Made by a program: the position numbers and the translations under genes. The notes below the pieces were generated by a model. The model was given only the letters and a program-made list of their open reading frames with translations, was not told the origin of the DNA and made no database searches. A stretch of DNA of 64,000 nucleotides from Chitinophaga pinensis DSM 2588 (GTDB taxonomy: Bacteria; Bacteroidota; Bacteroidia; Chitinophagales; Chitinophagaceae), in NCBI RefSeq assembly GCF_000024005.1, contig NC_013132.1, positions 7,372,001 through 7,436,000 on the forward strand, written 5' to 3'. Shown here piece after piece: positions 1 through 64,000 of this stretch (its first letter is position 1; the number at the start of each line of letters is the position of its first letter).

Positions 1-147
1 TATTTGGAGGTGTACAGGGATATTGTTTATCAATTGCTTTTGCAGTCAGAATATAATATTGGAAGATATCGGTCTCCTCGCTTGGTTTCACACTACTGCA
101 AAGCTAAGATTAATTGATAATTTTTCATAATAACTTAGATTACCTTA
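1..147. other. Window edge, possible 3' end of an upstream gene
   Basis: On the + strand one frame is open from base 1 to a TGA at 115-117, and a second frame is open to about 131. This could be the tail of a gene entering from the left and converging on the acetyltransferase gene. Two overlapping open frames in 117 AT-rich bases cannot be told apart, and neither translation shows a motif I recognise. No function is proposed. Confidence 0.2.
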
Positions 148-744
148 CTACAGGCGGTTCCGTAAACTCTCCTTCAGGGAGCCTAACCACTCCTCTTTCA
201 ATATACTCAGTATAATGCTGCTTCTCCGGGTACCATCCACATTCGGTGCCACACTCCGCAAAATCCCTTCCACCGTACAACCAATGCTTTTCATAGCAGC
301 AATGCTTCTTTCATTGGTATGTGCCGCTCTGAACTCCACTCTTTCCATACCCATTCTCTCAAATGCATACTGCAGCAGTAAAAACTTACAGTGTTTATTT
401 AAACCAGTGCCCTGAAAATCCTTCCCGTACCAGGTATATCCCAGTTGTAAAGTGCTGTTGCGCAACTGTATATCATAAAACCGGGTACTACCCGCATATC
501 GTTGTAACTGTTTGTCAAACACGATGAAAGGGTATTCCCTCCCTTCATTACGTGCTTCCGTAGCAGTACGGATATATTCACGCATCCCACCTGGTCCGGC
601 TGGTGGTACCGTAGAAAATTGCCAGATCTCCGGTTCCTGGACCGCAAAAGGAATAAGGTATTCATCATCAGCTAATACGAGCGGTCGGAGTATTACTCTT
701 TCGTCTTCCAGAACAACATTGCCGGAAAAATTAAATGGTGTCAT
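148..744 (-). CDS. GNAT family N-acetyltransferase (RimJ/RimL-like)
   Basis: 198 aa cytoplasmic protein. The order of elements is that of the RimJ/RimL branch of GNAT acetyltransferases: an N-terminal strand with ERVILRPL, a central beta region (GSTRFYDI, then LGYTWYGKDFQGTGLN, which is the acetyl-CoA binding motif-A area), and RVEFRAAHTNERSIAAMKSI, the conserved helix with N-x-R-S/A-x-x-x-M found in this branch. Such enzymes move acetyl from acetyl-CoA to an amine, often a protein N-terminus or a small molecule; the substrate cannot be read here. The ATG follows a -7 promoter box by about 30 bases. It stands alone, divergent from the helical protein at 852. Confidence 0.85.
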   Translation of the reverse strand: MTPFNFSGNVVLEDERVILRPLVLADDEYLIPFAVQEPEIWQFSTVPPAGPGGMREYIRTATEARNEGREYPFIVFDKQLQRYAGSTRFYDIQLRNSTLQLGYTWYGKDFQGTGLNKHCKFLLLQYAFERMGMERVEFRAAHTNERSIAAMKSIGCTVEGILRSVAPNVDGTRRSSIILSILKEEWLGSLKESLRNRL

Positions 745-771
745 TTTACATGGTTTTCAGATGCCTGTGCG

Positions 772-779
772 CAAATATA
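772..779 (-). promoter_or_regulatory. -7 promoter box for the acetyltransferase gene
   Basis: Read on the minus strand this is TATATTTG, a match to the Bacteroidota -7 consensus TAnnTTTG, 27 bases upstream of the ATG at 744. No clear TTG -33 box is visible at the usual distance. Confidence 0.5.
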
Positions 780-796
780 CTCATTCCCCTTACTCA

Positions 797-804
797 TACT
801 TTTG
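797..804 (+). promoter_or_regulatory. -7 promoter box for the helical-repeat gene
   Basis: TACTTTTG matches TAnnTTTG and lies 47 bases before the ATG at 852. With the box at 772-779 it makes a compact divergent promoter pair. The -33 element is not evident. Confidence 0.5.
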
Positions 805-851
805 GAATTCAGCAGGAAGCATGCTAACATTGTTTAAACCGTAACCCTACT

Positions 852-1523
852 ATGATACCCGAAGAACTACGAGAGCGGCTGCTGTCCCGAAAGTCAGCCG
901 ACAGAAGAAGTGCTGCCAGGCATATTGGTCAGGAACAACTCACCAGTCTTTCAGCCCCGCTATTCACCGCTTACATCAAAGAAAGAAATGATAAACGTAC
1001 CTGGGAAACGCAGGTGGAAATGATCAAAGCTATCGGGCGCCTCGGATACAAACCCGCCCTGTCGGAAGTGGAAATGCTGGTCATACAGAATGCCCCTTAT
1101 GACACGCTCACCATATTCGCAGCAAGAACGTACGTACAGTTAAAACGAAGCTCACTGAATGACGGATACCCTATACTCTCACTCCTGCCCACTGCACGCC
1201 TGTCGGTACTCACCGGACTGCTAATGGCCCTGAGCACAGACCGTATGACGCCGGCAAGAGAAGATTGTAAAGACATCATCAGGGCCTGCTGGGATGCCAA
1301 TAAACATCCCGACAGGGCAGGTCAGGAATATGGGCTTGCCGATCCGCGTAGTTATCTCGCGAATGCCTGTGCAGGATGGGATAAACAACTGACAGCAGGC
1401 TTTCTGCATCATTGCATATTCACAGCTTTTGATATCAATCTACAGGGCAATAAAGTGGAGAATAAAGTATTAACTGATATCTGCAAAAAAGCGCTCAGTG
1501 GTAAGTATAGCAAACTGAATTAG
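852..1523 (+). CDS. Alpha-helical HEAT-like repeat protein, function unknown
   Basis: 223 aa, no signal peptide or membrane segment. The sequence is almost entirely predicted amphipathic helix, with a repeat-like rhythm of helix pairs (for example TWETQVEMIKAIGRLGYKPA, then the ALSEVEMLVIQ and LTIFAARTYVQL helices) that resembles HEAT/ARM scaffolds. A conserved-looking C-terminal patch contains GWDKQLTAGFLHHCIFTAF. I do not recognise a named family with confidence and propose no enzymatic role; HEAT-like folds usually bind proteins. It is a single-gene unit between a divergent promoter and a strong terminator shared with the convergent YfhO gene. Confidence 0.7.
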   Translation: MIPEELRERLLSRKSADRRSAARHIGQEQLTSLSAPLFTAYIKERNDKRTWETQVEMIKAIGRLGYKPALSEVEMLVIQNAPYDTLTIFAARTYVQLKRSSLNDGYPILSLLPTARLSVLTGLLMALSTDRMTPAREDCKDIIRACWDANKHPDRAGQEYGLADPRSYLANACAGWDKQLTAGFLHHCIFTAFDINLQGNKVENKVLTDICKKALSGKYSKLN

Positions 1524-1571
1524 TGATAAGATAGCAGGAAGCAGATCAACAAAACATCAAATACATCAAAT

Positions 1572-1603
1572 AAAAAAGGCCGTCTTATAAGACGGCCCTT
1601 TTC
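1572..1603. terminator. Bidirectional intrinsic terminator
   Basis: Perfect 20-base palindrome at 1578-1597 (arms GGCCGTCTTA / TAAGACGGCC), preceded by an A run and followed by a T run. It can end transcription from both sides, between the convergent genes at 852 and 4148. Confidence 0.9.
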
Positions 1604-1625
1604 GTTATAATAATCTGTTACAACA

Positions 1626-4148
1626 TTACGCTTTTGCTTGTCTGCTTTGTTTCCAGAGCATAAAGATGCTGCCCACGATCGTTAACCACAACAGCAGGTT
1701 CGCTACATACACCAGTTTCTGACCGGTATAGTAAGACGCTGGTTCAAATCTGAACTCAATATTATGATCGCCCGCAGGTACTGCAATACCACGCAGGATA
1801 TAGTTCACATTCGTATATGCAGTCTCTTTACCATCGATATAAGCGTTCCATCCTTCGGGATAGTATACTTCACTCAATACCGCAAATTGGTTGCTCTTTG
1901 CGCTGGTCGCATATTTGATTGCATCGTTCTCATAGTTCACCAGTTTGATGGTGGCTGCTGAGTCAAATGCCGGTTGCTCTGCTCCTGCTACCTTATAACC
2001 GTTGTCCATGATCGCTGTATCCTTTGCATTCAGATGATCCAACGCTTTGATCGCTTCAATCGGACCATTTACATAGCTGATATGTTTTACAAACCATGCA
2101 GCGCCCAGTGCTTCCGGATTACGCTGGACCACCGGCATTGGCTGCTGCTGGTCCTGAGAACGGGTGATCACATAACGGGTATCCAACATGTTGAGCAGGC
2201 CCATATTCAGACCGGCGCCTGATTTAGCAAACTGGTTTTCAATGATATCCTGGTACATACGGAGTTTCGCAGCATGGTACCCCCCTACGGAACGGTGATA
2301 GTAAGAAGTGATCGCATCGTTAAACGGATCGCCGGTTGACAGGTTCAGTACTCTATAATGAGGATCTTTATCCTGTAATATCTGCTGATCAGCAGCCGTC
2401 GGTGCAAAGTTGCCTGCCTGATAGCTGGATTGATCCTGGTAATTGTCTTTGTTCAGGTATTTCTTCGCTACAAACAGCAGATCCGCAGTATTCAGTACAA
2501 TGAACACACCCAGGATCGCTACTGGCTTGATCTTATCTTTCAGATAGAGATAGAAAGCACCGATGATCACTGCCCATATCCAAAGCAGGTGGAAAATACC
2601 AGCGCCGAACATCGCTTTTCTGTCGGCAATCATACCATCCAGTACACGACGGGCCAGATCTGCACCTGCCTGTTGTGTCAGTCCATCAAGGATCTGTGTG
2701 TCATAACTACCTTTATAATCGTTGAACAGGTATACTAAACCTGCCAATATGATAACACCACCACTGGCGTACAGGATCTTCTTAAAGTTTTGCTGTAACA
2801 GCGCCTTTGCATTATCAGCATACAGAAGTCTGTCAACCGCCAGTACCGCCAGCAATGGCAGCAGCAACTGCGGGATGATCAGTGCCATAGACGGCGCTCT
2901 GAATTTATTGAAGAGCGGCAGGTGATTGAACAGTATCTGGTTGAATGAAGAGAAATAGCTACCCCATGCAATAAAGAGCGTTAACGCAATCGCTGCCAGT
3001 ATCCACCAACGGGTAATATTGCTGATAGGATTTGTGCTTTCACCCAATCCCAGTGCTACAAAACCAATTACTGCCAGGAGACAGATCAGCGCACCACTGT
3101 AGGGAGGACCTGCTGTGAATGGCGATACGCCACCCCAGTATCTCGGCAGACTGGTAGCCAGCTGGCTCGCCTGTGCTTCCGGTACGCCCTGTTTTGTCAA
3201 CTCCGATACCACCTTGGAATCCGCATCCAGGTGTTCAGCCGAACCACCTCCAAATGCACCCGGCATCGCCAGTACAAATGTCTCTCCCACACCCAGGCTA
3301 TACTGGAAAGCATAGCTTTCATCCAGACCCTGTGTTTTTGTCTGTGTCAGTTTACCATCTTCAGAAAGATCGACTGTTTTACCACCACGCATCGTGTATT
3401 TGGAATACTCGTAAGTGGTCAGCAGACTCTGAGAAGTATTACCCACGCCTATCAGACCGGCCAGTAAGGCCAGCGACAGGGCGATGATCATATGTTTAAA
3501 GTCACGCTGCATGATCCAGGTAGCGATATAACCTACCGCCATGATTCCCAGCGTCAGCAGCAGATAGAAAGTAACCTGCGGGTGTCCCGATCCTATTTCC
3601 AGTGTGGCAAAGAGCGCAGCTACTGCCAGCCCCAGCACATATTTTTTCCTGAATATCAGCACCAGCCCTGCCAGTAATCCCGGCATATAGGCGATCGCCA
3701 GCATTTTTGTTTCATGCCCTACAGAGATGATGATCGGATCATAGGTGGCATAAGCAAAACCTAAACTACCCAATACCGCCGCCAATACGTTCACATTATA
3801 AGCCATACCCAGGATGTAAAAGCACAGACAGGCCAGAAAGAAATAACTGGCCGGTTTGGGCAGATACAACTGCAGCAGACTGCCGAAGTCAGGCAGGAAT
3901 GTTTTCGTATCCATGGTTACCTGGTAGTTAGGCATACCACTGAACAGGTGCGTATTCCATAATGGAAAATGGCCATGGACCGCTTTGTAATTAAACGCGT
4001 CCTGCGCCATACCTTTCCAATGCACGATATCGGTCTGCTGTAACACCTTCCCTTCCAGGGCAGGGCTGCAATAAACCAATGCAACGATCAAAAAGACGGA
4101 AATCGCAATCACGTGAGGGATGATCTTCTTCCAGGAAAAACTGTTCAT
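1626..4148 (-). CDS. YfhO family multi-pass membrane protein
   Basis: 840 aa from the ATG at 4148. An in-frame TTG at 4184 would add 12 residues but lies inside a -7 promoter box, so it is rejected. The protein has about a dozen hydrophobic segments: one at residues 12-30, a dense set through about residue 560 and one near the C-terminus. A large extracytoplasmic domain precedes the last segment. Early motifs QQTDIVHWKGMAQD and PLWNTHLFSGMPNY are typical of YfhO proteins (GT-C-like fold, large periplasmic loops). In Firmicutes YfhO is linked to glycosylation of teichoic acids; in Bacteroidota the substrate is unknown. The C-terminal region (EVYYPEGWNAYIDGKE, then the RGIAVPAGDHNIEFRFEP stretch) also fits the family. 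Monocistronic. Confidence 0.9.
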   Translation of the reverse strand: MNSFSWKKIIPHVIAISVFLIVALVYCSPALEGKVLQQTDIVHWKGMAQDAFNYKAVHGHFPLWNTHLFSGMPNYQVTMDTKTFLPDFGSLLQLYLPKPASYFFLACLCFYILGMAYNVNVLAAVLGSLGFAYATYDPIIISVGHETKMLAIAYMPGLLAGLVLIFRKKYVLGLAVAALFATLEIGSGHPQVTFYLLLTLGIMAVGYIATWIMQRDFKHMIIALSLALLAGLIGVGNTSQSLLTTYEYSKYTMRGGKTVDLSEDGKLTQTKTQGLDESYAFQYSLGVGETFVLAMPGAFGGGSAEHLDADSKVVSELTKQGVPEAQASQLATSLPRYWGGVSPFTAGPPYSGALICLLAVIGFVALGLGESTNPISNITRWWILAAIALTLFIAWGSYFSSFNQILFNHLPLFNKFRAPSMALIIPQLLLPLLAVLAVDRLLYADNAKALLQQNFKKILYASGGVIILAGLVYLFNDYKGSYDTQILDGLTQQAGADLARRVLDGMIADRKAMFGAGIFHLLWIWAVIIGAFYLYLKDKIKPVAILGVFIVLNTADLLFVAKKYLNKDNYQDQSSYQAGNFAPTAADQQILQDKDPHYRVLNLSTGDPFNDAITSYYHRSVGGYHAAKLRMYQDIIENQFAKSGAGLNMGLLNMLDTRYVITRSQDQQQPMPVVQRNPEALGAAWFVKHISYVNGPIEAIKALDHLNAKDTAIMDNGYKVAGAEQPAFDSAATIKLVNYENDAIKYATSAKSNQFAVLSEVYYPEGWNAYIDGKETAYTNVNYILRGIAVPAGDHNIEFRFEPASYYTGQKLVYVANLLLWLTIVGSIFMLWKQSRQAKA

Positions 4149-4181
4149 AGATCTTTGTTGTTTACAATACTGTTTGACAGA

Positions 4182-4189
4182 CAAACGTA
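4182..4189 (-). promoter_or_regulatory. -7 promoter box for yfhO-like gene
   Basis: On the minus strand TACGTTTG, a full match to TAnnTTTG, 33 bases upstream of the ATG at 4148. It overlaps the TTG that would otherwise look like a start codon, which supports the downstream ATG. Confidence 0.55.
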
Positions 4190-4332
4190 ACCTTCTCTGA
4201 ATCAGGATAATGGTCCACGCCTGTCGGCTTGTTTAAAACTATAGCTATTCTTCTACTATTATTTAAAATAATAATGGGAAGCAATTTAGGCTTAAATGTT
4301 AATCTTTCAAAGTGTTATAGCGGAGTTGCCCT

Positions 4333-6048
4333 TTATTTGCCGTCAGTCAGCGCATCCATGAAAGCAATCAGGGCTTTCTTTTCTTCAGGGCTTAGCTGAA
4401 GGGGCGCTGCGGATAAAGTCTGATTCGGTACGGAGAGCCCGATACCATTCCCACCACCTTTATCATAGAAATCAATTACCTGCTCCATGGTGCGGAAAGC
4501 GCCGTTATGCATATATGGAGCTGTCGGGGCCGCATTGCGTACTGTCGGCGTTTTAAATGCGCCCATGTAGAAATCAATAGGGAAAAATGCCAGCCTTCCG
4601 CTGTCATGATCGGCCTGAGGATGCAGCAGATCATCATTCGACGGGGTACCCAGTACCTCAAATTCCGTCCTGTTATATAAGGGTGGTATCAATCCATTGA
4701 ACAAAGGCGCAAAATGACAGGTAGCACACTGTCCCTTGCCCATGAATATGTTAGCGCCCGTCCGCTGTTCTGCTGTCATAGCCTGCTTATTCCCGGCCAT
4801 ATACCTGTCAAATGGCGCATTAAAGGGCGTCAATGTACGCAGATAAGCCGCCAGAGATGCCTGCACCTGTGGCAGGGTAATGTCCTGATATGCCGGCATT
4901 CGCTGTAATCGCTGTAAGAGGGTATCGTCACAGGCGTCCATTTCCTGCGGACTATGCAGCACTTTCAACACCTGGTCCTCCAGACTCACAGCCCGTCCAT
5001 CCCAGAACTGGGAATATTGATAACAGGCATATAATAAACCCGGCGTATGCCTGGGTAATGCTTCTTTATTGTTGATAGCACTGTTGTGGGGAAGTCCGTC
5101 GCTGAAATAGCGGTCCGGCTGATGACAACTGGCGCAACTGCGGGTATTATTGCCGGATAAAGCTTTTTCAAAGAATAAGCGCCTGCCCAATGCCGTATCG
5201 CCGGCTATACTTGAATGAGGGAATTTATCTTTGCTGATAACAGCAGGATGAAACAGGTCATGCCGACTGTTCAGTACCAGGCGTTGCAAAGGCAATGCAC
5301 TACTGACCAGGAAGGATAATCTGTCGAAACTGTCAAAATCAGGATGTGCAGTCAATTGCTGAATGCCCTGCCGCAGGTAATAAGTAATACTGTCTTTCTT
5401 TTCAAAACCCGTATAAGACATCAGTACCGTATCTATCGCCTGCATAGAACAACGGGCTTCTGCAATCCCACTCTTTAGTAAAGGCGCATCATAACCGGTA
5501 ATATAAAGCGTCATGATCCGTATCAGCTCCTGTCGCACACTCTCCAGCACCTGTTGGTCCGTGGCGGAAAACTGGTATAACAAGGAAGGTAGATCCTGGG
5601 CCGTCTGCACAAGAACCGTCGCCTGTGCGGCCAGTTCGCCTTTACGTTGATAAACTGCGGAATCATACAACAACGCTTCTATCTGTTGCAAACCAACCGG
5701 CTCCTCATATTCTATATATGGTTCTTCTATTTCGTATTTAGCGGGTGCATTAAAGACATAAGCCTCGCTGGTAAAGAAGTATTCAAGGAAAAAGGCAATC
5801 GCCTTATAGCGTATCCTGCATAAGTATAGTGAGGCACGCGCAGCGGACACCGTAGCAGTATCTCCTGCTTTTAATGCATCAATGCTGTGCTTCAATGCGA
5901 CAGCACTGGCGGCAAACAAAGGTTGTTGCCTTTTGAAATAAACAATCGTCCCATCAGTAACTGAAGCAGGACGTTCCCCTTGTGAAGTGAACATCACTGC
6001 CAGCAGCAGCAATACACATATACAGGGGAACACCAGCTTCAATCGCAT
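4333..6048 (-). CDS. Di-haem cytochrome c peroxidase (MauG/CcpA-like) with imelysin-like N-terminal region
   Basis: 571 aa. An N-terminal hydrophobic stretch (residues 4-20) acts as export signal. Residues about 40-260 are helical and resemble the imelysin-like region found in front of some Bacteroidota peroxidases. The C-terminal half has two CxxCH haem c sites, CASCH (305-309) and CATCH (441-445), and the family phrases DTALGRRLFFEKALSGNNTR and KTPTVRNAAPTAPYMHNGAF. The family reduces hydrogen peroxide with electrons from c-type cytochromes, or oxidises protein side chains (MauG); which applies here is unclear. Starts 5 bases after the stop of the phosphatase gene, so the two form an operon in which this gene is second. 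Confidence 0.9.
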   Translation of the reverse strand: MRLKLVFPCICVLLLLAVMFTSQGERPASVTDGTIVYFKRQQPLFAASAVALKHSIDALKAGDTATVSAARASLYLCRIRYKAIAFFLEYFFTSEAYVFNAPAKYEIEEPYIEYEEPVGLQQIEALLYDSAVYQRKGELAAQATVLVQTAQDLPSLLYQFSATDQQVLESVRQELIRIMTLYITGYDAPLLKSGIAEARCSMQAIDTVLMSYTGFEKKDSITYYLRQGIQQLTAHPDFDSFDRLSFLVSSALPLQRLVLNSRHDLFHPAVISKDKFPHSSIAGDTALGRRLFFEKALSGNNTRSCASCHQPDRYFSDGLPHNSAINNKEALPRHTPGLLYACYQYSQFWDGRAVSLEDQVLKVLHSPQEMDACDDTLLQRLQRMPAYQDITLPQVQASLAAYLRTLTPFNAPFDRYMAGNKQAMTAEQRTGANIFMGKGQCATCHFAPLFNGLIPPLYNRTEFEVLGTPSNDDLLHPQADHDSGRLAFFPIDFYMGAFKTPTVRNAAPTAPYMHNGAFRTMEQVIDFYDKGGGNGIGLSVPNQTLSAAPLQLSPEEKKALIAFMDALTDGK

Positions 6049-6053
6049 ATAAA

Positions 6054-7625
6054 TTATTTAGTTGTGATAACAGTAAATGTGTCTTTCAGACAGCCTTCCT
6101 TGTCCTGTACAGTATATTCAGTTGTACCGGCACGAGGCGTCACGACAATACTCTTCGCAGTCTGTCCCTTTTCACTCCACTGATAATTGCCGGTGAATGA
6201 AGCCGTCAGCGTTACCTTGCTCTTCGCTTTCGCACGCAGCACGGTGTGCTTGTTCACTTCTTTCATCACTGTAAAATGATCACGGATCTTGCCATCTGCA
6301 CAGATCCATTTCAGATCCAGCCGGTTACCCTGGATTTCCAGCATACTCGCACCGCCATCAGTAGCATTCGCATACTGCATCGCATCATGCGGATAGCCCG
6401 GTTGCGTACCACCCAGTTTGCCAGCAGAACCGCTCAGTACATATACAGTACCCTGACCGCTGCTGTCTTTTACATAAGGACAGGAATTATCGCTGCCGTC
6501 ATACAGACCGGAAGACTGACTCAGGTTATGCGTTGCTGCACTATACGTTGCCTCCATACCATAGTGCCCTTTCATCAGACGCGTACGTTCATAGTCATGG
6601 CTATGACCACAAAGCACCAGGTCTACACCATAACGCTCCAGGATACGGATGAAGTTCTCACGGATATGTACCAGTTCATCCTCGTTGTCAGAGTTATGAG
6701 AACCCATGGTATAAGGAGGATGATGCCAGTAAGCAATCACCCATTGTTTGTTTTTATTGGCTTCCAGATCACGTTTCACCCATTGTACCTGCGGACCAAG
6801 TGTATCGTACAACCGGTATTCGTCTGCTTCTTTTCCATAAGAATCGAGCGACAGGAAGTGAATATTACCAAGATCAAAAGAATAAAAAGCCTGCGTGTTG
6901 GAAGCAACACCACCGGACTCACCTTTGGCCGGCATAGTGAAATTCTGATAGTAGGCAGTCTGGTGTGTCTTCTGCGCCTGCTCCACTGCACCCGGAAAGT
7001 CGTTATCATTGTAATCATGGTTACCTGGTGTAGGGAATAAAGGATAATTCTTCAGCAGATCATCTTTATACACGTTGAAGAACTTCGTCTGGAATTCAGC
7101 GTCAGTACCACTGTTATAGGCATTGTCACCCAACAGGATCCAGGCATCCATATAGTTAGTACCAAGATAATCGAGCACCGCTTTTTTCACACTACGCTGA
7201 TTCACAGAATTGTTACCGCAATCACCAAAAGCACCGATACGATACATACCTTCTTTACCAGGTACAGGTAAGGTATAGAAATAGTTAGCGCTATCGCCCT
7301 GTAAAACGGTTTTAAAATCGGCTATTTTATAGAAATAACGGGTACGGGCCTGCAAACCGTCGAGTTTTAAAACATGCTCAGTTGTCAGTGATGAATCATT
7401 CACTGTTACATCTGCTTTATCAGGCGTAGCGCCATACTGTACACGGCTACGGGTAGCAGTGTTGGTACGCCAGCGCACGGTGATACTGTGATCTGATGCT
7501 GCCTGTAAATAAGGACCGCGGATCACTTTTACCCTTAAATCATCATCAGACTGTGCCTTCGTAATCAGACTAAATGCCATTAAACTGCCAAGCAACAGGC
7601 AGGATCGTAATTTACCCATCTCCAT
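6054..7625 (-). CDS. Secreted purple-acid-phosphatase-like metallophosphoesterase
   Basis: 523 aa. The signal peptide ends near residue 24 (SLITKAQ). Residues about 35-120 form the fibronectin-III-like domain of purple acid phosphatases (RGPYLQAASDHSITVRWRT). The catalytic domain carries the five metallophosphoesterase blocks: GDCGNN (D135), GDNAYNSG (D167, Y170), GNHDYN (N202, H203), YWHHPPY and GHSHDYERT. The tyrosine in GDNAY is where purple acid phosphatases keep their iron-binding Tyr. A C-terminal immunoglobulin-like segment follows. It should hydrolyse phosphate monoesters outside the inner membrane, a likely phosphate-scavenging role. First gene of an operon with the peroxidase at 4333. 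Confidence 0.9.
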   Translation of the reverse strand: MEMGKLRSCLLLGSLMAFSLITKAQSDDDLRVKVIRGPYLQAASDHSITVRWRTNTATRSRVQYGATPDKADVTVNDSSLTTEHVLKLDGLQARTRYFYKIADFKTVLQGDSANYFYTLPVPGKEGMYRIGAFGDCGNNSVNQRSVKKAVLDYLGTNYMDAWILLGDNAYNSGTDAEFQTKFFNVYKDDLLKNYPLFPTPGNHDYNDNDFPGAVEQAQKTHQTAYYQNFTMPAKGESGGVASNTQAFYSFDLGNIHFLSLDSYGKEADEYRLYDTLGPQVQWVKRDLEANKNKQWVIAYWHHPPYTMGSHNSDNEDELVHIRENFIRILERYGVDLVLCGHSHDYERTRLMKGHYGMEATYSAATHNLSQSSGLYDGSDNSCPYVKDSSGQGTVYVLSGSAGKLGGTQPGYPHDAMQYANATDGGASMLEIQGNRLDLKWICADGKIRDHFTVMKEVNKHTVLRAKAKSKVTLTASFTGNYQWSEKGQTAKSIVVTPRAGTTEYTVQDKEGCLKDTFTVITTK

Positions 7626-7701
7626 AATTTTCTGCGAGGTACTTAATTTAAACTTGTCCTTTACTATAGGGCGTATGAAATAATTGTTAAATAAATATAA
7701 A

Positions 7702-7749
7702 TAAAAAGACCGCAGGTACGTAACGGGTTGCCGTACATACTGCGATCTT
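7702..7749 (-). terminator. Intrinsic terminator of the exonuclease gene
   Basis: Arms AAGACCGCAG (7706-7715) and CTGCGATCTT (7740-7749) pair with one mismatch, and an inner GTACG/CGTAC pair extends the stem. On the minus strand the stem is followed by a T-rich run. Confidence 0.7.
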
Positions 7750-7771
7750 CCGTATTTGATGTAAAAAATGC

Positions 7772-8290
7772 CTAGAGTTTCATGTTCAGCCCAAGCTTGT
7801 ATTTCATTGTCAGCAGGGCTTCTGCATTGCCTTTTGCATCATCCACCGGATGGTGGGTATGCTTTGTTTTACGCAGGTGTTTGAAATTGGTGAACATATC
7901 TTTTTCCATTCCCTTGTACACACTACCCAGATTCTGAGAACTGAAACCAAAAGGATTTTCACCGAGGAAATGATGGAAGTACCAGCACACAAACATCCAG
8001 TCGAAACCATTATTGTCGCTGATAAAAATCGGGCGGTCATTACATACTTTGCTGATCCAGTTTTGAAAGTCGTTCATCACTTTTTTGGGATCATCAAATG
8101 TCAGGGTTTCGGCTCTGGTATGCCCGGAAACAGCCAGCGCTTCGGGTATAAATTTCTCTGAAACGGGTTTGAGTCTGCCGTAGAATGTCTTATCCAATAT
8201 ACCATCTACTTTCACTGCTCCGAATGAGATCATTGAATAATCACCGGGAATAGGGCCATCGCTTTCCACATCAACCATTATATAGGCCAT
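7772..8290 (-). CDS. DEDDh-type 3'-5' exonuclease (RNase H fold)
   Basis: 172 aa, compact single domain. Motif I is MVDVESDGP (D7, E9), motif II is SDNNGFDWMF with the second conserved Asp, and motif III is HHPVDDAKGNAEAL with the His and final Asp of DEDDh enzymes. Length and motifs fit the small exonuclease group that includes Rv2179c-like exoribonucleases and RNase T relatives, rather than the DNA polymerase III epsilon subunit. It would trim 3' ends of RNA or DNA; the substrate is not decidable from sequence. Monocistronic, with its own terminator. Confidence 0.8.
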   Translation of the reverse strand: MAYIMVDVESDGPIPGDYSMISFGAVKVDGILDKTFYGRLKPVSEKFIPEALAVSGHTRAETLTFDDPKKVMNDFQNWISKVCNDRPIFISDNNGFDWMFVCWYFHHFLGENPFGFSSQNLGSVYKGMEKDMFTNFKHLRKTKHTHHPVDDAKGNAEALLTMKYKLGLNMKL

Positions 8291-8522
8291 GTCAGTTAGT
8301 TTTTAAGTAATAAAATTCAGTTTAAACAGGGATATCTCCTGTGAGTTCCAGTCTTGTAAGGAGCCTGCGGATACTATTGTCTTAGCCGGGGTAAGGTAGT
8401 GAGGATCTTTAGGGTGCTTGCTGAGCTGAAATATCGTTTATAAACGTGGCAAAGATATGTGGATATTTTCTAATGACAAAAAGTGATAAATATCCATCCC
8501 TTACAACGCAATCTTCGTTATA

Positions 8523-8996
8523 ATGCCCTTATTTTTTGGATTCAATCAATCAATAATCGAACCTGAAGATTTAGTATGGTTTGTATTACATGTTGATAAA
8601 TGGCCAAAGAAGGAGATTAACGATCTTTATCAACACTGTACCACACACGCTAATTGGATATCTCCATCAGTACCCCCTGCTTCGAAGTGCGGTTACATTA
8701 CCATTTATTAAAATCAATTCCCACTTATATTACTACAGCTGCAAAGTTGAAAGCAAATTTGCCCAAACTGATACAAGGAGGGTACAACAAAGAGACGTTT
8801 GCCAAAGAAATTAAAATCGCAGCCGTTAAGCCCAAAACACTGATATTTACAAGGATCATTATTTTCCCGAAAAAATATCACCAAGGTCTATCTGCTTGCC
8901 AATCAATTATTGCAGTTTCTGGGAAATAATTGGCAGCAGGATAACTCTGCCCAAACATCCATAAAAGCGGCAAAGAACACTGTTTTGAAAAAATAA
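8523..8996 (+). pseudogene. Probable decayed gene, AT-rich, frame broken
   Basis: Coding-like sequence runs through this stretch but shifts frame. One frame starts at ATG 8523 (with DLVWFVLHVDKWPKKEINDL) and stops at 8711. A second carries KLKANLPKLIQGGYNKETFA. After an A-rich run near 8873 a third frame reads VYLLANQLLQFLGNNWQQD and ends at TAA 8994-8996. The composition is more AT-rich than the neighbouring genes. The whole could be one gene of about 150 codons inactivated by two frameshifts, perhaps horizontally acquired. No family is recognised. The alternative is chance open frames in AT-rich DNA. Confidence 0.35.
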
Positions 8997-9005
8997 AGTC
9001 ACTTA

Positions 9006-10043
9006 TTACAATGCACAGTTCTCATGATAATTGACCAGCTGAATAGGCTTACGGTCAAATTCAAAACCGGCATACACCTGCGCGATTTCATCCAGTACAT
9101 CCATGATCTCTGCAGATGCTTCCGGGGTGACCAGTCGGCTTCTGAATGCTTTGAAATCAGGTAACCCTTTCAGGTAATTGAAGTAATGTTTGCGCATGGC
9201 GAAAATGCCATGACCTTCGCCACGCCATTGCACAGATTTTTCCAGCTGACGTTTACAAACGGCGATACGGTCTTCCAGTGTCGGAGCAGGTAGCATCTCC
9301 CCCGTCTGCAGATAGTGTTTTACTTCACGGAAGATCCAGGGATAACCGATAGCGGCCCTGCCGATCATGATACCGTCTACGCCGTAGCGGTTTTTATATT
9401 CCAGGGCTTTCTGCGGACTATCAATATCTCCGTTCCCGAAGATGGGAATATGTATACGTGGGTTGTTCTTTACTTTAGCGATCAGCTCCCAGCTGGCTTC
9501 TCCCTTGTACATCTGGGTACGGGTACGACCATGGATAGCCAGTGCCTTAATACCGACGTCCTGGAGCCTTTCTGCGACCTCTTCGATGTTTTGGGTATCC
9601 TCGTCCCAGCCAAGACGGGTTTTGACCGTAACGGGCAGTTTTGTGGACTTTACGCAGGCTGCTGTAAGCCGGACCATCAGATCAATGTCTTTCAGTACCC
9701 CTGAGCCTGCGCCTTTACTGACGATCCCCTTGATCGGGCAACCAAAATTGATATCCAGCAGATCGGGCTGGGTCATATCGACAATGCGGGCAGCCATCGA
9801 CAGTTTACCTTCATCACCTCCGAAGATCTGTACTCCGGCAGGACGTTCTTCATCGAAAATTGCCAGTTTACGGCGACATTTCTCCGTATCCTTCACCAGT
9901 CCTTCACTGGAAATGAATTCGGTATATAACAGGTCCGCCCCGTTCTCACGACATACTACCCGGAAAGGCGGATCACTCACGTCTTCCATAGGCGCCAAAA
10001 GAAGGGGGAAATCAGGCAGCACAATATTGTCGATCTTTACCAA
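9006..10043 (-). CDS. dusB: tRNA-dihydrouridine synthase DusB
   Basis: 345 aa from a TTG at 10043, giving MVKIDNIVLPDFPLLLAPME, the normal start of this family. A TTG further out at 10070 sits inside the promoter -7 box and is rejected. FMN-dependent TIM barrel that reduces uridines in the D-loop of tRNA with NADPH. Visible hallmarks: LLLAPMEDVSD (FMN phosphate region), DINFGCP with catalytic Cys102, KTRLGWDED, IHGRTRTQMYKG (conserved HGRTR), FGNGDI and GIMIGRAAIGYPW. The helical C-terminal RNA-binding part begins near residue 245. Monocistronic. Confidence 0.93.
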   Translation of the reverse strand: MVKIDNIVLPDFPLLLAPMEDVSDPPFRVVCRENGADLLYTEFISSEGLVKDTEKCRRKLAIFDEERPAGVQIFGGDEGKLSMAARIVDMTQPDLLDINFGCPIKGIVSKGAGSGVLKDIDLMVRLTAACVKSTKLPVTVKTRLGWDEDTQNIEEVAERLQDVGIKALAIHGRTRTQMYKGEASWELIAKVKNNPRIHIPIFGNGDIDSPQKALEYKNRYGVDGIMIGRAAIGYPWIFREVKHYLQTGEMLPAPTLEDRIAVCKRQLEKSVQWRGEGHGIFAMRKHYFNYLKGLPDFKAFRSRLVTPEASAEIMDVLDEIAQVYAGFEFDRKPIQLVNYHENCAL

Positions 10044-10067
10044 AGTGGCTTTTTTTGTTTGAAGACG

Positions 10068-10075
10068 CAAAGGTA
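10068..10075 (-). promoter_or_regulatory. -7 promoter box for dusB
   Basis: Minus-strand TACCTTTG, followed by GCG, is a near-ideal Bacteroidota -7 box. It predicts a transcript start about 10-20 bases before the TTG at 10043. No TTG -33 box is seen at 19-23 bases. Confidence 0.55.
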
Positions 10076-10523
10076 CACCAATTAAGGATTAGGAACTGCA
10101 TACACCCACCACATCCCAACTAATTCATTTTCCGGCAGTTAATACAGCAAAACATAAATAACTGCTTCAAACAGTGCTTTATAATAGATCTCCTTCGTTC
10201 ATCCTTCATTCGGCAACGAAAGATCAACGTAGTAGATCTGTTAACTAATAAAGACATTACAAAATTCAAACAATACACTTTCAGAACGGACAGGCATTAA
10301 AACGGGGAAAACAACTCCTTTCAGATACCGGAAATTTACTATACCTGGACTATACAAATTATTATTACTTTGTTAATAATTAATAAACAATAATATATGA
10401 TATGTTAAGAGTAACCATCAACCTAGGCAAAGAGTGAAACCCGGAAAAAGATACTCCGTATATACGTCGTATATACTCCCTGTATAAAGCATGTATATAG
10501 TATGGATACAGTTAGTCAGGGGC
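10076..10523. other. Intergenic region without a gene
   Basis: About 450 AT-rich bases between dusB and the porin terminator. No open frame with coding character is visible. The only structure is a cluster of TATATAC-like motifs at about 10458-10500, including CGTATATAC and GTATATAC copies in tandem. The minus strand just upstream of the porin start (11930-11945) holds a similar TATATACAC motif. Confidence 0.5.
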
Positions 10524-10555
10524 AAAAAAATAGCCCGGAGCTAACACCGGGCTAT
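10524..10555 (-). terminator. Intrinsic terminator of the porin gene
   Basis: Arms ATAGCCCGG (10530-10538) and CCGGGCTAT (10547-10555) form a GC-rich stem. On the minus strand it is followed by seven T. It lies 22 bases past the porin stop codon. Confidence 0.9.
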
Positions 10556-10577
10556 CAGATATTATTGCAATATTCAA

Positions 10578-11906
10578 TCAATTCAGGAATACCTGGAACT
10601 GGACCAGGAAACTACCTTTACGGTCGATTTTATCAGCCCCGCTGCTTACGGCGTTCAGCTGGTACACCGGACGACTCTGGTAAGCGAAAGTCAGCTTGGA
10701 AGTATGTCCTTTCAGCAGCCAGTTAACACCGCCATCCCAGAAAGCCATATTATCGTTCAGTCTTTCGTAATGCGCATATTGCAGGGAAGCATAGGGCATC
10801 AGGGTCGTCTTGCCTATCAGGTCATTTTTGAATTTATAACCGACCTGTCCGTAAAGCAGGTTACCGGTTCCAAAAGAAGGATAACCGTTCCCGCTGCCAT
10901 TCAGGATCTCTGGTTTTGAAGTACCGGTGGCAGGGTTCATCGTCGCCTGGTTACGGAGATATCCTTTCCCCCAGTTAAAATTGATATAAGAAGCATAAGC
11001 ACTGATAGCGGTACCGGTAGCTGCATTGATCGGAGCGTCATAATAAGCGTCTACAGCAAAATGCTGCAGATTGGATTCAATGGTATCCCCGTTGTTTCCG
11101 GCGCGCCACATCGCGTCAGGCTGGTACTGGAAACCAGCACCAATGTTGAATACTTTTTTAGTACCCAGGTAAGTACCTGTAGTATAAGCAGTGGTATTTG
11201 CTTCCTGGTCCAGGAACTGCCACTGGAAATAACCATGTAGCTGCATTTTAGCAGGTTTGGCAGAGAAAGAAGCATTGCTGGTCAATAAAGGAGAATAACC
11301 GGCAGCTTTCAGCGGAGACATCGGACTGCTCATAACCAGGCGATAGTCCAGTTTGCCCAGTTTACCTTTCGCATATATACTGAGTTTACGGAGGAACTGA
11401 TCTGTCACGTCATTCGTACTCTGTTCAAACAGCGGTGCATCTACACCCAGGATGGTACCTACAGAAGGTGCGGAGAAACGGGTCAGGCCATTCCATGCAG
11501 ACAAACCAGCACCCAATGAGAGGTGTTTTCTGACTACTTCATATTCTCCCATGATATCATGGATAAAGAAACCTGCTTTTCTGTCGGAGGAATAGTTGAA
11601 GTTATTCATACCGAACTGGGAGTAGATGAATACACGATCTGCAACCTGTCCGAAAGCCTGGATCCTGGCTCTTCTGATGCCAATATCCGTAAAGTTGTTT
11701 TTTTCAAAACCGTTGATCGTGGAACCAGGATTCAAATCGGTATTTCTGAGCCATACCTGGGATACAAGGGTGAACTTAAAGTAATTACTGCCATCTTCAT
11801 TGAGCCAGATCTTACCGTCTTTAAATCCCTGAGCATAGGCAGTCATGGTGCTTCCCGCCATCAGCAGCACACATGCCGCCAGTTTCGTAAGTTTTTGGAT
11901 GTACAT
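10578..11906 (-). CDS. Outer membrane porin (16-strand-type beta-barrel)
   Basis: 442 aa from the ATG at 11906; this start gives a clean signal peptide (positive MYIQKLTK, hydrophobic core, cut after TAYAQ). The rest alternates polar and hydrophobic residues as in outer membrane barrels and ends in FLVQFQVFLN, with a terminal aromatic/hydrophobic strand. Blocks such as RRARIQAFGQVADRVFIYSQ resemble phosphate-selective porin O/P and related Bacteroidota porins. It should let small solutes through the outer membrane; specificity cannot be read. It has its own terminator, and a strong hairpin lies upstream in the probable leader, which may regulate expression. Confidence 0.8.
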   Translation of the reverse strand: MYIQKLTKLAACVLLMAGSTMTAYAQGFKDGKIWLNEDGSNYFKFTLVSQVWLRNTDLNPGSTINGFEKNNFTDIGIRRARIQAFGQVADRVFIYSQFGMNNFNYSSDRKAGFFIHDIMGEYEVVRKHLSLGAGLSAWNGLTRFSAPSVGTILGVDAPLFEQSTNDVTDQFLRKLSIYAKGKLGKLDYRLVMSSPMSPLKAAGYSPLLTSNASFSAKPAKMQLHGYFQWQFLDQEANTTAYTTGTYLGTKKVFNIGAGFQYQPDAMWRAGNNGDTIESNLQHFAVDAYYDAPINAATGTAISAYASYINFNWGKGYLRNQATMNPATGTSKPEILNGSGNGYPSFGTGNLLYGQVGYKFKNDLIGKTTLMPYASLQYAHYERLNDNMAFWDGGVNWLLKGHTSKLTFAYQSRPVYQLNAVSSGADKIDRKGSFLVQFQVFLN

Positions 11907-11950
11907 TTTCCGTTGAGCTTGTTTATCTGATACGAGTGTATATAGAGTAT

Positions 11951-11975
11951 GTTCCTTCCGGTAAACGGAAGGAAC
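11951..11975 (-). promoter_or_regulatory. Perfect hairpin upstream of the porin gene
   Basis: Arms GTTCCTTCCG (11951-11960) and CGGAAGGAAC (11966-11975) with loop GTAAA, 45-69 bases upstream of the porin ATG. There is no T run after it in the minus direction, so it is not an obvious terminator. It is more likely an mRNA leader structure or an operator. Confidence 0.5.
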
Positions 11976-12003
11976 CAAGCCCGCTGATAGTCATATATAA
12001 AGA

Positions 12004-12161
12004 AAATTAGGAATTAGGAATTAACAATTAAGAATTAGGTCTGGTATTAAATCCTAATTCTTAATTCATAATTTTTCCATTTCCTGCACCAGCCTATTAC
12101 AAGACCGGCTGCCGCTTCAAACCAATTCTTAATTCTTAATTCCTAATTCCTAATTGTTTAA
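12004..12161. repeat. AATTAGG-type inverted-repeat element, copy A
   Basis: The left arm (12004-12039) is built of AATTAGG/AATTAAC/AATTAAG units. The right arm (about 12122-12161) is built of the complementary TTAATTCC/TTAATTCTT units, and a third partial arm lies at 12049-12075. The inside is about 80 bases of unrelated sequence. The right arm touches the stop codon of the suppressor-of-fused gene. Same family as the elements at 23011, 27006 and 54441. Confidence 0.75.
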
Positions 12162-13267
12162 ACGATCGCCTCCCGCTTCGTCACAATATGCGTAATATCT
12201 TCCTGAATCATTTTCTCCAGCAACTCATATCCGCCATTTGCTTTCTCATGTGCGAACTGTCTTTCAGAGAGTGTCACAGGGCTTACCCAGAAAAGGTTCA
12301 CCTTATCACCGTACATCTCCGGTAATGCAATACTTTCACCATTATACAGTGCGGCAGACAATACAATACTTTCAAAAGGAGCCGGCAGTTTGCTGGAAGC
12401 AATTGTATGTCCTTCTCCAAGCCAGCTGATATGTCTCCATGGAATATCTGCCATACTGGACAATCCTTCCGCCATTTTCATGATCTCTTCTTCACTAAAA
12501 TCATCTTTGCTGATAGCCATCGCCAGTTCCATTCTTCTGTATGCAGATGCATTATCATTATACAGATAAGACACCCATGGCATAGGACGAATGCTGACAC
12601 CCATGGTAAGGAAGTAAACGATGTTATCCTTTTCAAACTTACCCAATGCCATTGGCGGCCATTGGTTATTGTCGATCGCAAAGTATTGTTTTATCTCTCC
12701 GAAATGTGATTCGTAAGTAGCAATAAACTGTTGCTGAATCACCGGCCATTGCGGCGCTTCGGTATCATCCCATGCTTCACGGAAACGCACCGCTTCTGCT
12801 ACACGCGTATGCTGTTCGTTCTTGCCCAACTCACCTAATGGGAATACGATGGCATTACCATCTGCATTTATACAATCTGCCGCATAGGCCGCAGGTTCAT
12901 CTGCATAAAGGCTCCATCCGGGAATAACACCCAGCGTTTTCCCATCGTACAATACAGCGGCGCCGTCATCTTCCGGCATCCATACGACAGACACTAATTC
13001 CGCTTTTAAAGGCTCTTTGCCTTCCGGATGATTACTAAAGTGTGCTTCCAGCATAGGTGCATCTCCATTTGCCATGGCTGCACTGTCGCGTTTAGCAGGT
13101 CCCGGTTGAATATTGCGCAGCCAGCAGGCACGCATCCGGTATTTTTTGCTCTGCAATTCAGCAGGATACAGGTAAAAATAAGCTGTCCGTTCGTCCTGCT
13201 CTACCACCGCATACATCGTGTAGCGGCTGTTCGCCTGTTCTATCAATACTGTTGGTCCGTTGCTCAT
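12158..13267 (-). CDS. Suppressor-of-fused (SUFU) domain protein
   Basis: 369 aa cytoplasmic protein. The C-terminal half (about residues 190-365) fits the bacterial SUFU-like domain: MALGKFEKDNIVYFLTMGVS, RRMELAMAISKDDFSEEE, ESIVLSAALYNGE and VNLFWVSPVTLSERQFAHEK. The N-terminal half (about 1-170) is a separate domain without a recognised name. Bacterial SUFU-domain proteins are often found as immunity-type or accessory proteins of polymorphic toxin systems, but no toxin gene is present nearby, so the role is open. Its stop codon lies at the edge of repeat copy A. Alone on the minus strand, divergent from the helicase. Confidence 0.75.
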   Translation of the reverse strand: MSNGPTVLIEQANSRYTMYAVVEQDERTAYFYLYPAELQSKKYRMRACWLRNIQPGPAKRDSAAMANGDAPMLEAHFSNHPEGKEPLKAELVSVVWMPEDDGAAVLYDGKTLGVIPGWSLYADEPAAYAADCINADGNAIVFPLGELGKNEQHTRVAEAVRFREAWDDTEAPQWPVIQQQFIATYESHFGEIKQYFAIDNNQWPPMALGKFEKDNIVYFLTMGVSIRPMPWVSYLYNDNASAYRRMELAMAISKDDFSEEEIMKMAEGLSSMADIPWRHISWLGEGHTIASSKLPAPFESIVLSAALYNGESIALPEMYGDKVNLFWVSPVTLSERQFAHEKANGGYELLEKMIQEDITHIVTKREAIV

Positions 13268-13326
13268 AATAATGCAAGATAGTCACTTATAAGTAAAACA
13301 ACCCACCGCATATCATTTATTTAGTA

Positions 13327-13334
13327 TACCTTTG
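13327..13334 (+). promoter_or_regulatory. -7 promoter box for the RNA helicase gene
   Basis: TACCTTTG followed by CATC, a strong -7 match. An in-frame TTG inside it is not a start codon. If the start at 13491 is right, the mRNA leader is about 150 bases long. Confidence 0.55.
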
Positions 13335-13490
13335 CATCACTTTTATTCTCTTCCTCACCTGCTTTTGCAGTTAGCTTCAAAACAATGTGCAGGCTTGCGA
13401 GTAAGGCGGGTAATGTGTCAGCATCATGCACAAAAAGGACTTGTTCCAGCTGACAGCCTTACCACTATTGATCATAAAAAATTAACTATT

Positions 13491-14891
13491 TTGTCATTTG
13501 AACAGTTAGGGCTCATTGAGCCGCTGCTTAAGGCCCTGGATAACGAGGGTTATACCGCTCCCACGCCCATTCAGCAGCAAGCCATCCCCCATGTACTTGA
13601 TACGAGGGATTTACTGGGTTGCGCCCAGACCGGCACTGGTAAAACAGCTGCGTTTGCCATTCCCCTGCTTCAATTAATGCATCAGGACCAACAGGCCCAG
13701 CAACGCAAAGGCCTTCGAAATATCAAAGCGCTTATCCTCACGCCTACCCGTGAACTGGCTATCCAGATCCAGGAAAGCTTTACCGCCTACGGTAAGTTCC
13801 TCGACCTGAAAAGCCTGGTGATCTTTGGTGGTGTATCACAACACCCGCAAACAGAAGCACTGAAAAAAGGCGTAGATATCCTGATTGCAACACCCGGCCG
13901 TCTGCTGGACCTGATCAGTCAGAACTATATCACACTCAGAGATATTAAATACTTCGTACTGGATGAAGCAGACAGAATGCTGGACATGGGCTTCGTACAC
14001 GACGTACAACGCGTGATCGTAAAACTCCCTGAACAGCGTCAGTCACTCTTCTTCTCTGCTACCATGCCTCCGGAAATACAGACGCTCGCAAAAGCGATTC
14101 TGCGTAACAATCCGGCCAAAGTGGAAGTAACACCGGTATCCTCTACCGCCGAAACGATCACACAGTCCATGTACTTTGTCAATAAAAATGATAAACGTAA
14201 CCTGCTGCTGCATATACTCAAGGATAAAGCCATCAAAACATTGCTGGTATTTACCCGTACCAAACATGGTGCAGACAGAGTAGTGAAAGACCTGCACAAA
14301 GCAGAAATCACCGCAGAAGCAATCCATGGTAACAAATCACAGAATGCCCGTCAGCGTGCGCTGAATAATTTCAAATCACAGCAGACCCGCGTACTCGTAG
14401 CGACAGACATCGCCGCAAGAGGTATCGACATCGACGAACTCACACACGTGGTGAACTACGAACTGCCAAACGTACCTGAAACATACGTACACCGTATCGG
14501 TCGTACTGGTCGCGCAGGTGCCGATGGTATCGCGATCTCTTTCTGCGAACCGGAAGAAAAAGCCTTCCTGAAAGATATCCTGAAACTGATCTCCCGCGAG
14601 ATTCCGGTTGAGACCGAACACCCGTTTCATAACGGCGACAGCATGGCATTGCCTGCACCAAAACCAGCTCCACAGCAGAAACCAAAACAACAACATCCAA
14701 GAGATAAAAAAGGTGGTTTCTCCAGGAACAGGCAAGGTGTGGTACAGTCAAGAGATGCAAGACCTGGCGCAGGTGCAGGAAAGCCGAATAGCGGTAAACC
14801 GAATGGTGGCAGACCACAAGGCGGTAAACCCAAAGATGGTAATGGAAACAGTGCAAGAAGGGAAAGACCGCAAGGGATGAAGAATTACTAG
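13491..14891 (+). CDS. DEAD-box ATP-dependent RNA helicase (RhlE-like)
   Basis: 466 aa from the TTG at 13491, which gives [20 protein letters not shown], the usual family start with the Q-motif aromatic. An ATG at 13413 is in frame and would add 26 residues without family character. RecA domain 1: TPIQQQAIP (Q motif), [11 protein letters not shown] (Walker A, K51), [15 protein letters not shown]. RecA domain 2: [27 protein letters not shown]. The last roughly 90 residues are a Lys/Gly/Gln/Arg-rich basic tail that likely binds RNA. It unwinds structured RNA in ribosome assembly or cold adaptation. The 150-base leader could mediate cold control, as in other RNA helicase genes; this is inference. 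Confidence 0.9.
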
Positions 14892-14926
14892 TTAGTAATC
14901 GGGAATTCTATCCTGGCTACATCCAT

Positions 14927-14974
14927 AAAACAAAGCGGGGGATTTCATTAATGAATTCCCCCGCTTTGTTTTAT
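14927..14974. terminator. Long bidirectional terminator hairpin
   Basis: Arms ACAAAGCGGGGG and CCCCCGCTTTGT, with a near-palindromic AT-rich centre, flanked by AAAA and TTTT. It lies 36 bases after the helicase stop codon. Confidence 0.9.
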
Positions 14975-15046
14975 GAATGTAGTCAGCTCTCATATTAGGC
15001 CCTTTTTCCGTCATGGTTCAATTTAGTGACCTTTTATAATTGCCAA

Positions 15047-15086
15047 TTTGGCCATAAACGCATTTATTCTAATAGTTATGGCCAAA
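15047..15086. promoter_or_regulatory. Inverted repeat TTTGGCCATAA / TTATGGCCAAA
   Basis: Perfect 11-base arms at 15047-15057 and 15076-15086, spacer 18 bases, about 80 bases upstream of the TetR promoter box. There is no T run, and the sequence is unrelated to the TTTCGACA operator. It could be a binding site for a second regulator or a transcript hairpin. Confidence 0.45.
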
Positions 15087-15129
15087 CTGACATGGTATTT
15101 ACTATATACAACTACATCGACTTTTACCC

Positions 15130-15160
15130 TTTTCGACATTTTTTATTTTTTTGTCGAAAA
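15130..15160. promoter_or_regulatory. Operator palindrome 1 of the TetR regulator
   Basis: Arms TTTTCGACA (15130-15138) and TGTCGAAAA (15152-15160), perfect over 9 bases with 13 bases between. It sits directly upstream of the -7 box at 15167. The same half-sites with the same spacing recur at 15826-15854 before the MFS gene, which points to autoregulation plus control of the exporter. Confidence 0.75.
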
Positions 15161-15166
15161 CTCCCT

Positions 15167-15174
15167 TACCTTTG
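15167..15174 (+). promoter_or_regulatory. -7 promoter box for the TetR gene
   Basis: TACCTTTG, 18 bases before the chosen ATG at 15192. Operator 1 occupies the place of the -33 region, so a bound regulator would block polymerase. Confidence 0.6.
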
Positions 15175-15191
15175 CATCACATCACCATCTC

Positions 15192-15809
15192 ATGCCAGCG
15201 AACAGCGCACAGAAAGAAGATATCATGCAGCAGCAGATCCTGCAGGCCGCTCAACAGCTATTTCAAAAACATGGTTATCAGAAGGTAAGCATGGACGACG
15301 TAGCCAAAGCGATCGGCAAGGGAAGAAGTTCGTTGTATTACTACTACAAGAATAAAGACGAGGTCTTTGATGCAGTGATGACCGCCGAAATCAACGAAAT
15401 CTTTACAGAGATCAACCGCATGGTAGGACAGGCAACAACTGTCGAACAACAATTGCGCGCTTTCGGTATTACTAAAACAAAAATATCCCGAAAACGAAAA
15501 GCATTCTTCGATGCACTGGAAACCGGCATGAATGCCGATGAAATGTCTCAGTACGTACAGAAGAAACAAGTCATTCAAAAGAAGATCAGGAAAGAAGAAG
15601 CCATGTTATTACATCATATCCTGGATCAGGGTACACAGAACGGCGAAATCGCTGTACTGGACCCTAAAACACAGGAAACGATCATTTATGTATTTATGAG
15701 CAGTCTGCGCGGACTCAAACGCGAGATGTACCTGGAAAACAGCTACGCTCGCATGGAACCCGCTATTGATATGCTGGTACGCATGACGATACTGACTATT
15801 AAAGACTAA
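15192..15809 (+). CDS. TetR/AcrR family transcriptional regulator of the MFS operon
   Basis: 205 aa from the ATG at 15192. In-frame upstream codons would run through the operator and promoter, so they are rejected. The N-terminal helix-turn-helix is clear: ILQAAQQLFQKHGYQKVSMD, DVAKAIGKGRSSLYYYYKNK, DEVFDAVM (residues about 15-65). The C-terminal helical part is the ligand-binding and dimer domain; no ligand can be named. Two matching palindromes flank the gene, one over its own promoter and one before the MFS gene. The likely model is a repressor released by a compound that the exporter removes. Confidence 0.9.
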   Translation: MPANSAQKEDIMQQQILQAAQQLFQKHGYQKVSMDDVAKAIGKGRSSLYYYYKNKDEVFDAVMTAEINEIFTEINRMVGQATTVEQQLRAFGITKTKISRKRKAFFDALETGMNADEMSQYVQKKQVIQKKIRKEEAMLLHHILDQGTQNGEIAVLDPKTQETIIYVFMSSLRGLKREMYLENSYARMEPAIDMLVRMTILTIKD

Positions 15810-15825
15810 TATTTTTTTGCCTCTG

Positions 15826-15854
15826 TTTCGACACTTTATCAAATTGTGTCGAAA
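15826..15854. promoter_or_regulatory. Operator palindrome 2, upstream of the MFS gene
   Basis: Arms TTTCGACAC (15826-15834) and GTGTCGAAA (15846-15854), perfect over 9 bases. The shared TTTCGACA half-sites are 13 bases apart, exactly as in operator 1. It lies between the TetR stop (15809) and the MFS start (15881). Confidence 0.75.
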
Positions 15855-15880
15855 AGTAAAGAAAGGAACAGATTCAATAT

Positions 15881-17152
15881 ATGACGACACAAGCTGAAAA
15901 AGTCAATCCCTTCAGGGCATTCCGCAATAGAAACTATGCATTGTTCTTTGCCGGACAATCCACTTCCCAGATCGGCACCTGGATGCAACGTACCGCCGTC
16001 AGCTGGGTGATTTATTCCATCACCCACTCAGCTTCCATGCTCGGACTCGCCGTATTTGCACAACAGTTTCCTTCTTTCCTGTTCTCCTTGCTTGGAGGAA
16101 TCGCATCCGACCGCTATGATCGCAGGAAGATATTACTGATCACGCAAACCGCTTCACTGATACAGTCCGTTTTACTGGCGATACTCACCTTCACCAATCA
16201 CTATATGATCTGGGAAATCATGGCGCTCAGCGTTATCCTGGGTATCGTCAATGCATTTGATACCCCCGCCAGACAACCCATGGTACATGACCTGGTCAGT
16301 AACAAGGAGGATATCACTAACGCACTGGCGCTCAATTCCGCCATGGTAAACATCGCACGTCTCGTCGGTCCTGCCCTCTCCGGCATTGTATTACAATCAT
16401 TCGGCGCACATACCTGTTTTATCTTAAATGCAGTGAGCTTTCTGGCCGTACTGGCATCCCTGTTATTTTTAAAATTACCGCCTTTCATACCACCTTCTAC
16501 CCAAAAGAAGGTAGTAGCCGAACTATCAGAAGGTTTCGGCTATTTGCGGCAAACACCGCGCATAGGCGCCATCATCTTACTGATGATGTGTATGGCGATG
16601 TTCGTATTTCCGTACGACACCCTCACACCTGTTTTCGCAAAAACCATTTTTAATGGCGACGCCCGTACTTTTGGTTATATCGCCAGTGCAGTAGGATTCG
16701 GCGCTGTAACCGGCAGCTTCTTTCTCGCGGCTTTGAAAAAGAGCGCCGATCTTACCAACATTCTTTTGATCAGCATCGGCGTATTAGGTGTTGGTTTAAT
16801 AGGATTCTCCCAATGTACCTCGTTCCTGACAGCCCTTCCTTTTGCGGTGATTATTGGCGTGGCCTCACTTACACCCGCTACCGTCAGTATCACAATTATA
16901 CAGATAGAAGCCGCCGCCAGTATGAGAGGCCGTGTCATGAGTTATGTAGCTATGGCATACTTCGGTATGCTGCCACTAGGCAGTTTATTAGCTGGCGCCG
17001 CATCGCAACAGATATCAGCGCCCTGGACCATGCTCCTGCAGGGAGCAATCTCCATCATCACAATGGTCATATTCTCCCGCTATCTCAAACAGGAACGAAT
17101 GAAGAAAAAGGAAATCCTGGAAACAGCAAACATTGTCACCGATAAAGTATAA
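15881..17152 (+). CDS. MFS transporter, EntS/MFS_3-like exporter
   Basis: 423 aa integral membrane protein with about 12 hydrophobic segments. The start follows a GAAAGGAA ribosome-binding-like stretch. NRNYALFFAGQSTSQIGTWMQR near the N-terminus and GGIASDRYDRRKILLITQT (the loop 2-3 MFS signature with D-R-x-x-R-R/K) mark the DHA3/MFS_3 group that includes enterobactin exporter EntS. LGIVNAFDTPARQPMVHDLV is also typical. The proton-driven export substrate is unknown. It follows its own operator-bearing intergenic region, so it can be controlled separately from the TetR gene. The isochorismatase-fold gene comes 29 bases later. Confidence 0.9.
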   Translation: MTTQAEKVNPFRAFRNRNYALFFAGQSTSQIGTWMQRTAVSWVIYSITHSASMLGLAVFAQQFPSFLFSLLGGIASDRYDRRKILLITQTASLIQSVLLAILTFTNHYMIWEIMALSVILGIVNAFDTPARQPMVHDLVSNKEDITNALALNSAMVNIARLVGPALSGIVLQSFGAHTCFILNAVSFLAVLASLLFLKLPPFIPPSTQKKVVAELSEGFGYLRQTPRIGAIILLMMCMAMFVFPYDTLTPVFAKTIFNGDARTFGYIASAVGFGAVTGSFFLAALKKSADLTNILLISIGVLGVGLIGFSQCTSFLTALPFAVIIGVASLTPATVSITIIQIEAAASMRGRVMSYVAMAYFGMLPLGSLLAGAASQQISAPWTMLLQGAISIITMVIFSRYLKQERMKKKEILETANIVTDKV

Positions 17153-17181
17153 AAACGAAGACTAAACATAAAACGAATAAC

Positions 17182-17745
17182 ATGAGCAACAACACAAACA
17201 ACACCGCTTTACTGGTAATGGATATGCAGAACGCTATGTTGTCCTCCTTCCCGGAAGGCACTGCCGTTACCGCTAACGTGGCCAAAGCGATCGGCAACGC
17301 CCGCAGCAAAGGAGTACCGGTGATCTATGTAGTCGTCGGTTTCAGACAAGGCGCACCTGAAATCAGTAGCAACAACAAGGTATTCACAGAAAACAAAGCA
17401 CGGTTTTCCAATATAAACTTTGCCGATTTCACCGCCATACATCCCGACCTCACTCCACAGGAGCAGGAACCGGTAGTTGTAAAACGTCGTTTCAGCGCCT
17501 TTACCGGCAGCGACCTGGAAGTACTGCTGAGAAGCTTACACATCGATCATATCGTATTGACTGGTATAGTAACCAGCGGAGTTGTCCTGTCTACCCTGAG
17601 AGAAGCGGCCGACAAAGACTATCGTATCACTGTATTGTCCGATGGCTGTGCAGACCGCGAAACAGAAGTACACGAGTTCTTAATGAACAGGATATTCCCG
17701 CATCAGTCCGAAGTAATCACAGTTGCTGAATGGAATAATGCCTGA
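17182..17745 (+). CDS. Isochorismatase-fold hydrolase lacking the catalytic cysteine
   Basis: 187 aa. The Rossmann-like core of cysteine hydrolases is clear: LLVMDMQNAML (catalytic Asp14), VVVKRRFSAFTGSDLE (catalytic Lys101), and LTGIVTSGVVLSTLREA, where the usual nucleophile Cys is Val134. ADKDYRITVLSDGCADRE completes the family pattern. Isochorismatases proper use water with Asp and Lys rather than a Cys, so the protein may still hydrolyse a vinyl ether or be a non-catalytic binder; a nicotinamidase-type mechanism is unlikely. It follows the MFS gene and may modify the exported or sensed compound. Confidence 0.85.
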   Translation: MSNNTNNTALLVMDMQNAMLSSFPEGTAVTANVAKAIGNARSKGVPVIYVVVGFRQGAPEISSNNKVFTENKARFSNINFADFTAIHPDLTPQEQEPVVVKRRFSAFTGSDLEVLLRSLHIDHIVLTGIVTSGVVLSTLREAADKDYRITVLSDGCADRETEVHEFLMNRIFPHQSEVITVAEWNNA

Positions 17746-17750
17746 TCGTA

Positions 17751-18482
17751 TCAGAAATACTTCTCTACCGTCAGACCGTAATTGAATAACAGGTTCTCTC
17801 TCCCCGTCCGGTTGAGCTTATTGTAAGTAAGCGTAGCAGTAATACTCAACCACTTATTCAGGAGAATAGACAGATTGGAGGTGGATTTGATATTGAAATC
17901 CCGGCCCAGCGACAGAGAGTTTTGCAGAAAATGTGCCCCGTCAATGACCACGATATCATGTATCACAAACTTGTAGAGTAAGCGAAAAGAATTACGGAAC
18001 GTGTGATAAATATCGGGAATGGTGTCTTCCAGAAAGAGGTTGCTGGTTTCGAATAAGAGTCCGTCGCTAAGCGACAGATACGCCTTTTTGGAATCCAGGA
18101 GATTATAGGCAATACCGGCGCCTCCCTGGAAGCGGTCATTGATCTTCAGGGAATAGCTTTTATCGTATGTAGCCAGTCCCCAGTAGTAGATCTGGCGAAC
18201 AGACCGGAACAAACTAAAGTCAAGCGCGGATGCAAAGTCATTATTGGTCAGCGTGCCATCCTGCTGTCCATAAATCCATCCGCCACTACCATTCAGTGAG
18301 ATTTTCTTCTTGCTGACACCCACTTTAAAACTGTTGTTGAGCAGGTATGCCCTGCCATCCTGTGTGGTATTAATAGAGCCCATAGAAGCAAATTTGCCGT
18401 AATAGTGCACGGAGTCGCTGAATTGTGCAGAAGCTGTAGTAAAAGTGGTCAATATCAGTAAAAGCGCGAAAACATACTTCAT
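17751..18482 (-). CDS. DUF481-like outer membrane beta-barrel protein
   Basis: 243 aa with a signal peptide (cut after TTASAQ). The body consists of short alternating strands ending in YGLTVEKYF with terminal Phe, as for outer membrane proteins. WGLATYDKSYSLKINDRFQG and GAGIAYNLLDSKKAYLSLSD resemble DUF481 (YdiY-type) proteins. Function unknown; an envelope role is inferred. The stop lies 5 bases from the stop of the convergent isochorismatase-fold gene. The App1-like gene lies 21 bases upstream on the same strand, so they are likely co-transcribed. Confidence 0.75.
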   Translation of the reverse strand: MKYVFALLLILTTFTTASAQFSDSVHYYGKFASMGSINTTQDGRAYLLNNSFKVGVSKKKISLNGSGGWIYGQQDGTLTNNDFASALDFSLFRSVRQIYYWGLATYDKSYSLKINDRFQGGAGIAYNLLDSKKAYLSLSDGLLFETSNLFLEDTIPDIYHTFRNSFRLLYKFVIHDIVVIDGAHFLQNSLSLGRDFNIKSTSNLSILLNKWLSITATLTYNKLNRTGRENLLFNYGLTVEKYF

Positions 18483-18503
18483 AAATCAATACATTCTTTT
18501 AAA

Positions 18504-19514
18504 TCACGTAATCAGTCCTATCTTTTTTGAATGAGCAATGGCTTCACTGCTATGTTTAAAATAACAACAGGGAATACCTCTGCGCATGATCACATCGGCC
18601 ACCTCCTGTGTGACCGCATAACGGCTGTTACGCACATGGCGCAGGTATACAGCGAGAATCTGGGAAGGAAAGTGCTTCGTGATCGCCTCGTAAATGTTCG
18701 GGTCTTCCTGTGTATCATCTCCCAGCAGAATAAAACGCATATGCGGATAATGCTTCAGTATACGACTGATCCTCGTGAACTTCGTAGCATGTTTCTGCTG
18801 TCCGCTTTTGAGTAACAGCAGTAAAGGTTTCAACTGACTTAACAGGAATACCCCTTCCGGCAAACCATGCATCAGGCAGAATTCACGGATATAATTATAC
18901 AGGTTCCATTCACTGCTGGACACATAAAAAAATGGACGTGGCAATCTGCCTTTATTATCGGCATCGCTTAATAAGCGATAATGATTTACGACTCCTTCAA
19001 ATGGCTTACGTGTACGGGCATTGCGGGTAAATAACACATGCAGTCTTTTGAAAAGCGACGCGGAATGCGATACGAGAAAAGTATCGTCAATATCTGAGAT
19101 ACATCCGAACTGACTGCGATGTGGAATTATCACTACACCTACTGCACGCGTTACCGGACTTTGCTCCACATCTGCAATCGTCACTTCCACAGTATGATCA
19201 CCCGCTTCAGGCATGACATCCGGTTTCCATTGCAAATGAAAAAAGCCGTCTGTCTCCGTAACGGCGCGTATAGCCTTTCCTTCCCATATAAGCTCCACTG
19301 TCGCGCCTTTTCGGGGTTTTACCATAAACAAACGTATCAATGCAAATGTATTCACAAGGAAAAAGCGGCTGTAATGCGTGCGTGGCAAGGGGCCACGATC
19401 CAGTACATGACCAAATATTTCCATTTGTTCCGCGCCACCCACACCATGATAAACTTTGATGTGCGTCCGCGCTTCCAAACCCAGCCGATGTAGAATTTTA
19501 TTCCATACAGACAT
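18504..19514 (-). CDS. App1-like phosphatidate phosphatase domain protein (DUF2183)
   Basis: 336 aa, no signal peptide. The C-terminal catalytic domain begins at FGCISDIDDTFLVSH with the HAD-type DxDxT motif (D141, D143, T145). It continues with FFYVSSSEWNLYNYIREFC and FILLGDDTQEDPNIYEAI, characteristic of App1/DUF2183. Residues about 15-130 form a beta-rich domain. Yeast App1 dephosphorylates phosphatidate; the bacterial substrate is inferred to be a phospholipid or similar. Divergent from a diacylglycerol-kinase-like gene only 37 bases away, which would catalyse the opposite reaction. Confidence 0.85.
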   Translation of the reverse strand: MSVWNKILHRLGLEARTHIKVYHGVGGAEQMEIFGHVLDRGPLPRTHYSRFFLVNTFALIRLFMVKPRKGATVELIWEGKAIRAVTETDGFFHLQWKPDVMPEAGDHTVEVTIADVEQSPVTRAVGVVIIPHRSQFGCISDIDDTFLVSHSASLFKRLHVLFTRNARTRKPFEGVVNHYRLLSDADNKGRLPRPFFYVSSSEWNLYNYIREFCLMHGLPEGVFLLSQLKPLLLLLKSGQQKHATKFTRISRILKHYPHMRFILLGDDTQEDPNIYEAITKHFPSQILAVYLRHVRNSRYAVTQEVADVIMRRGIPCCYFKHSSEAIAHSKKIGLIT

Positions 19515-19551
19515 TCAGGCGCTTATTTTGCAATGAACAGAAGTATAATTT

Positions 19552-20475
19552 ATGAGTAAGCACATGGCGCAAACAACACCTATGCGGCTCAGGCTCCTTT
19601 TTGTGATCAATCCTGTTTCAGGCGGCAAAAAGAAGGCCGATCCTGAAACATTCATCAAAAATTATTTCCGCGAACGCGCGGAAGAAGTCCACTTTTTCAT
19701 GCTGGACGAGCCACAGCAGTCACTTACAGCAATTATAAAAAAAATAGCCCCCGACAAGGTAATAGCGGTCGGCGGAGACGGTACCGTGAAGATGGTAGCA
19801 GAAGAACTACTGGGAAAAGACATTCCGCTGGGTATTCTGCCAACTGGTTCTGCGAATGGTATGGCGACGGAATTGTGTGTACCGGCCGATTGGGAACAGG
19901 TATTGCACCTTATTACCAACGAAACGCCAGCCGTAGAAAGGAATATAGATCTTATCAGGATCAATAAAAAAGACGTATGTATACACCTGAGCGACGTCGG
20001 ACTAAACGCCCTGCTGGTAAAGAACTTCGAACAACGTGGCATCCGTGGGAAACTCGGATATGCCCTCTCCTCCTTCAAAACATTGTGGCAGAATAAACGC
20101 CTCGCCGTACGTATCGAAAATAAAGACCTGCAATTGACCCGGCAGGCGCATATGATCGTACTGGCCAATGCGCGTATGTACGGTACCGGCGCCTGTATCA
20201 ATCCGGATGGAGATCTGACAGATGGTTTATTCGAAGTGGTGATCCTGAGAAGATTATCTATCCCCGAACTCCTGAAAATGCTGTTCCGGCACCGCCCGTT
20301 TGATCCCGCCAAGACAGAGATCCTGAAAGCCAGCCAGGTGACCATCCATACCCGTAAAAGAGCCCATTTCCAGATAGACGGAGAATACAGAGGCAAGATC
20401 AATGAAGTGACCGCCTCCATCCTGCCCAAAGCCCTTAAAGTGATCGTACCTGCGCCTCCAGCAGAGAACAGCTAA
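19552..20475 (+). CDS. Diacylglycerol/lipid kinase family protein (YegS/BmrU-like)
   Basis: 307 aa. The N-terminal catalytic domain has LFVINPVSGGKKKADPE, the nucleotide-binding GGDGT motif (74-78) and LGILPTGSANGMA. The C-terminal beta domain carries GACINPDGDLTDGLFEVVIL and FQIDGEYRG, both strong for YegS/DgkB-like kinases. It phosphorylates a lipid such as diacylglycerol with ATP at the inner membrane face. Starts with MSKHMAQTTPMRLR; the ATGs at residues 5 and 11 are alternatives. Shares a very short divergent promoter region with the App1-like gene, which suggests linked regulation of phosphatidate turnover. Confidence 0.9.
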   Translation: MSKHMAQTTPMRLRLLFVINPVSGGKKKADPETFIKNYFRERAEEVHFFMLDEPQQSLTAIIKKIAPDKVIAVGGDGTVKMVAEELLGKDIPLGILPTGSANGMATELCVPADWEQVLHLITNETPAVERNIDLIRINKKDVCIHLSDVGLNALLVKNFEQRGIRGKLGYALSSFKTLWQNKRLAVRIENKDLQLTRQAHMIVLANARMYGTGACINPDGDLTDGLFEVVILRRLSIPELLKMLFRHRPFDPAKTEILKASQVTIHTRKRAHFQIDGEYRGKINEVTASILPKALKVIVPAPPAENS

Positions 20476-20572
20476 GATCATATCAGCAACCGTTCTTCCC
20501 ATCTACTATCCATCCGTCAATATATTGCCGGCAATTGTATTCTGCTTTCTATTTTGTATACAAATAATTTAT

Positions 20573-23023
20573 ATGCGGAAGATACTACTGCTCCTGGCAA
20601 TTCTACTGTCAGGTTATGGACTTATTGCTCAACAGACGTACGAGTTTAAAGATGGATTAATCAGCGGTCCCTGCCACCAATATGGCAGAACAGCCCTGTA
20701 CACAGATCAGCTGGCCTATGAACTTTGTAACGGACAACTGAAAACACCCGCGAAAGGTGCTGCCTCCTTTCCGGACGAAAAAGGCGCTGCCCAGCAATGG
20801 GAGACAATTACAGCCGGCGCCGACGGCTCCTTTGCCGGTCGCAGCATCAATAACGGCTACCTGTATGTTTCCTACAATGCACCCAAAGCACAAACTGCTG
20901 TGCTGAACATCTCCGGTCACCAGATGGTATATGTAAATGGTACCCCACACGCCGGAGACATGTACCGCTACGGCTGGATGTACATTCCGGTGCAACTGCG
21001 CCAGGGAAATAACGAATTCTATATCCGTACCGGTCGTAGCTGGGGTCGTGCAGGCATCAAGGCCAAACTGCTCTTCCCGGAAAAACCGGTATATATCAGC
21101 ATCGCCGATTCCACCATGCCTTTCGTAGTGGCAGGTAATAATAACAACGACCTGTTAGGCGCTGTGGTAGTAGTAAATACAACTGCACAGCCACTCAAAG
21201 GACTGTCTGTTAATGCAACCGTAAACGGTAAAACAGTGACCACCGCCATTCCCGAAGTAGCGGCCCTGAGCACACGTAAAGTAGGTTTCAGATTTGACGC
21301 TTCTGCAACGGCAGCTAATGGTAGCTACAACTGTACATTGACCCTGAGCGGTAAACAGGTAGCAGATACGAAGACCTTTGCACTGAAAGCAGTGACCAAC
21401 AAAGATCACTACAGCAATACATTCGTCAGCGATATCGATGGCAGCGTACAATATTATGCGGTATCCCCACAGGCCAATCCTGATGTAAAAGCACCTGCAT
21501 TCTTCCTGTCCGTACACGGTGCGGAGGTACAGGCGATCAACCAGGCCAGCGCGTATAAATACAAAGACTGGGGTGTACTGGTAGCGCCCACCAACCGTCG
21601 TCCGCGTGGTTTCAACTGGGAAGACTGGGGGCGTCTGGATGCACTGGAAGTACTGAATATCGGTCTGAATACCTTCCATCCTGACCCTGAAAGAATATAC
21701 CTGACCGGTCACTCCATGGGCGGACATGGTACCTGGTACCTGGGCGCTACCTACGCTGGTAAATGGGCTGCTATCGCTCCCTGCTCCGGTTATCCTACCC
21801 TGATGGGCTATGGCTCTGCTGACGGACTGATACCAGATTCTCCGCGTAACAGCACAGAACAGATACTGCTGAGAGCCAGTAACCCAAGCAACACTTTCAA
21901 ACTGGCGACCAACTACAAAGCGGGTGGCGTTTACATCCTGCATGGCGACAGCGACAAGGTAGTTTCTGTTGATTATGCACGACAGATGAAAAAGATACTG
22001 GCCGATTTCCATAAAGACTTCAGCTATTATGAATATCCTGGCGGAGAGCACTGGTATGGTGATACCTGCGTAGACTGGGGACCTTTATTCCAGTACTTCA
22101 AATGGCACACGATCCCTGCTGATACCAGCGTAAATGAGATCGACTTCACCACTGCCAATCCGGCTATATCAGCCGTACACCACTGGGTACGCATCCTGCA
22201 ACAGCAACATACACTGGAATACAGCCGCATACAGCTCAGCAGGAACCATACTCGCAACGCGGTAACAGGTACCACCAGCAACATCCGTACACTGGCAATC
22301 GACCTGAAAGATATACCGGTTGGCAATGCACTCAGCATCACCCTGGATGGTAGCCCGGCGCTCAGCTACACCCGTCAGAATGGTGACAGCTTACTATATC
22401 TCCAACATGATGCACAGTGGACGATCAGTAAAGCCCCACTGGCTACCGATAAAGGCCCTGTCCGTAACGGCACCTTCAAAGAAGCCTTCAATCACCGGAT
22501 GGTATTCGTATACAGCACGGCAGGTCTGCCAGCTGAAAATGAATGGTCGCTCAACAAAGCCCGTTACGATGCAGAAACCTGGTATTACAGAGGCAACGGC
22601 GCGGTTGATATCATAGCAGATAAAGACTTCAATGCGGCCAACTATCCTGATCGTGGTATCATCATCTATGGTAATGCTACGACAAACAAAGCCTGGAAAC
22701 AATTGCTATCACAGGCTCCTGTACAGATAGCCCGTGGTAAGGTAACTGTCGGCAAACAGGAATACAATGGCGAAGGATTCGCCGCTTATTTCATCTGGCC
22801 GAGAGCAGACAGCAAAACAGCGGCTATTGCAGTAGTAGCAGGTACCGGATTAGCCGGTATGCGCGCAGCGGATGCCAACCAGTATTTTGCTGGTGGTAGC
22901 GGCTTCCCCGACTATATGATCTTTGATGTAGAATTGCTGAAAGGTAATACTCAGGCAGTGAAGACAGCAGGGTTCTATGATAATGCGTGGAAGATGGATG
23001 AAGCAGAACAAATTAGGAATTAG
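20573..23023 (+). CDS. Secreted alpha/beta-hydrolase (prolyl-oligopeptidase/esterase-like), multidomain
   Basis: 816 aa from ATG 20573, which begins a clean signal peptide (MRKILLLLAILLSGYGLIAQ); an in-frame TTG at 20525 is rejected. Residues about 20-290 are beta-rich accessory domains. The hydrolase domain follows, with nucleophile Ser381 in GHSMGGHGTW, LHGDSDKVVS with the probable acid residue, and His493 in GGEHWYGD. The remaining roughly 320 residues are beta-rich. It probably cleaves ester or peptide bonds in the periplasm or outside. The last codons and the TAG stop (QIRN*) fall in the left arm of repeat copy B, so the native C-terminus may be altered. Confidence 0.85.
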   Translation: MRKILLLLAILLSGYGLIAQQTYEFKDGLISGPCHQYGRTALYTDQLAYELCNGQLKTPAKGAASFPDEKGAAQQWETITAGADGSFAGRSINNGYLYVSYNAPKAQTAVLNISGHQMVYVNGTPHAGDMYRYGWMYIPVQLRQGNNEFYIRTGRSWGRAGIKAKLLFPEKPVYISIADSTMPFVVAGNNNNDLLGAVVVVNTTAQPLKGLSVNATVNGKTVTTAIPEVAALSTRKVGFRFDASATAANGSYNCTLTLSGKQVADTKTFALKAVTNKDHYSNTFVSDIDGSVQYYAVSPQANPDVKAPAFFLSVHGAEVQAINQASAYKYKDWGVLVAPTNRRPRGFNWEDWGRLDALEVLNIGLNTFHPDPERIYLTGHSMGGHGTWYLGATYAGKWAAIAPCSGYPTLMGYGSADGLIPDSPRNSTEQILLRASNPSNTFKLATNYKAGGVYILHGDSDKVVSVDYARQMKKILADFHKDFSYYEYPGGEHWYGDTCVDWGPLFQYFKWHTIPADTSVNEIDFTTANPAISAVHHWVRILQQQHTLEYSRIQLSRNHTRNAVTGTTSNIRTLAIDLKDIPVGNALSITLDGSPALSYTRQNGDSLLYLQHDAQWTISKAPLATDKGPVRNGTFKEAFNHRMVFVYSTAGLPAENEWSLNKARYDAETWYYRGNGAVDIIADKDFNAANYPDRGIIIYGNATTNKAWKQLLSQAPVQIARGKVTVGKQEYNGEGFAAYFIWPRADSKTAAIAVVAGTGLAGMRAADANQYFAGGSGFPDYMIFDVELLKGNTQAVKTAGFYDNAWKMDEAEQIRN

Positions 23024-23318
23024 GAATTAACAATTAGGAATTGAATAATTAATGTGTCCCTACTCTCACAATTAGGCTACATATCAATAACCTAAACAAA
23101 AAATGAGGATGTATCGAAAATAAATGAACATCCTTAGAATTACTTAAATGACTACCTGATTCCATCAGGTACCCGAATAAAGAGAGCCTGTATCTTACTT
23201 TTGATACAGGCTCATTTTTTGTTTATTAAAAGCAATTAATTTCTTAATATCTTAATCTCATCCCTTCCAATCTCCGCTGCATTTCAATTCCTAATTCCTA
23301 ATTGTTAATTCCTAATTA
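23011..23318. repeat. AATTAGG-type inverted-repeat element, copy B
   Basis: The left arm 23011-23044 (AATTAGG, AATTAGG, AATTAAC, AATTAGG units) pairs with right arm 23284-23317, which has the same units in permuted order. The left arm contains the stop of the serine hydrolase gene; the right arm contains the last codons and stop of the convergent GAF/PAS gene. Inside the right end a 29-base stretch (23268-23296) matches copy D (54465-54493) inverted, with one mismatch. The interior also holds a terminator. Confidence 0.8.
23184..23222. terminator. Intrinsic terminator inside repeat copy B
   Basis: Arms GAGCCTGTATC (23184-23194) and GATACAGGCTC (23203-23213), loop of 8, followed by a run of T. 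It serves the serine hydrolase gene on the + strand. Confidence 0.85.
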
Positions 23319-24129
23319 TCTTCCACAGCTTCCCCTTCCCTTCCACCGGCAGACAGCTCGCGTCCAAAATCCTGTCCGACATCTTCCAGATCATATGCTC
23401 CACACGACTGGCAGGCGATGCAAATGCCTGCATAGCCAGTCCGGCAATCTCACTTTTGTTCAATGCCTGCTGGATCAAGGTGGCCATCGCTCCTGACAGG
23501 ACCGCAGGGGCATATTCTCCCGGCTGTTCCAGTTGCAGCAGCTGTGCAGCCGCGATATTAATCCAACCGGATTTACCATCCCCTCCGATAAAGACAAGGG
23601 CTTCTGATAAAGTATTGAGAATAGATGTATAACGGGTAATGACCTTGTCTGATGTATGTTCGACGTGTGCATGGCGGCATACTTCCTCTATCCGTGTACG
23701 CACAATGTCCATGAACTCACGGAAGGAGGAATCACAGGCATGAATATCACTCCATCCCAGCACGATTAAGGCGTTTACTTCGCCCGCCCTGACTGGTATG
23801 ATTACTGCTGAGGAAAGTGCCTGAAAAAGGTCTTCAAATGCGTTTTTTTCGGGAATCTGTGTCCAGTAGAGAGGACGCTGCCCTGATTTTTCCAGCAGCT
23901 GATGCATCGGCCCCGGATTGAAGATAAGGTCATCGAGATAAGAAGGTGTTGCGCCCGTTACTCTGGCCGTATAGCTGTCTTCAAAGTCCAGTTGCAAAGA
24001 CATATAGGCCCCTGTCAGCTCACGCAATAACGAGATACCGAAAGATAAAAAGGTACGGATGTCTCCCCGTCTGTCCCACTCACTTGTCTGACTGATGAAA
24101 GTCAATGCTTTTCGTTCCCAGCTTACCAC
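23305..24129 (-). CDS. GAF-PAS sensor protein, apparently truncated
   Basis: 274 aa from a GTG at 24129. A GTG at 24174, overlapping the upstream gene by 23 bases, is an alternative start; there is no good ATG. The N-terminal half is GAF-like (DIRTFLSFGISLLRELTGAY through AVIIPVRAGEVNALIVLGWS). The C-terminal part is PAS-like (SEALVFIGGDGKSGWINIAA onward). The protein stops within the PAS domain at GKLWKIIRN*, and the IIRN* codons come from repeat copy B. No kinase or phosphatase output domain follows. Homologous sensors paired with RsbQ-like hydrolases normally continue into an output domain, so this is probably a 3' truncation. Whether it is still functional is unknown. Confidence 0.65.
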   Translation of the reverse strand: MVSWERKALTFISQTSEWDRRGDIRTFLSFGISLLRELTGAYMSLQLDFEDSYTARVTGATPSYLDDLIFNPGPMHQLLEKSGQRPLYWTQIPEKNAFEDLFQALSSAVIIPVRAGEVNALIVLGWSDIHACDSSFREFMDIVRTRIEEVCRHAHVEHTSDKVITRYTSILNTLSEALVFIGGDGKSGWINIAAAQLLQLEQPGEYAPAVLSGAMATLIQQALNKSEIAGLAMQAFASPASRVEHMIWKMSDRILDASCLPVEGKGKLWKIIRN

Positions 24130-24151
24130 TATGTGCGATGTTTGGTTGTAG

Positions 24152-24964
24152 TCATATAAAATTACGGATAGCACTGATCACTTCCTGGGGCGCTGCCACA
24201 TGGGGAAAATGTCCTGTTGCGGTTACATTTACTTTCTTACTGCCGGGTATATGTTGTGCCAGATAATCACCTACTATCAGGGGTACCGCTACGTCGTCAG
24301 AAGTCTGTATGACAAGAGAAGGCACCTTACATTTACCCAGATCGTCGCGGTGATCCATTTCGAAGATAGCCTTTGCTACTGACAATGCAATATCCGGACG
24401 GATCTCTGATAAGGATGCGGCAAATGCCTCCGCCAGGTGAGGCCGGTCGGCATTTCTCATGACAAGTGCGGAGAATCCGCTGGCCCATGCGTAATAATTT
24501 GTACTCATTGCATTGTACAAACCATTGAGTGCTTCCATATCAAATCCGCCGGTGTAGCCACTTGTCGGATCATTCAAATATCGCGGACTACTACCCAGCA
24601 GGATCAGTTTATCAAAACAATCGGGGTGCTTAATCGCAGTCAGAAGTCCTATCATCCCATTCACAGAATGCCCTACATATATAATACAGGAGAGCTGTAA
24701 AGATTTAATGATATCCGAAAGGTCAGTCACATACCCCTGCATATTGCTGTAACGGGCAGGATTAAAAGCATCGATATCCGCTTTACCACCACCCACGTTA
24801 TCAAACAACACAATCTTATAATCCTGTTCAAAAGCCTTTACCAGCGGACCGAATGCCGTCTGGTCAGATCCAAAGCCATGGCCGAAGATGATTGTTTGCG
24901 CTGCGTCCTGGTTACCGCAGACGTGTATATTATTCTTCTGTGTTACACTTGCTGTGATGCTCAT
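24152..24964 (-). CDS. RsbQ-like alpha/beta hydrolase
   Basis: 270 aa, almost exactly the length of Bacillus subtilis RsbQ (269). Catalytic triad: Ser100 in VGHSVNGMIG, Asp223/224 in VIQTSDDVAVP, and His252 in TGHFPH. The phrases FGHGFGSDQTAF, LGSSPRYLND, YTGGF and MDHRDDLGKCKVPSL align well with RsbQ. RsbQ supplies the small-molecule cue sensed by the PAS-domain phosphatase RsbP in the sigma-B energy-stress path. Here the next gene is a GAF-PAS protein overlapping or abutting it, so the same hydrolase-plus-PAS-sensor logic is inferred. The family also includes the strigolactone/karrikin receptors. Confidence 0.9.
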   Translation of the reverse strand: MSITASVTQKNNIHVCGNQDAAQTIIFGHGFGSDQTAFGPLVKAFEQDYKIVLFDNVGGGKADIDAFNPARYSNMQGYVTDLSDIIKSLQLSCIIYVGHSVNGMIGLLTAIKHPDCFDKLILLGSSPRYLNDPTSGYTGGFDMEALNGLYNAMSTNYYAWASGFSALVMRNADRPHLAEAFAASLSEIRPDIALSVAKAIFEMDHRDDLGKCKVPSLVIQTSDDVAVPLIVGDYLAQHIPGSKKVNVTATGHFPHVAAPQEVISAIRNFI

Positions 24965-25200
24965 ACGATATGGAATATTAGAAACGGGGATACCTTACTG
25001 TCAGCTAAAATACGCAAATTATGTGGTTAAACAGACTTACATAATCTGAGGAAGAAAAAGCATACACGACAGGACAAGATGTGTAAAATTGCCACTAAAC
25101 AGCGGACTATACCAGTAAAACGGCACATGTATATTTCCAATGGCACAGTTTATGTTTTTATGGAGTAAAATCATTGTTCAATTTTTAAAGCTCCAGAATT

Positions 25201-25905
25201 ATGACGCCTCTGAATCATGCCAGCAAGGGTCTGTTAACCATGTTAGCCCTCACAGGATTATTTACTTTCACATCATGCAGCAAAGATGATGATGATTCCA
25301 CTGTGGACCCGGACGCAACTGTCAAAATTGTAAACGTTTTACCTGACGCAGGATCTGTAGATGTATTCAACGGATCCAGCAAGATCACCGCTTCCGCTGT
25401 CGGCTATGGCGAAGCTACCGGTTACCTGAATGTAAAGGATGGTGATGCTACTTTTGATTTTAAATCTACCGCTACCGGCAATACGGTATTATCTGCACCT
25501 GTTAAGTTCAAAGGCGGTAGTTACTCATTGTTTGCGACCGGTGAAACCGATGGCAATGCAACCGTAGGCATCCTGGCAGAAGATAACCTGGGCGCACCTG
25601 CCAGTGGTAAAGCAAAGATCCGTTTCGTACACGCAGGCAGCGATGCACCTGCTGTAAACTTCCTGGTGAATGATAGTCTGCTGTTCACCGGTACAGCTTA
25701 CAAAACCGCTACTGAATTCAAAGAAATGGCAGCAGGAACCTACACACTGAAACTAAATAATGCAAGCAGCGGAGAAACTGCCATCAGCCGCACGGGCATT
25801 GTATTGGAAGCAGGTAAGATTTATACGGTTGTTGCACAGGGTTTATTAACACCGACACCCGTATTGGAACAACCATTTGCCTTGAATGTATTGGGTAATA
25901 ACTAG
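25201..25905 (+). CDS. DUF4397 lipoprotein
   Basis: 234 aa. Signal peptide with lipobox FTSC (Cys26), followed by the acidic SKDDDDS spacer often seen in surface-exposed Bacteroidota lipoproteins. DUF4397 repeats: VKIVNVLPDAGSVDVFNGSS and, in the second half, AKIRFVHAGSDAPAVNFLVN. These are small beta-sandwich units found in adhesin-like and secreted proteins; no enzymatic residues are seen. Monocistronic, ending at a bidirectional terminator shared with the convergent lipoprotein gene. Confidence 0.88.
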   Translation: MTPLNHASKGLLTMLALTGLFTFTSCSKDDDDSTVDPDATVKIVNVLPDAGSVDVFNGSSKITASAVGYGEATGYLNVKDGDATFDFKSTATGNTVLSAPVKFKGGSYSLFATGETDGNATVGILAEDNLGAPASGKAKIRFVHAGSDAPAVNFLVNDSLLFTGTAYKTATEFKEMAAGTYTLKLNNASSGETAISRTGIVLEAGKIYTVVAQGLLTPTPVLEQPFALNVLGNN

Positions 25906-25934
25906 TACATCTGATCATACACACTTACATAAAA

Positions 25935-25962
25935 AAACCCGGTCGCTACAGCAACCGGGTTT
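25935..25962. terminator. Bidirectional terminator
   Basis: Arms AAACCCGGT (25935-25943) and ACCGGGTTT (25954-25962), with an A run before and a T-rich run after. It lies between convergent lipoprotein genes. Confidence 0.9.
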
Positions 25963-25985
25963 TCTCTTTTTATCTTTTCAGATAA

Positions 25986-26765
25986 TTACCACTGCAGTTC
26001 GAAAGTACCACCGCCGTTTACAACGTAAGTACCTTTTCTTCCACCTTTGAAAGTGATAATACCCTGGTAACTGAATGCATTACCTTTGCTGTCTTTACCT
26101 GTGATCTTTACAGCAGCGCTACCGGAAACAATTTCGTGGCTTGTTTTATTCACCTTGATATTAGTTGATTCGTAGTGAATTTCGCTGGAGTAAGAAGGAA
26201 TTTCAGCAGTTTTAGAAGTCAGATCGCCTGTAGCGTCATATGTCTGGAAAATTTCCCAGTTTGCACTGTTTGCGCTCAGACCTCTCACTGTATATTTAGA
26301 AGCGAATTTGCTGGATGTAGCGAATTTTTCCATTGCCAGTGCAACACGACCAGAATAATCGAATTTGAACTCAGAAGGAATATCCTGCAGACAAGTCAGA
26401 CCATATGTCCAGTACAGCGCATAGTCAAAGCTGAAATTCTGACCATCACCCGCCAGTTTTAGAGAATCTTTTTCAGACTGACCACAGAAATCGCTCAGTT
26501 TACCACCGGATGCTTTTCTTGCTTCAAGATTAGTTACAGCCATTGTTGCAGAAGAGATCTGATCGGTCAGACCTCCCTGTGCAGTCACAGACTGAGTTAC
26601 CATTACAGCCGCATTTTCGCTGGTTACGCCTGGAGTGTTTTTGTCATCATCCTTTTTAGAACAGGAAGTTACGCCAACAGCAATACCGGCAGCTACCAAC
26701 AGGAACAATAGTGTAGATTTTCCCTTTGCGAAAGAGAGGTTTTGTCTTTTCATAGATTGCGACAT
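25986..26765 (-). CDS. Lipoprotein of unknown function
   Basis: 259 aa from ATG 26765 (MSQSMKRQN); ATG 26753 would give MKRQN and is equally possible, and a GTG at 26819 is rejected because it precedes the signal peptide. Lipobox VTSC is followed by SKKDDDKN, an acidic spacer seen in surface lipoproteins. The mature part is beta-rich in the C-terminal half, with KITGKDSKGNAFSYQGIITF and GTYVVNGGGTFELQW at the end. No family is recognised. It could be a cell-surface or periplasmic binding protein; that is inference only. Confidence 0.75.
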   Translation of the reverse strand: MSQSMKRQNLSFAKGKSTLLFLLVAAGIAVGVTSCSKKDDDKNTPGVTSENAAVMVTQSVTAQGGLTDQISSATMAVTNLEARKASGGKLSDFCGQSEKDSLKLAGDGQNFSFDYALYWTYGLTCLQDIPSEFKFDYSGRVALAMEKFATSSKFASKYTVRGLSANSANWEIFQTYDATGDLTSKTAEIPSYSSEIHYESTNIKVNKTSHEIVSGSAAVKITGKDSKGNAFSYQGIITFKGGRKGTYVVNGGGTFELQW

Positions 26766-27005
26766 TTTGGAATTTAATGTTGATGATATATTAATGATTG
26801 ATGCTTCTTTTACATTCACGATAATGCTTGCTACAGGTTCCTTGTCCTCACAAATCTATAATAATATAATCTTAAATCATAATATAAACGGATATTTTAC
26901 AATTCTATTGTTCCCATGACAATTGTGATAAAACTTTCTCCTGATAATCAATATGGAATAAAGAGCACTGATAAAAAACATGCTCTTTTTTACTACTTAA
27001 AACAC

Positions 27006-27166
27006 CTAATTCATAATTCATTTAGAATTAGCAATTACAAGGAAATGCCCTTTCAAACTCCCAAACATCATTAATTCGCAATTTATTCTCTTTCTCACCT
27101 CTTCCAATTCCCTTCAAATCAGCCCATTCACGCTAATTCTTAATTCCTAATTCTTAATTCTTAATT
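27006..27166. repeat. AATTAGG-type inverted-repeat element, copy C (degenerate left arm)
   Basis: The right arm 27134-27166 is built of TTAATTCTT/TTAATTCC units as in copy A. The left arm (27006-27032) is more diverged. The right arm ends 4 bases from the TGA stop of the LytTR regulator gene. The surrounding 26766-27005 is AT-rich with no gene seen. Confidence 0.6.
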
Positions 27167-27169
27167 TCC

Positions 27170-27946
27170 TCATATATTCATCCAGTTCTTAAACTCTCCA
27201 CCCCTCGCTTTACTGATCAGAATCTGCTCTCTTGCCGGAGGATTCACCTTCAGTAACAAACGACCATTAAAATAGAAATCTACTTCCTGTATAGCGGAAC
27301 GTTGTACAATAAACTGCCGGTTAGCACGGAAGAAAATAGCCGGATCCAACTGCTGTTGCAACTGTTCAAGTGTAAAATCAATAATGAATTCCTTCTTATC
27401 TGCGGTCCCGGCATATACCAGTTCGTTGGCAGTGTAAAACCACGCTATATTACTTGCGGCTAATGGTAATAGCTTATCGCGGTTATGCACGAGAAAGGAT
27501 TGTTTGTAGGCTACCGGGCTTTCCCTCATTCCCGCAGCCATCTTCAGCAGAACTTCATATCCCGTAGTATCCGTGAGTGGCTGACGTAAGCGTTTGAATT
27601 TTGCGATCGCATGCTTCAGATCATCTTCATCCACCGGTTTCAGAATATAGTCGATGCCATTGGCTTTAAATGCCTGTAATGCATAATCATCATATGCAGT
27701 AATAAAGATCACCGGCAAAGTAACTTCCATCTTTGTGAAAATATCAAAAGAAAGTCCATCCCCCAGCCGGATATCCATCAGCAACAAGTCACACTGCTGC
27801 ATATGGCTTTGCAGCCATTCCACCGCCTCTCCCACACCACTCAATATGGCCAGTATTTCACTATCCGGCGCCACATCCTGTATCATATAACGCAGGTTGC
27901 GGGCGGTGGCCGGTTCGTCTTCTATGATCGCGACACGTAAGGACAT
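27170..27946 (-). CDS. LytTR family response regulator
   Basis: 258 aa. Receiver domain residues 1-125 with acidic pocket IIEDE (positions 8-12), phosphoacceptor Asp58 in LLMDIRLGDG, the conserved Thr in FITAYDDYA and Lys in ILKPVDEDDL. The C-terminal LytTR DNA-binding domain (about 150-258) includes IAWFYTANELVYAGTADKKE and FFRANRQFIVQRSAI. It binds DNA direct repeats when phosphorylated by its partner kinase, whose gene ends one base upstream. Targets are unknown; the DUF1080 gene upstream on the same strand is one candidate. Confidence 0.95.
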   Translation of the reverse strand: MSLRVAIIEDEPATARNLRYMIQDVAPDSEILAILSGVGEAVEWLQSHMQQCDLLLMDIRLGDGLSFDIFTKMEVTLPVIFITAYDDYALQAFKANGIDYILKPVDEDDLKHAIAKFKRLRQPLTDTTGYEVLLKMAAGMRESPVAYKQSFLVHNRDKLLPLAASNIAWFYTANELVYAGTADKKEFIIDFTLEQLQQQLDPAIFFRANRQFIVQRSAIQEVDFYFNGRLLLKVNPPAREQILISKARGGEFKNWMNI

Positions 27947-27947
27947 A

Positions 27948-28973
27948 TTATTTCAATGGTAGTTTTACAATAAAATCAGCTGCCGTTTTATTAATACTGA
28001 TTTCTTTCTCTAGTAATATCCGGTAACGCTCATTCAGATTTGATAACCCGATACCCGTACCTGGCGGGTAAAATGATAAAGGTTGCAGATTATTACGGAC
28101 AAGCAGACAGGTACTGTTTCCGTTCTTTTCTGCCGTAATGATGACCAGCAAAGGACTCCCAACCGTCACAACATTGTGCTTCAGGGCATTTTCCATCAGC
28201 GGTTGCAGCGACATATGTGGTAGTTTATCTGTCAGCAGCGTATCGGGAATATCGATGATCAGTTCAAAACCTGCCTCATGCCGCATCTTCAACAATGCTG
28301 CATAGGCGCGTACCGCGTCCAGTTCTTCTTTCAGCGACACCAGGTGATCATCCTCACGCTGTAGAGAATAACGGAATACCCTGGATAGCTGGTTAATGTA
28401 ATACTGGGCCTTTGCCGGATCTTCCCTCACCACACCCGAAAGACTGCTCAGCGCATTAAAAAAGAAATGCGGCTGTAACTGACCTTTCAGCAGTTCCAGT
28501 TCCGTTTTGAGATGCGCGTTACGCAGACGAACGTTTTCCAGTTCGCTGAATCTTGCCATACGAAGGATATTCACAATTTTCAGTTCAATACCTGCTAGTA
28601 TGAGAATCAACATGAATTTCATGCCGATGCCGTTACCCGGCAATAAGCCCTGTCCGAATACACGCCTTTGTATCCCGATACAGATCGCCGTAAAGCAAAA
28701 AAATAACAGCAGCAGCAATAAAACGGTGCGACCTTCCCGGCCCCATGTCCATTTGCGGAATGGCCCCTGAAAATTGTGTGCTGCCAATAGGAATACCAGC
28801 AGACAAAACAGGAAACTGGCCCCCGTCTGAAACAACCATTCCCCGGTATCGAAATGCATGTATCTCGCCATAACGCTGTCTTCCTTTAAGGCAAGCAAAC
28901 GGGCAATATTCAGTGCAATGGCAATAAACAGGGAACTATAGATGTATAACATTCTTCCCATTGGCTCATTCAT
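27948..28973 (-). CDS. LytS-type sensor histidine kinase
   Basis: 341 aa. N-terminal half membrane-embedded with four hydrophobic segments (about 10-28, 48-65, 82-100, 117-137), no large sensor domain. The His_kinase (LytS/YehU) core follows: LKGQLQPHFFFNALSSLSGV with phospho-acceptor His169, LSRVFRYSLQRE, the N box NALKHN, and the ATPase G box GTGIGLSNLNERYR. It forms a two-component pair with the LytTR regulator, one base apart in the same operon. The signal is unknown; sensing is likely within the membrane. Confidence 0.93.
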   Translation of the reverse strand: MNEPMGRMLYIYSSLFIAIALNIARLLALKEDSVMARYMHFDTGEWLFQTGASFLFCLLVFLLAAHNFQGPFRKWTWGREGRTVLLLLLLFFCFTAICIGIQRRVFGQGLLPGNGIGMKFMLILILAGIELKIVNILRMARFSELENVRLRNAHLKTELELLKGQLQPHFFFNALSSLSGVVREDPAKAQYYINQLSRVFRYSLQREDDHLVSLKEELDAVRAYAALLKMRHEAGFELIIDIPDTLLTDKLPHMSLQPLMENALKHNVVTVGSPLLVIITAEKNGNSTCLLVRNNLQPLSFYPPGTGIGLSNLNERYRILLEKEISINKTAADFIVKLPLK

Positions 28974-29046
28974 AGCTGCAAATGAACTGCAACTGTGCTA
29001 AATGTATAAAAAAATAAGGGGGAAGCTGTAAAAGAGAGGGGTGAAA

Positions 29047-29081
29047 TAAAAAATCGCTTTCGCCGGCCGGCGAAAGCGATT
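29047..29081 (-). terminator. Terminator with a perfect palindrome
   Basis: Bases 29052-29081 are a perfect 30-base palindrome with a GC-rich core (half-site AATCGCTTTCGCCGG), followed on the minus strand by a T run. It lies 39 bases downstream of the DUF1080 gene. Confidence 0.88.
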
Positions 29082-29119
29082 TACTGCTGCAATACGGGAT
29101 TGCGGCCGTCTGTAACAGA

Positions 29120-29887
29120 CTATAATTCTCTGATCCAGATATTTCTGAAGCTCAGCGGCTCACTCTTATCGCCATGGGACTGCAATTTGATCGGGCAGGC
29201 GCCATGTGCTTTATCATAAGAAGCTTTACCGATGTATTTGGTAGGTCCGAGCAGTTCAGTATTGTTCTGTACGAGTACACCGTTAAAGAATACGGTTACA
29301 CGGGCAGGTGACTGTAAAGAACCATCGCTGTTGAAACGGGGAGCCGTCCAGATGATGTCATAAGTCTGCCACTCACCTGGTTTACGGTTAGGGTTCACCA
29401 GCGGAGCAGTTTGCTTATAAATACTGGCTGCCTGACCGTTTACATATGTCTTGTTGTTGAAGTTGTCGAGGATCTGCAACTCATAACCATCATCTCCAGC
29501 ACCTGTAGACGCCAGGAACAGACCGCTGTTACCCCTGCCCTGTCCGGTACCGGTTATATTTTTAGGCACACGCCATTCAACATGCAACTGATAGTTCGTG
29601 AAAGACCTTTTTGTCTGGATGTTACCGGATGTCTTATCTACAGTGAAGATACCACCCGCTACTTTCCAGGTTACCGGCTGATCCGGTTTATTTACGGACA
29701 CCCACTGGTCCAGGCTTTTGCCGTCGAATAATACAATCGCATCTGATGGCGCATCTGTGGTTGTTTTACCGGGTGTAACAACTGTTGGAACCGGTTCCCA
29801 TACTTCCGTGTCTTCAGGCTTCGACTGCGCAAATAACGTGGCTGAGAGCACAACAGCAGCAGCTGTTGTTAACGTTTTCTTGTACAT
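29120..29887 (-). CDS. DUF1080 (3-keto-disaccharide hydrolase family) secreted protein
   Basis: 255 aa. Signal peptide cut after ATLFAQ. One concanavalin-like jelly-roll domain: DAIVLFDGKSLDQWVSVNKP, GNIQTKRSFTNYQLHVEWRV, GRGNSGLFLASTG, YELQILDNFNN, and the C-terminal IKLQSHGDKSEPLSFRNIWI. These are the core DUF1080 phrases. Some members hydrolyse 3-keto-glycosides; others may only bind glycans. No 3-keto-forming dehydrogenase is encoded in the window, so the enzymatic partner, if any, lies elsewhere. Monocistronic, with its own terminator. Confidence 0.9.
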   Translation of the reverse strand: MYKKTLTTAAAVVLSATLFAQSKPEDTEVWEPVPTVVTPGKTTTDAPSDAIVLFDGKSLDQWVSVNKPDQPVTWKVAGGIFTVDKTSGNIQTKRSFTNYQLHVEWRVPKNITGTGQGRGNSGLFLASTGAGDDGYELQILDNFNNKTYVNGQAASIYKQTAPLVNPNRKPGEWQTYDIIWTAPRFNSDGSLQSPARVTVFFNGVLVQNNTELLGPTKYIGKASYDKAHGACPIKLQSHGDKSEPLSFRNIWIREL

Positions 29888-30017
29888 GATCTCTTTAATT
29901 TAATTCCCTAAATTAAAAATAGATATCACAAATAACAATCCAGTCATCATTTTTAAGTCTTTTTTCAGGAAGATAATGCCGGCACCCTATATATCAGCCA
30001 TCCATATATCAATATAT

Positions 30018-30047
30018 TTGTATATAATTCTATAAGTCCTTATCTTG
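30018..30047 (+). promoter_or_regulatory. Promoter of the MoxR-vWA-propeller operon
   Basis: TTG at 30018-30020 and TATCTTG at 30041-30047 with 20 bases between, close to the Bacteroidota TTG/TAnnTTTG pattern (one base missing in the -7 box). It lies 34 bases before the ATG at 30081, the first gene of the five-gene operon. Confidence 0.5.
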
Positions 30048-30080
30048 CCCGTATACCACCTGCGCCAACACATTAAGACA

Positions 30081-30710
30081 ATGACACTAAGTGAATTCAT
30101 ATCATCGCTCATTAACAAGGGAGAAGTAAGGGTTGCTCATGTGCTGCAGGATTTTGACGAGGAAGAGATTCGGCTGGCACGGATACACCTCCAACAATAC
30201 TATACCGACGATATCAACGACATGCCGGGACAGGCGCCCCCCTATAATGAAAAAGCCGCCCTCTGGGCTGCCGCTTATCTGTACAGGACCATCCAGTTCC
30301 TGCTCCTACGACACCTGGAAGCGGCTGAATTAAAGCATTATCTGCCTCCTTTTGACGGCGAACAAACGCCTGCGGCTATTTATTCCGCAGATCTTTGTCT
30401 GCGGTACCTACCGGACATATTCCTGCTCGCAAAAGGAATCTCCCCGGAAGACCCGCTGGTAAAAATACTCGTCGTACTGGCTGCACAATGGCCCCTGTCC
30501 GCCGCCACCATTCCTGAAGTCTCCACCGAAGGATTGTCTAGCATACTGGAACATCCCTCGCTGAAAAGCACTTACATCGACCGGATTATCCTGGCAAAAG
30601 ATTATGAGAAATGCCAGCATCCGCTATGCCTCCCACTGGTGGTAGAAGCCCTTGGTATGCACATCGCACAGTTCTGGCCACAATTTAAAATTGACCTTAC
30701 CGCTTCATAA
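30081..30710 (+). CDS. Small helical component of a MoxR-vWA-propeller ternary system (bpX4-like)
   Basis: 209 aa from ATG 30081; an in-frame TTG at 30045 lies in the promoter. No signal or membrane segment. All-helical, with NEKAALWAAAYLYRTIQFLL, IYSADLCLRYLPDIFLLAKG, an AAQWPLS turn and a final HPSLKSTYIDRIILAKDYEK block. This pattern recalls the component called bpX4 in the predicted MoxR-vWA-beta-propeller systems; the exact name is from memory and uncertain. No catalytic residues are evident. First gene of the operon, 7 bases before the MoxR gene, so probably a scaffold or adaptor made in fixed ratio with the ATPase. Confidence 0.7.
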   Translation: MTLSEFISSLINKGEVRVAHVLQDFDEEEIRLARIHLQQYYTDDINDMPGQAPPYNEKAALWAAAYLYRTIQFLLLRHLEAAELKHYLPPFDGEQTPAAIYSADLCLRYLPDIFLLAKGISPEDPLVKILVVLAAQWPLSAATIPEVSTEGLSSILEHPSLKSTYIDRIILAKDYEKCQHPLCLPLVVEALGMHIAQFWPQFKIDLTAS

Positions 30711-30717
30711 CAACAAC

Positions 30718-31869
30718 ATGGAACCATTGACCTCTGAATCACCACTGATAGACAAGCTGAATGATGTACTTCAACACATGAAAGGCACATTCGTAGGAAA
30801 AGATGATATTATTGACCTGATGGGGATTTGTCTGGCGGGAAGAGAAAATCTTTTTCTGTTCGGCCCTCCGGGTACCGCCAAAAGTGCACTGGTACGCGAA
30901 CTGGCACGCCAGCTGGACCTGAAGACATTTGAATACCTGCTGACCCGCTTTACCGAACCTAATGAACTGTTCGGACCATTCGACATCCGCAAACTGCGTG
31001 ACGGCGACCTGGTAACCAATACAGAAGGAATGCTCCCCGAAGCATCACTGGTATTCCTGGATGAATTACTCAACGCAAACAGTGCCATCCTAAACAGTTT
31101 GCTGATGGCGCTGAACGAAAAAATATTCCGTAGAGCAAAAGAAACCCGCATACTGCCGACGCTGACCTTCATCGGCGCCAGCAACCACCTGCCGGAAGAC
31201 GAGGCATTACAGGCCCTCTTTGACAGGTTCCTGATCAGGGTACGCTGTAGCAACGTAGATCCGGTAATGCTGGATAGCGTGCTACAGGCTGGATGGGGAC
31301 TGGAACAACAATCCGGACATATCCATGGAGGAATCGCTGCCGATGAACTCCGCGCATTACAGCACCTCAATACTACCATTGATCTCAACGGTGTAAGACC
31401 GGAATACATCTCCCTGGTGCAGCAACTCAGGAATGCAGGCGTACAGATCTCTGACAGACGTGCCGTAAAACTGCAACGCCTCGTGGCCGCCAGCGCCCTG
31501 CTCTGCAAAAGGGATAAAGCCATCCTCTCCGATCTGTGGATACTGCGTTATATCTGGGATACAGAAGAACAGATCGAGATCATTGCCGGTATCGTAAATG
31601 CTGTAATTGCAAAAGGAGCACACCATCCACAGGAACATCCGCGCGCTGACAACAGCAGCACGCCGGATGCAGATGCACTATACCGCGAAGTAGAACAATT
31701 GCAACAGCAATGGGACCATCCGGAAACAACAGCAGCCATCCGCGCACAGATCAAAGACAGACTACGCAGCATCAACAGTCGTTGCGAATGGATCAGCAAT
31801 ACCACACAACGCAACTATGTACTCGTCCCTGTTGATGCGCTCTGGAAGAAGATAATGCAATCAGCATGA
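30718..31869 (+). CDS. MoxR-family AAA+ ATPase
   Basis: 383 aa from ATG 30718 (MEPLTSESP); upstream in-frame codons overlap the previous gene and lack family character. Walker A GPPGTAKS (49-56), Walker B LVFLDE (111-116), sensor 1 GASNHLPED with Asn156, and arginine-finger region LFDRFLIR (Arg170). The C-terminal lid domain is followed by a helical tail (about 310-383). MoxR ATPases usually remodel protein complexes together with a von Willebrand A partner; the RavA-ViaA pair is a model. Here the partner is the vWA protein two genes downstream. The next gene overlaps by 4 bases (ATGA), implying translational coupling. Confidence 0.93.
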   Translation: MEPLTSESPLIDKLNDVLQHMKGTFVGKDDIIDLMGICLAGRENLFLFGPPGTAKSALVRELARQLDLKTFEYLLTRFTEPNELFGPFDIRKLRDGDLVTNTEGMLPEASLVFLDELLNANSAILNSLLMALNEKIFRRAKETRILPTLTFIGASNHLPEDEALQALFDRFLIRVRCSNVDPVMLDSVLQAGWGLEQQSGHIHGGIAADELRALQHLNTTIDLNGVRPEYISLVQQLRNAGVQISDRRAVKLQRLVAASALLCKRDKAILSDLWILRYIWDTEEQIEIIAGIVNAVIAKGAHHPQEHPRADNSSTPDADALYREVEQLQQQWDHPETTAAIRAQIKDRLRSINSRCEWISNTTQRNYVLVPVDALWKKIMQSA

Positions 31870-32570
31870 AAGAAATGATCATCGTGCTTCCCCTGGCACA
31901 ACTGGAAACCCTGGGGAGCATACGTACCTGGCCAGACTTGCTGGTAGCACTATCCGGAGACGAAATCTGGGTAAGAGGCATTCCGGTGGAAAGCACGGAT
32001 ATCCGGCTGCGTAAGTTGCCTGTACTGCATACTTACCTGGCGGATTTCGAAGGACGGCTATTCCTTCCAGGCAAACAAACACCGCATGATATCCTGAAAA
32101 GAATGACCTGGGAAGCCCTGACATCTTTTCTCACAGTAGAACTGCCCGTTTCCGCCTTACCGGGAAAGACCCGGCGGACATTCACCGTAAAGCTGGCTCC
32201 TGCTGCACAAACTACAGAACCAGCCGCAATCATTACTGATCTGGCCCACTGGAAAGCATACGCAGACTATGCCCCGCTGGTCAGATTACAGGAACTCAGT
32301 TTTGCAGTATGTGCATCTGAAGAAGTGCTGGTCATCGGCGCACCAATGCCTTCCCTGCCAGGAAAGGCATTCGTACTCAGGAACAACCTGTTACTACCAG
32401 CTGGTTACGATTTCAATCCGCTGGCTGCAGGCGCATTCATTGCAGAGCAGTTTGCCGCAGATAAAGGTGCCATGATATTGTTTCATCCGGATGGACAGTG
32501 GGAACGCATTCCAATGAATTGTTTTGTACATGCTACCAGAAGCGCCATCCGCCTCACCAACGTATTTTAA
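31866..32570 (+). CDS. WVRG-motif component of the MoxR-vWA-propeller system (bpX5-like, tentative)
   Basis: 234 aa, no signal peptide. A short N-terminal module includes DLLVALSGDEIWVRGIPVES; a W-x-R-G motif at this position is a trait of small bpX-type accessory proteins, as far as I recall. Residues about 60-234 are mixed alpha/beta, ending in GQWERIPMNCFVHATRSA. No enzymatic motif is visible. Its start overlaps the MoxR stop by 4 bases and its own TAA shares a base with the next ATG (TAATG), so it is translated in lockstep with both neighbours. A fixed-stoichiometry complex subunit is the best guess; function unknown. Confidence 0.65.
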   Translation: MKEMIIVLPLAQLETLGSIRTWPDLLVALSGDEIWVRGIPVESTDIRLRKLPVLHTYLADFEGRLFLPGKQTPHDILKRMTWEALTSFLTVELPVSALPGKTRRTFTVKLAPAAQTTEPAAIITDLAHWKAYADYAPLVRLQELSFAVCASEEVLVIGAPMPSLPGKAFVLRNNLLLPAGYDFNPLAAGAFIAEQFAADKGAMILFHPDGQWERIPMNCFVHATRSAIRLTNVF

Positions 32571-35062
32571 TGGAAAATCTGCACGATAAAACCATCGCCT
32601 GTTTCAGTGCCCCAAAAGATTATTTCTGGCACTGGACAGAAGAAGGCACTGTTATAGAATTTGCCAGAGGCCAAACAATCTGTTTCAAAGAAGAATTGAT
32701 TAACCACCTGTCACCGGAATATATAACAACGCCGCCCTTATCTGTTTTACTGATTATTCTGATGATCGGGAAAATGGATCGGCAGTCAAAAGAAGGGATA
32801 ACACCGGAGATATTGAAGCAGGAATTATGGCGTGCCATGATCAATCCCGAGAGCTGGTTATACCGCTCCAGCCCGGAAGACTTACCCCGGGATACCAATA
32901 CCCTGCATTCATTCGTCGACCTCCTGTATCCGCTGTCCCGGCAATACTGGCAAGAGGGTAAACGTACAATACTCTTCAATTGCCTTTTCGGACAGATCCC
33001 GCTTGCACTGGCAAATGGCTGGGGAAAGGAAATGCTGGCCATCTTCCGGCAACTGCCGCCGGAAGATTACTGTGCGCCACGGATAGACGACAATAACTGG
33101 TCAAACAAACAGGCAGGCGATGACCTGCGTGTCATGTCCCGGATCCTGCAAAAGTACCCTTATACCGATGTACTTGAACAGGAACTGGAAGCACTTATCA
33201 AAACACCGCCTGCACCACCACCTGCTCCGGCACCGATAGAGATGCCGGAAGAACTGCCATTACCCGCACAAGCGGGTGAAAAAGACCTCTTGCAGGAACT
33301 GACAGAAGATGAACGTACAGCGTATATAGCATTACTGACCCAACAACTGATGGCCGCTATTCACCTGCCGATGCATACAAATCGTGCCGGTGATATGACG
33401 ATCGGTGGAGTGTCAGATATTACCAATAAGGGCGCTATCGACAAACTGCTGCTCAGTGAGCTTGCCAATGAAGATGATGTGCTGATGGCAAGACTGGCCA
33501 ACAATGAAGCCTTATACCTTCGCCGGGAAGAAATACCGGACAAAATGCATACACATCGTTTTATACTGATCGATACCAGTATAAAAATGTGGGGAACGCC
33601 GCATATGCTGGCGATCTCCACCGCGCTGGCCTGCATCATGGACAAGAAACAGCAGGCGACCATCACAAGTTATGCCCTGGCTGGAGATCAAAGCACTGCC
33701 ATCGATCTGACCAACAAAAATGATATCGTAAAGGCCATGCACCTGCTTTCTCCGGCATTGCGCAGTGCCAATGCATTATTCGCTTTCAATGAGTTGCATA
33801 CACTCAATAGTAACCAGGAATTTTTCCTGATCACCAGCGAAGAATTATTCCATGAAACGCTCTTTCAACAGGCATTCGTCACCCTGCGCCCACACAATGG
33901 ATTCCTTGTAACGGTCAACCGGGACGCGACCGTTCAATTATACCGGTATCTCTCCGGCCACCGGAAGTTAGTCAGCAGGGCCTGTATCAATATGCAACAA
34001 CCTGTGCCACGCACTAAAAAACAAGGGGCCAGACATGGTTTCAGAGGCGCCCCTACTATCCTCGACATTCCCCGGTTTCTGGAACAGTTGCCCTTTCCCC
34101 TGCTGCTGCCGGCAAGACGTGGTTATGGCTATAACGGCATTGCCTCTACAGAACATGCCGGCATCTGTATCACAGACCAGCGACAGTTTGTATACTGGCA
34201 GAATGAACATAAAGGTGCACTGGAAATAATGTCCCTGTTTCCCGAAGCCTACATGTCCGTTTACAACTACGGACATGATGAAAAAAACTTTTTTATCCAG
34301 TTCAGGGACAGACATTCGCAGGAGTTTATCGTCTGTCATTTCGATAAAACCACAAGGCAGTTATCAACAAAGGCAGTAACGAATAAACTGAAAGAAAAAA
34401 CGGTTGCTAAGATACACAGGACCATATTCAGTATTACTGACAAAGCTTTCATTTTTGAAACGGCCAATGGCATATGTATACTCGACGTATATAGCGGAGA
34501 ACTGACAAACGTAGTTCCTTCTCTGACAACAGAAGATATCGATCGACTTCGCACAGAGACCTTAAAGACAACCCGCACTAATAGTACCAGTGCAGCGAGA
34601 TATGACATGTTGAGTAAGGTGAAACATATCTCCATTAATGACAAGGGAAACTTTGTGATCAACAGACATGAATTAGTCTTCAGTCAACAAAAAGTAGAAC
34701 TGATTCCTGTTACGGAACCCTTACCTGTACACAACATCGTCAGCACCGCACAAAAGCTTAAAATAAAAGACCTGCGGCAACCCTTGTTTCGCTACCGCTG
34801 GCCAGACGGGAGCGAGGCATGGTTTGACACAGTACGACATATGCTCTATCTCCGTAGCTCAAACAAATCGCTGCCGGAAATAGCGTTGCCGGTAATGGTA
34901 AACGTCGGTATTGCCTGCTGGGCATCCAATGGGGATATCTGCGGACATCCATATTTAAGACCAGATGACGCGAAAGTAGTAGAGGTAATGGCCTTCCATC
35001 AGAAATATATCAGACCGTTCATACACATAATCCAGAAATATGGTACTGCAGCTGCAATATGA
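32570..35062 (+). CDS. vWA-beta-propeller protein with degenerate metal site
   Basis: 830 aa from ATG 32570, overlapping the previous stop. An in-frame ATG at 32498 would lie inside the previous gene. Order: N-terminal helical region (1-205); a proline-rich linker (212-234); helical region (235-325); a vWA domain (about 328-460) beginning HRFILIDTSIKMWGTP; then a C-terminal beta-propeller (about 530-830) with repeated strands such as GICITDQRQFVYWQ, NFFIQFRDRHSQEFIVCHFD and FRYRWPDGSEAWFDTVRHML. The vWA metal site normally reads DxSxS; here it is D335-T-S-I-K, so Lys replaces the second Ser and metal binding may be weak. It is the presumed MoxR partner and target-recognition subunit. Confidence 0.85.
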   Translation: MENLHDKTIACFSAPKDYFWHWTEEGTVIEFARGQTICFKEELINHLSPEYITTPPLSVLLIILMIGKMDRQSKEGITPEILKQELWRAMINPESWLYRSSPEDLPRDTNTLHSFVDLLYPLSRQYWQEGKRTILFNCLFGQIPLALANGWGKEMLAIFRQLPPEDYCAPRIDDNNWSNKQAGDDLRVMSRILQKYPYTDVLEQELEALIKTPPAPPPAPAPIEMPEELPLPAQAGEKDLLQELTEDERTAYIALLTQQLMAAIHLPMHTNRAGDMTIGGVSDITNKGAIDKLLLSELANEDDVLMARLANNEALYLRREEIPDKMHTHRFILIDTSIKMWGTPHMLAISTALACIMDKKQQATITSYALAGDQSTAIDLTNKNDIVKAMHLLSPALRSANALFAFNELHTLNSNQEFFLITSEELFHETLFQQAFVTLRPHNGFLVTVNRDATVQLYRYLSGHRKLVSRACINMQQPVPRTKKQGARHGFRGAPTILDIPRFLEQLPFPLLLPARRGYGYNGIASTEHAGICITDQRQFVYWQNEHKGALEIMSLFPEAYMSVYNYGHDEKNFFIQFRDRHSQEFIVCHFDKTTRQLSTKAVTNKLKEKTVAKIHRTIFSITDKAFIFETANGICILDVYSGELTNVVPSLTTEDIDRLRTETLKTTRTNSTSAARYDMLSKVKHISINDKGNFVINRHELVFSQQKVELIPVTEPLPVHNIVSTAQKLKIKDLRQPLFRYRWPDGSEAWFDTVRHMLYLRSSNKSLPEIALPVMVNVGIACWASNGDICGHPYLRPDDAKVVEVMAFHQKYIRPFIHIIQKYGTAAAI

Positions 35063-37826
35063 TGCACAGACCCTGCACAACACAGGCGCTGCTTTCCTGC
35101 GCGGCAATACGTCGGAGGAATGGTTCCGTGAAATGAATGAATGGCAGATCCCACTGACAGGGCTCTCCGGATTTCTCTTACCGGAACACAAAAACACAGA
35201 AGAAGCGGGCGGATTGCTGGTCATTTTCAACAACCAGCTCCCCTCTCCCGAAAAAATACGTCATCCTTATACCGTCATTAACGGGAACTTGTTTATTCCC
35301 GTCAATGCGCAGATCACACCTGCCATTTCTCCGGTAGAAATGAAAGACCTGTTGATCTGGCACCGGCAGATATTACATCCTGCTATCGGCTTTGTCGGCT
35401 TTGAAACGCGGGATGAAATAAGATTGTCTGCATTGGTAAGCGCAGGCGAATTCCTCTCCCGCTCCTGGGACCATGCACATCCTGGTATGCCGCCGACAGC
35501 AAGACTGACGAATATCGGTATTACACAGGTCGCTACAATGGCCAATCTCAGTGATTTATTGGGGAATGGAGAAACGCCCAGACCCTTGTATGAGTTACCG
35601 GAGGATGATGGCTCCATTTCTTCGGGTCTTCCGCCAGAAGAATATCCCGAAGGCGCCCCTCAGCCACCATCATTTTTCCGTGGAGGCTTGCTGTTTAAAA
35701 TATTAGCAGGTGTTATGAGCCTTTTTTCCTTCGGCCGCAGAACCGGCTCCTTGAGCGGAGGAAATAGCGCTGGCACAGGTGGATCTTATATACAAAGGGG
35801 GCTTGAAAAAATGATGCAGGACATACAGGCAAAAAGGGACCGTGAACTGGAACGCCTGCTGAAACTATTTGAAACAAATCCACGGGAAGCATTGAAATAC
35901 GCCATTCCCCTGCAGGACAATGCATCCGGTAGAGGCGCCGCGCCGCCATCTGACCGTTTAAGTGCGCATACCACAAATTTCAGTCTGGGTGGCCTGTTCA
36001 GCAACGGCGCCGTAGACGGATGGCAGACTAGCCGGGACCATGGAGAATTACTGAGAAAAAAATACCTGGAACAGGCACAGAAAGCTATACAGGATGGCGA
36101 TTACCGGCAGGCAGCCTATATCTATGCCCACCTCTTCAATGATCTCTGGCAGGCAGCAAGATTGCTGGAAGAAGGTAAGTTCTTTCATGAAGCTGCCATA
36201 CTCTACCAAAATCATCTCAACCAGCCATTAGAAGCAGCCAGGTGTTACGAACAGGGTGGAATCCTGCTGGAAGCGATTAAGATCTATAAGGAACAAAAGA
36301 AATTTGAGAAAACAGGCGATCTGCTGATGCAGCTTTCCCGGCGTGAAAGCGCGCTTGAATACTATCACCTCGCTGTTGAACAATCCCTTAGTAAACGGGA
36401 CTATCTGGGAGCTGCACGTATCCTCCATGAAAAAGCAGATGACACCGCCGCCGCCAGCGATATACTGGTACGTGGCTGGCAAAATGACTACAGCGGTAAA
36501 AACTGCCTGATTAAGTACCTGGAAATCAATAACCTGCTCGATAAAACAACAATGGCGGCGAAAATAGCCACTATATATACAGAGAAAACGCCACAGCAAC
36601 GATACGACCTCTTCCTGTCCGTTTTACTCGACTTCCGGGAACAAATGGATGAGCAGGCCGGAAATACCACCACCCAGATTACTTATGAGATCATCAGTCC
36701 ACAGATAGAACGGGGCGATATCAGCAAACTGAACCTCCTGAAAAGGGTGCTGCCGGAAGATAAACAGCTCTCCCAGGATATCGAACGCTATCACAACCGG
36801 CTGAAATATCCGGATGCCAGCATAAAAACAGAGCAGGGTTTCCGGTTGCGGGAAGATATCGAATGGTATGGCGCAACAGCATCCATGCAACAGCTCATAT
36901 TCGTGGGCATATTATCAACCCGCGTCTTTGTACTGCGCATGACCCTAAAGGGACAGCAGAAATACTATTCCTGGGAAAGCCCGCACCTGGCAGAGCAGGT
37001 CAGACTTAAAAGACCGGTCACGCTTCAGCCCTATTTCCCGGTCACAGGCAATATGCGTCATCGCCAGCTGACCATGTTCCTGAAAACAAACTGGGGAGTC
37101 ATCGATATCGGGGCGCCTGAATTACCACTGATTAACCCTTTTCAGAGCAATATCAGATTGGATACCACCGACTATTCTGTGGAAGAGCAACTGGTGGGCG
37201 TGACAAATGATCTGGATAGCCAACCGGTGCTCTTTATTGCCGATAAACACAGCGGAGAACTCCATCTCCAGGATGACAATATGGAAGGGGAAAGAGTGCT
37301 TACCAAATGTTTCAATGAGGAGACCAACTTGCCTGTCATATTGCCCAAAGGAGCAACGCCACTTCAGATCTATGGTAATGATCCTTTCTACCTGTATCAC
37401 AAGGAATATCTGTTCAGGATCGAAAGCCTGGGCGGTACCGCTATATTGAAAATGGATGCAGCTATAGACAATATGACCATTTTTCAGCATTCTATCAGCA
37501 CAACGATCGTAGTGTCAACGGAAAGGGGCTGCCTGTTCATCAGGGAAGACAGTGGAGGATTGAGGAAGATGACAGAGCATTTCACTCCCGGATCGCATAC
37601 CCGCCCCTGGCAACTGGTATCGGAAAGCCTCCTGGTCATGGCGTCAGACCGTTCCGGCGCACAGGTTTATGAATTTATCCCTGGTAAAGGCGGTCGGATC
37701 GTCCGGGAACTGAAAACGGCCGCTCCTGTCAGATTTATCCTGCCGGCAGGCGATCCGGGAACCGTGGTGCTGGTAGATGATAAAGGCAGGATTACCGTGG
37801 CAGAAACCGGTCATCGTCCGGGCTGA
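35040..37826 (+). CDS. Helical-repeat/beta-propeller protein of the ternary system (bpX6-like)
   Basis: 928 aa; ATG 35040 overlaps the previous stop by 23 bases. Residues 1-170 form a mixed alpha/beta N-terminal domain. Then a linker with a hydrophobic stretch (about 213-232, GGLLFKILAGVMSLFSFG) that could touch or cross a membrane. TPR-like helical repeats span about 335-530 (QAAYIYAHLFNDLWQAARLL, HEAAILYQNHLNQPLEAARC, LLEAIKIYKEQKKFEKTGDL). A beta-propeller follows (about 590-928, with SGELHLQDDN, GCLFIREDSG and VVLVDDKGRITVAE blades). Last gene of the operon. It resembles the large component called bpX6; it probably binds targets or anchors the complex. Confidence 0.8.
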   Translation: MVLQLQYDAQTLHNTGAAFLRGNTSEEWFREMNEWQIPLTGLSGFLLPEHKNTEEAGGLLVIFNNQLPSPEKIRHPYTVINGNLFIPVNAQITPAISPVEMKDLLIWHRQILHPAIGFVGFETRDEIRLSALVSAGEFLSRSWDHAHPGMPPTARLTNIGITQVATMANLSDLLGNGETPRPLYELPEDDGSISSGLPPEEYPEGAPQPPSFFRGGLLFKILAGVMSLFSFGRRTGSLSGGNSAGTGGSYIQRGLEKMMQDIQAKRDRELERLLKLFETNPREALKYAIPLQDNASGRGAAPPSDRLSAHTTNFSLGGLFSNGAVDGWQTSRDHGELLRKKYLEQAQKAIQDGDYRQAAYIYAHLFNDLWQAARLLEEGKFFHEAAILYQNHLNQPLEAARCYEQGGILLEAIKIYKEQKKFEKTGDLLMQLSRRESALEYYHLAVEQSLSKRDYLGAARILHEKADDTAAASDILVRGWQNDYSGKNCLIKYLEINNLLDKTTMAAKIATIYTEKTPQQRYDLFLSVLLDFREQMDEQAGNTTTQITYEIISPQIERGDISKLNLLKRVLPEDKQLSQDIERYHNRLKYPDASIKTEQGFRLREDIEWYGATASMQQLIFVGILSTRVFVLRMTLKGQQKYYSWESPHLAEQVRLKRPVTLQPYFPVTGNMRHRQLTMFLKTNWGVIDIGAPELPLINPFQSNIRLDTTDYSVEEQLVGVTNDLDSQPVLFIADKHSGELHLQDDNMEGERVLTKCFNEETNLPVILPKGATPLQIYGNDPFYLYHKEYLFRIESLGGTAILKMDAAIDNMTIFQHSISTTIVVSTERGCLFIREDSGGLRKMTEHFTPGSHTRPWQLVSESLLVMASDRSGAQVYEFIPGKGGRIVRELKTAAPVRFILPAGDPGTVVLVDDKGRITVAETGHRPG

Positions 37827-37864
37827 ATCAATTTAGGGATTTATTAACAGTCAGATGCCGGAGA

Positions 37865-37898
37865 TTGATATTAATCCGGCGTTTGTGGCGTAAATTTG
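37865..37898 (+). promoter_or_regulatory. Promoter of the TetR/ABC1-kinase pair
   Basis: TTG (37865-37867) and TAAATTTG (37891-37898) with 23 bases between, 68 bases before ATG 37967. The TTG also looks like an in-frame start, but the signals and the family start argue against it. Confidence 0.45.
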
Positions 37899-37966
37899 TT
37901 ATAGCTGGTGACGTTTTACCCGCGTCACCCTTGTCATGTTTTTACTTACACGCCAAACCCTGGATC

Positions 37967-38593
37967 ATGGATAAAAAACTCATACGCGACGCTTATAAAA
38001 CATACTGGCTGGAAAATGGTAAAAGACCTGTTTCCGTATACGCCTTTTGTCAACAGTTGGATATAACTGAAATTACCTTTTACGACAGCTATTCCTCATT
38101 CGATTCACTGGAAAAAGACATCTGGTGTTCTTTCTTTGAGGAAACACTGGACAAACTGAAAGAAGATGAAATTTACCGGAACTATTCCGCCCGGGAAAAA
38201 CTCCTGACCTTCTACTTCCTGTGGGTACAGCAATTACGAGAAAACAGGAGCTATATTCTTCAGCAAAAAGAACAATACCTGGTGCCCGGTCTGCACCTGG
38301 ACAAACTGGAATCCTTCCGGATCGCGTTTTACGATTACATCCGCGACCTGATCAAGGAAGGCTATCAGACCGGTGAAATCAAGGAACGTAAGTATATTTC
38401 CGATCAGTATGTACATGGCTTCTGGGTACAGGCGCTGTTTGTACTACGCTACTGGACAAAAGATGACAGTGAACGCTTCGAAATGACAGATGCCGCCATA
38501 GAAAAAGCCGTTAACCTCAGCTTTCAGCTGATCAGCTCCAATACACTTGACAGCATCCTGGACTTCGGAAAATTCATGTTTGCAAGGAAATAA
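37967..38593 (+). CDS. TetR-like transcriptional regulator
   Basis: 208 aa from ATG 37967 (MDKKLIRDAYKTYWLENGKR). The N-terminal helix-turn-helix is recognisable but divergent: PVSVYAFCQQLDITEITFYD then SYSSFDSLEKDIW, where typical TetR has a more canonical glycine turn. The C-terminal domain is helical. It precedes the ABC1 kinase gene by 7 bases, and this pairing suggests the regulator senses something linked to the kinase or that both act in one stress response; this is inference. No palindromic operator is evident upstream. Confidence 0.8.
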   Translation: MDKKLIRDAYKTYWLENGKRPVSVYAFCQQLDITEITFYDSYSSFDSLEKDIWCSFFEETLDKLKEDEIYRNYSAREKLLTFYFLWVQQLRENRSYILQQKEQYLVPGLHLDKLESFRIAFYDYIRDLIKEGYQTGEIKERKYISDQYVHGFWVQALFVLRYWTKDDSERFEMTDAAIEKAVNLSFQLISSNTLDSILDFGKFMFARK

Positions 38594-38600
38594 CATTGTG

Positions 38601-39923
38601 ATGAAAGAACAGACTAACATCCCTACCGGAAAAGTTGAACGTGCCAGCAAATTTGTTACAACTGGATTAAAAGTAGGTACCAACTATCTCAAACACTATA
38701 CAAAGAAACTCATAGATCCCTCCACCAGCAGAGAAGAACTGCACGCCGACAATGCGGAGGACATTTACGATACACTCAGCAATCTGAAAGGAAGTGCGCT
38801 GAAGGTGGCGCAGATGCTCAGTATGGACAAGGGAATGCTTCCCAAAGCCTATACAGAACGCTTTGCCATGTCACAGTACAGTGCCCCTCCTCTTTCCGGT
38901 CCGCTGGTCATCAATACATTTGTCAAAACACTGGGTAAAACACCCGGACAATTGTACGATAAGTTCGAGATGCAGGCATCCAATGCAGCCTCTATCGGAC
39001 AGGTACACAAAGCAGTAAAATGGGAGAAAGACCTGGCTGTAAAGATCCAGTATCCTGGTGTTGCTAACAGCGTAAAGTCCGATCTCCGCATTGTGAAGCC
39101 TTTCGCCATCCGCATTGTAGGGATGAATGAAGTGGACATGGATAAGTATTTTGAGGAGATCGAAGGCAAACTGCTGGAAGAAACAGATTATAAACTGGAG
39201 CTGCGACGCTCAATGGAAGTATCTGCCCAGTGCGCACATATTCCCAACCTGGTATTTCCGGTGTATTACCCGGAACTGTCAAGTGACAGGATCATTACGA
39301 TGGACTGGCTGAAAGGCTTCCACCTGAAAGAATTCCTGGAACGCAATCCTTCACAGGAGGCCAGGAACCAGATCGGACAAGCCCTGTGGGATTTCTATCA
39401 GTTCCAGGTACATGCATTAAAGAAAGTACATGCCGACCCTCATCCAGGCAATTTCCTGATGCGGGAAGATGGTACTGTCGGCGTATTCGACTTTGGTTGT
39501 ATCAAAGAAATTCCTGAGGACTTCTATACCAACTACTTCCTGCTGGTTGATAAAGAAGTGCTGAAAGATGAAGCCAGACGGAAGGAAATCTACCTGAACC
39601 TGGAGATGATCCATCCGAATGACACGGAGAAGGAAATTGTATTCTTCTCAGGACTCTTCCAGAAAATGATTGATATGCTGACGCTTCCTTTTACGCAGCA
39701 GGAATTTGATTTCGGGGACGAAACGTATTTTGCAGAGATCTACGCATACATGGATTACCTGTACAATCTGAAAGAAGTAAGAGATTCTAAAGTAGCGAGA
39801 GGGTCGCGACACTCCTTATATGTGAACCGGACCTATTTCGGTTTATATTCTATTCTCAGTGATCTGAAAGCGAAGGTCGTTACCAGCGAAGCCCGTATAC
39901 AAAGCATGTTACGCCCTGTATAA
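38601..39923 (+). CDS. ABC1/AarF/UbiB family atypical kinase
   Basis: 440 aa from ATG 38601, 7 bases after the TetR-like stop. Family landmarks: the extension with LKGSALKVAQMLS (family KxGQ motif reads K68-V-A-Q71), the Ala-rich loop NAASIGQVHKA, ATP-binding Lys148 in LAVKIQYPGV, catalytic HADPHPGNF (Asp279, Asn284) and metal Asp297 in FDFGC. UbiB/COQ8 proteins act as ATPases or kinases needed for quinone biosynthesis and lipid-linked processes. The substitution of Gly by Ala in KxGQ is in the segment that controls nucleotide use. No menaquinone gene is nearby, so the target pathway is unproven. Confidence 0.92.
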   Translation: MKEQTNIPTGKVERASKFVTTGLKVGTNYLKHYTKKLIDPSTSREELHADNAEDIYDTLSNLKGSALKVAQMLSMDKGMLPKAYTERFAMSQYSAPPLSGPLVINTFVKTLGKTPGQLYDKFEMQASNAASIGQVHKAVKWEKDLAVKIQYPGVANSVKSDLRIVKPFAIRIVGMNEVDMDKYFEEIEGKLLEETDYKLELRRSMEVSAQCAHIPNLVFPVYYPELSSDRIITMDWLKGFHLKEFLERNPSQEARNQIGQALWDFYQFQVHALKKVHADPHPGNFLMREDGTVGVFDFGCIKEIPEDFYTNYFLLVDKEVLKDEARRKEIYLNLEMIHPNDTEKEIVFFSGLFQKMIDMLTLPFTQQEFDFGDETYFAEIYAYMDYLYNLKEVRDSKVARGSRHSLYVNRTYFGLYSILSDLKAKVVTSEARIQSMLRPV

Positions 39924-39953
39924 AAGAACTCCTACTGAATTAAGCGTATTATT

Positions 39954-40002
39954 ACCGGCACTGATGTAACCTGGAAGGTTATATTAAAGTGCCGGTTTTT
40001 TT
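39954..40002 (+). terminator. Intrinsic terminator of the kinase gene
   Basis: Arms ACCGGCACT (39954-39962) and AGTGCCGGT (39988-39996), with an inner TAACCT/AGGTTA stem in the loop, then a T run. It follows the stop codon by 30 bases. Confidence 0.9.
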
Positions 40003-40621
40003 ATTGTATCCATTCACGTTTTTATTCTCATTTTAATTTTTTTTTAACAAAAAAGAGTGCTCAGCTAATACGTAACAAACTGATAAACAGTATTATTAGA
40101 AATCAATTAAAACTCCGTTAACATTCTGTTAAAATCTGTTAACAGGTTTGGAAAACAAATCCTACTATTTTTATAGGGTCGGGAAAAATACGCTGATTAA
40201 CATTACCGAAACCGTTGATACTAAGTAATGCAGATCATAAAAATGATCCCTCGTACTATGGCTGTGAGAATTCTAAGTTGTGAGAGAGAGTTAAAGGAGA
40301 GACCAAAATCAATGTATGTAAAAAGATAGCAGTTATCAGCCCTATGCCGGTTAACTGATTCTATCCCTAGAGGAATAGCTAGTTCGTCGTTATAAAATAA
40401 TAATCAGCCAATAAATGGGGGAAGTAAGTTGTCATCTTATACTTTTAAGGGAACCAGGCAGTAATGCTTAATTATTCTTTCTTGTAGGCTTCTCTGATAC
40501 AAAAGGAGACCGGCTAACGTCTGCCCAGTCGTTTTTAACAAAAGCGACTGGAACGGAAGGGGATTTTTATACACCATAGCGAATGAGCTATAACAACAAT
40601 GCAATTCAAGCCAAAATCGAT
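40003..40621 (+). promoter_or_regulatory. Long leader region of the SusCD locus
   Basis: About 620 bases with no convincing gene. It begins AT-rich with several GTTAACA-like motifs (about 40117-40145). It then holds a strong hairpin near its end: arms CCAGTCG (40525-40531) and CGACTGG (40545-40551), loop extended by a U/A pairing. An AAAAGGAGA ribosome-binding-like stretch lies at about 40501-40509, and GGAAGGGGA at about 40555-40563. The second purine run is 17-20 bases before ATG 40583. Likely promoter plus structured leader controlling the four downstream genes; the transcript start is not determined. Confidence 0.4.
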
Positions 40622-41203
40622 ATGAACATGAAGATTTACAAACTAACCAACATTAAAGCACTGGTCATCCTGGCGCTGATAATGGCGGTTCTCGCAGGAT
40701 GCGACAAAAAGAAAGAACGTATCTATGAATTACTGCCTCCTGATCCTGAAGTTGAAATGGACGTAACTGATGGTAACATTGGTATGACCGTGAGCATTGA
40801 AAACACAGGTGGACCAAATGCCGGTGAAGGATCAAGAAAATTAATAGATAATGATCTTAGCTCTAAATTCCTCATTTTCTCGTTTGAGCCAACATTCTAT
40901 ATCCAGCTGGAATTCGATGCTCCTGAAAGAGTAGATGCGTATACATTCACTTCTGCCAACGACGCTGACGGAAGAGATCCTAAAAACTGGAAAATACTCG
41001 GATCAAATGATCTGACTGAATGGAAAGAACTTGACAGCAAAACCGATCAGGCATTTACGGAAAGAAAGCAAACTATTCGTTTCGAATATACCAATGCCGA
41101 CTCATACAAGTACTACCGTCTTGCTATCTCTGCCTTAAAAGGTGGTACCAGCGGTCTCTTTCAGATGGCTGAATGGCGTTTAATAAAAAGACCTAAACAA
41201 TAA
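40622..41203 (+). CDS. F5/8 type C (discoidin-like) lipoprotein
   Basis: 193 aa from ATG 40622 (MNMKIYKLTN). ATG 40628 is equally plausible; ATG 40583 would place 13 polar residues before the signal peptide. Lipobox VLAGC, then DKKKERIYELLPPDPEVE. The mature domain is a galactose-binding/discoidin beta-sandwich: SRKLIDNDLSSKF, IQLEFDAPERVDAYTFTSAN, DGRDPKNWKILGSNDLTEW, YKYYRLAISALKGG and LFQMAEWRLI. Such domains bind glycans or proteins on the surface. It precedes SusC by 86 bases, so it is probably the outer-surface capture protein of this locus. Confidence 0.88.
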   Translation: MNMKIYKLTNIKALVILALIMAVLAGCDKKKERIYELLPPDPEVEMDVTDGNIGMTVSIENTGGPNAGEGSRKLIDNDLSSKFLIFSFEPTFYIQLEFDAPERVDAYTFTSANDADGRDPKNWKILGSNDLTEWKELDSKTDQAFTERKQTIRFEYTNADSYKYYRLAISALKGGTSGLFQMAEWRLIKRPKQ

Positions 41204-41289
41204 AAACATTAAACGCTGTATTGTCAACGGTCCATCATTGACAGTACGACGCTGCTAATATTTCCATAATTCAACCAAACAAAGCAACT

Positions 41290-44200
41290 ATGCTTGGAAA
41301 TCTAAGAAAGTCTCTTGCGATGGGCAGCCTATGCCTGTCGGGAATATTTGTCACTACGGCGGTTGTCGCACAACAAGCCGAAAAAATCACCATCACTGGT
41401 AACGTAAAGGATGAACTGAGAGCTGCGATGCCTGGGGTGATGATCATCAATCAGACGTCCAAATCGGGTGTTCCTACTGATGATAAGGGACATTTCTCTA
41501 TTGGCGCAAAAAGGGGTGATACCCTGGTAGCCCGCCTCGTGGGATTTGAACCATTTCAATTTGTGATTAAAACAACGATCGACTTTGATATTACAATGAA
41601 AGCTACCAACAGTTCCCTGAATGAGGTGGTTGTCGTAGGTTTCGGTCAGCAGAAAAAGATCAGTCTCGTGGGTGCGCAGTCTACCGTTAAAATGGAAGAC
41701 CTGAAACAGCCTGTAGCTAACCTGAGTGCGGCACTGGCTGGTCGTCTTGCGGGTGTTGTTGGTGTTCAGCGTTCCGGCTTACCTGGATCCAATGGCGCAG
41801 ATCTATGGATCCGTGGTATTTCTACTTTTAATGGCTCAGGCAACAGTGCATCACCGCTCGTTGTAGTGGATGGTGTTCAGGGACGTGACATTAACTCATT
41901 CGATCCTGAAGACATTGCATCCTTCACTGTACTGAAAGACGCTGCTGCTACTGCAGTATATGGTGTGGCAGGTGCGAACGGTGTTATCATCATCACCACT
42001 AAAAAAGGAACTTCAGGTAAGTCCAGCCTGATGGCCAATTACAACCAGGGTGTGACGTCCTTTACCAAAAGGCCGGAACTGACTGATGGCGTAATGTACA
42101 TGATGCTTCGTAATGAGGCGCAGCGTAATACCGGCCTTGCTCCAGAGTACTCCAATAATACAATCAATGCAACCATTCTGAAACAGGATCCTTATCTGTA
42201 TCCGAATGTAGACTGGCTGGATGCGCTCTTCAAAGATGTAAGCACAAACAGACGTGCTAACTTCAGCGCACGTGGCGGTTCCGACAATGCAACTTACTAT
42301 GTGTCCCTGGGTTATTATGACGAGTCCAGCTTACTGAGAACGGACAAATCACAGACCTATGACGCATCTACCCGTTTCAAACGCTATAACTTCACCTCTA
42401 ACACTAATATGAACTGGACCAAGACCACCAAATTCGATCTCGGTATCCAGGGTTATATTAGTTCCGTGAACACACCAAACGTTAATCCGGAAGATGCATT
42501 CAGAAATGTAATGCAGACTAACCCGGTGCTCTATCCGATCATGTACCCGGGCAACCTGGTACCTAGCGTGAACTCACAAGGTGCACAGCCTAACCCGTAT
42601 GCACAGGTTACACAGACCGGTTTCAAAAATACATTTAACAACCAGGTATATTCCAACGCGCGTATTTCCCAGGATCTGTCCGAAATCACACCTGGTTTAT
42701 CCGCTTATGCCCTGTTCTCATTTGACGTATTCAATAACCACCAGATTAGCCGCTTCCGTGATAGAAGTGGATACCTGATCAACAAGGTACGTCCTTACAA
42801 TGCTGACGGCAGTATTAACCTGAACCTGATCTCCAATGGTAACGATGAACTGCAATATGGTCGTACAAACGGCGGCAGACGACAGTTCTACCTGGAAGGT
42901 GCAGTGAACTATGACAGAAACATTGGTAAGAAAGGCCACCTGACTGCGATGATGCTCTATAACCAGCGTGAACGTACAGAGGCATTTGCTAATGACCTGA
43001 CAGGTTCCATTCCATACCGTAGCCTGGGTCTTGCAGGAAGGGGTACTTACTCTTACGATGAGAAATACTTCGCTGAGGTAAACTTTGGTTACAATGGTTC
43101 TGAGAACTTCGCACCATCCAAAAGATTCGGTTTCTTCCCATCTTTTGGTGTGGGTTGGGTAGTGTCTAATGAAGACTTCTTTGAAGGTGCAAAAAGCAGC
43201 ATACAGTTCCTGAAGATCCGTTATTCTGATGGTAAAGTGGGTGATGGAGGTAATGGCGGTCGTCGTTTCGGTTACCTGACACTGGTTGCCTACGATCCGC
43301 TGGATGCAAATGGTAATCCACAGGATCTGGGTCTGGACTTTGGTAAAAACAGTAACTCTTTCTCGAGACATAGTATTGTGATCACTGACTATGGTTCCAA
43401 TGTAACCTGGGCTACTTCTCACAAACAGGACCTCGGTATCGAATTCAAAACACTGAACGAACATCTCTCCGTTACTGCTGACCTCTTTAAAGAAAGACGT
43501 TCCGGCGTATTCCTGCAGAGAGAATCATTGTCCTCTTTCGTGGGGCTGAACTCCCGCCCTTGGGGTAACCTCGGTATCATCCAGAACAAAGGTATTGATG
43601 CAACGATCGAAATGTCACCTGTCAAGATCGCTAAAAACATGACACTGGATGGTCGCGCTACCTTTACATACAACAGAGATAAAGTGATCGAAAATGATCA
43701 GCCTAAACAGCCATATGATTATATGGACACTCGTGGGACCAACTACAACGCTACTTTCGGTTATGTAGCAGAAGGTCTGTTTACTGATCAGGCAGATATA
43801 GACAAGCACGCAAACCAGTCTATATTCGGTACAGTTCATCCTGGTGATATCAAATATGCGGATCTGAATGGCGATGGCGTTATCACCGCAAATGATAAAA
43901 AACGTATCGGTAATGGCGACGTTCCTACTACTGTATATGGCTTCGGTCTGAACCTGACCTGGAAAAACTTCTACATCGGTGCATTCTTCCAGGGTGTTGC
44001 CGGCGCAGACAGGATGCTGGGTGGCGATGGTATTATTCCTTTCAACAACAGCACTGGTCCTGAAAGAAGTAACCTGTTTGCAATAGCAGAAGACAGATGG
44101 ACAGAAGACAATCCTAATCCGCATGCATTCTATCCTCGTCTGGCATATGGTAACGCAGCCAACAAAAATAACTCACAGGAGTCCAGCTGGTGGGTAAAAG

Positions 44201-44421
44201 ATATCAGCTTCCTGCGTCTCAAAACTGCTGATTTCGGATATAACCTGCCAAAGGGTCTGATGAAAAGGGCACATATCAAAAATGCCCGCCTGTACGTACA
44301 GGGTCTGAACCTGTTCTACTGGAGCAAATTCAAACTGTGGGATCCTGAGCTGAATACCAGCAACGGTACCAACTATCCAAACACCAGGTCTATCAACTTC
44401 GGTCTGCAGGCCAACTTCTAA
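41290..44421 (+). CDS. SusC/RagA family TonB-linked outer membrane transporter
   Basis: 1043 aa. Signal peptide (cut near VVAQQ), a carboxypeptidase-D regulatory-like domain (KITITGNVKDELRAAMPGVM onward), then the TonB-dependent plug with NEVVVVGFGQQKK, the SusC signature GLPGSNGADLWIRGISTFNG and PLVVVDGVQGRDINS, and the 22-strand barrel ending SINFGLQANF with the C-terminal Phe. It imports a ligand too large for porins, powered by TonB-ExbBD. Ligand identity is not readable. It works with the SusD lipoprotein 63 bases downstream. The preceding F5/8 lipoprotein and following BSP peptidase hint at a glycoprotein or peptide substrate. Confidence 0.96.
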   Translation: MLGNLRKSLAMGSLCLSGIFVTTAVVAQQAEKITITGNVKDELRAAMPGVMIINQTSKSGVPTDDKGHFSIGAKRGDTLVARLVGFEPFQFVIKTTIDFDITMKATNSSLNEVVVVGFGQQKKISLVGAQSTVKMEDLKQPVANLSAALAGRLAGVVGVQRSGLPGSNGADLWIRGISTFNGSGNSASPLVVVDGVQGRDINSFDPEDIASFTVLKDAAATAVYGVAGANGVIIITTKKGTSGKSSLMANYNQGVTSFTKRPELTDGVMYMMLRNEAQRNTGLAPEYSNNTINATILKQDPYLYPNVDWLDALFKDVSTNRRANFSARGGSDNATYYVSLGYYDESSLLRTDKSQTYDASTRFKRYNFTSNTNMNWTKTTKFDLGIQGYISSVNTPNVNPEDAFRNVMQTNPVLYPIMYPGNLVPSVNSQGAQPNPYAQVTQTGFKNTFNNQVYSNARISQDLSEITPGLSAYALFSFDVFNNHQISRFRDRSGYLINKVRPYNADGSINLNLISNGNDELQYGRTNGGRRQFYLEGAVNYDRNIGKKGHLTAMMLYNQRERTEAFANDLTGSIPYRSLGLAGRGTYSYDEKYFAEVNFGYNGSENFAPSKRFGFFPSFGVGWVVSNEDFFEGAKSSIQFLKIRYSDGKVGDGGNGGRRFGYLTLVAYDPLDANGNPQDLGLDFGKNSNSFSRHSIVITDYGSNVTWATSHKQDLGIEFKTLNEHLSVTADLFKERRSGVFLQRESLSSFVGLNSRPWGNLGIIQNKGIDATIEMSPVKIAKNMTLDGRATFTYNRDKVIENDQPKQPYDYMDTRGTNYNATFGYVAEGLFTDQADIDKHANQSIFGTVHPGDIKYADLNGDGVITANDKKRIGNGDVPTTVYGFGLNLTWKNFYIGAFFQGVAGADRMLGGDGIIPFNNSTGPERSNLFAIAEDRWTEDNPNPHAFYPRLAYGNAANKNNSQESSWWVKDISFLRLKTADFGYNLPKGLMKRAHIKNARLYVQGLNLFYWSKFKLWDPELNTSNGTNYPNTRSINFGLQANF

Positions 44422-44484
44422 AACAGGTTTTGAATGACCCGTTATACACATAGCGGGATATGTGACAAAGTCAAACACTCGTAC

Positions 44485-46296
44485 ATGAAAAAAGTCTTTT
44501 TAATATTATCCGCCGTACTGGCATTGGGTATCACCGCCTGTAACAAATATCTTGATCAGGTGCCTGACGATATCCTCACCATTGACGACATCTTCAAGTC
44601 TAAAACGAACACGGATAATTTCCTCGCGAATATCTATTTCTCCTTGCCTAATGAACTGCAACAGCGTTTTACAGGCAATCAGAACTCAGGCGCCTGGTAC
44701 GCGGCCTCAGACGAATCCAAGTATACCTGGTCGTTTAACTATACCAATAATATGAATACCGGTGCATGGGCGAGCACTGATGGTGAAGTAGAAACCTACT
44801 GGACTAATTATTATAAAGCGATCCGTAATGCTTCCTATTTTGTACAGAACATTGACAACGCAAATTCGGTTGAAGTAAATGACGGCTTTAAAAAACAATA
44901 TAAAGCTGAAGCGCGTGCACTGCGTGCTATGTTTTACTTCTTCATGGTAAAGATTTATGGCCCGGTAATCCTGTTGGGTGAAGCGCCGATCGATATCAAC
45001 ACGCCGGCTGACCAATTACAGTTCAAGCGTTCTCACATAGATACCTGTATCAACTATATCGTTAGTGAACTGGACAAAGCGGCTGCTGACCTGGACGCAA
45101 GCGTTCCAGGCGGTACAGAGTTCGGAAGGATCACCAGCGGTGTTGCGAAGGCCTATAAAGTAGAAGCGCTGTTACTGGCCGCCAGCCCACTTTGGAATGG
45201 CAACGCAGACTATGCTAATTTCAAAAATCCGGATGGTACGCCACTCGTAAGCACCACTTATGATGCTGCTAAATGGACCAAAGCTGCTGCTGCTGCAAAA
45301 GAGTTCCTGGATACCTATGTGCCGAGTCAATATAGCCTGTACACTGCCAGCGGCCCTGATGCATTTACTGCAGCTTACAATGCCTGCAGCCAGGTAACGA
45401 CTACTGAATGGAACCAGGAATGGATCTATGCACGATCTAACTCTGGTAGCTACATGCGCTACGACAGAACACCATTCCATGCCGGCTTCCCTGCTGAGCA
45501 ACATGGTGCAGGTGCTAATGGCGCTACACAGGCAATGGTAGATGCTTACTTCATGGCAAACGGTCTGCCTATCTCTGATGCAGGTTCCGGTTATGTAGCA
45601 AGTGGTTTCTCCAACTTTAAAGCACCATTTGATAACGCCGCAAGAAATACCTATAACCAATGGGTCAACAGAGAACCTCGTTTCTATGTTGGTATCACTT
45701 ACAACAACAGTTACTGGCTGTACCAGACTGGTTCCAATCCGATCATTACTAACATGGAATTCAAAGGTAACTCCGGTAGAAGTCAGAGTACTTCCGATGT
45801 ATCTCCTACTGGTTATATCGTGAGAAAAGACGTAATGCCTAACGATAACGGTCGCGGTGCTCTCATGCTGAGATTAGCGAATATTTTCCTGGATTATGCA
45901 GAGGCGCTGAATGAATCTTCTCCGGCAAATGCTGACATCCTGAAATATGTAAATCTCATTCGTCAGCGTGCAGGCATCCCACAATATGGTAGCGGTGAAG
46001 GTATGATTCCGGCGCCTGCTTCACAGGATGCTATGCGTGAAGCTATCCGTGCAGAAAGAAGAGTGGAATTGGCATTCGAAAGCGTACGTTATTTCGATAC
46101 CCGTCGCTGGAAAATTGCTAAAACTACCAACAACGGTCCGATATATGGTATGAATATGAATGGCGACGGTACTGCGTTCTATCAGAAAACACAGATCGAA
46201 AACCGCATCTTTACTGATAAAGACTATCTGTTCCCTATACCAAACAAGCAAATCCTGATCAATCCAAACCTGGCACAGAACCCAGGCTGGAAATAA
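44485..46296 (+). CDS. SusD/RagB family nutrient-binding lipoprotein
   Basis: 603 aa from ATG 44485 (MKKVFLILSAVLALGITACN); an ATG at 44434 would put 17 polar residues in front of the signal peptide. Lipobox ITAC. The TPR-like helical core shows YWTNYYKAIRNASYFVQNID, KAEARALRAMFYFFMVKIYG and the conserved C-terminal NLIRQRAGIPQY ... REAIRAERRVELAFESVRYF, DTRRWKIA and YLFPIPNKQILINPNLAQNP. It forms the lid over the SusC barrel and binds the substrate. Next in the operon after SusC. Confidence 0.96.
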   Translation: MKKVFLILSAVLALGITACNKYLDQVPDDILTIDDIFKSKTNTDNFLANIYFSLPNELQQRFTGNQNSGAWYAASDESKYTWSFNYTNNMNTGAWASTDGEVETYWTNYYKAIRNASYFVQNIDNANSVEVNDGFKKQYKAEARALRAMFYFFMVKIYGPVILLGEAPIDINTPADQLQFKRSHIDTCINYIVSELDKAAADLDASVPGGTEFGRITSGVAKAYKVEALLLAASPLWNGNADYANFKNPDGTPLVSTTYDAAKWTKAAAAAKEFLDTYVPSQYSLYTASGPDAFTAAYNACSQVTTTEWNQEWIYARSNSGSYMRYDRTPFHAGFPAEQHGAGANGATQAMVDAYFMANGLPISDAGSGYVASGFSNFKAPFDNAARNTYNQWVNREPRFYVGITYNNSYWLYQTGSNPIITNMEFKGNSGRSQSTSDVSPTGYIVRKDVMPNDNGRGALMLRLANIFLDYAEALNESSPANADILKYVNLIRQRAGIPQYGSGEGMIPAPASQDAMREAIRAERRVELAFESVRYFDTRRWKIAKTTNNGPIYGMNMNGDGTAFYQKTQIENRIFTDKDYLFPIPNKQILINPNLAQNPGWK

Positions 46297-46305
46297 TCAA
46301 ACTCT

Positions 46306-47247
46306 ATGAGAATGCTATTTTTCAGTTTAACTCTCCTGGGACTTTTTACTGCCTCCTGCGGCAAAACCGAAAAGGAAGTAATAAAACTCACAGGCAATCA
46401 GGCTGATCCCAATGCTCCTTCTTCCACATGGAAGGAGCATTGGTTTGAACATAACCAACTGGTGAAACTTGTCTCCTATAACGCTGAAGTAGGCGTATAT
46501 TACGATGACGATGTTCCTAAAGACATTACCTGGCCACAGCGTACCATGACCGCTATCTGGAAGTATACCAAAGCGACTTACGGCGCCTTCGGTCAGGACA
46601 AGGACAAACGTCTCTCTGTAATCCTGCACTTCAACAAATATGGCGGCGGCCACCCGGCTACTTTCTTTGATGCAAGTCATGACTATCGCAATATGATCGA
46701 CGTAGGTTCCAACAATCCATGGACCGACAGTACAGGATGGAATCTCGATATCGTAGCACATGAAGTAGGTCATATCGTGGAAGGCGCCTCCAAAGGCACA
46801 CACAATTCCCCTGCTATGGCTATCTGGCATGACAGTAAATGGATGGAGATCTACCAGTACGATGTATACAAGAATCTGGGATGGGACAAAGAAGCAACGC
46901 GCTGGTATAATGATAAGATGAATGCAGTTGACAACTATCCGCAGGCGGGTACGCAATGGTTTAAAAACTGGTTTTATCCTATCTACCGCGATCACGGTGG
47001 TAAAGATGTACTGAACGGCTTCTTTACCCTGTTATCACAACAGTTTCCAACCAGGACAATCTCCCTGGGTAAAGAATATACAAGAGACCTGAATATGGGT
47101 GAATTTGTACACTTCTGGAGCGGCGCCGCTCACAGTAATCTGAAACAACTGGCCCTGGACGCCTTCGGTACAAACGACGAGAAAGGACAGGACTGGACGG
47201 TGCAGTTTGAGCAGGCTCGTAAAGACTTCCCGAACATCACCTATTAA
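46306..47247 (+). CDS. Basic secretory protein (BSP) family metallopeptidase lipoprotein
   Basis: 313 aa. Lipobox TASC (Cys18). The zincin motif AHEVGHIVEGAS (HEVGH at 152-156) lies in the domain shared with plant basic secretory proteins, with TMTAIWKYTKATYGAF upstream and MEIYQYDVYKNLGWDKEATR downstream. The final third (GTQWFKNWFYPIYRDHGG) is also family-typical. Likely cuts protein at the cell surface. It starts 9 bases after SusD, so it is part of the SusCD operon, making this a protein- or glycoprotein-oriented locus. No glycoside hydrolase is present in it. Confidence 0.9.
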   Translation: MRMLFFSLTLLGLFTASCGKTEKEVIKLTGNQADPNAPSSTWKEHWFEHNQLVKLVSYNAEVGVYYDDDVPKDITWPQRTMTAIWKYTKATYGAFGQDKDKRLSVILHFNKYGGGHPATFFDASHDYRNMIDVGSNNPWTDSTGWNLDIVAHEVGHIVEGASKGTHNSPAMAIWHDSKWMEIYQYDVYKNLGWDKEATRWYNDKMNAVDNYPQAGTQWFKNWFYPIYRDHGGKDVLNGFFTLLSQQFPTRTISLGKEYTRDLNMGEFVHFWSGAAHSNLKQLALDAFGTNDEKGQDWTVQFEQARKDFPNITY

Positions 47248-47277
47248 TCAGTTTGTTGTTTCGTTTTTTTATAAAAA

Positions 47278-47307
47278 AAGCGTCTGCCGCATGGCAGGCG
47301 CTTTCTA
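47278..47307. terminator. Bidirectional terminator
   Basis: Arms AAAGCGTCTGCC (47278-47289) and GGCAGGCGCTTT (47293-47304), one G-T pair, with an A run before and T-rich sequence after. It lies between the convergent BSP and DUF2911 genes. Confidence 0.88.
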
Positions 47308-47330
47308 TTTAAGATGGAATCTGTTCTATC

Positions 47331-47831
47331 TTATTTTACAGGCACTTCAACATGGGTTTCATCCCATTCTACTACCAGTTTATTAGCCGGTACAGTGAGC
47401 GTGAGTTTTTCAACAGGTGCTTTGGTCTTAGTAGCTTTCGCTTTTACTTCCAGTACATTTTTTCCTTTGATCTCCTCATATTTGTAAGCACCCCACTGTT
47501 TCAGTTCGCTGTTCAGAATGAATGTCCATTCGTTTGCTTCCGGAATAGTGAACAAAGTATAAGTACCCGCTTTTACAGGTTTACCACCAAAGCTACCGTC
47601 TTTTGCAAAAGTGATTTCAGTCGCTTCGTTAGCGCCTAAACGCCATACTTTACCATAAGGTACCAGCTCACCAAAGATAACTCTGCCTTTCTTAGCCGGT
47701 TGTCCGTAGGCAACTGTAACATTTTTTCCTTCAGCTGTCACGCGTGGACTTTGCGGCGCTTTCTTTTCCTGTGCGGATACAAAGCTGCTGGTGCCCGCCA
47801 GCAATGCAAAGAATAAGAGAACGTGTTTCAT
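47331..47831 (-). CDS. DUF2911 secreted protein
   Basis: 166 aa. Signal peptide cut after SSFVSAQ. One beta-rich domain matching DUF2911: SPRVTAEGKNVTVAYGQPA, KKGRVIFGELVPYGKVWRLG, ANEATEITFAKDGSFGGKPV, KAGTYTLFTIPEANEWTFIL, NSELKQWGAYKYEEIK. Function unknown; common in Bacteroidota and probably periplasmic. No conserved catalytic set is seen. Monocistronic, convergent with the SusCD operon. Confidence 0.92.
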   Translation of the reverse strand: MKHVLLFFALLAGTSSFVSAQEKKAPQSPRVTAEGKNVTVAYGQPAKKGRVIFGELVPYGKVWRLGANEATEITFAKDGSFGGKPVKAGTYTLFTIPEANEWTFILNSELKQWGAYKYEEIKGKNVLEVKAKATKTKAPVEKLTLTVPANKLVVEWDETHVEVPVK

Positions 47832-47936
47832 AGTAATGTGTTATTTTACTGTTCAGAATTCTATGAAAGTACATCCTTTCGGTCAAACATCACTACCGCC
47901 CATAACAATTAGGGAACGCGGCAGTAAGCCTCCTGA

Positions 47937-48479
47937 CTATTTCTTCTCACAGATATTCTTCAGTTTCGTCAGCCCGCTTTCCAGCTGAGGCCCGGTCAGT
48001 TTGTCCGCCAGAAATCCCCTCAGTTTCCACCAGGGTAGCATCCCGAGTTTCGTTTCTACTCTCCATTGAATAGCGGTCGCATTTCCATCAGCAGATGGTT
48101 TAATCTCAAAAGTCCCTGTCATCGGTTTCATACTGCTGAAATCAAGGGCATATACCAGCTCCTTACCCGTATTACTTTTACTAATCGTCACCTTACCGGA
48201 AACAGGACGCTCGTGATGCATGCCTGACCAGGTATAGTAAGCGCCTTCTCCGGCAGCAGGACTGGAAAATTCAATCTTTTGCGCCACATCCGGGGCCGCC
48301 CACGGATTCCAGGAAGGCCAGGTAGAAAGATCATTGATCTGGGAATATACTGTTGATATAGGCGCATCGATCACACCGGAACGCTCAACAATGGCTGTTG
48401 ACGGAAATAAAAGGGATATCAGGAATATCAATGTCCCGAAAACTACGCCGCTTAACAACAATAACTTAATAAAACGCAT
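47937..48479 (-). CDS. SRPBCC (START-like) family protein, membrane anchored
   Basis: 180 aa from ATG 48479 (MRFIKLLLLSGVVFG); an in-frame TTG at 48515 is rejected. One N-terminal membrane segment (about 4-23) and a helix-grip domain: SGVIDAPISTVYSQINDLST, WPSWNPW, AGEGAYYTWSG, ATAIQWRVETKLGMLP. These are polyketide-cyclase/dehydrase-like traits. The fold binds hydrophobic ligands; the ligand is unknown. Encoded 53 bases after the ABC-2 permease gene on the same strand, probably co-transcribed. Confidence 0.85.
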   Translation of the reverse strand: MRFIKLLLLSGVVFGTLIFLISLLFPSTAIVERSGVIDAPISTVYSQINDLSTWPSWNPWAAPDVAQKIEFSSPAAGEGAYYTWSGMHHERPVSGKVTISKSNTGKELVYALDFSSMKPMTGTFEIKPSADGNATAIQWRVETKLGMLPWWKLRGFLADKLTGPQLESGLTKLKNICEKK

Positions 48480-48532
48480 ATCTATTGGTTTCTCCGGTAA
48501 CAGACCGGCTTTCAAAATCGCTTTCTGCCAGT

Positions 48533-49636
48533 CTACTCCCAGCGGAACACTTTTACTGCCACAATATACACCACGATCCCCCAGGCAGTAATCACACCGA
48601 GCTCAAGTCCTACATTCCAGAGATGCTGTCCCTCGAAGGCTACCTTACGAAAAGCGTCATTCAGGTAAGTCAGCGGCATAATACGGCAGATCGGTTGTAA
48701 CCAGGAAGGGAAGGAATCTACCGATACAAAAGTACCTGCCAACAGGAACTGAGGCAAGGTGATCACATTCGCGATCGGCGGAATAGTACTTTCACTGTTG
48801 GCAATTCCACTCACCACAAATCCAAAGCCCATAAATACGACCACCCCAAAAGCTGTCAGGAACAGCATTTCAAAAAAGGTACTCCATCCATGCACCAGGG
48901 TGAACCCGAAAGCGAAGTAACCGATAGCAATGATCACGATAGCACCGGCTACCTGGAACACCAGACGGGCCAATGCCTCACCCAATACAATATAAAGACG
49001 ACGGATAGGCGTCGCGAAGAAACGTTTTAACACCAGGGTCTGACGCAGGTTAAAGAACAGGAAAGCAGTGCTGAACACAGCAGCGCTCAGCAGTGAAAAA
49101 CTCAGCAGACCAGGTAAAATAAAGTCAATAGTACGATAACGACGACCAGGCAGCACTTCCATAGGTTCCACCTTTGCGATGGACTGTCTCGGATAATAGT
49201 TGTCATCCGCTTTATATATGACGCCTGTCAGGATTGAATTGAACAGGGAGATCTTGTCGACTGCAGCCTTAGAGGTACGCACCTTTACATTACAGGCCGG
49301 CGCATTGCTGTCGGCCGACTGGGAGGTGATACGGATAATGGCAGTAATATGTCCCTTTTTCAGGTCTTCTTCCATTTCTGCCGCCGGTTGACCCGTCTGC
49401 AACTTCAGGCTCTTTTCTTTTGCCAGTTGCCTGTACAGGTAGCTGGTGGTGTCCGTCGCAGCGTCTACGCCTACTTTTACTGATACGCCATTATCGCCGA
49501 TAAAGCCGAATACCAGGATAAATACCAAAGGAAACCCTAAACTGAAGATAACTGCTGAAGGGCTTCTTAATATTCCTTTCAGGCTTGCCCTGGACATGGC
49601 TAACAGCGCCTTCCATTGATTATATTTAACCGCCAT
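48533..49636 (-). CDS. ABC-2 type transporter permease
   Basis: 367 aa. Architecture is that of ABC-2 permeases of the YhgE/DrrB type: one N-terminal membrane helix (about 27-46), a roughly 120-residue extracytoplasmic domain, then five membrane helices from about 165 to 365 with the signature FFATPIRRLYIVLGEALAR and a C-terminal PLTYLNDAFRKVAFEGQ. It would export a lipid, drug or polymer using an ATPase. No ATPase gene lies beside it: the next upstream gene (sppA) is separated by a terminator. The ATPase must be encoded elsewhere, or the operon has been rearranged. Confidence 0.88.
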   Translation of the reverse strand: MAVKYNQWKALLAMSRASLKGILRSPSAVIFSLGFPLVFILVFGFIGDNGVSVKVGVDAATDTTSYLYRQLAKEKSLKLQTGQPAAEMEEDLKKGHITAIIRITSQSADSNAPACNVKVRTSKAAVDKISLFNSILTGVIYKADDNYYPRQSIAKVEPMEVLPGRRYRTIDFILPGLLSFSLLSAAVFSTAFLFFNLRQTLVLKRFFATPIRRLYIVLGEALARLVFQVAGAIVIIAIGYFAFGFTLVHGWSTFFEMLFLTAFGVVVFMGFGFVVSGIANSESTIPPIANVITLPQFLLAGTFVSVDSFPSWLQPICRIMPLTYLNDAFRKVAFEGQHLWNVGLELGVITAWGIVVYIVAVKVFRWE

Positions 49637-49707
49637 ACTTAACTTTCGCTGGATCTGTTCTTGAAAAATCGCATAAAACTACTATTGTTTTACCCATTTC
49701 CATAAAA

Positions 49708-49731
49708 AAACCTGCCGCAAGCGGCAGGTTT
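49708..49731 (-). terminator. Intrinsic terminator of sppA
   Basis: Arms AAACCTGCCGC and GCGGCAGGTTT with a 2-base loop, then T-rich sequence in the minus direction. It follows the sppA stop (49807) by 75 bases and separates it from the ABC-2 permease gene. Confidence 0.85.
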
Positions 49732-49806
49732 AATATTTTTTTAAGTCAGTTTCCAGCATCTTCTCCTTCTTTCAACCGACTAATAACTACTTGTATTACA
49801 AGGAGA

Positions 49807-51570
49807 TTATCGGATATCTACCGCATAAGGCAGTTTCGCCTGGATCTCACCGCTCATTTCCTTCATCTCCTTGATCTGGCGGTACAGGTCGTACTGCTCA
49901 CCCAGTTCGTTCTTAACGGCAGCTTCCACATGGGCGCTGGCGCCAAAGCTCTTCATCATACGGGACAAAGAAGCATCTGATTCAGGATATTCACGAAGAC
50001 GGTAAGAACTTACCTTCGCCAGTTTAGCGGCACAGGCAATTGCTTCATTGATACCACCGATACGGTCTACCAGTCCCAGTTGTTTTGCCTGGATACCACT
50101 CCATACACGACCTTGTGCGATACTATCTACCACAGCACCGCTCAGTTTACGGCCTTCTACCACGCGGCTTTTGAAGGTGCTATAAATGCTGTCCACAGAG
50201 TTCTGGATGAATTTCTTCTCGATGTCAGTCAGCGGACGGGAAGTATTGCCCAGATCAGCGTATTGTGCGGTCTTCACCCCGTCGAAAGTCACACCCAGCT
50301 TATTCTTAAAGAATCCCTGCAGGTTAGGCAATACGGCAAATACGCCGATAGAACCGGTCAGGGTATTCGGCTGTGCGAAGATAGAATCCGCCATACAGGA
50401 GATATAATAGCCTCCGGAAGCTGCATAGTCCCCCATGGACACTACCACAGGTTTGCTCTTTTTAGCCAGCACCAGTTCACGCCAGATCGATTCCGAAGCG
50501 AGGGCGCTACCACCTGGTGAATTCACACGGAAAACGATGGCTTTTACATCTTTATCTTGTCTTGCTTCGCGGATCAACTTGATAAAATGACCGCTGCTGA
50601 TAGTAACGTCTTTTTCACTGTCCCCTCCTACTATATTACCTTCTGCATAGATAATGGCCACTTTATTGTCGGCGCCCTTATTTTCTGTCAGGTCAACGGC
50701 ATCCATATATTTAGATACAGATACGAAGTTAACGTCGTCAGATCCTTTCAGACCCAGTCTGGATTTAATTTCATCCATCACCTGGTCATTGTATTTCAAA
50801 CCGTCTACCAGTTTATATTTCAATGCGTCTGCCGCCTCCTGGATCAGTCCTTCATTAGCATAACGATGCAGGGAAGCAGTATCTATTTTACGGGCCGTAC
50901 CGATATTCTTCAGGAAATTGCCATACAGGTCACCCAGGTAGGCGCTTGTCTGAATACGGTTCGCCAGTGTCATTTCCGTTTCGCGTAAAGGCTCAGTAGC
51001 ACTTTTAAAACGGCCATCATAGAAAATCTGTGGCTGAATCTCCAGTTTCTCAAGGGTACCTTTCAGGAAAGTCAGCTGGGTAAAGAAACCGCTGAATTCC
51101 ACGCCGCCTTTAGGATGCACATATACCCGGTCAGCGAGGGAAGCCATATAATAGCTCTTCTGGTCCATTACCTCGCCGTAGGCAAAAACAAACTTGCCGG
51201 ACTGTTTAAAGCGCAGCAATGCATTGCGGACTTCTTCGTTGGTAGCAAATCCGTTAGCGTTACCTTCCGCTTTCAGATAGATACCTTTTATGTCGTCGTC
51301 AGTTTCCGCATGTTTGATCAGACGAATCATGTCGTTCAGGCCAGGTACTGATTTCGGTTCCTGACGCAGGAGGGCATTTACGGGATTTGAAACTTTTTGT
51401 TCGTTGTATTGCTGACTGGTTTCCAGGACCAGTACGCTGTTAGGCGACAGGGTAACAACTTCGGGGCTGATAGCGCTGCCGATCACCCCCGCCAGCAGGA
51501 TCACCCCTAAAATGAGGATCACGACGAAGGCCAGAAGGGTGGCAAAGAAAATTTTAAAAAAGCTACGCAT
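49807..51570 (-). CDS. sppA: Signal peptide peptidase SppA (long, 67K type)
   Basis: 587 aa, the length of the double-domain E. coli-type enzyme. N-terminal membrane helix (about 10-35). Catalytic dyad: Lys189 in YDGRFKSATEP and Ser385 in DYAASGGYYISC, in the same relative places as E. coli Lys209/Ser409. The tandem Clp-like folds are visible: DDDIKGIYLKAEGN and DKDVKAIVFRVNSPGGSALA. It degrades signal peptides left in the inner membrane after export. Monocistronic, divergent from folK. Confidence 0.95.
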   Translation of the reverse strand: MRSFFKIFFATLLAFVVILILGVILLAGVIGSAISPEVVTLSPNSVLVLETSQQYNEQKVSNPVNALLRQEPKSVPGLNDMIRLIKHAETDDDIKGIYLKAEGNANGFATNEEVRNALLRFKQSGKFVFAYGEVMDQKSYYMASLADRVYVHPKGGVEFSGFFTQLTFLKGTLEKLEIQPQIFYDGRFKSATEPLRETEMTLANRIQTSAYLGDLYGNFLKNIGTARKIDTASLHRYANEGLIQEAADALKYKLVDGLKYNDQVMDEIKSRLGLKGSDDVNFVSVSKYMDAVDLTENKGADNKVAIIYAEGNIVGGDSEKDVTISSGHFIKLIREARQDKDVKAIVFRVNSPGGSALASESIWRELVLAKKSKPVVVSMGDYAASGGYYISCMADSIFAQPNTLTGSIGVFAVLPNLQGFFKNKLGVTFDGVKTAQYADLGNTSRPLTDIEKKFIQNSVDSIYSTFKSRVVEGRKLSGAVVDSIAQGRVWSGIQAKQLGLVDRIGGINEAIACAAKLAKVSSYRLREYPESDASLSRMMKSFGASAHVEAAVKNELGEQYDLYRQIKEMKEMSGEIQAKLPYAVDIR

Positions 51571-51638
51571 TTATTAGAGGATTTAGTTTTAAAGGACAGA
51601 CGCTCCGTCTTCCTTTTTCCAAAAATAAAGAATATGTC

Positions 51639-51646
51639 TACTTTTG
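51639..51646 (+). promoter_or_regulatory. -7 promoter box for folK
   Basis: TACTTTTG, a TAnnTTTG match, 15 bases before ATG 51662. It implies a very short leader. A -33 TTG is not evident. Confidence 0.5.
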
Positions 51647-51661
51647 GGCCGTTGAAGATAC

Positions 51662-52153
51662 ATGAATAAAGCAATATTACTTATAGGTGGCAATCTGGGA
51701 GACCGTACAGGGCACCTCCGGGAGGCTGTGGAGCAAATAGACAAACAGGTCGGAAGGGTCGAAAAGCAGTCCTCTCTTTATGAAACGGCTGCCTGGGGCG
51801 TAGCCGGACAACCAGATTACCTGAATCAGGCCCTTTTGGTTTCTACTGAAATGGATGCACGAACCCTCCTGAACACCGTGCTGGCCATAGAACATAACAT
51901 AGGCCGCGTACGCCGGCAGAAATGGGGTGCAAGGGTAATTGACATTGACGTCATTTTCTTTAATGATGCCGTCATCAATGAACCGGATCTCAAAATCCCT
52001 CATCCACAGATGCAGTTCAGACAGTTTGTACTGGTACCGCTCATGGAAATCCTTCCCGACTGGGAACATCCCGTGCTGCATCAGTCCGTCAGCACCTTAC
52101 TGGCCAACTGCACCGATCAACTACCTGCCAGTAAATACACCGGCATATCCTAA
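51662..52153 (+). CDS. folK: 2-amino-4-hydroxy-6-hydroxymethyldihydropteridine pyrophosphokinase (HPPK)
   Basis: 163 aa. The HPPK core is complete: LLIGGNLGDRTGHLREAV, SSLYETAAWGVAGQPDYLNQ, LAIEHNIGRVRRQKWGARVI, DIDVIFFNDAVI (metal-binding Asp pair), IPHPQMQFRQFVLVPLMEI. Transfers pyrophosphate from ATP to the pterin in folate synthesis. Followed after 16 bases by a deoxynucleoside kinase gene, an arrangement known in Bacteroidota and consistent with joint nucleotide/folate supply. Confidence 0.96.
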   Translation: MNKAILLIGGNLGDRTGHLREAVEQIDKQVGRVEKQSSLYETAAWGVAGQPDYLNQALLVSTEMDARTLLNTVLAIEHNIGRVRRQKWGARVIDIDVIFFNDAVINEPDLKIPHPQMQFRQFVLVPLMEILPDWEHPVLHQSVSTLLANCTDQLPASKYTGIS

Positions 52154-52169
52154 ACCATTTAACCGGCTC

Positions 52170-52793
52170 ATGCAATATAAATACATTACAATAGAAGGGA
52201 ACATAGGCGCGGGTAAAACGACCCTGGCTAATAAACTGTCCGCACATTTCGGCGCAAAACTGATACTGGAAGAATTTGCAGATAATCCCTTCCTGCCTAA
52301 ATTCTATGAAAAACCACAACAATACGCCTTCCCCCTGGAGCTGTTCTTCATGGCAGAACGTTACAAACAGCTGAAAGATATGCTGCAGATGCAGGATATG
52401 TTCAGCAACCTGGTAATTTCAGACTATCTCTTTATCAAGAGCCTCCTGTTTGCCAAGATCAATCTGAAAGAAGATGAATACAATCTTTACCAGAAACTTT
52501 TTGATATCATCAATCCTCAGCTCATACAACCCGACCTGCTGATCTTCCTCAATGCGCCGGTCAGCAAATTGCAACAGAATATAAAACACCGCAACCGCTC
52601 CTACGAACAGCAGATAGAAGATCAATACCTGATCAATGTACATGATATGTACATGCAGTATATCAGACAACATCCCGTGCGTGTACTCATGCTGGATATG
52701 ACAAAAATTGATTTTGTAAAAGATACCGGTGACTTCGAAAAGTTGCTGGCCGCGCTGGACAAGGATTACGAGCCAGGCATTCACTACCTATAA
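52170..52793 (+). CDS. Deoxynucleoside kinase
   Basis: 207 aa from ATG 52170, giving MQYKYITIEGNIGAGKTTLA; upstream in-frame codons overlap folK. Walker A GNIGAGKT (10-17), LILEEFADNPFLPKFY with the substrate-binding Glu, the FPLELFFMAERYKQL helix, ISDYLFIKSLLFA (DRS-like region reads SDY), and the lid IKHRNRSYEQQIEDQYL. It phosphorylates deoxyadenosine/deoxyguanosine or related nucleosides in salvage; which one is not certain. Co-transcribed with folK. Confidence 0.92.
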   Translation: MQYKYITIEGNIGAGKTTLANKLSAHFGAKLILEEFADNPFLPKFYEKPQQYAFPLELFFMAERYKQLKDMLQMQDMFSNLVISDYLFIKSLLFAKINLKEDEYNLYQKLFDIINPQLIQPDLLIFLNAPVSKLQQNIKHRNRSYEQQIEDQYLINVHDMYMQYIRQHPVRVLMLDMTKIDFVKDTGDFEKLLAALDKDYEPGIHYL

Positions 52794-52824
52794 AGATCCT
52801 CTATCGTATAATAAACAATATCGT

Positions 52825-52856
52825 TTTGCTCTATAAGTAAGGGAAGGCTACTTTTG
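52825..52856 (+). promoter_or_regulatory. Promoter of the catalase gene
   Basis: TTG (52825-52827) and TACTTTTG (52849-52856), 21 bases apart, a good Bacteroidota promoter. The leader to ATG 52958 is about 95 bases. Confidence 0.6.
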
Positions 52857-52957
52857 TCGTGTACCAGGGAAAAACATAAAGACACAACTTGATTAAAGTT
52901 GACTATTTAAAATACACTCCCGGGTCGCACACATTATTCAATCCTAAAACTTACTTT

Positions 52958-54439
52958 ATGTCTGAGCAGAAGAAGCTGACCACAGCCTCCGGCATTCCTT
53001 ATTTCGAACACGAAAATTCAATGACCGCAGGTCCCAGAGGTCCGATATTGCTGCAGGATTTTATTCTCCATGAAAAGATGGCGCATTTCAACAGAGAGCG
53101 TATTCCTGAGAGAGTCGTACACGCAAAAGGAAGCGGTGCCTATGGTACATTTACCGTTACCCACGACATCGCCGCGTTTACAAAAGCAAAGATATTTGAC
53201 ACCATTGGCAAACAGACGCGCGTGTTCGTTCGCTTCTCGACTGTAGGTGGAGAAAAAGGATCGGCAGACAGTGAGCGTGATCCGCGTGGATTTGCCGTAA
53301 AATTCTACACAGAAGAAGGTAACTGGGATCTTGTAGGTAACAACACACCTATCTTTTTCATTAAAGATCCGAAGAAGTTCAGCGACTTCATTCACACACA
53401 AAAGCGTGATCCGCGTACAAACACCAAGAGCGCGACAATGGTATGGGACTTCTGGAGCCTTAATCCTGAGAGCCTGCACCAGGTACTGATCCTGATGAGT
53501 GACAGAGGTACGCCCATCAGCTATCGTCACATGCATGGATTCGGTAGCCATACCTTCTCTTTCCTGAATAAAGACAATGAGCGCTTCTATGTGAAGTTCC
53601 ACTTCATCACCGAACAGGGAATTAAAAACTTCACCAATGAGGAAGCAGCAGAGATGCGTGGTAAAGATCCGGATCAGGCGCAACGTGACCTGGTTGAATC
53701 GATTGATAAAGGTGATTTCCCAAGATGGAAACTGAAAGTACAAATCATGCCGGAAGCGGATGCAAAGACTTACCGCTGGAATCCTTTTGACCTGACGAAA
53801 GTATGGCCACATGCGGATTATCCATTGATCGATGTTGGTGTGATGGAACTGAATGAGAATCCTGACAACTATTTCGCTCACGTAGAACAGGCTGCATTTG
53901 CACCGGCGCACGTAGTGGATGGTATCGGCTATTCTCCGGATAAAATGTTACAGGGCCGCCTGCTCTCCTACCCTGATGCACATCGTTATCGCCTGGGCGT
54001 AAACTATGAGCAGATACCGGTGAACAGATGTCCGTTTGCTGTCAATAACTATCACCGTGATGGCGCTATGCGCGTAGATGGTAATGGTGGTAGCCATCCG
54101 AATTACTTCCCTAACAGCTTTGGCAATATCGCACCTGATCCTGCATACAAAGAACCAGGTATGCCATTGGATTCACTGTTTGCTGACTGGTATGACCGTA
54201 ATGCAGATGGGGAAAATGACCATTATACACAGCCGGGTAACCTGTTCCGCCTGATGACAGCCGAAGAAAAGAAAAAGACAATCAGCAATATTGTAGGCGC
54301 AATGAGTGGTATTGAAGGACACAAAAGAGAGGAAATTATTAACCGCCAGTTATGCCACTGGTTCCGTGCAGACCTCCAGTTAGGGATGGGTATCGCACAG
54401 GGACTGGGCGTATCGGTAGATGCAATGGCAACACATTAA
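52958..54439 (+). CDS. katA: Monofunctional haem catalase (small-subunit clade)
   Basis: 493 aa from ATG 52958 ([12 protein letters not shown]); an in-frame TTG at 52889 adds a non-family leader. Distal-side His55 in [12 protein letters not shown], the catalytic Asn in [12 protein letters not shown], and the proximal haem ligand region [14 protein letters not shown] with the iron-binding Tyr. NADPH-site phrases and the length match clade 3 small-subunit catalases. It breaks hydrogen peroxide down to water and oxygen in the cytoplasm. The TAA stop is followed directly by repeat copy D. Confidence 0.96.
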
Positions 54440-54440
54440 A

Positions 54441-54602
54441 TCAATTAGGAATTATTCAATTAGGAATTAGGAATTGAAATGCAGCGAAGATTGATGCGTA
54501 TATTGATCTGAGAGAACAGGGTGTACTTAAAAGGCACGCTGTTCTAACTAATAGCAAAACGTAATCTTAATTCCTAATTCCCTAATTCCTAATTCCTAAT
54601 TT
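54441..54602. repeat. AATTAGG-type inverted-repeat element, copy D
   Basis: The left arm 54441-54475 starts 1 base after the catalase stop codon; the right arm 54566-54602 contains the last codon and TAG stop of the convergent flavoprotein gene. Arms are made of AATTAGG units. Internal bases 54465-54493 match copy B inverted (28 of 29 bases). The unique interior is about 90 bases. Confidence 0.8.
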
Positions 54603-55822
54603 CTCCCTATACTACTGGCCGCTATCCATCCACTCGTCCAGGCATGTTGAAAGTTAAAGCCGCCTGTTATCCCATCTACATCCATCACTTCTCCTGCAAA
54701 GAACAGACCCGGCGCCACTTTGCTTTCCATTGTATTAGGATCGATCTCTGACAATTGTATACCTCCACAGGTAACAAATTCTTCTTTAAAAGTAGTTTTA
54801 CCCTTGACTCCACACTCCATAGCAGTCAGACTTTTGACCAGCTTATGCTGTTCTTTTGCCGGCATATCCGCCCATCTTATATCCTCCCCGATACCGGATT
54901 GCTGCAGCAGGAACTGCCAGAGTCTTTGTGGCAGACCGAATGGATTTTTATGATGCATTTTTTGTCCGCCAAGTGTAAACCGTAATCCCTGGATTTCATC
55001 CCGCAGACTGTTTTCATTGAATGCCGGCAACCAGTTAACAATCGCTGTAAAATGGTACTGAATATCGCCCAGTTCACGGGCGCCCCAGGCAGATAAACGC
55101 AAGACACAAGGACCACTCATCCCCCAGTGGGTAATGAGTAAAGGGCCTTTCTCCTGCAATTTGGTACCGGCTATTTTAATATGCGCTTCTTCCACGCTCA
55201 CGCCCATCAGAGAGGTAATAGGATTACCCGGCATATTAAACGTAAACAAGGAAGGCATAGGCACGACGATCTGATGTCCGAGGGCTTTCAACCAGGCAAA
55301 TTTATCCGCCTGGGCATACCCACCAGCGGCTACACAAACGTAAGATGCCTGCAGGGAACTGCCATCCTGCAACTGCACATCCCATCCCGCCTCCGTTTTT
55401 TCCAGGGCGGTAACTGCTACATTCAGCCGGATCTTTACATTATAGCGGTCCGCTTCTTTCAACAGACAGTCGATGATCGTCTGGGAATTATCGGTTACCG
55501 GAAACATACGCCCGTCTGCCTCCGCCTTCAGAGACACACCTCTCTCTTTAAACCAGCTGATCGTATCAGGTACAAAAAAGTGGTTAAAAGTCTTCTTTAC
55601 GAAGTGCTGTCCTCTCGGATAACGTTTTGACATATATAATATATCCGGCGCATTATGGGTCACGTTACACCTTCCTCCGCCCGAAACCTTCACTTTAGAT
55701 AAAAGCTTACTACTTTTTTCTATCACAATGACTTCCAGCTGACTATGCAGTCTTGCGGCATTTACTGCGCAGAAAAAACCGGCTGCTCCGCCGCCTATTA
55801 CTACTAATCTATTGTTTATCAT
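54596..55822 (-). CDS. FAD-dependent oxidoreductase, HI0933/BaiN family
   Basis: 408 aa from ATG 55822 (MINNRLVVIGGGAAGFF); a TTG at 55846 is rejected because it sits in a promoter-like GACTTTTG. FAD-binding GGGAAG near the N-terminus, the family block KVKVSGGGRCNVTHNAPDIL, MFPVTDNSQTIIDCLLKEAD, THWGMSGPCVLRLSAWGARE, and the final dinucleotide motif APGLFFAGEVMDVDGITGGF. In gut clostridia BaiN reduces bile acid intermediates; in most bacteria the substrate of this conserved flavoprotein is unknown. It ends IGRN*, with the Asn codon and TAG stop supplied by repeat copy D. Confidence 0.9.
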   Translation of the reverse strand: MINNRLVVIGGGAAGFFCAVNAARLHSQLEVIVIEKSSKLLSKVKVSGGGRCNVTHNAPDILYMSKRYPRGQHFVKKTFNHFFVPDTISWFKERGVSLKAEADGRMFPVTDNSQTIIDCLLKEADRYNVKIRLNVAVTALEKTEAGWDVQLQDGSSLQASYVCVAAGGYAQADKFAWLKALGHQIVVPMPSLFTFNMPGNPITSLMGVSVEEAHIKIAGTKLQEKGPLLITHWGMSGPCVLRLSAWGARELGDIQYHFTAIVNWLPAFNENSLRDEIQGLRFTLGGQKMHHKNPFGLPQRLWQFLLQQSGIGEDIRWADMPAKEQHKLVKSLTAMECGVKGKTTFKEEFVTCGGIQLSEIDPNTMESKVAPGLFFAGEVMDVDGITGGFNFQHAWTSGWIAASSIGRN

Positions 55823-55982
55823 GATCTTATAAAACGACAGGTGCAAAAGTCACCTTTCTGGCCGCAATAATAATCCAAAGCCGGGAGATTGTAAATTATT
55901 AGGAACCAATAACATTATTTGTATATATTAATTTTTCGGTCTATTTTGCATATTATATTTTTTGATACTATATTGTCGCAAA

Positions 55983-58448
55983 ATGTTGTTCCACATGCAA
56001 TCTGTGTTCTATAAAAACAAAAAACGCTTAAAGTGGCTCCTCCCTGCCTGTCTGCTGGGAGTTACGAGCGCTCTTGCATTTTATCCCGCCGATGAATGGC
56101 AGGATAAGATCACACAAGCCTTAGAACAGTACAGCAAACGCTTCCCCCAGGAAAAGGTTTACCTGCACCTGGACAAAGATTACTATGCCGCTGGGGAAAC
56201 CATGTGGTTCAAAGCGTATGTTTTGCTACAAGGCCAACCATCTCTTTCTGCTACCAACCTGTACATTGAACTGGTGGATAAAGCAGGAACTGTGGTTAAC
56301 AAAAAACTGATCTCCGTGGGTGGCGCTACCGGCGCCGGAGCAATCGAACTCCCGGACAATCAGAAACCAGGTCAATATCAGCTGCGTGCATATACTGCAT
56401 GGATGCTGAATTTTGACGCTGAATATCTCTTCTATAAAAACATTGAAATATTTGACCCTTCCAAGCAGATCGGTCCTGCCCAGAAACCGGCTACGACTGA
56501 CTTTGCTGTCAACTTCTTCCCGGAAGGGGGTAACCTGATCGCCGGTGTTGCCGGACGCGTTGCGTTCAAGGCAATCGACCAGCAGGGTTATCCGCAGGAA
56601 GCAAACGGTATCATTCAGAACCTGAAAGGTGAAACCGTTGCACAGGTTAAAACATCCCGTGATGGTATGGGTATGTTTGAACTGACGCCTGCTGCCGGTG
56701 AAACTTACAAAGCCCTGATGCAAACAAGCAAAGGTCTGCAGAAAACCGTTCTGCTGCCGGTGGTGAAAACTTCAGGGATTGGTCTGAAAGTATTCAACAA
56801 GAGTACCCGTATCTTCTACCAGACTTCTCCTGCGACGAAAGACGATCCGATGTACAACAACCTGATGATCGTTGCGCAGATGCAGCAGCACATCGTATAC
56901 AAAGCGAAACTGAATGCAGCGGAAGGTCAGATGAGCGGTTTCATCCCTACCAAAGAATTGCCTTCCGGTATTCTGCAACTGACTGTCTTCAACAGTGACG
57001 GTTTACCGCTGGCAGAAAGACTGGCTTTCGTAAGAAAGAACGACTTCCTGTCACTGGGTCTGCAGAACCTGGCCATCAATACACAACCAAGACAGAAGAA
57101 CACCCTGGAGATCAAAATCCCGGATACGATGCTGACCAGCTTATCCGTATCTATCGTGGATGCTGACCAGATCGTAAAAGACCAGGATGAAAACAACATC
57201 CTCTCTAACCTGCTGTTGACTTCTGATCTGAAAGGTTATATCTCCAATCCGTCACAGTACTTCAAAGATGCGGACCCTACCACCCTGTCAGGTCTGGATC
57301 TGGTAATGATGACAAACGGATGGAGAAGATTCAGCTGGGAAAAGATCCTGCATAACTATATGCCGGACATCAAATACCCTTACGAGCAAGGCTTACTGCT
57401 GAAAGGTATTGCTACTACCAACAAAGGCGTTGCTCCGCTTTCTAATGGTAAAGTTGACTTTATCCTGAAGCAGCCGATCGATACTTCTACCGCATTCTCT
57501 TCTGTTACAACCAATGATAAAGGTGAGTTTGCAGTAGACCGTCTGCAGTTCGTAGATACCATCAACGTATTCTACCGCGCAAACGATCCTAACAAGGCAT
57601 GGAAAGACGTATCTGTGAAGTTTGAGCCACACTTCTTCGAAGCTGGCAATAATGTAACACTGCCTTATCCGTTCAGAAATACACTGGAAATTGAGAACAA
57701 AGTACTGAGTTCTTACCTCTCCACCGTATCTGAGAACACAGCAGTAACCAAATCCATGGCCAATAAGCCGATTTTCCTGAAAGAGATCAACGTACGTGAA
57801 AAGCGTCTTAGCAAAACAGAGAGTGTTGAAGCACGTTACGCTTCAGGTATGTTCCATGCAGGCGACGGTTACTCCTTTGACCTGACCAGAGACGAAGCGG
57901 GTAGTCTGAGCATCTTCCAGTACCTGCAATCCAAAGTACCAGGTCTGACAGTAAACCTGTCTGACCCAACTACCGGCCCTTCATTACAATGGCGTGGTGG
58001 TCCTCCGGTACTGTTCCTGAACGAAATGCCAACCAACATCAGCATGCTGACTAACATCAACATCGGCGATGTGGCGTTCATCAAGGTACTGCGTCCTACT
58101 TTCGTAGGTGGTTTCGGTGGTAGCTCTGGCGCTATCGCGGTATACACCAGAAAAGGCGGTGATAGCAAAAACGATGTGGATACACGTGGTTTTGAAAAAT
58201 ACAGAAAAGGTGGTTATAACATCGTGAAAGAATTCTATGCACCGGATTATACCGTTCGTAAAGAAATTCACATCCTCCAGGACAAGAGGCTGACTCTCTA
58301 TTGGAATCCGAACCTGGTTGCAGATTCACTGACACATACTGCAAAAGTCTCCTTCTATAACAACGACTTTACAAGACGTTTCCGTATAGTAGTAGAAGGT
58401 ATGGGTGAAGATGGTTCATTAGGACACACGGAACAACTGTTGCAATAA
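55983..58448 (+). CDS. MG2-domain/TonB-plug outer-envelope protein
   Basis: 821 aa from ATG 55983; ATG 55995 (MQSVFYKNKK) is equally likely, and TTG 55962 is rejected. Signal-like segment about residues 18-33. The N-terminal half has macroglobulin-like MG2 traits: QEKVYLHLDKDYYAAGETMW, KPGQYQLRAYTAWMLNFD. The C-terminal part has a carboxypeptidase-regulatory/TonB-plug-like domain: SIFQYLQSKVPGLTVNLSDP, GGPPVLFLNEMPTNISMLTN, GGFGGSSGAIAVYTRKGGD. There is no beta-barrel after the plug, so this is not a transporter. Such proteins are frequent in Bacteroidota; function unknown, possibly envelope contact with TonB-linked machinery. Confidence 0.82.
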   Translation: MLFHMQSVFYKNKKRLKWLLPACLLGVTSALAFYPADEWQDKITQALEQYSKRFPQEKVYLHLDKDYYAAGETMWFKAYVLLQGQPSLSATNLYIELVDKAGTVVNKKLISVGGATGAGAIELPDNQKPGQYQLRAYTAWMLNFDAEYLFYKNIEIFDPSKQIGPAQKPATTDFAVNFFPEGGNLIAGVAGRVAFKAIDQQGYPQEANGIIQNLKGETVAQVKTSRDGMGMFELTPAAGETYKALMQTSKGLQKTVLLPVVKTSGIGLKVFNKSTRIFYQTSPATKDDPMYNNLMIVAQMQQHIVYKAKLNAAEGQMSGFIPTKELPSGILQLTVFNSDGLPLAERLAFVRKNDFLSLGLQNLAINTQPRQKNTLEIKIPDTMLTSLSVSIVDADQIVKDQDENNILSNLLLTSDLKGYISNPSQYFKDADPTTLSGLDLVMMTNGWRRFSWEKILHNYMPDIKYPYEQGLLLKGIATTNKGVAPLSNGKVDFILKQPIDTSTAFSSVTTNDKGEFAVDRLQFVDTINVFYRANDPNKAWKDVSVKFEPHFFEAGNNVTLPYPFRNTLEIENKVLSSYLSTVSENTAVTKSMANKPIFLKEINVREKRLSKTESVEARYASGMFHAGDGYSFDLTRDEAGSLSIFQYLQSKVPGLTVNLSDPTTGPSLQWRGGPPVLFLNEMPTNISMLTNINIGDVAFIKVLRPTFVGGFGGSSGAIAVYTRKGGDSKNDVDTRGFEKYRKGGYNIVKEFYAPDYTVRKEIHILQDKRLTLYWNPNLVADSLTHTAKVSFYNNDFTRRFRIVVEGMGEDGSLGHTEQLLQ

Positions 58449-58465
58449 GCTATATACTGGCTGAC

Positions 58466-58508
58466 AAAAAAATAGTCCATAGTTCATCACTATGGACTAT
58501 TTTTATTT
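58466..58508 (+). terminator. Intrinsic terminator
   Basis: Arms ATAGTCCATAG (58472-58482) and CTATGGACTAT (58490-58500), loop of 7, then a T-rich run. It follows the MG2/plug gene. Confidence 0.88.
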
Positions 58509-58526
58509 ATACAATATGCCAGGAAT

Positions 58527-59696
58527 ATGAACAATTGTATTAACATGCACCCAAAAGACTGGCGGGTCCCCAAAAGTCTGCTTTTATTAGTAATTACAGG
58601 CTGCCTTACGATTCTACAGGCCCCGACAGCCTCCGCTCAAAGACTGAAACCCGGATTTGATGCCAGCGAGTATCTTGATATGCTCAGTATGGATTTTCTG
58701 ACAGCAGATACTCCCTGGACCAATAAACAAATCACCATCCCTGAAAATGCCAGATTGGTATACCGCTCTCCGGAGACTGGTTTATATAATCGCTGGGACC
58801 TCTGGATACATGACGATAAAACAGCTATGATCATCATACGGGGCACCGTCGGGAATAAGGAATCCTGGATGGAGAACTTCTTTGCAGGGATGATACCTGC
58901 TACCGGTCAGTTACAGCTTAATGACAGTACCCAATTCCGGTATAAACTGGCCAGGGATGCAAGGGCCTATGTACACGCCGGCTGGACCCTGGCACTAGCC
59001 AGTATGGCCCCGGATATCGTAGCCCATATCAAGACCTGTTACCAGCAGGGCATCCGTAATTTTTTCATATCAGGACACAGTCAGGGAGGCGCCATCAGCT
59101 TCCTGTTACGCTCCTATCTTCAATACCTGGAAGAACCCGGTTTTCCAAAGGATATTACCTACAAAACTTATTGCAGTGCCGCTCCTAAACCGGGTAACCT
59201 GTATTATGCCTATGACTTCGATTTCATCACCGGCAACGGCTGGGGCTTCCGTGTCGTAAATGTAAGAGACTGGGTACCGGAGACGCCTTTTTCCATCCAG
59301 ACCACCCGGGATTTCAATTCACCGAATCCCTTCATGAATGTAAAAGGCGCACTTAAAAAACAGAACATTTTCGTCCGGTTTGTCATCGGATCTATGTATA
59401 ATAAATTAGATCGCAGTACAAAAAGAGCGAGCCGCAGGATGCAGAAAATGTTGGGTAAAAGACTGGCTCGCCTGGTGAAAAAATCGGTACCAGGTTATGT
59501 CCCTCCTTCTTTTACAGAAAGTCATAACTACAGCCCGGCCGGAACACCCATCATTCTATACCCTGATGCAGCATATGACAGCAAACATGTTTTCGATGGA
59601 AAAAATATCTTCCTTCATCACATGTATGCACCCTACCAGGAGATGACAAAAAGTATCTATCAATCGAGCATTTCCGGGAAGCCTACAGAGCGTTAA
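58527..59696 (+). CDS. Secreted class-3 lipase family protein
   Basis: 389 aa. Signal peptide after a short basic N-terminus (hydrophobic 17-32, cut near TASAQ); ATG 58545 is an alternative start. Alpha/beta-hydrolase core of the lipase class 3 type: MIIIRGTVGNKESWMENFFA, YVHAGWTLALASMAPDI, nucleophile Ser185 in SGHSQGGAISFLL, TYCSAAPKPGN and NVRDWVPETPF. A basic region (about 290-325) and a C-terminal His-containing LHHMYAPYQ follow. It probably hydrolyses lipids or esters outside the cytoplasm. Followed by a long non-coding region. Confidence 0.87.
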   Translation: MNNCINMHPKDWRVPKSLLLLVITGCLTILQAPTASAQRLKPGFDASEYLDMLSMDFLTADTPWTNKQITIPENARLVYRSPETGLYNRWDLWIHDDKTAMIIIRGTVGNKESWMENFFAGMIPATGQLQLNDSTQFRYKLARDARAYVHAGWTLALASMAPDIVAHIKTCYQQGIRNFFISGHSQGGAISFLLRSYLQYLEEPGFPKDITYKTYCSAAPKPGNLYYAYDFDFITGNGWGFRVVNVRDWVPETPFSIQTTRDFNSPNPFMNVKGALKKQNIFVRFVIGSMYNKLDRSTKRASRRMQKMLGKRLARLVKKSVPGYVPPSFTESHNYSPAGTPIILYPDAAYDSKHVFDGKNIFLHHMYAPYQEMTKSIYQSSISGKPTER

Positions 59697-59752
59697 CATG
59701 AGGTTAACCAATTGATTAACCTGAAATTAACAGTTCGATTTTTTTTTCACGG

Positions 59753-59993
59753 TATGTTTGTATCGATAAAAGCAAAAGCACGTTGTCCTTTACTACCAGG
59801 TTCTCATACAGAGGTATGGGAGCTTGGATGGTAAGGGGTTCTAAAGAAGAAATTACATACATGTCCTGCAAACTTATTAGAGGGGGATATTGTAGACTAA
59901 ATATACTTTACATGGCCACTTGCTTACAGACGTGTGGTCACTAAAATCAAAAACCAACTAACGAAAAAGGTCTCGTTTTCACGAGACCTTTTT
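59753..59993 (+). ncRNA. Candidate structured small RNA
   Basis: A TATGTTTG -7 box (59753-59760) is followed by about 200 bases without an open frame and then an intrinsic terminator. Between them I can draw three stems: CTCATAC with GTATGGG (about 59811-59831), an enclosing TTAC..CCA/TGG..GTAA pairing, and TGGCCAC with GTGGTCA (about 59912-59938, one G-T pair). The layout promoter, stems, terminator fits a small RNA of about 220 nt. Alternative: a 3' UTR of the lipase gene. Confidence 0.4.
59964..59993 (+). terminator. Intrinsic terminator
   Basis: Arms AAAAAGGTCTCGT (59964-59976) and ACGAGACCTTTTT (59981-59993) with loop TTTC, ending in a T run. It terminates the candidate small RNA or the lipase transcript. 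Confidence 0.88.
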
Positions 59994-60059
59994 GCTGTCT
60001 AAACATGTAGCAAACGATGTAAAAGTTATTGCTTTTAATAATGATTATCTGCTCCCGAC

Positions 60060-60450
60060 ACTGTCCTTTTCATCGTCTCTCACACTGTTTCTCCGGCACT
60101 CATAAGCAGAAAATAACCTGATCCGCAAAGCGGCTGTTTTCTTTAATAATATGTCTGCGGCTTGCATCATCTTTTTCACACTTCCGCTTCATTCATTAGC
60201 AGCCAATAACCTAGGCACATAGCTTCTGTAAAGCGGATCTTTTGCCTAATAAGACGCATGTCGCTTCCTGCTTCTTCTATCTCTTCATGCCTGCGCTCGC
60301 ACTCATCAACAGAAATAACCAAACACATCCTTCTACAAAGCTACTCTCTGCCTCTTTTATCTCTCTTTCACGCCTGCACTCGTTAACAGCGAATAACCAG
60401 ACATACGCAAAGCGGATCTTTTATCCAATAAGACGTATGTCGTTCTCCTT
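60060..60450. repeat. Degenerate tandem repeat array, about four units
   Basis: An anchor ATAACC recurs at 60113, 60206, 60315 and 60393 (spacing 93, 109, 78), each time preceded by a CACTCnTnAnCAG-like stretch. Two units share AAAGCGGATCTTTT followed by AATAAGACG and ATGTCG (about 60230-60252 and 60410-60433). The surrounding 60000-60511 has no credible gene; a 112-codon open frame here is unlike the neighbours in composition and is taken as chance. Confidence 0.55.
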
Positions 60451-60511
60451 TCCTTTTAATCATCACCACCTTCCTCACAAACAAAGAAGAACCTCACGCA
60501 ACCACACCTTT

Positions 60512-61717
60512 TTAATCCCTCAGCTTATGCAAAAAAGTAGACAGTTTAAACAACAGTTCATCCTGCAAACCTGCACGTAACTTCGCCTCTTCATCCGTAA
60601 TACCCAACTTACGCATCCGCTGATAATAACCATAAGAACCACCGATCAGTTCAAGACACTCTTCGATCTTTCCTCTGATCTCCGCTTCTTTACTCTTCTT
60701 ATCATATTCCTTCCTGGAAAGGATCTTATCCACGAAGTACAGATTGTCCTTCGTCTCTACCCATTTACCCCTGGACTGATGTTGCGGTTTATACACCTCC
60801 AGGTGACAATCATCCAGCTGTAATACCTGACCAAATTCCGCTCTTACGTCAATTGCAATAGGTTTGTCTTTCTGTGCACCAGACAGTTTCTTTTTGATAA
60901 AAGCACCAATCTCTACACCCAGTTCGGCACTGGATTGCAACACCTGGTTCAACTGGGAAAACTCCATTACCATAGTAACACGGATATAGCGGCTGCCGGA
61001 TTTCAGCTTACCAATGATACTAGGCATCTGCTGTTCATCAAACAGAATATCCTCTACCTGCAATTTGCTGACCATACGCAGATTAGGAGTATACCCCTCA
61101 GAAGCAGGCAGGGCTTTTTTCCCGGCTGCTTTTGCGTTCTGCTGTTTCAGAGACTGTTGCGCGTAATCATCTATAAAACGGAGCTCGTGGTCCTTCATAC
61201 GATGATACAGTTCATGCGTATTATAGTTAACGATCTTTCCGAGTAACAGTATATCGTCCCAGACATCCGCGTATTGCACTTTCTTCAGTTCTTCGAGCAC
61301 ATCAACAGCAACGATATTCCTGCGATACAACAACTCTCCTATCAGGAAAACGGAATAGTCATTGACCGGGTACCCCAATTCAGGTAACAGGTCATATGGT
61401 GTTTTTTTCTGCTCCTTTGCCTGGTCCAGCTGTTCCAGGTCAGAGATCACGGGCGCCAGCAGGTACTTACGTGCCGCAGTCCGCAATTTCTTACTCACGT
61501 AATCAAGTAAATGATCATTCACTTCACGCTGGCTGACAAAGTCATGCAATATCTGCACAAAACGCTTGGAAGCAGGCAAGCCGAACTGTAGCAGAATATC
61601 ATTCTCCATATCCAGCACACTTGCACCACCCGCCTGTTCCCGGCTGGTTTTACTCCGCGTTTCCTGCCGTTGGCAGCGCTGATAATATTCCTGTAATTTC
61701 AGTTTAAGCTTATCCAT
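60512..61717 (-). CDS. Hypothetical cytoplasmic protein
   Basis: 401 aa, no signal peptide or membrane segment. Highly charged and mostly helical in the N-terminal half (KLKLKLQEYYQRCQRQETRS; KKLRTAARKYLLAPVISDLE). A more beta-rich C-terminal half contains SRYIRVTMVMEFSQLNQVLQ and GQVLQLDDCHLEVYKPQHQS. It ends in a helix rich in Glu/Lys/Leu. I recognise no family and no catalytic motif. Codon usage matches neighbours, so it is a real gene. It stands alone, 252 bases downstream of the GH19 gene on the same strand; the gap shows nothing notable. Confidence 0.75.
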   Translation of the reverse strand: MDKLKLKLQEYYQRCQRQETRSKTSREQAGGASVLDMENDILLQFGLPASKRFVQILHDFVSQREVNDHLLDYVSKKLRTAARKYLLAPVISDLEQLDQAKEQKKTPYDLLPELGYPVNDYSVFLIGELLYRRNIVAVDVLEELKKVQYADVWDDILLLGKIVNYNTHELYHRMKDHELRFIDDYAQQSLKQQNAKAAGKKALPASEGYTPNLRMVSKLQVEDILFDEQQMPSIIGKLKSGSRYIRVTMVMEFSQLNQVLQSSAELGVEIGAFIKKKLSGAQKDKPIAIDVRAEFGQVLQLDDCHLEVYKPQHQSRGKWVETKDNLYFVDKILSRKEYDKKSKEAEIRGKIEECLELIGGSYGYYQRMRKLGITDEEAKLRAGLQDELLFKLSTFLHKLRD

Positions 61718-61969
61718 ATATTTATCTGATTAAATCAACTTATAATGCCTTTCAGACCTTTCGGACAAAAGACTGTACCGTCCGTTTCCAGATCAGGGTC
61801 ATAGCAATGCCAGCGGCAATGCAGACGCTGCTATAGCGAACACAATTGCTTGTTTTACAATAAGTTATTCAATGGGAGTAGTATAGCGATTCTAATGGGA
61901 AGAATGCAAATATACACATTTTGGGATTCCACCCCAATCTGCTCTGTAATCAAATTGTAAAGTGCCGGT

Positions 61970-62638
61970 TTAACGGATAGCGGCCTTTGCACGTTCCCAG
62001 AATGCCAGTCTGTCGTCATAACCATTCAAGCCACCGTTGATCTTGATCGTCAACCACTGGAATTTGTTGTAGATCTTACCTTTGAAGGTGGTTGTCCAGT
62101 TGTCGGACTGGTCCGCGATGTCGTTCAGGCCCTTATAAACGGTCCAGAACCAGCAGGCAGACGCGACTGCATACTGTGGGGTCACCAGGAGGTCAGAGCT
62201 GTCCTGAAAAGTCTTTTTATCACCGGTCAGGGCCTTACTGCAATCACCATAGGTCTTCCGGCCGGTCAACTGTATAAGCCCCCTGCCACGGAAGCGCCAG
62301 CCATCTCCGCTTTCTTCAGGTCCATTCCCTAAGCGGCTGGCATATACCCTGTTAGCGATCTTTTCCGGTTTTCCGGCATACGGCTGTGCTGCAGCCACGT
62401 CAGGAAAATACTTGGGGAATACCTTCACCAGTCTTTCGGCTTTGTAATTCAGGTTTTCGGTCACAACACTAAATTGACCGCTTTCATGGGCCAGGTGTGC
62501 CAGGAATGCGCAACCTCTTGCAGGCGTATTGATTTGATATACAGGCATTTCCTGAATCAGATAGGGAAGGTATTGCTGGATATTGGCGGGCGTAGCCGCA
62601 GGCATAACAGCCTTTAATTGTTCGCTGGTAATAGTCAT
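61970..62638 (-). CDS. Glycoside hydrolase family 19 chitinase/endolysin-like protein
   Basis: 222 aa, single GH19 domain: LAHLAHESGQFSVVTENLNY with catalytic Glu52, YASRLGNGPEESGDGWRFRG with the second acidic region, RGRGLIQLTGRKTYGDCSKA, and the C-terminal TIKINGGLNGYDDRLAFW. There is no signal peptide and no binding module. That fits phage-type endolysins and cytoplasmically stored lytic enzymes better than secreted chitinases, although other export routes exist. It cleaves beta-1,4 links in chitin or peptidoglycan. It starts 33 bases after the sensor kinase stop, so it is probably in the same transcript. Confidence 0.9.
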   Translation of the reverse strand: MTITSEQLKAVMPAATPANIQQYLPYLIQEMPVYQINTPARGCAFLAHLAHESGQFSVVTENLNYKAERLVKVFPKYFPDVAAAQPYAGKPEKIANRVYASRLGNGPEESGDGWRFRGRGLIQLTGRKTYGDCSKALTGDKKTFQDSSDLLVTPQYAVASACWFWTVYKGLNDIADQSDNWTTTFKGKIYNKFQWLTIKINGGLNGYDDRLAFWERAKAAIR

Positions 62639-62671
62639 GAGGTTTCTGAGATTAACACTACAAATGTAATG

Positions 62672-64000
62672 TTAAACGTACTCACCAGGCACGAAATCTT
62701 CGTCCTCGTTATATAAAACAGAATGCTCCTCCCATTGCTCCCTGAATGTGATATTCAGGGTTAATCCACTACTATTCTTCAGTTCCAGACTGCCGTCCAG
62801 CTGTTGTGTCAGGGTATCGATCAGACTCATACCAAAAGAGCCCTTTTTACGCTGTGTCCGGAAATCAGCGGGTAGTCCGATTCCGTCGTCAGCAACACTC
62901 AGGAGGAACATCCTTTCGGGCAACTGTTTCAGCAATACATGGATATTCCCCTTCCCCTTCTCAGGAAATGCATACTTAATGGCGTTGGTAATGGCTTCAT
63001 TGAGCAGCAGACCAACCGGCGTTGCCTGTGATACGTCCAGCAATACCGGCGCTATTTCCATATGAAAACGGATATCATCCATACAGTCACATCCCAGGCG
63101 CAGATTACCAACCAGTTCATTGATATAACAGGGCATATCGATCAAACCGGCATTTTCCACCTGGTACAATTTCTGGTGCAACAGCGCAATCGCCTGCATA
63201 CGCAGGCGGCTGTCGCGGATGGCCGTAAGGGCTGACCCTTCTTCCATGTGCGCTGCCTGTGTGTTCAGTAAACTCACTACGATCTGAAGATTGTTTTTTA
63301 CCCGGTGATGGATCTCTTTCACCAACCAGTCTTTCTCCCTGATCAGTTTTTTAAGGGACGCATTCTGCCGGTTGATCTGGCCCTGTTTGGATTGCAATTC
63401 CCGGTTTGTACGTTGTTTCAGGCGATACCTGTTATACCCTAATATCAGCAGTAAGAATAACAACACCGCACCTATAATGATCAGGTTACGTAAGGTCGTC
63501 ACTCTTTTCAATTCCGCTTTCTGCAATTGCGCCTGCTGATGCAGCAACGTAATATCCCGCTCCCTTAACTTCAGATCCTTGGCCTTTCTGATCGTTTCAA
63601 ACTCCACCTGCACCCTGGCAAACTCCTTGGTTTTAGTCTGCAGCATTATAGAGTCCTGCAACTTTTTATAGGCCTTATAATGCTCAAATGCAGCGGCGAA
63701 ATTCCCTCTCGCCGAATCTATTCTCGACCAGGTCAGATGATTCTCTGCCATCATATCTATACGCGCCCGCAGGTAAACCTGCTCATCATATAACTTCAGT
63801 AGTTTTGCAGCCGCATTATATCCATGCACATGCATATAATAAACGATGGCTGAACGGTAAAAGGGGATTCTATACCAGGACGTAAGTCGTATATGACCTA
63901 TCATCGCTAATGATTCATTCAGGTAAAATTTCGCCAATGTTGTCCTCCCCAGTTCTGTATATGTATGCACATATATACTATTCATCCGGACCCTTGTTTC
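62672..64000 (-). CDS. TPR sensor histidine kinase (HisKA_2 type), 5' end outside window
   Basis: At least 443 codons; the frame is still open at base 64000, so the N-terminus is missing. An ATG at 63985 is in frame but is probably internal. Order seen: helical TPR-like repeats (LAKFYLNESLAMIGHIRLTS; RGNFAAAFEHYKAYKKLQDS), one membrane helix (NLIIIGAVLLFLLLILGY), a coiled coil, the HisKA_2 dimer domain KEIHHRVKNNLQIVVSLLNT with its phospho-acceptor His, and a HATPase domain (LLLNEAITNAIKYAFPE; VADDGIGLPADF). TPR repeats ahead of a single membrane helix are a common Bacteroidota layout. The response regulator may lie outside the window. A GH19 gene follows 33 bases later. Confidence 0.93.
   Translation of the reverse strand, partial: ETRVRMNSIYVHTYTELGRTTLAKFYLNESLAMIGHIRLTSWYRIPFYRSAIVYYMHVHGYNAAAKLLKLYDEQVYLRARIDMMAENHLTWSRIDSARGNFAAAFEHYKAYKKLQDSIMLQTKTKEFARVQVEFETIRKAKDLKLRERDITLLHQQAQLQKAELKRVTTLRNLIIIGAVLLFLLLILGYNRYRLKQRTNRELQSKQGQINRQNASLKKLIREKDWLVKEIHHRVKNNLQIVVSLLNTQAAHMEEGSALTAIRDSRLRMQAIALLHQKLYQVENAGLIDMPCYINELVGNLRLGCDCMDDIRFHMEIAPVLLDVSQATPVGLLLNEAITNAIKYAFPEKGKGNIHVLLKQLPERMFLLSVADDGIGLPADFRTQRKKGSFGMSLIDTLTQQLDGSLELKNSSGLTLNITFREQWEEHSVLYNEDEDFVPGEYV

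Follow-up and report, generated by a model that had tools for sequence, protein, structure and literature searches.

A MoxR-vWA-beta-propeller ternary system in Chitinophaga pinensis with a candidate pore finger and an altered MIDAS

The closest described relatives of the locus reported here are the MoxR-vWA systems grouped as subsystem 4 by Kaur et al. 2020, whose main text predicts that they act in biological conflict without a conventional effector (PMC7159879), as an earlier sequence-only reading of this locus had stated. The same text suggests the N-terminal region of the third component, with its membrane segment, as a possible effector, gives high variability of that region as a characteristic though not strict feature, and describes a subset of vWA proteins that lack one or both MIDAS aspartates. 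Among the papers listed by our literature search, none described experimental work on a beta-propeller ternary system, in line with the remark of the earlier reading that it knew of no experimental function. A second point of reference is the NorQ-NorD pair, likewise a MoxR-class ATPase with a vWA partner, in which a finger of NorD enters the NorQ pore and the client is known to be cNOR, unlike in the present module; the available text of both reports mentions no propeller or bpX subunit (PMC13036017, PMC9976466). RavA-ViaA of E. coli is also a MoxR-vWA pair (the RavA half was compared), and among proteins of solved structure RavA comes closest to the MoxR protein described here (phmmer E=5.7e-36), although this protein falls far below the NCBIfam cut-off for the RavA equivalog (156.7 of 681 bits).

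Locus layout and distribution

We analysed a window of 64,000 nucleotides (positions 7,372,001-7,436,000 of a single contig) from Chitinophaga pinensis DSM 2588. Five genes at 30081-37826 on the forward strand match, in order, the Pfam models bpX4, bpMoxR, bpX2, bpX0+bpX1 and bpX3, with a 7-base gap followed by overlaps of 4, 1 and 23 bases, confirming the tight one-strand arrangement first read from the letters.

30013..30021, + strand: candidate Bacteroidota-type -7 promoter element TATATTTGT (weak evidence)
30081..30710, + strand: bpX4, 209-aa protein (PF19920, E=3.5e-63; start MTLSEF shared with relatives)
30718..31869, + strand: bpMoxR AAA+ ATPase, 383 aa, P-loop GPPGTAKS (PF20030, E=5.1e-97)
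31866..32570, + strand: bpX2 (WVRG protein), 234 aa (PF19918, E=1.5e-63)
32570..35062, + strand: vWA-propeller adaptor, 830 aa (PF19915/PF19917)
35040..37826, + strand: third component, 928 aa, bpX3 + TPR + propeller (PF19919, E=8.5e-42)

The candidate promoter element follows the motif TANNTTTGY, which we take to be of the Bacteroidota -7 type; it ends 59 bases 5' of the first ATG (bpX4), and the motif occurs 32 times in the window versus 23.7 expected. Of 34 loci, a set that includes repeats (L023/L073, from contigs of equal length, and L026/L071, with identical protein lengths), 31 keep the order bpX4-MoxR-bpX2-vWA-bpX3, and the remaining three (L035, L036, L055) are truncated where their contigs stop. 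The bpX/bpMoxR matches and the kept gene order are the basis for assigning the module to the MoxR-vWA-beta-propeller ternary systems, and as judged from sequence it falls within subsystem 4 as defined by Kaur et al. (PMC7159879). The family call of the sequence-only reading was thus right, its conserved neighbourhood was borne out, and its MoxR ATPase in second place and WVRG protein in third place (here bpX2, with 112 homologues) both stood. As in subsystem 4 according to that main text, all five genes carry Pfam domains that bear the name of the system, GPPGTAKS fits the GXXXTAKS P-loop variant, the third component combines TPR repeats with a propeller, and no conventional effector was found (PMC7159879); the adaptor is predicted to join a vWA-like domain to a propeller. 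Scans of the five proteins with Pfam, NCBIfam and PADLOC found no such effector; none of the five scored above the cut-off of an NCBIfam model, and the best PADLOC match had E=0.0028.

With its own genome counted throughout, bpX4 matched 12 of 195 family genomes at E<=0.001, ten of which passed the cut-off. A search with bpX2 matched 10 of 395 phylum genomes and, in a set of 40 relatives, six, each of them one of the 25 Chitinophaga genomes. Five of these six carriers have the module flanked by the same DUF1080 and TetR-ABC1-kinase genes, and G586 has it at another site; from the shared flanks and patchy counts we therefore regard it as passed on at a fixed site within a single Chitinophaga lineage and patchy overall. 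A plasmid of Hymenobacter yonginensis carries all five genes, and 1 of 72,556 plasmid records was matched; the adaptor matched none of 50,697 phage records, and no relative of bpX2 or the vWA region turned up when viral contigs were searched by pattern-limited scans. A clean empty site was sought in related Chitinophaga but could not be made out: among the matches listed, the flank genes lay on different contigs or far apart in 18 of 19 module-free genomes, many of the 19 being drafts and the nineteenth, G576, having no TetR match. Weak bpX4 matches in G145 and G038 (L037, L038) were dropped, profile search finding no module there. By eye bpX2 had suggested a duplicated relative of bpX3, a notion abandoned at a profile comparison probability of 0.2, and a relationship of bpX2 to the adaptor was likewise unsupported.

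The vWA-propeller adaptor

The fourth gene product divides as follows.

32669..33181, + strand: bpX0 domain, residues 34-204 (PF19915 at its cut-off)
33404..33538, + strand: invariant segment, residues 279-323, proposed pore finger (entropy 0.69 bits)
33551..33994, + strand: vWA domain, residues 328-475, altered MIDAS D335, S337, K339
34067..35026, + strand: propeller region + bpX1, residues 500-819 (AlphaFold strands)

The sequence-only reading had proposed a search with Pfam models as its own refutation test; the bpX models matched, but no Pfam vWA model matched the adaptor, and sequence comparison also gave no vWA link. The AlphaFold model (mean pLDDT 81.5, pTM 0.46) supports a vWA-like domain and blade-like sheets. 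The bpX0 domain is absent at locus L072, where a 602-aa form of the adaptor stands directly 3' of bpX2.

We aligned 94 of the 120 homologues listed (128 found), including the window's own and omitting fragments and some near-copies. The MIDAS is altered in every one of the 94 adaptors and none has a canonical DxSxS: Asp335 is always kept and position 337 is Ser or Thr in 92, whereas the third MIDAS Ser, at position 339, is replaced by Lys (64), Arg (28) or Pro (2), and the second MIDAS Asp, at position 423, is present in 23. These aligned residues show that the predicted vWA domain lacks the standard metal-binding MIDAS. NorD, in contrast, is described with a canonical DxSxS-T-D MIDAS in the available text (PMC13036017, PMC9976466), and the subset without MIDAS aspartates in the main text of Kaur et al. 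also differs, the first Asp being kept in 94/94 here (PMC7159879). A basic residue at the third MIDAS position receives no mention in the main-text passages to which the comparison was confined.

Residues 279-323 form the lowest-entropy 45-residue window of the adaptor and lie directly before the MIDAS strand, and their 10-residue blocks are modelled at pLDDT 40-63 in the lone-chain AlphaFold prediction. A segment of about 45 residues occupies the same place in NorD as described in the available text, and position, length and conservation all fit (PMC13036017, PMC9976466). The segment is 98% identical to both L019 and L020 and 89% identical to L070, with which the adaptor propeller shares only 36%; the propeller is 65% identical to L019 and 70% to L020, both nearer relatives than L070. 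Identity of the whole proteins to L070 is 82% for MoxR, 71% for bpX4, 70% for bpX2, 54% for the third protein and 48% for the adaptor, and 89-92% for the flanking genes. By these sequence comparisons adaptor residues 500-741 are a divergence hotspot, the fastest-changing segment. Every computed dN/dS was <=0.31 (the adaptor propeller against L070 was saturated and gave no value), which indicates predominant purifying selection on genes that look functional.

Synonymous divergence of the adaptor propeller was 1.25 and 1.29, versus 0.28-0.77 for flanking genes in the same two pairs; over 34067-34792 of the window it is thus about 1.7 to 4.5 times that of flanking genes in close relatives. Segmental recombination was tried as a cause of the hotspot but gained no support, site patterns not differing significantly across 15 regions at four loci (chi-square 33.7, 28 d.f., p=0.21).

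Third component, proposed mechanism and alternatives

The fifth gene product, first read as a helical-repeat/propeller protein, has those two parts behind a bpX3 domain.

35046..35537, + strand: bpX3 domain, residues 3-166 (Pfam)
35676..35732, + strand: short hydrophobic segment, residues 213-231 (Kyte-Doolittle 1.45)
36030..36809, + strand: TPR-like helical repeats, residues 331-590 (AlphaFold secondary structure)
36834..37823, + strand: C-terminal propeller, residues 599-928, WD40-like

The AlphaFold model has a mean pLDDT of 77.3 and a pTM of 0.41, and the TPR-like repeats have a weak profile match to WDR19 (E=0.0011). In an alignment of all 30 homologues with the window's own protein, comprising only fairly close relatives, entropy was 1.56 for bpX3 versus 2.29 for the propeller, and bpX3 is 92% identical to L019 and 65% to L070. 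Unlike the description in the main text of Kaur et al., therefore, bpX3 is conserved here and the adaptor propeller varies most, at least among these fairly close relatives, and the second propeller is absent from 14 of 31 loci (PMC7159879). The earlier suggestion that the system acts through its propellers holds in part: adaptor ORFs of 602-882 aa in the complete loci are long enough for a propeller, as judged from length and not domain by domain, but that of the third protein is missing in those 14. Many relatives have transmembrane-like segments around the position of residues 213-231, with Kyte-Doolittle values up to 3.75, and a clear transmembrane-like stretch was present in 14 of 26 third proteins examined; a membrane link of the module is probable. 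In C. pinensis strain YS-16 (L020, 13182-15977) the third-component gene falls into four open pieces, through sequencing error or decay.

Sequence features beyond the main-text passages of Kaur et al. considered here (PMC7159879) are the invariant segment 279-323, the fixed MIDAS change, the adaptor propeller hotspot and the variable third protein. By analogy with NorQD, we give roughly even chances to the module being a membrane-associated, ATP-driven protein remodeller. The MoxR protein would form a hexameric ring, as expected from its family, with the vWA-propeller protein as ring adaptor whose residues 279-323, from their position and conservation, may insert as a pore finger like that of NorD in NorQ; NorD without its finger is reported to retain ATPase activity while remodelling is lost. 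ATP turnover would then turn finger and vWA, straining parts held elsewhere. Since the vWA lacks a standard metal-binding MIDAS, the target would probably be gripped by the fast-changing adaptor propeller and not via a metal; the third protein may be a membrane scaffold that brings target or signal to the ring, its propeller being optional, and bpX2 and bpX4 may be constant structural subunits. More tentatively, Lys or Arg at position 339 could substitute for the metal ion by pairing with Asp335, and the vWA would therefore be only a torque hub between finger and propeller, with recognition taken over by the fast-diversifying propeller and the whole set on a membrane scaffold; we think this possible but would not count on it. 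Should the altered MIDAS be confirmed, MoxR-vWA machines would prove able to do without the metal site usually taken as the point of target binding. The described class thereby gains a testable anatomy of candidate finger, altered MIDAS, variable propeller and probable membrane link, and a complete copy under purifying selection, with its candidate finger, fixed MIDAS change and mapped variable propeller, makes concrete tests of a general prediction possible.

As to purpose, we lean, only slightly, towards a protective conflict-type accessory system, as the main text of Kaur et al. predicted (PMC7159879), over a chaperone devoted to assembling or maturing a single cellular membrane complex, in the manner of RavA-ViaA or NorQD. 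The chaperone is a serious contender, if short of probable: RavA is the nearest solved relative, five of six Chitinophaga carriers share the same flanks, every computed dN/dS points to purifying selection, phages, viral contigs (in pattern-limited scans) and plasmids together yielded the single plasmid match, and the flanks lack defence enrichment among the matches listed (below). The patchiness of the module (6/25 Chitinophaga genomes, 12/195 family genomes for bpX4 and 10/395 phylum genomes for bpX2) and the fast-changing adaptor propeller speak against a chaperone, as does the lack of an obvious client recurring beside the module. No neighbour cluster occurred in more than two of the compared groups, except a generic response-regulator family and a DUF1963 gene, possibly an extra component, that stands in divergent orientation immediately 5' of bpX4 at L031, L032 and L034 (three genera).

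Neighbouring genes and defence context

At L049 (425-6947) a retron type XIII set adjoins the module (PADLOC RT_XIII 3.9e-183, WGR_XIII, SWIM_XIII), and beside L052 there is a SWIM_XIII match (2.8e-66) with a WGR-domain protein that has no PADLOC match; this pair is on the opposite flank compared with the L049 set. A YhcG-type nuclease adjoins the module of L032. We searched 133 flanking ORFs of at least 100 aa within 6 kb of 14 loci with PADLOC at E<=1e-20 and, as a control, 129 ORFs lying 100 kb off in those genomes; the L032 YhcG gene (which runs off its contig), L033, L034, L058 and the Chitinophaga loci except L066 stood outside this count. Among the matches listed for them (25 of 40 families), the flanks held two SWIM_XIII, one WGR_XIII and one RT_XIII member; the control held two mad3, two C3a214, one DarG and one mad2, so that the flanks show no defence enrichment over the control. 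In the window itself two of seven module-flanking proteins, a response regulator and an ABC1 kinase, match PADLOC at E 6.4e-07 or weaker, matches that we read as generic. An abortive-infection-type device, with the third protein's membrane part as effector and a threshold set by the AAA+ engine, would agree with the effector suggestion in the main text of Kaur et al. (PMC7159879), with clear transmembrane-like segments in several relatives (e.g. three windows >2.3 in the first ORF at loci L027, L051 and L053) and with the neighbours of L049, L052 and L032, but is unlikely given the conserved bpX3, a hydrophobic stretch in the window too weak for a confident pore, and defence adjacency not above control among the matches listed.

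Several of the loci L049-L057, from two related families, have genes for RNA ligase, RNase-T-like exonuclease, Band-7 and phosphoesterase nearby; a link to RNA repair was set aside, since the exonuclease, Band-7 and phosphoesterase genes each recur just within this pair of families and the ligases did not form a cluster. A triad of kinase, PP2C phosphatase and vWA genes lies near the module at L031 (13107-16481). The same genome as the window contains a second MoxR-vWA neighbourhood (L067, 5363-12631; G000:C1:912000-930000), whose vWA is of the canonical DxSxS type (LDQSGSMG) and adjoins a 1559-aa ORF.
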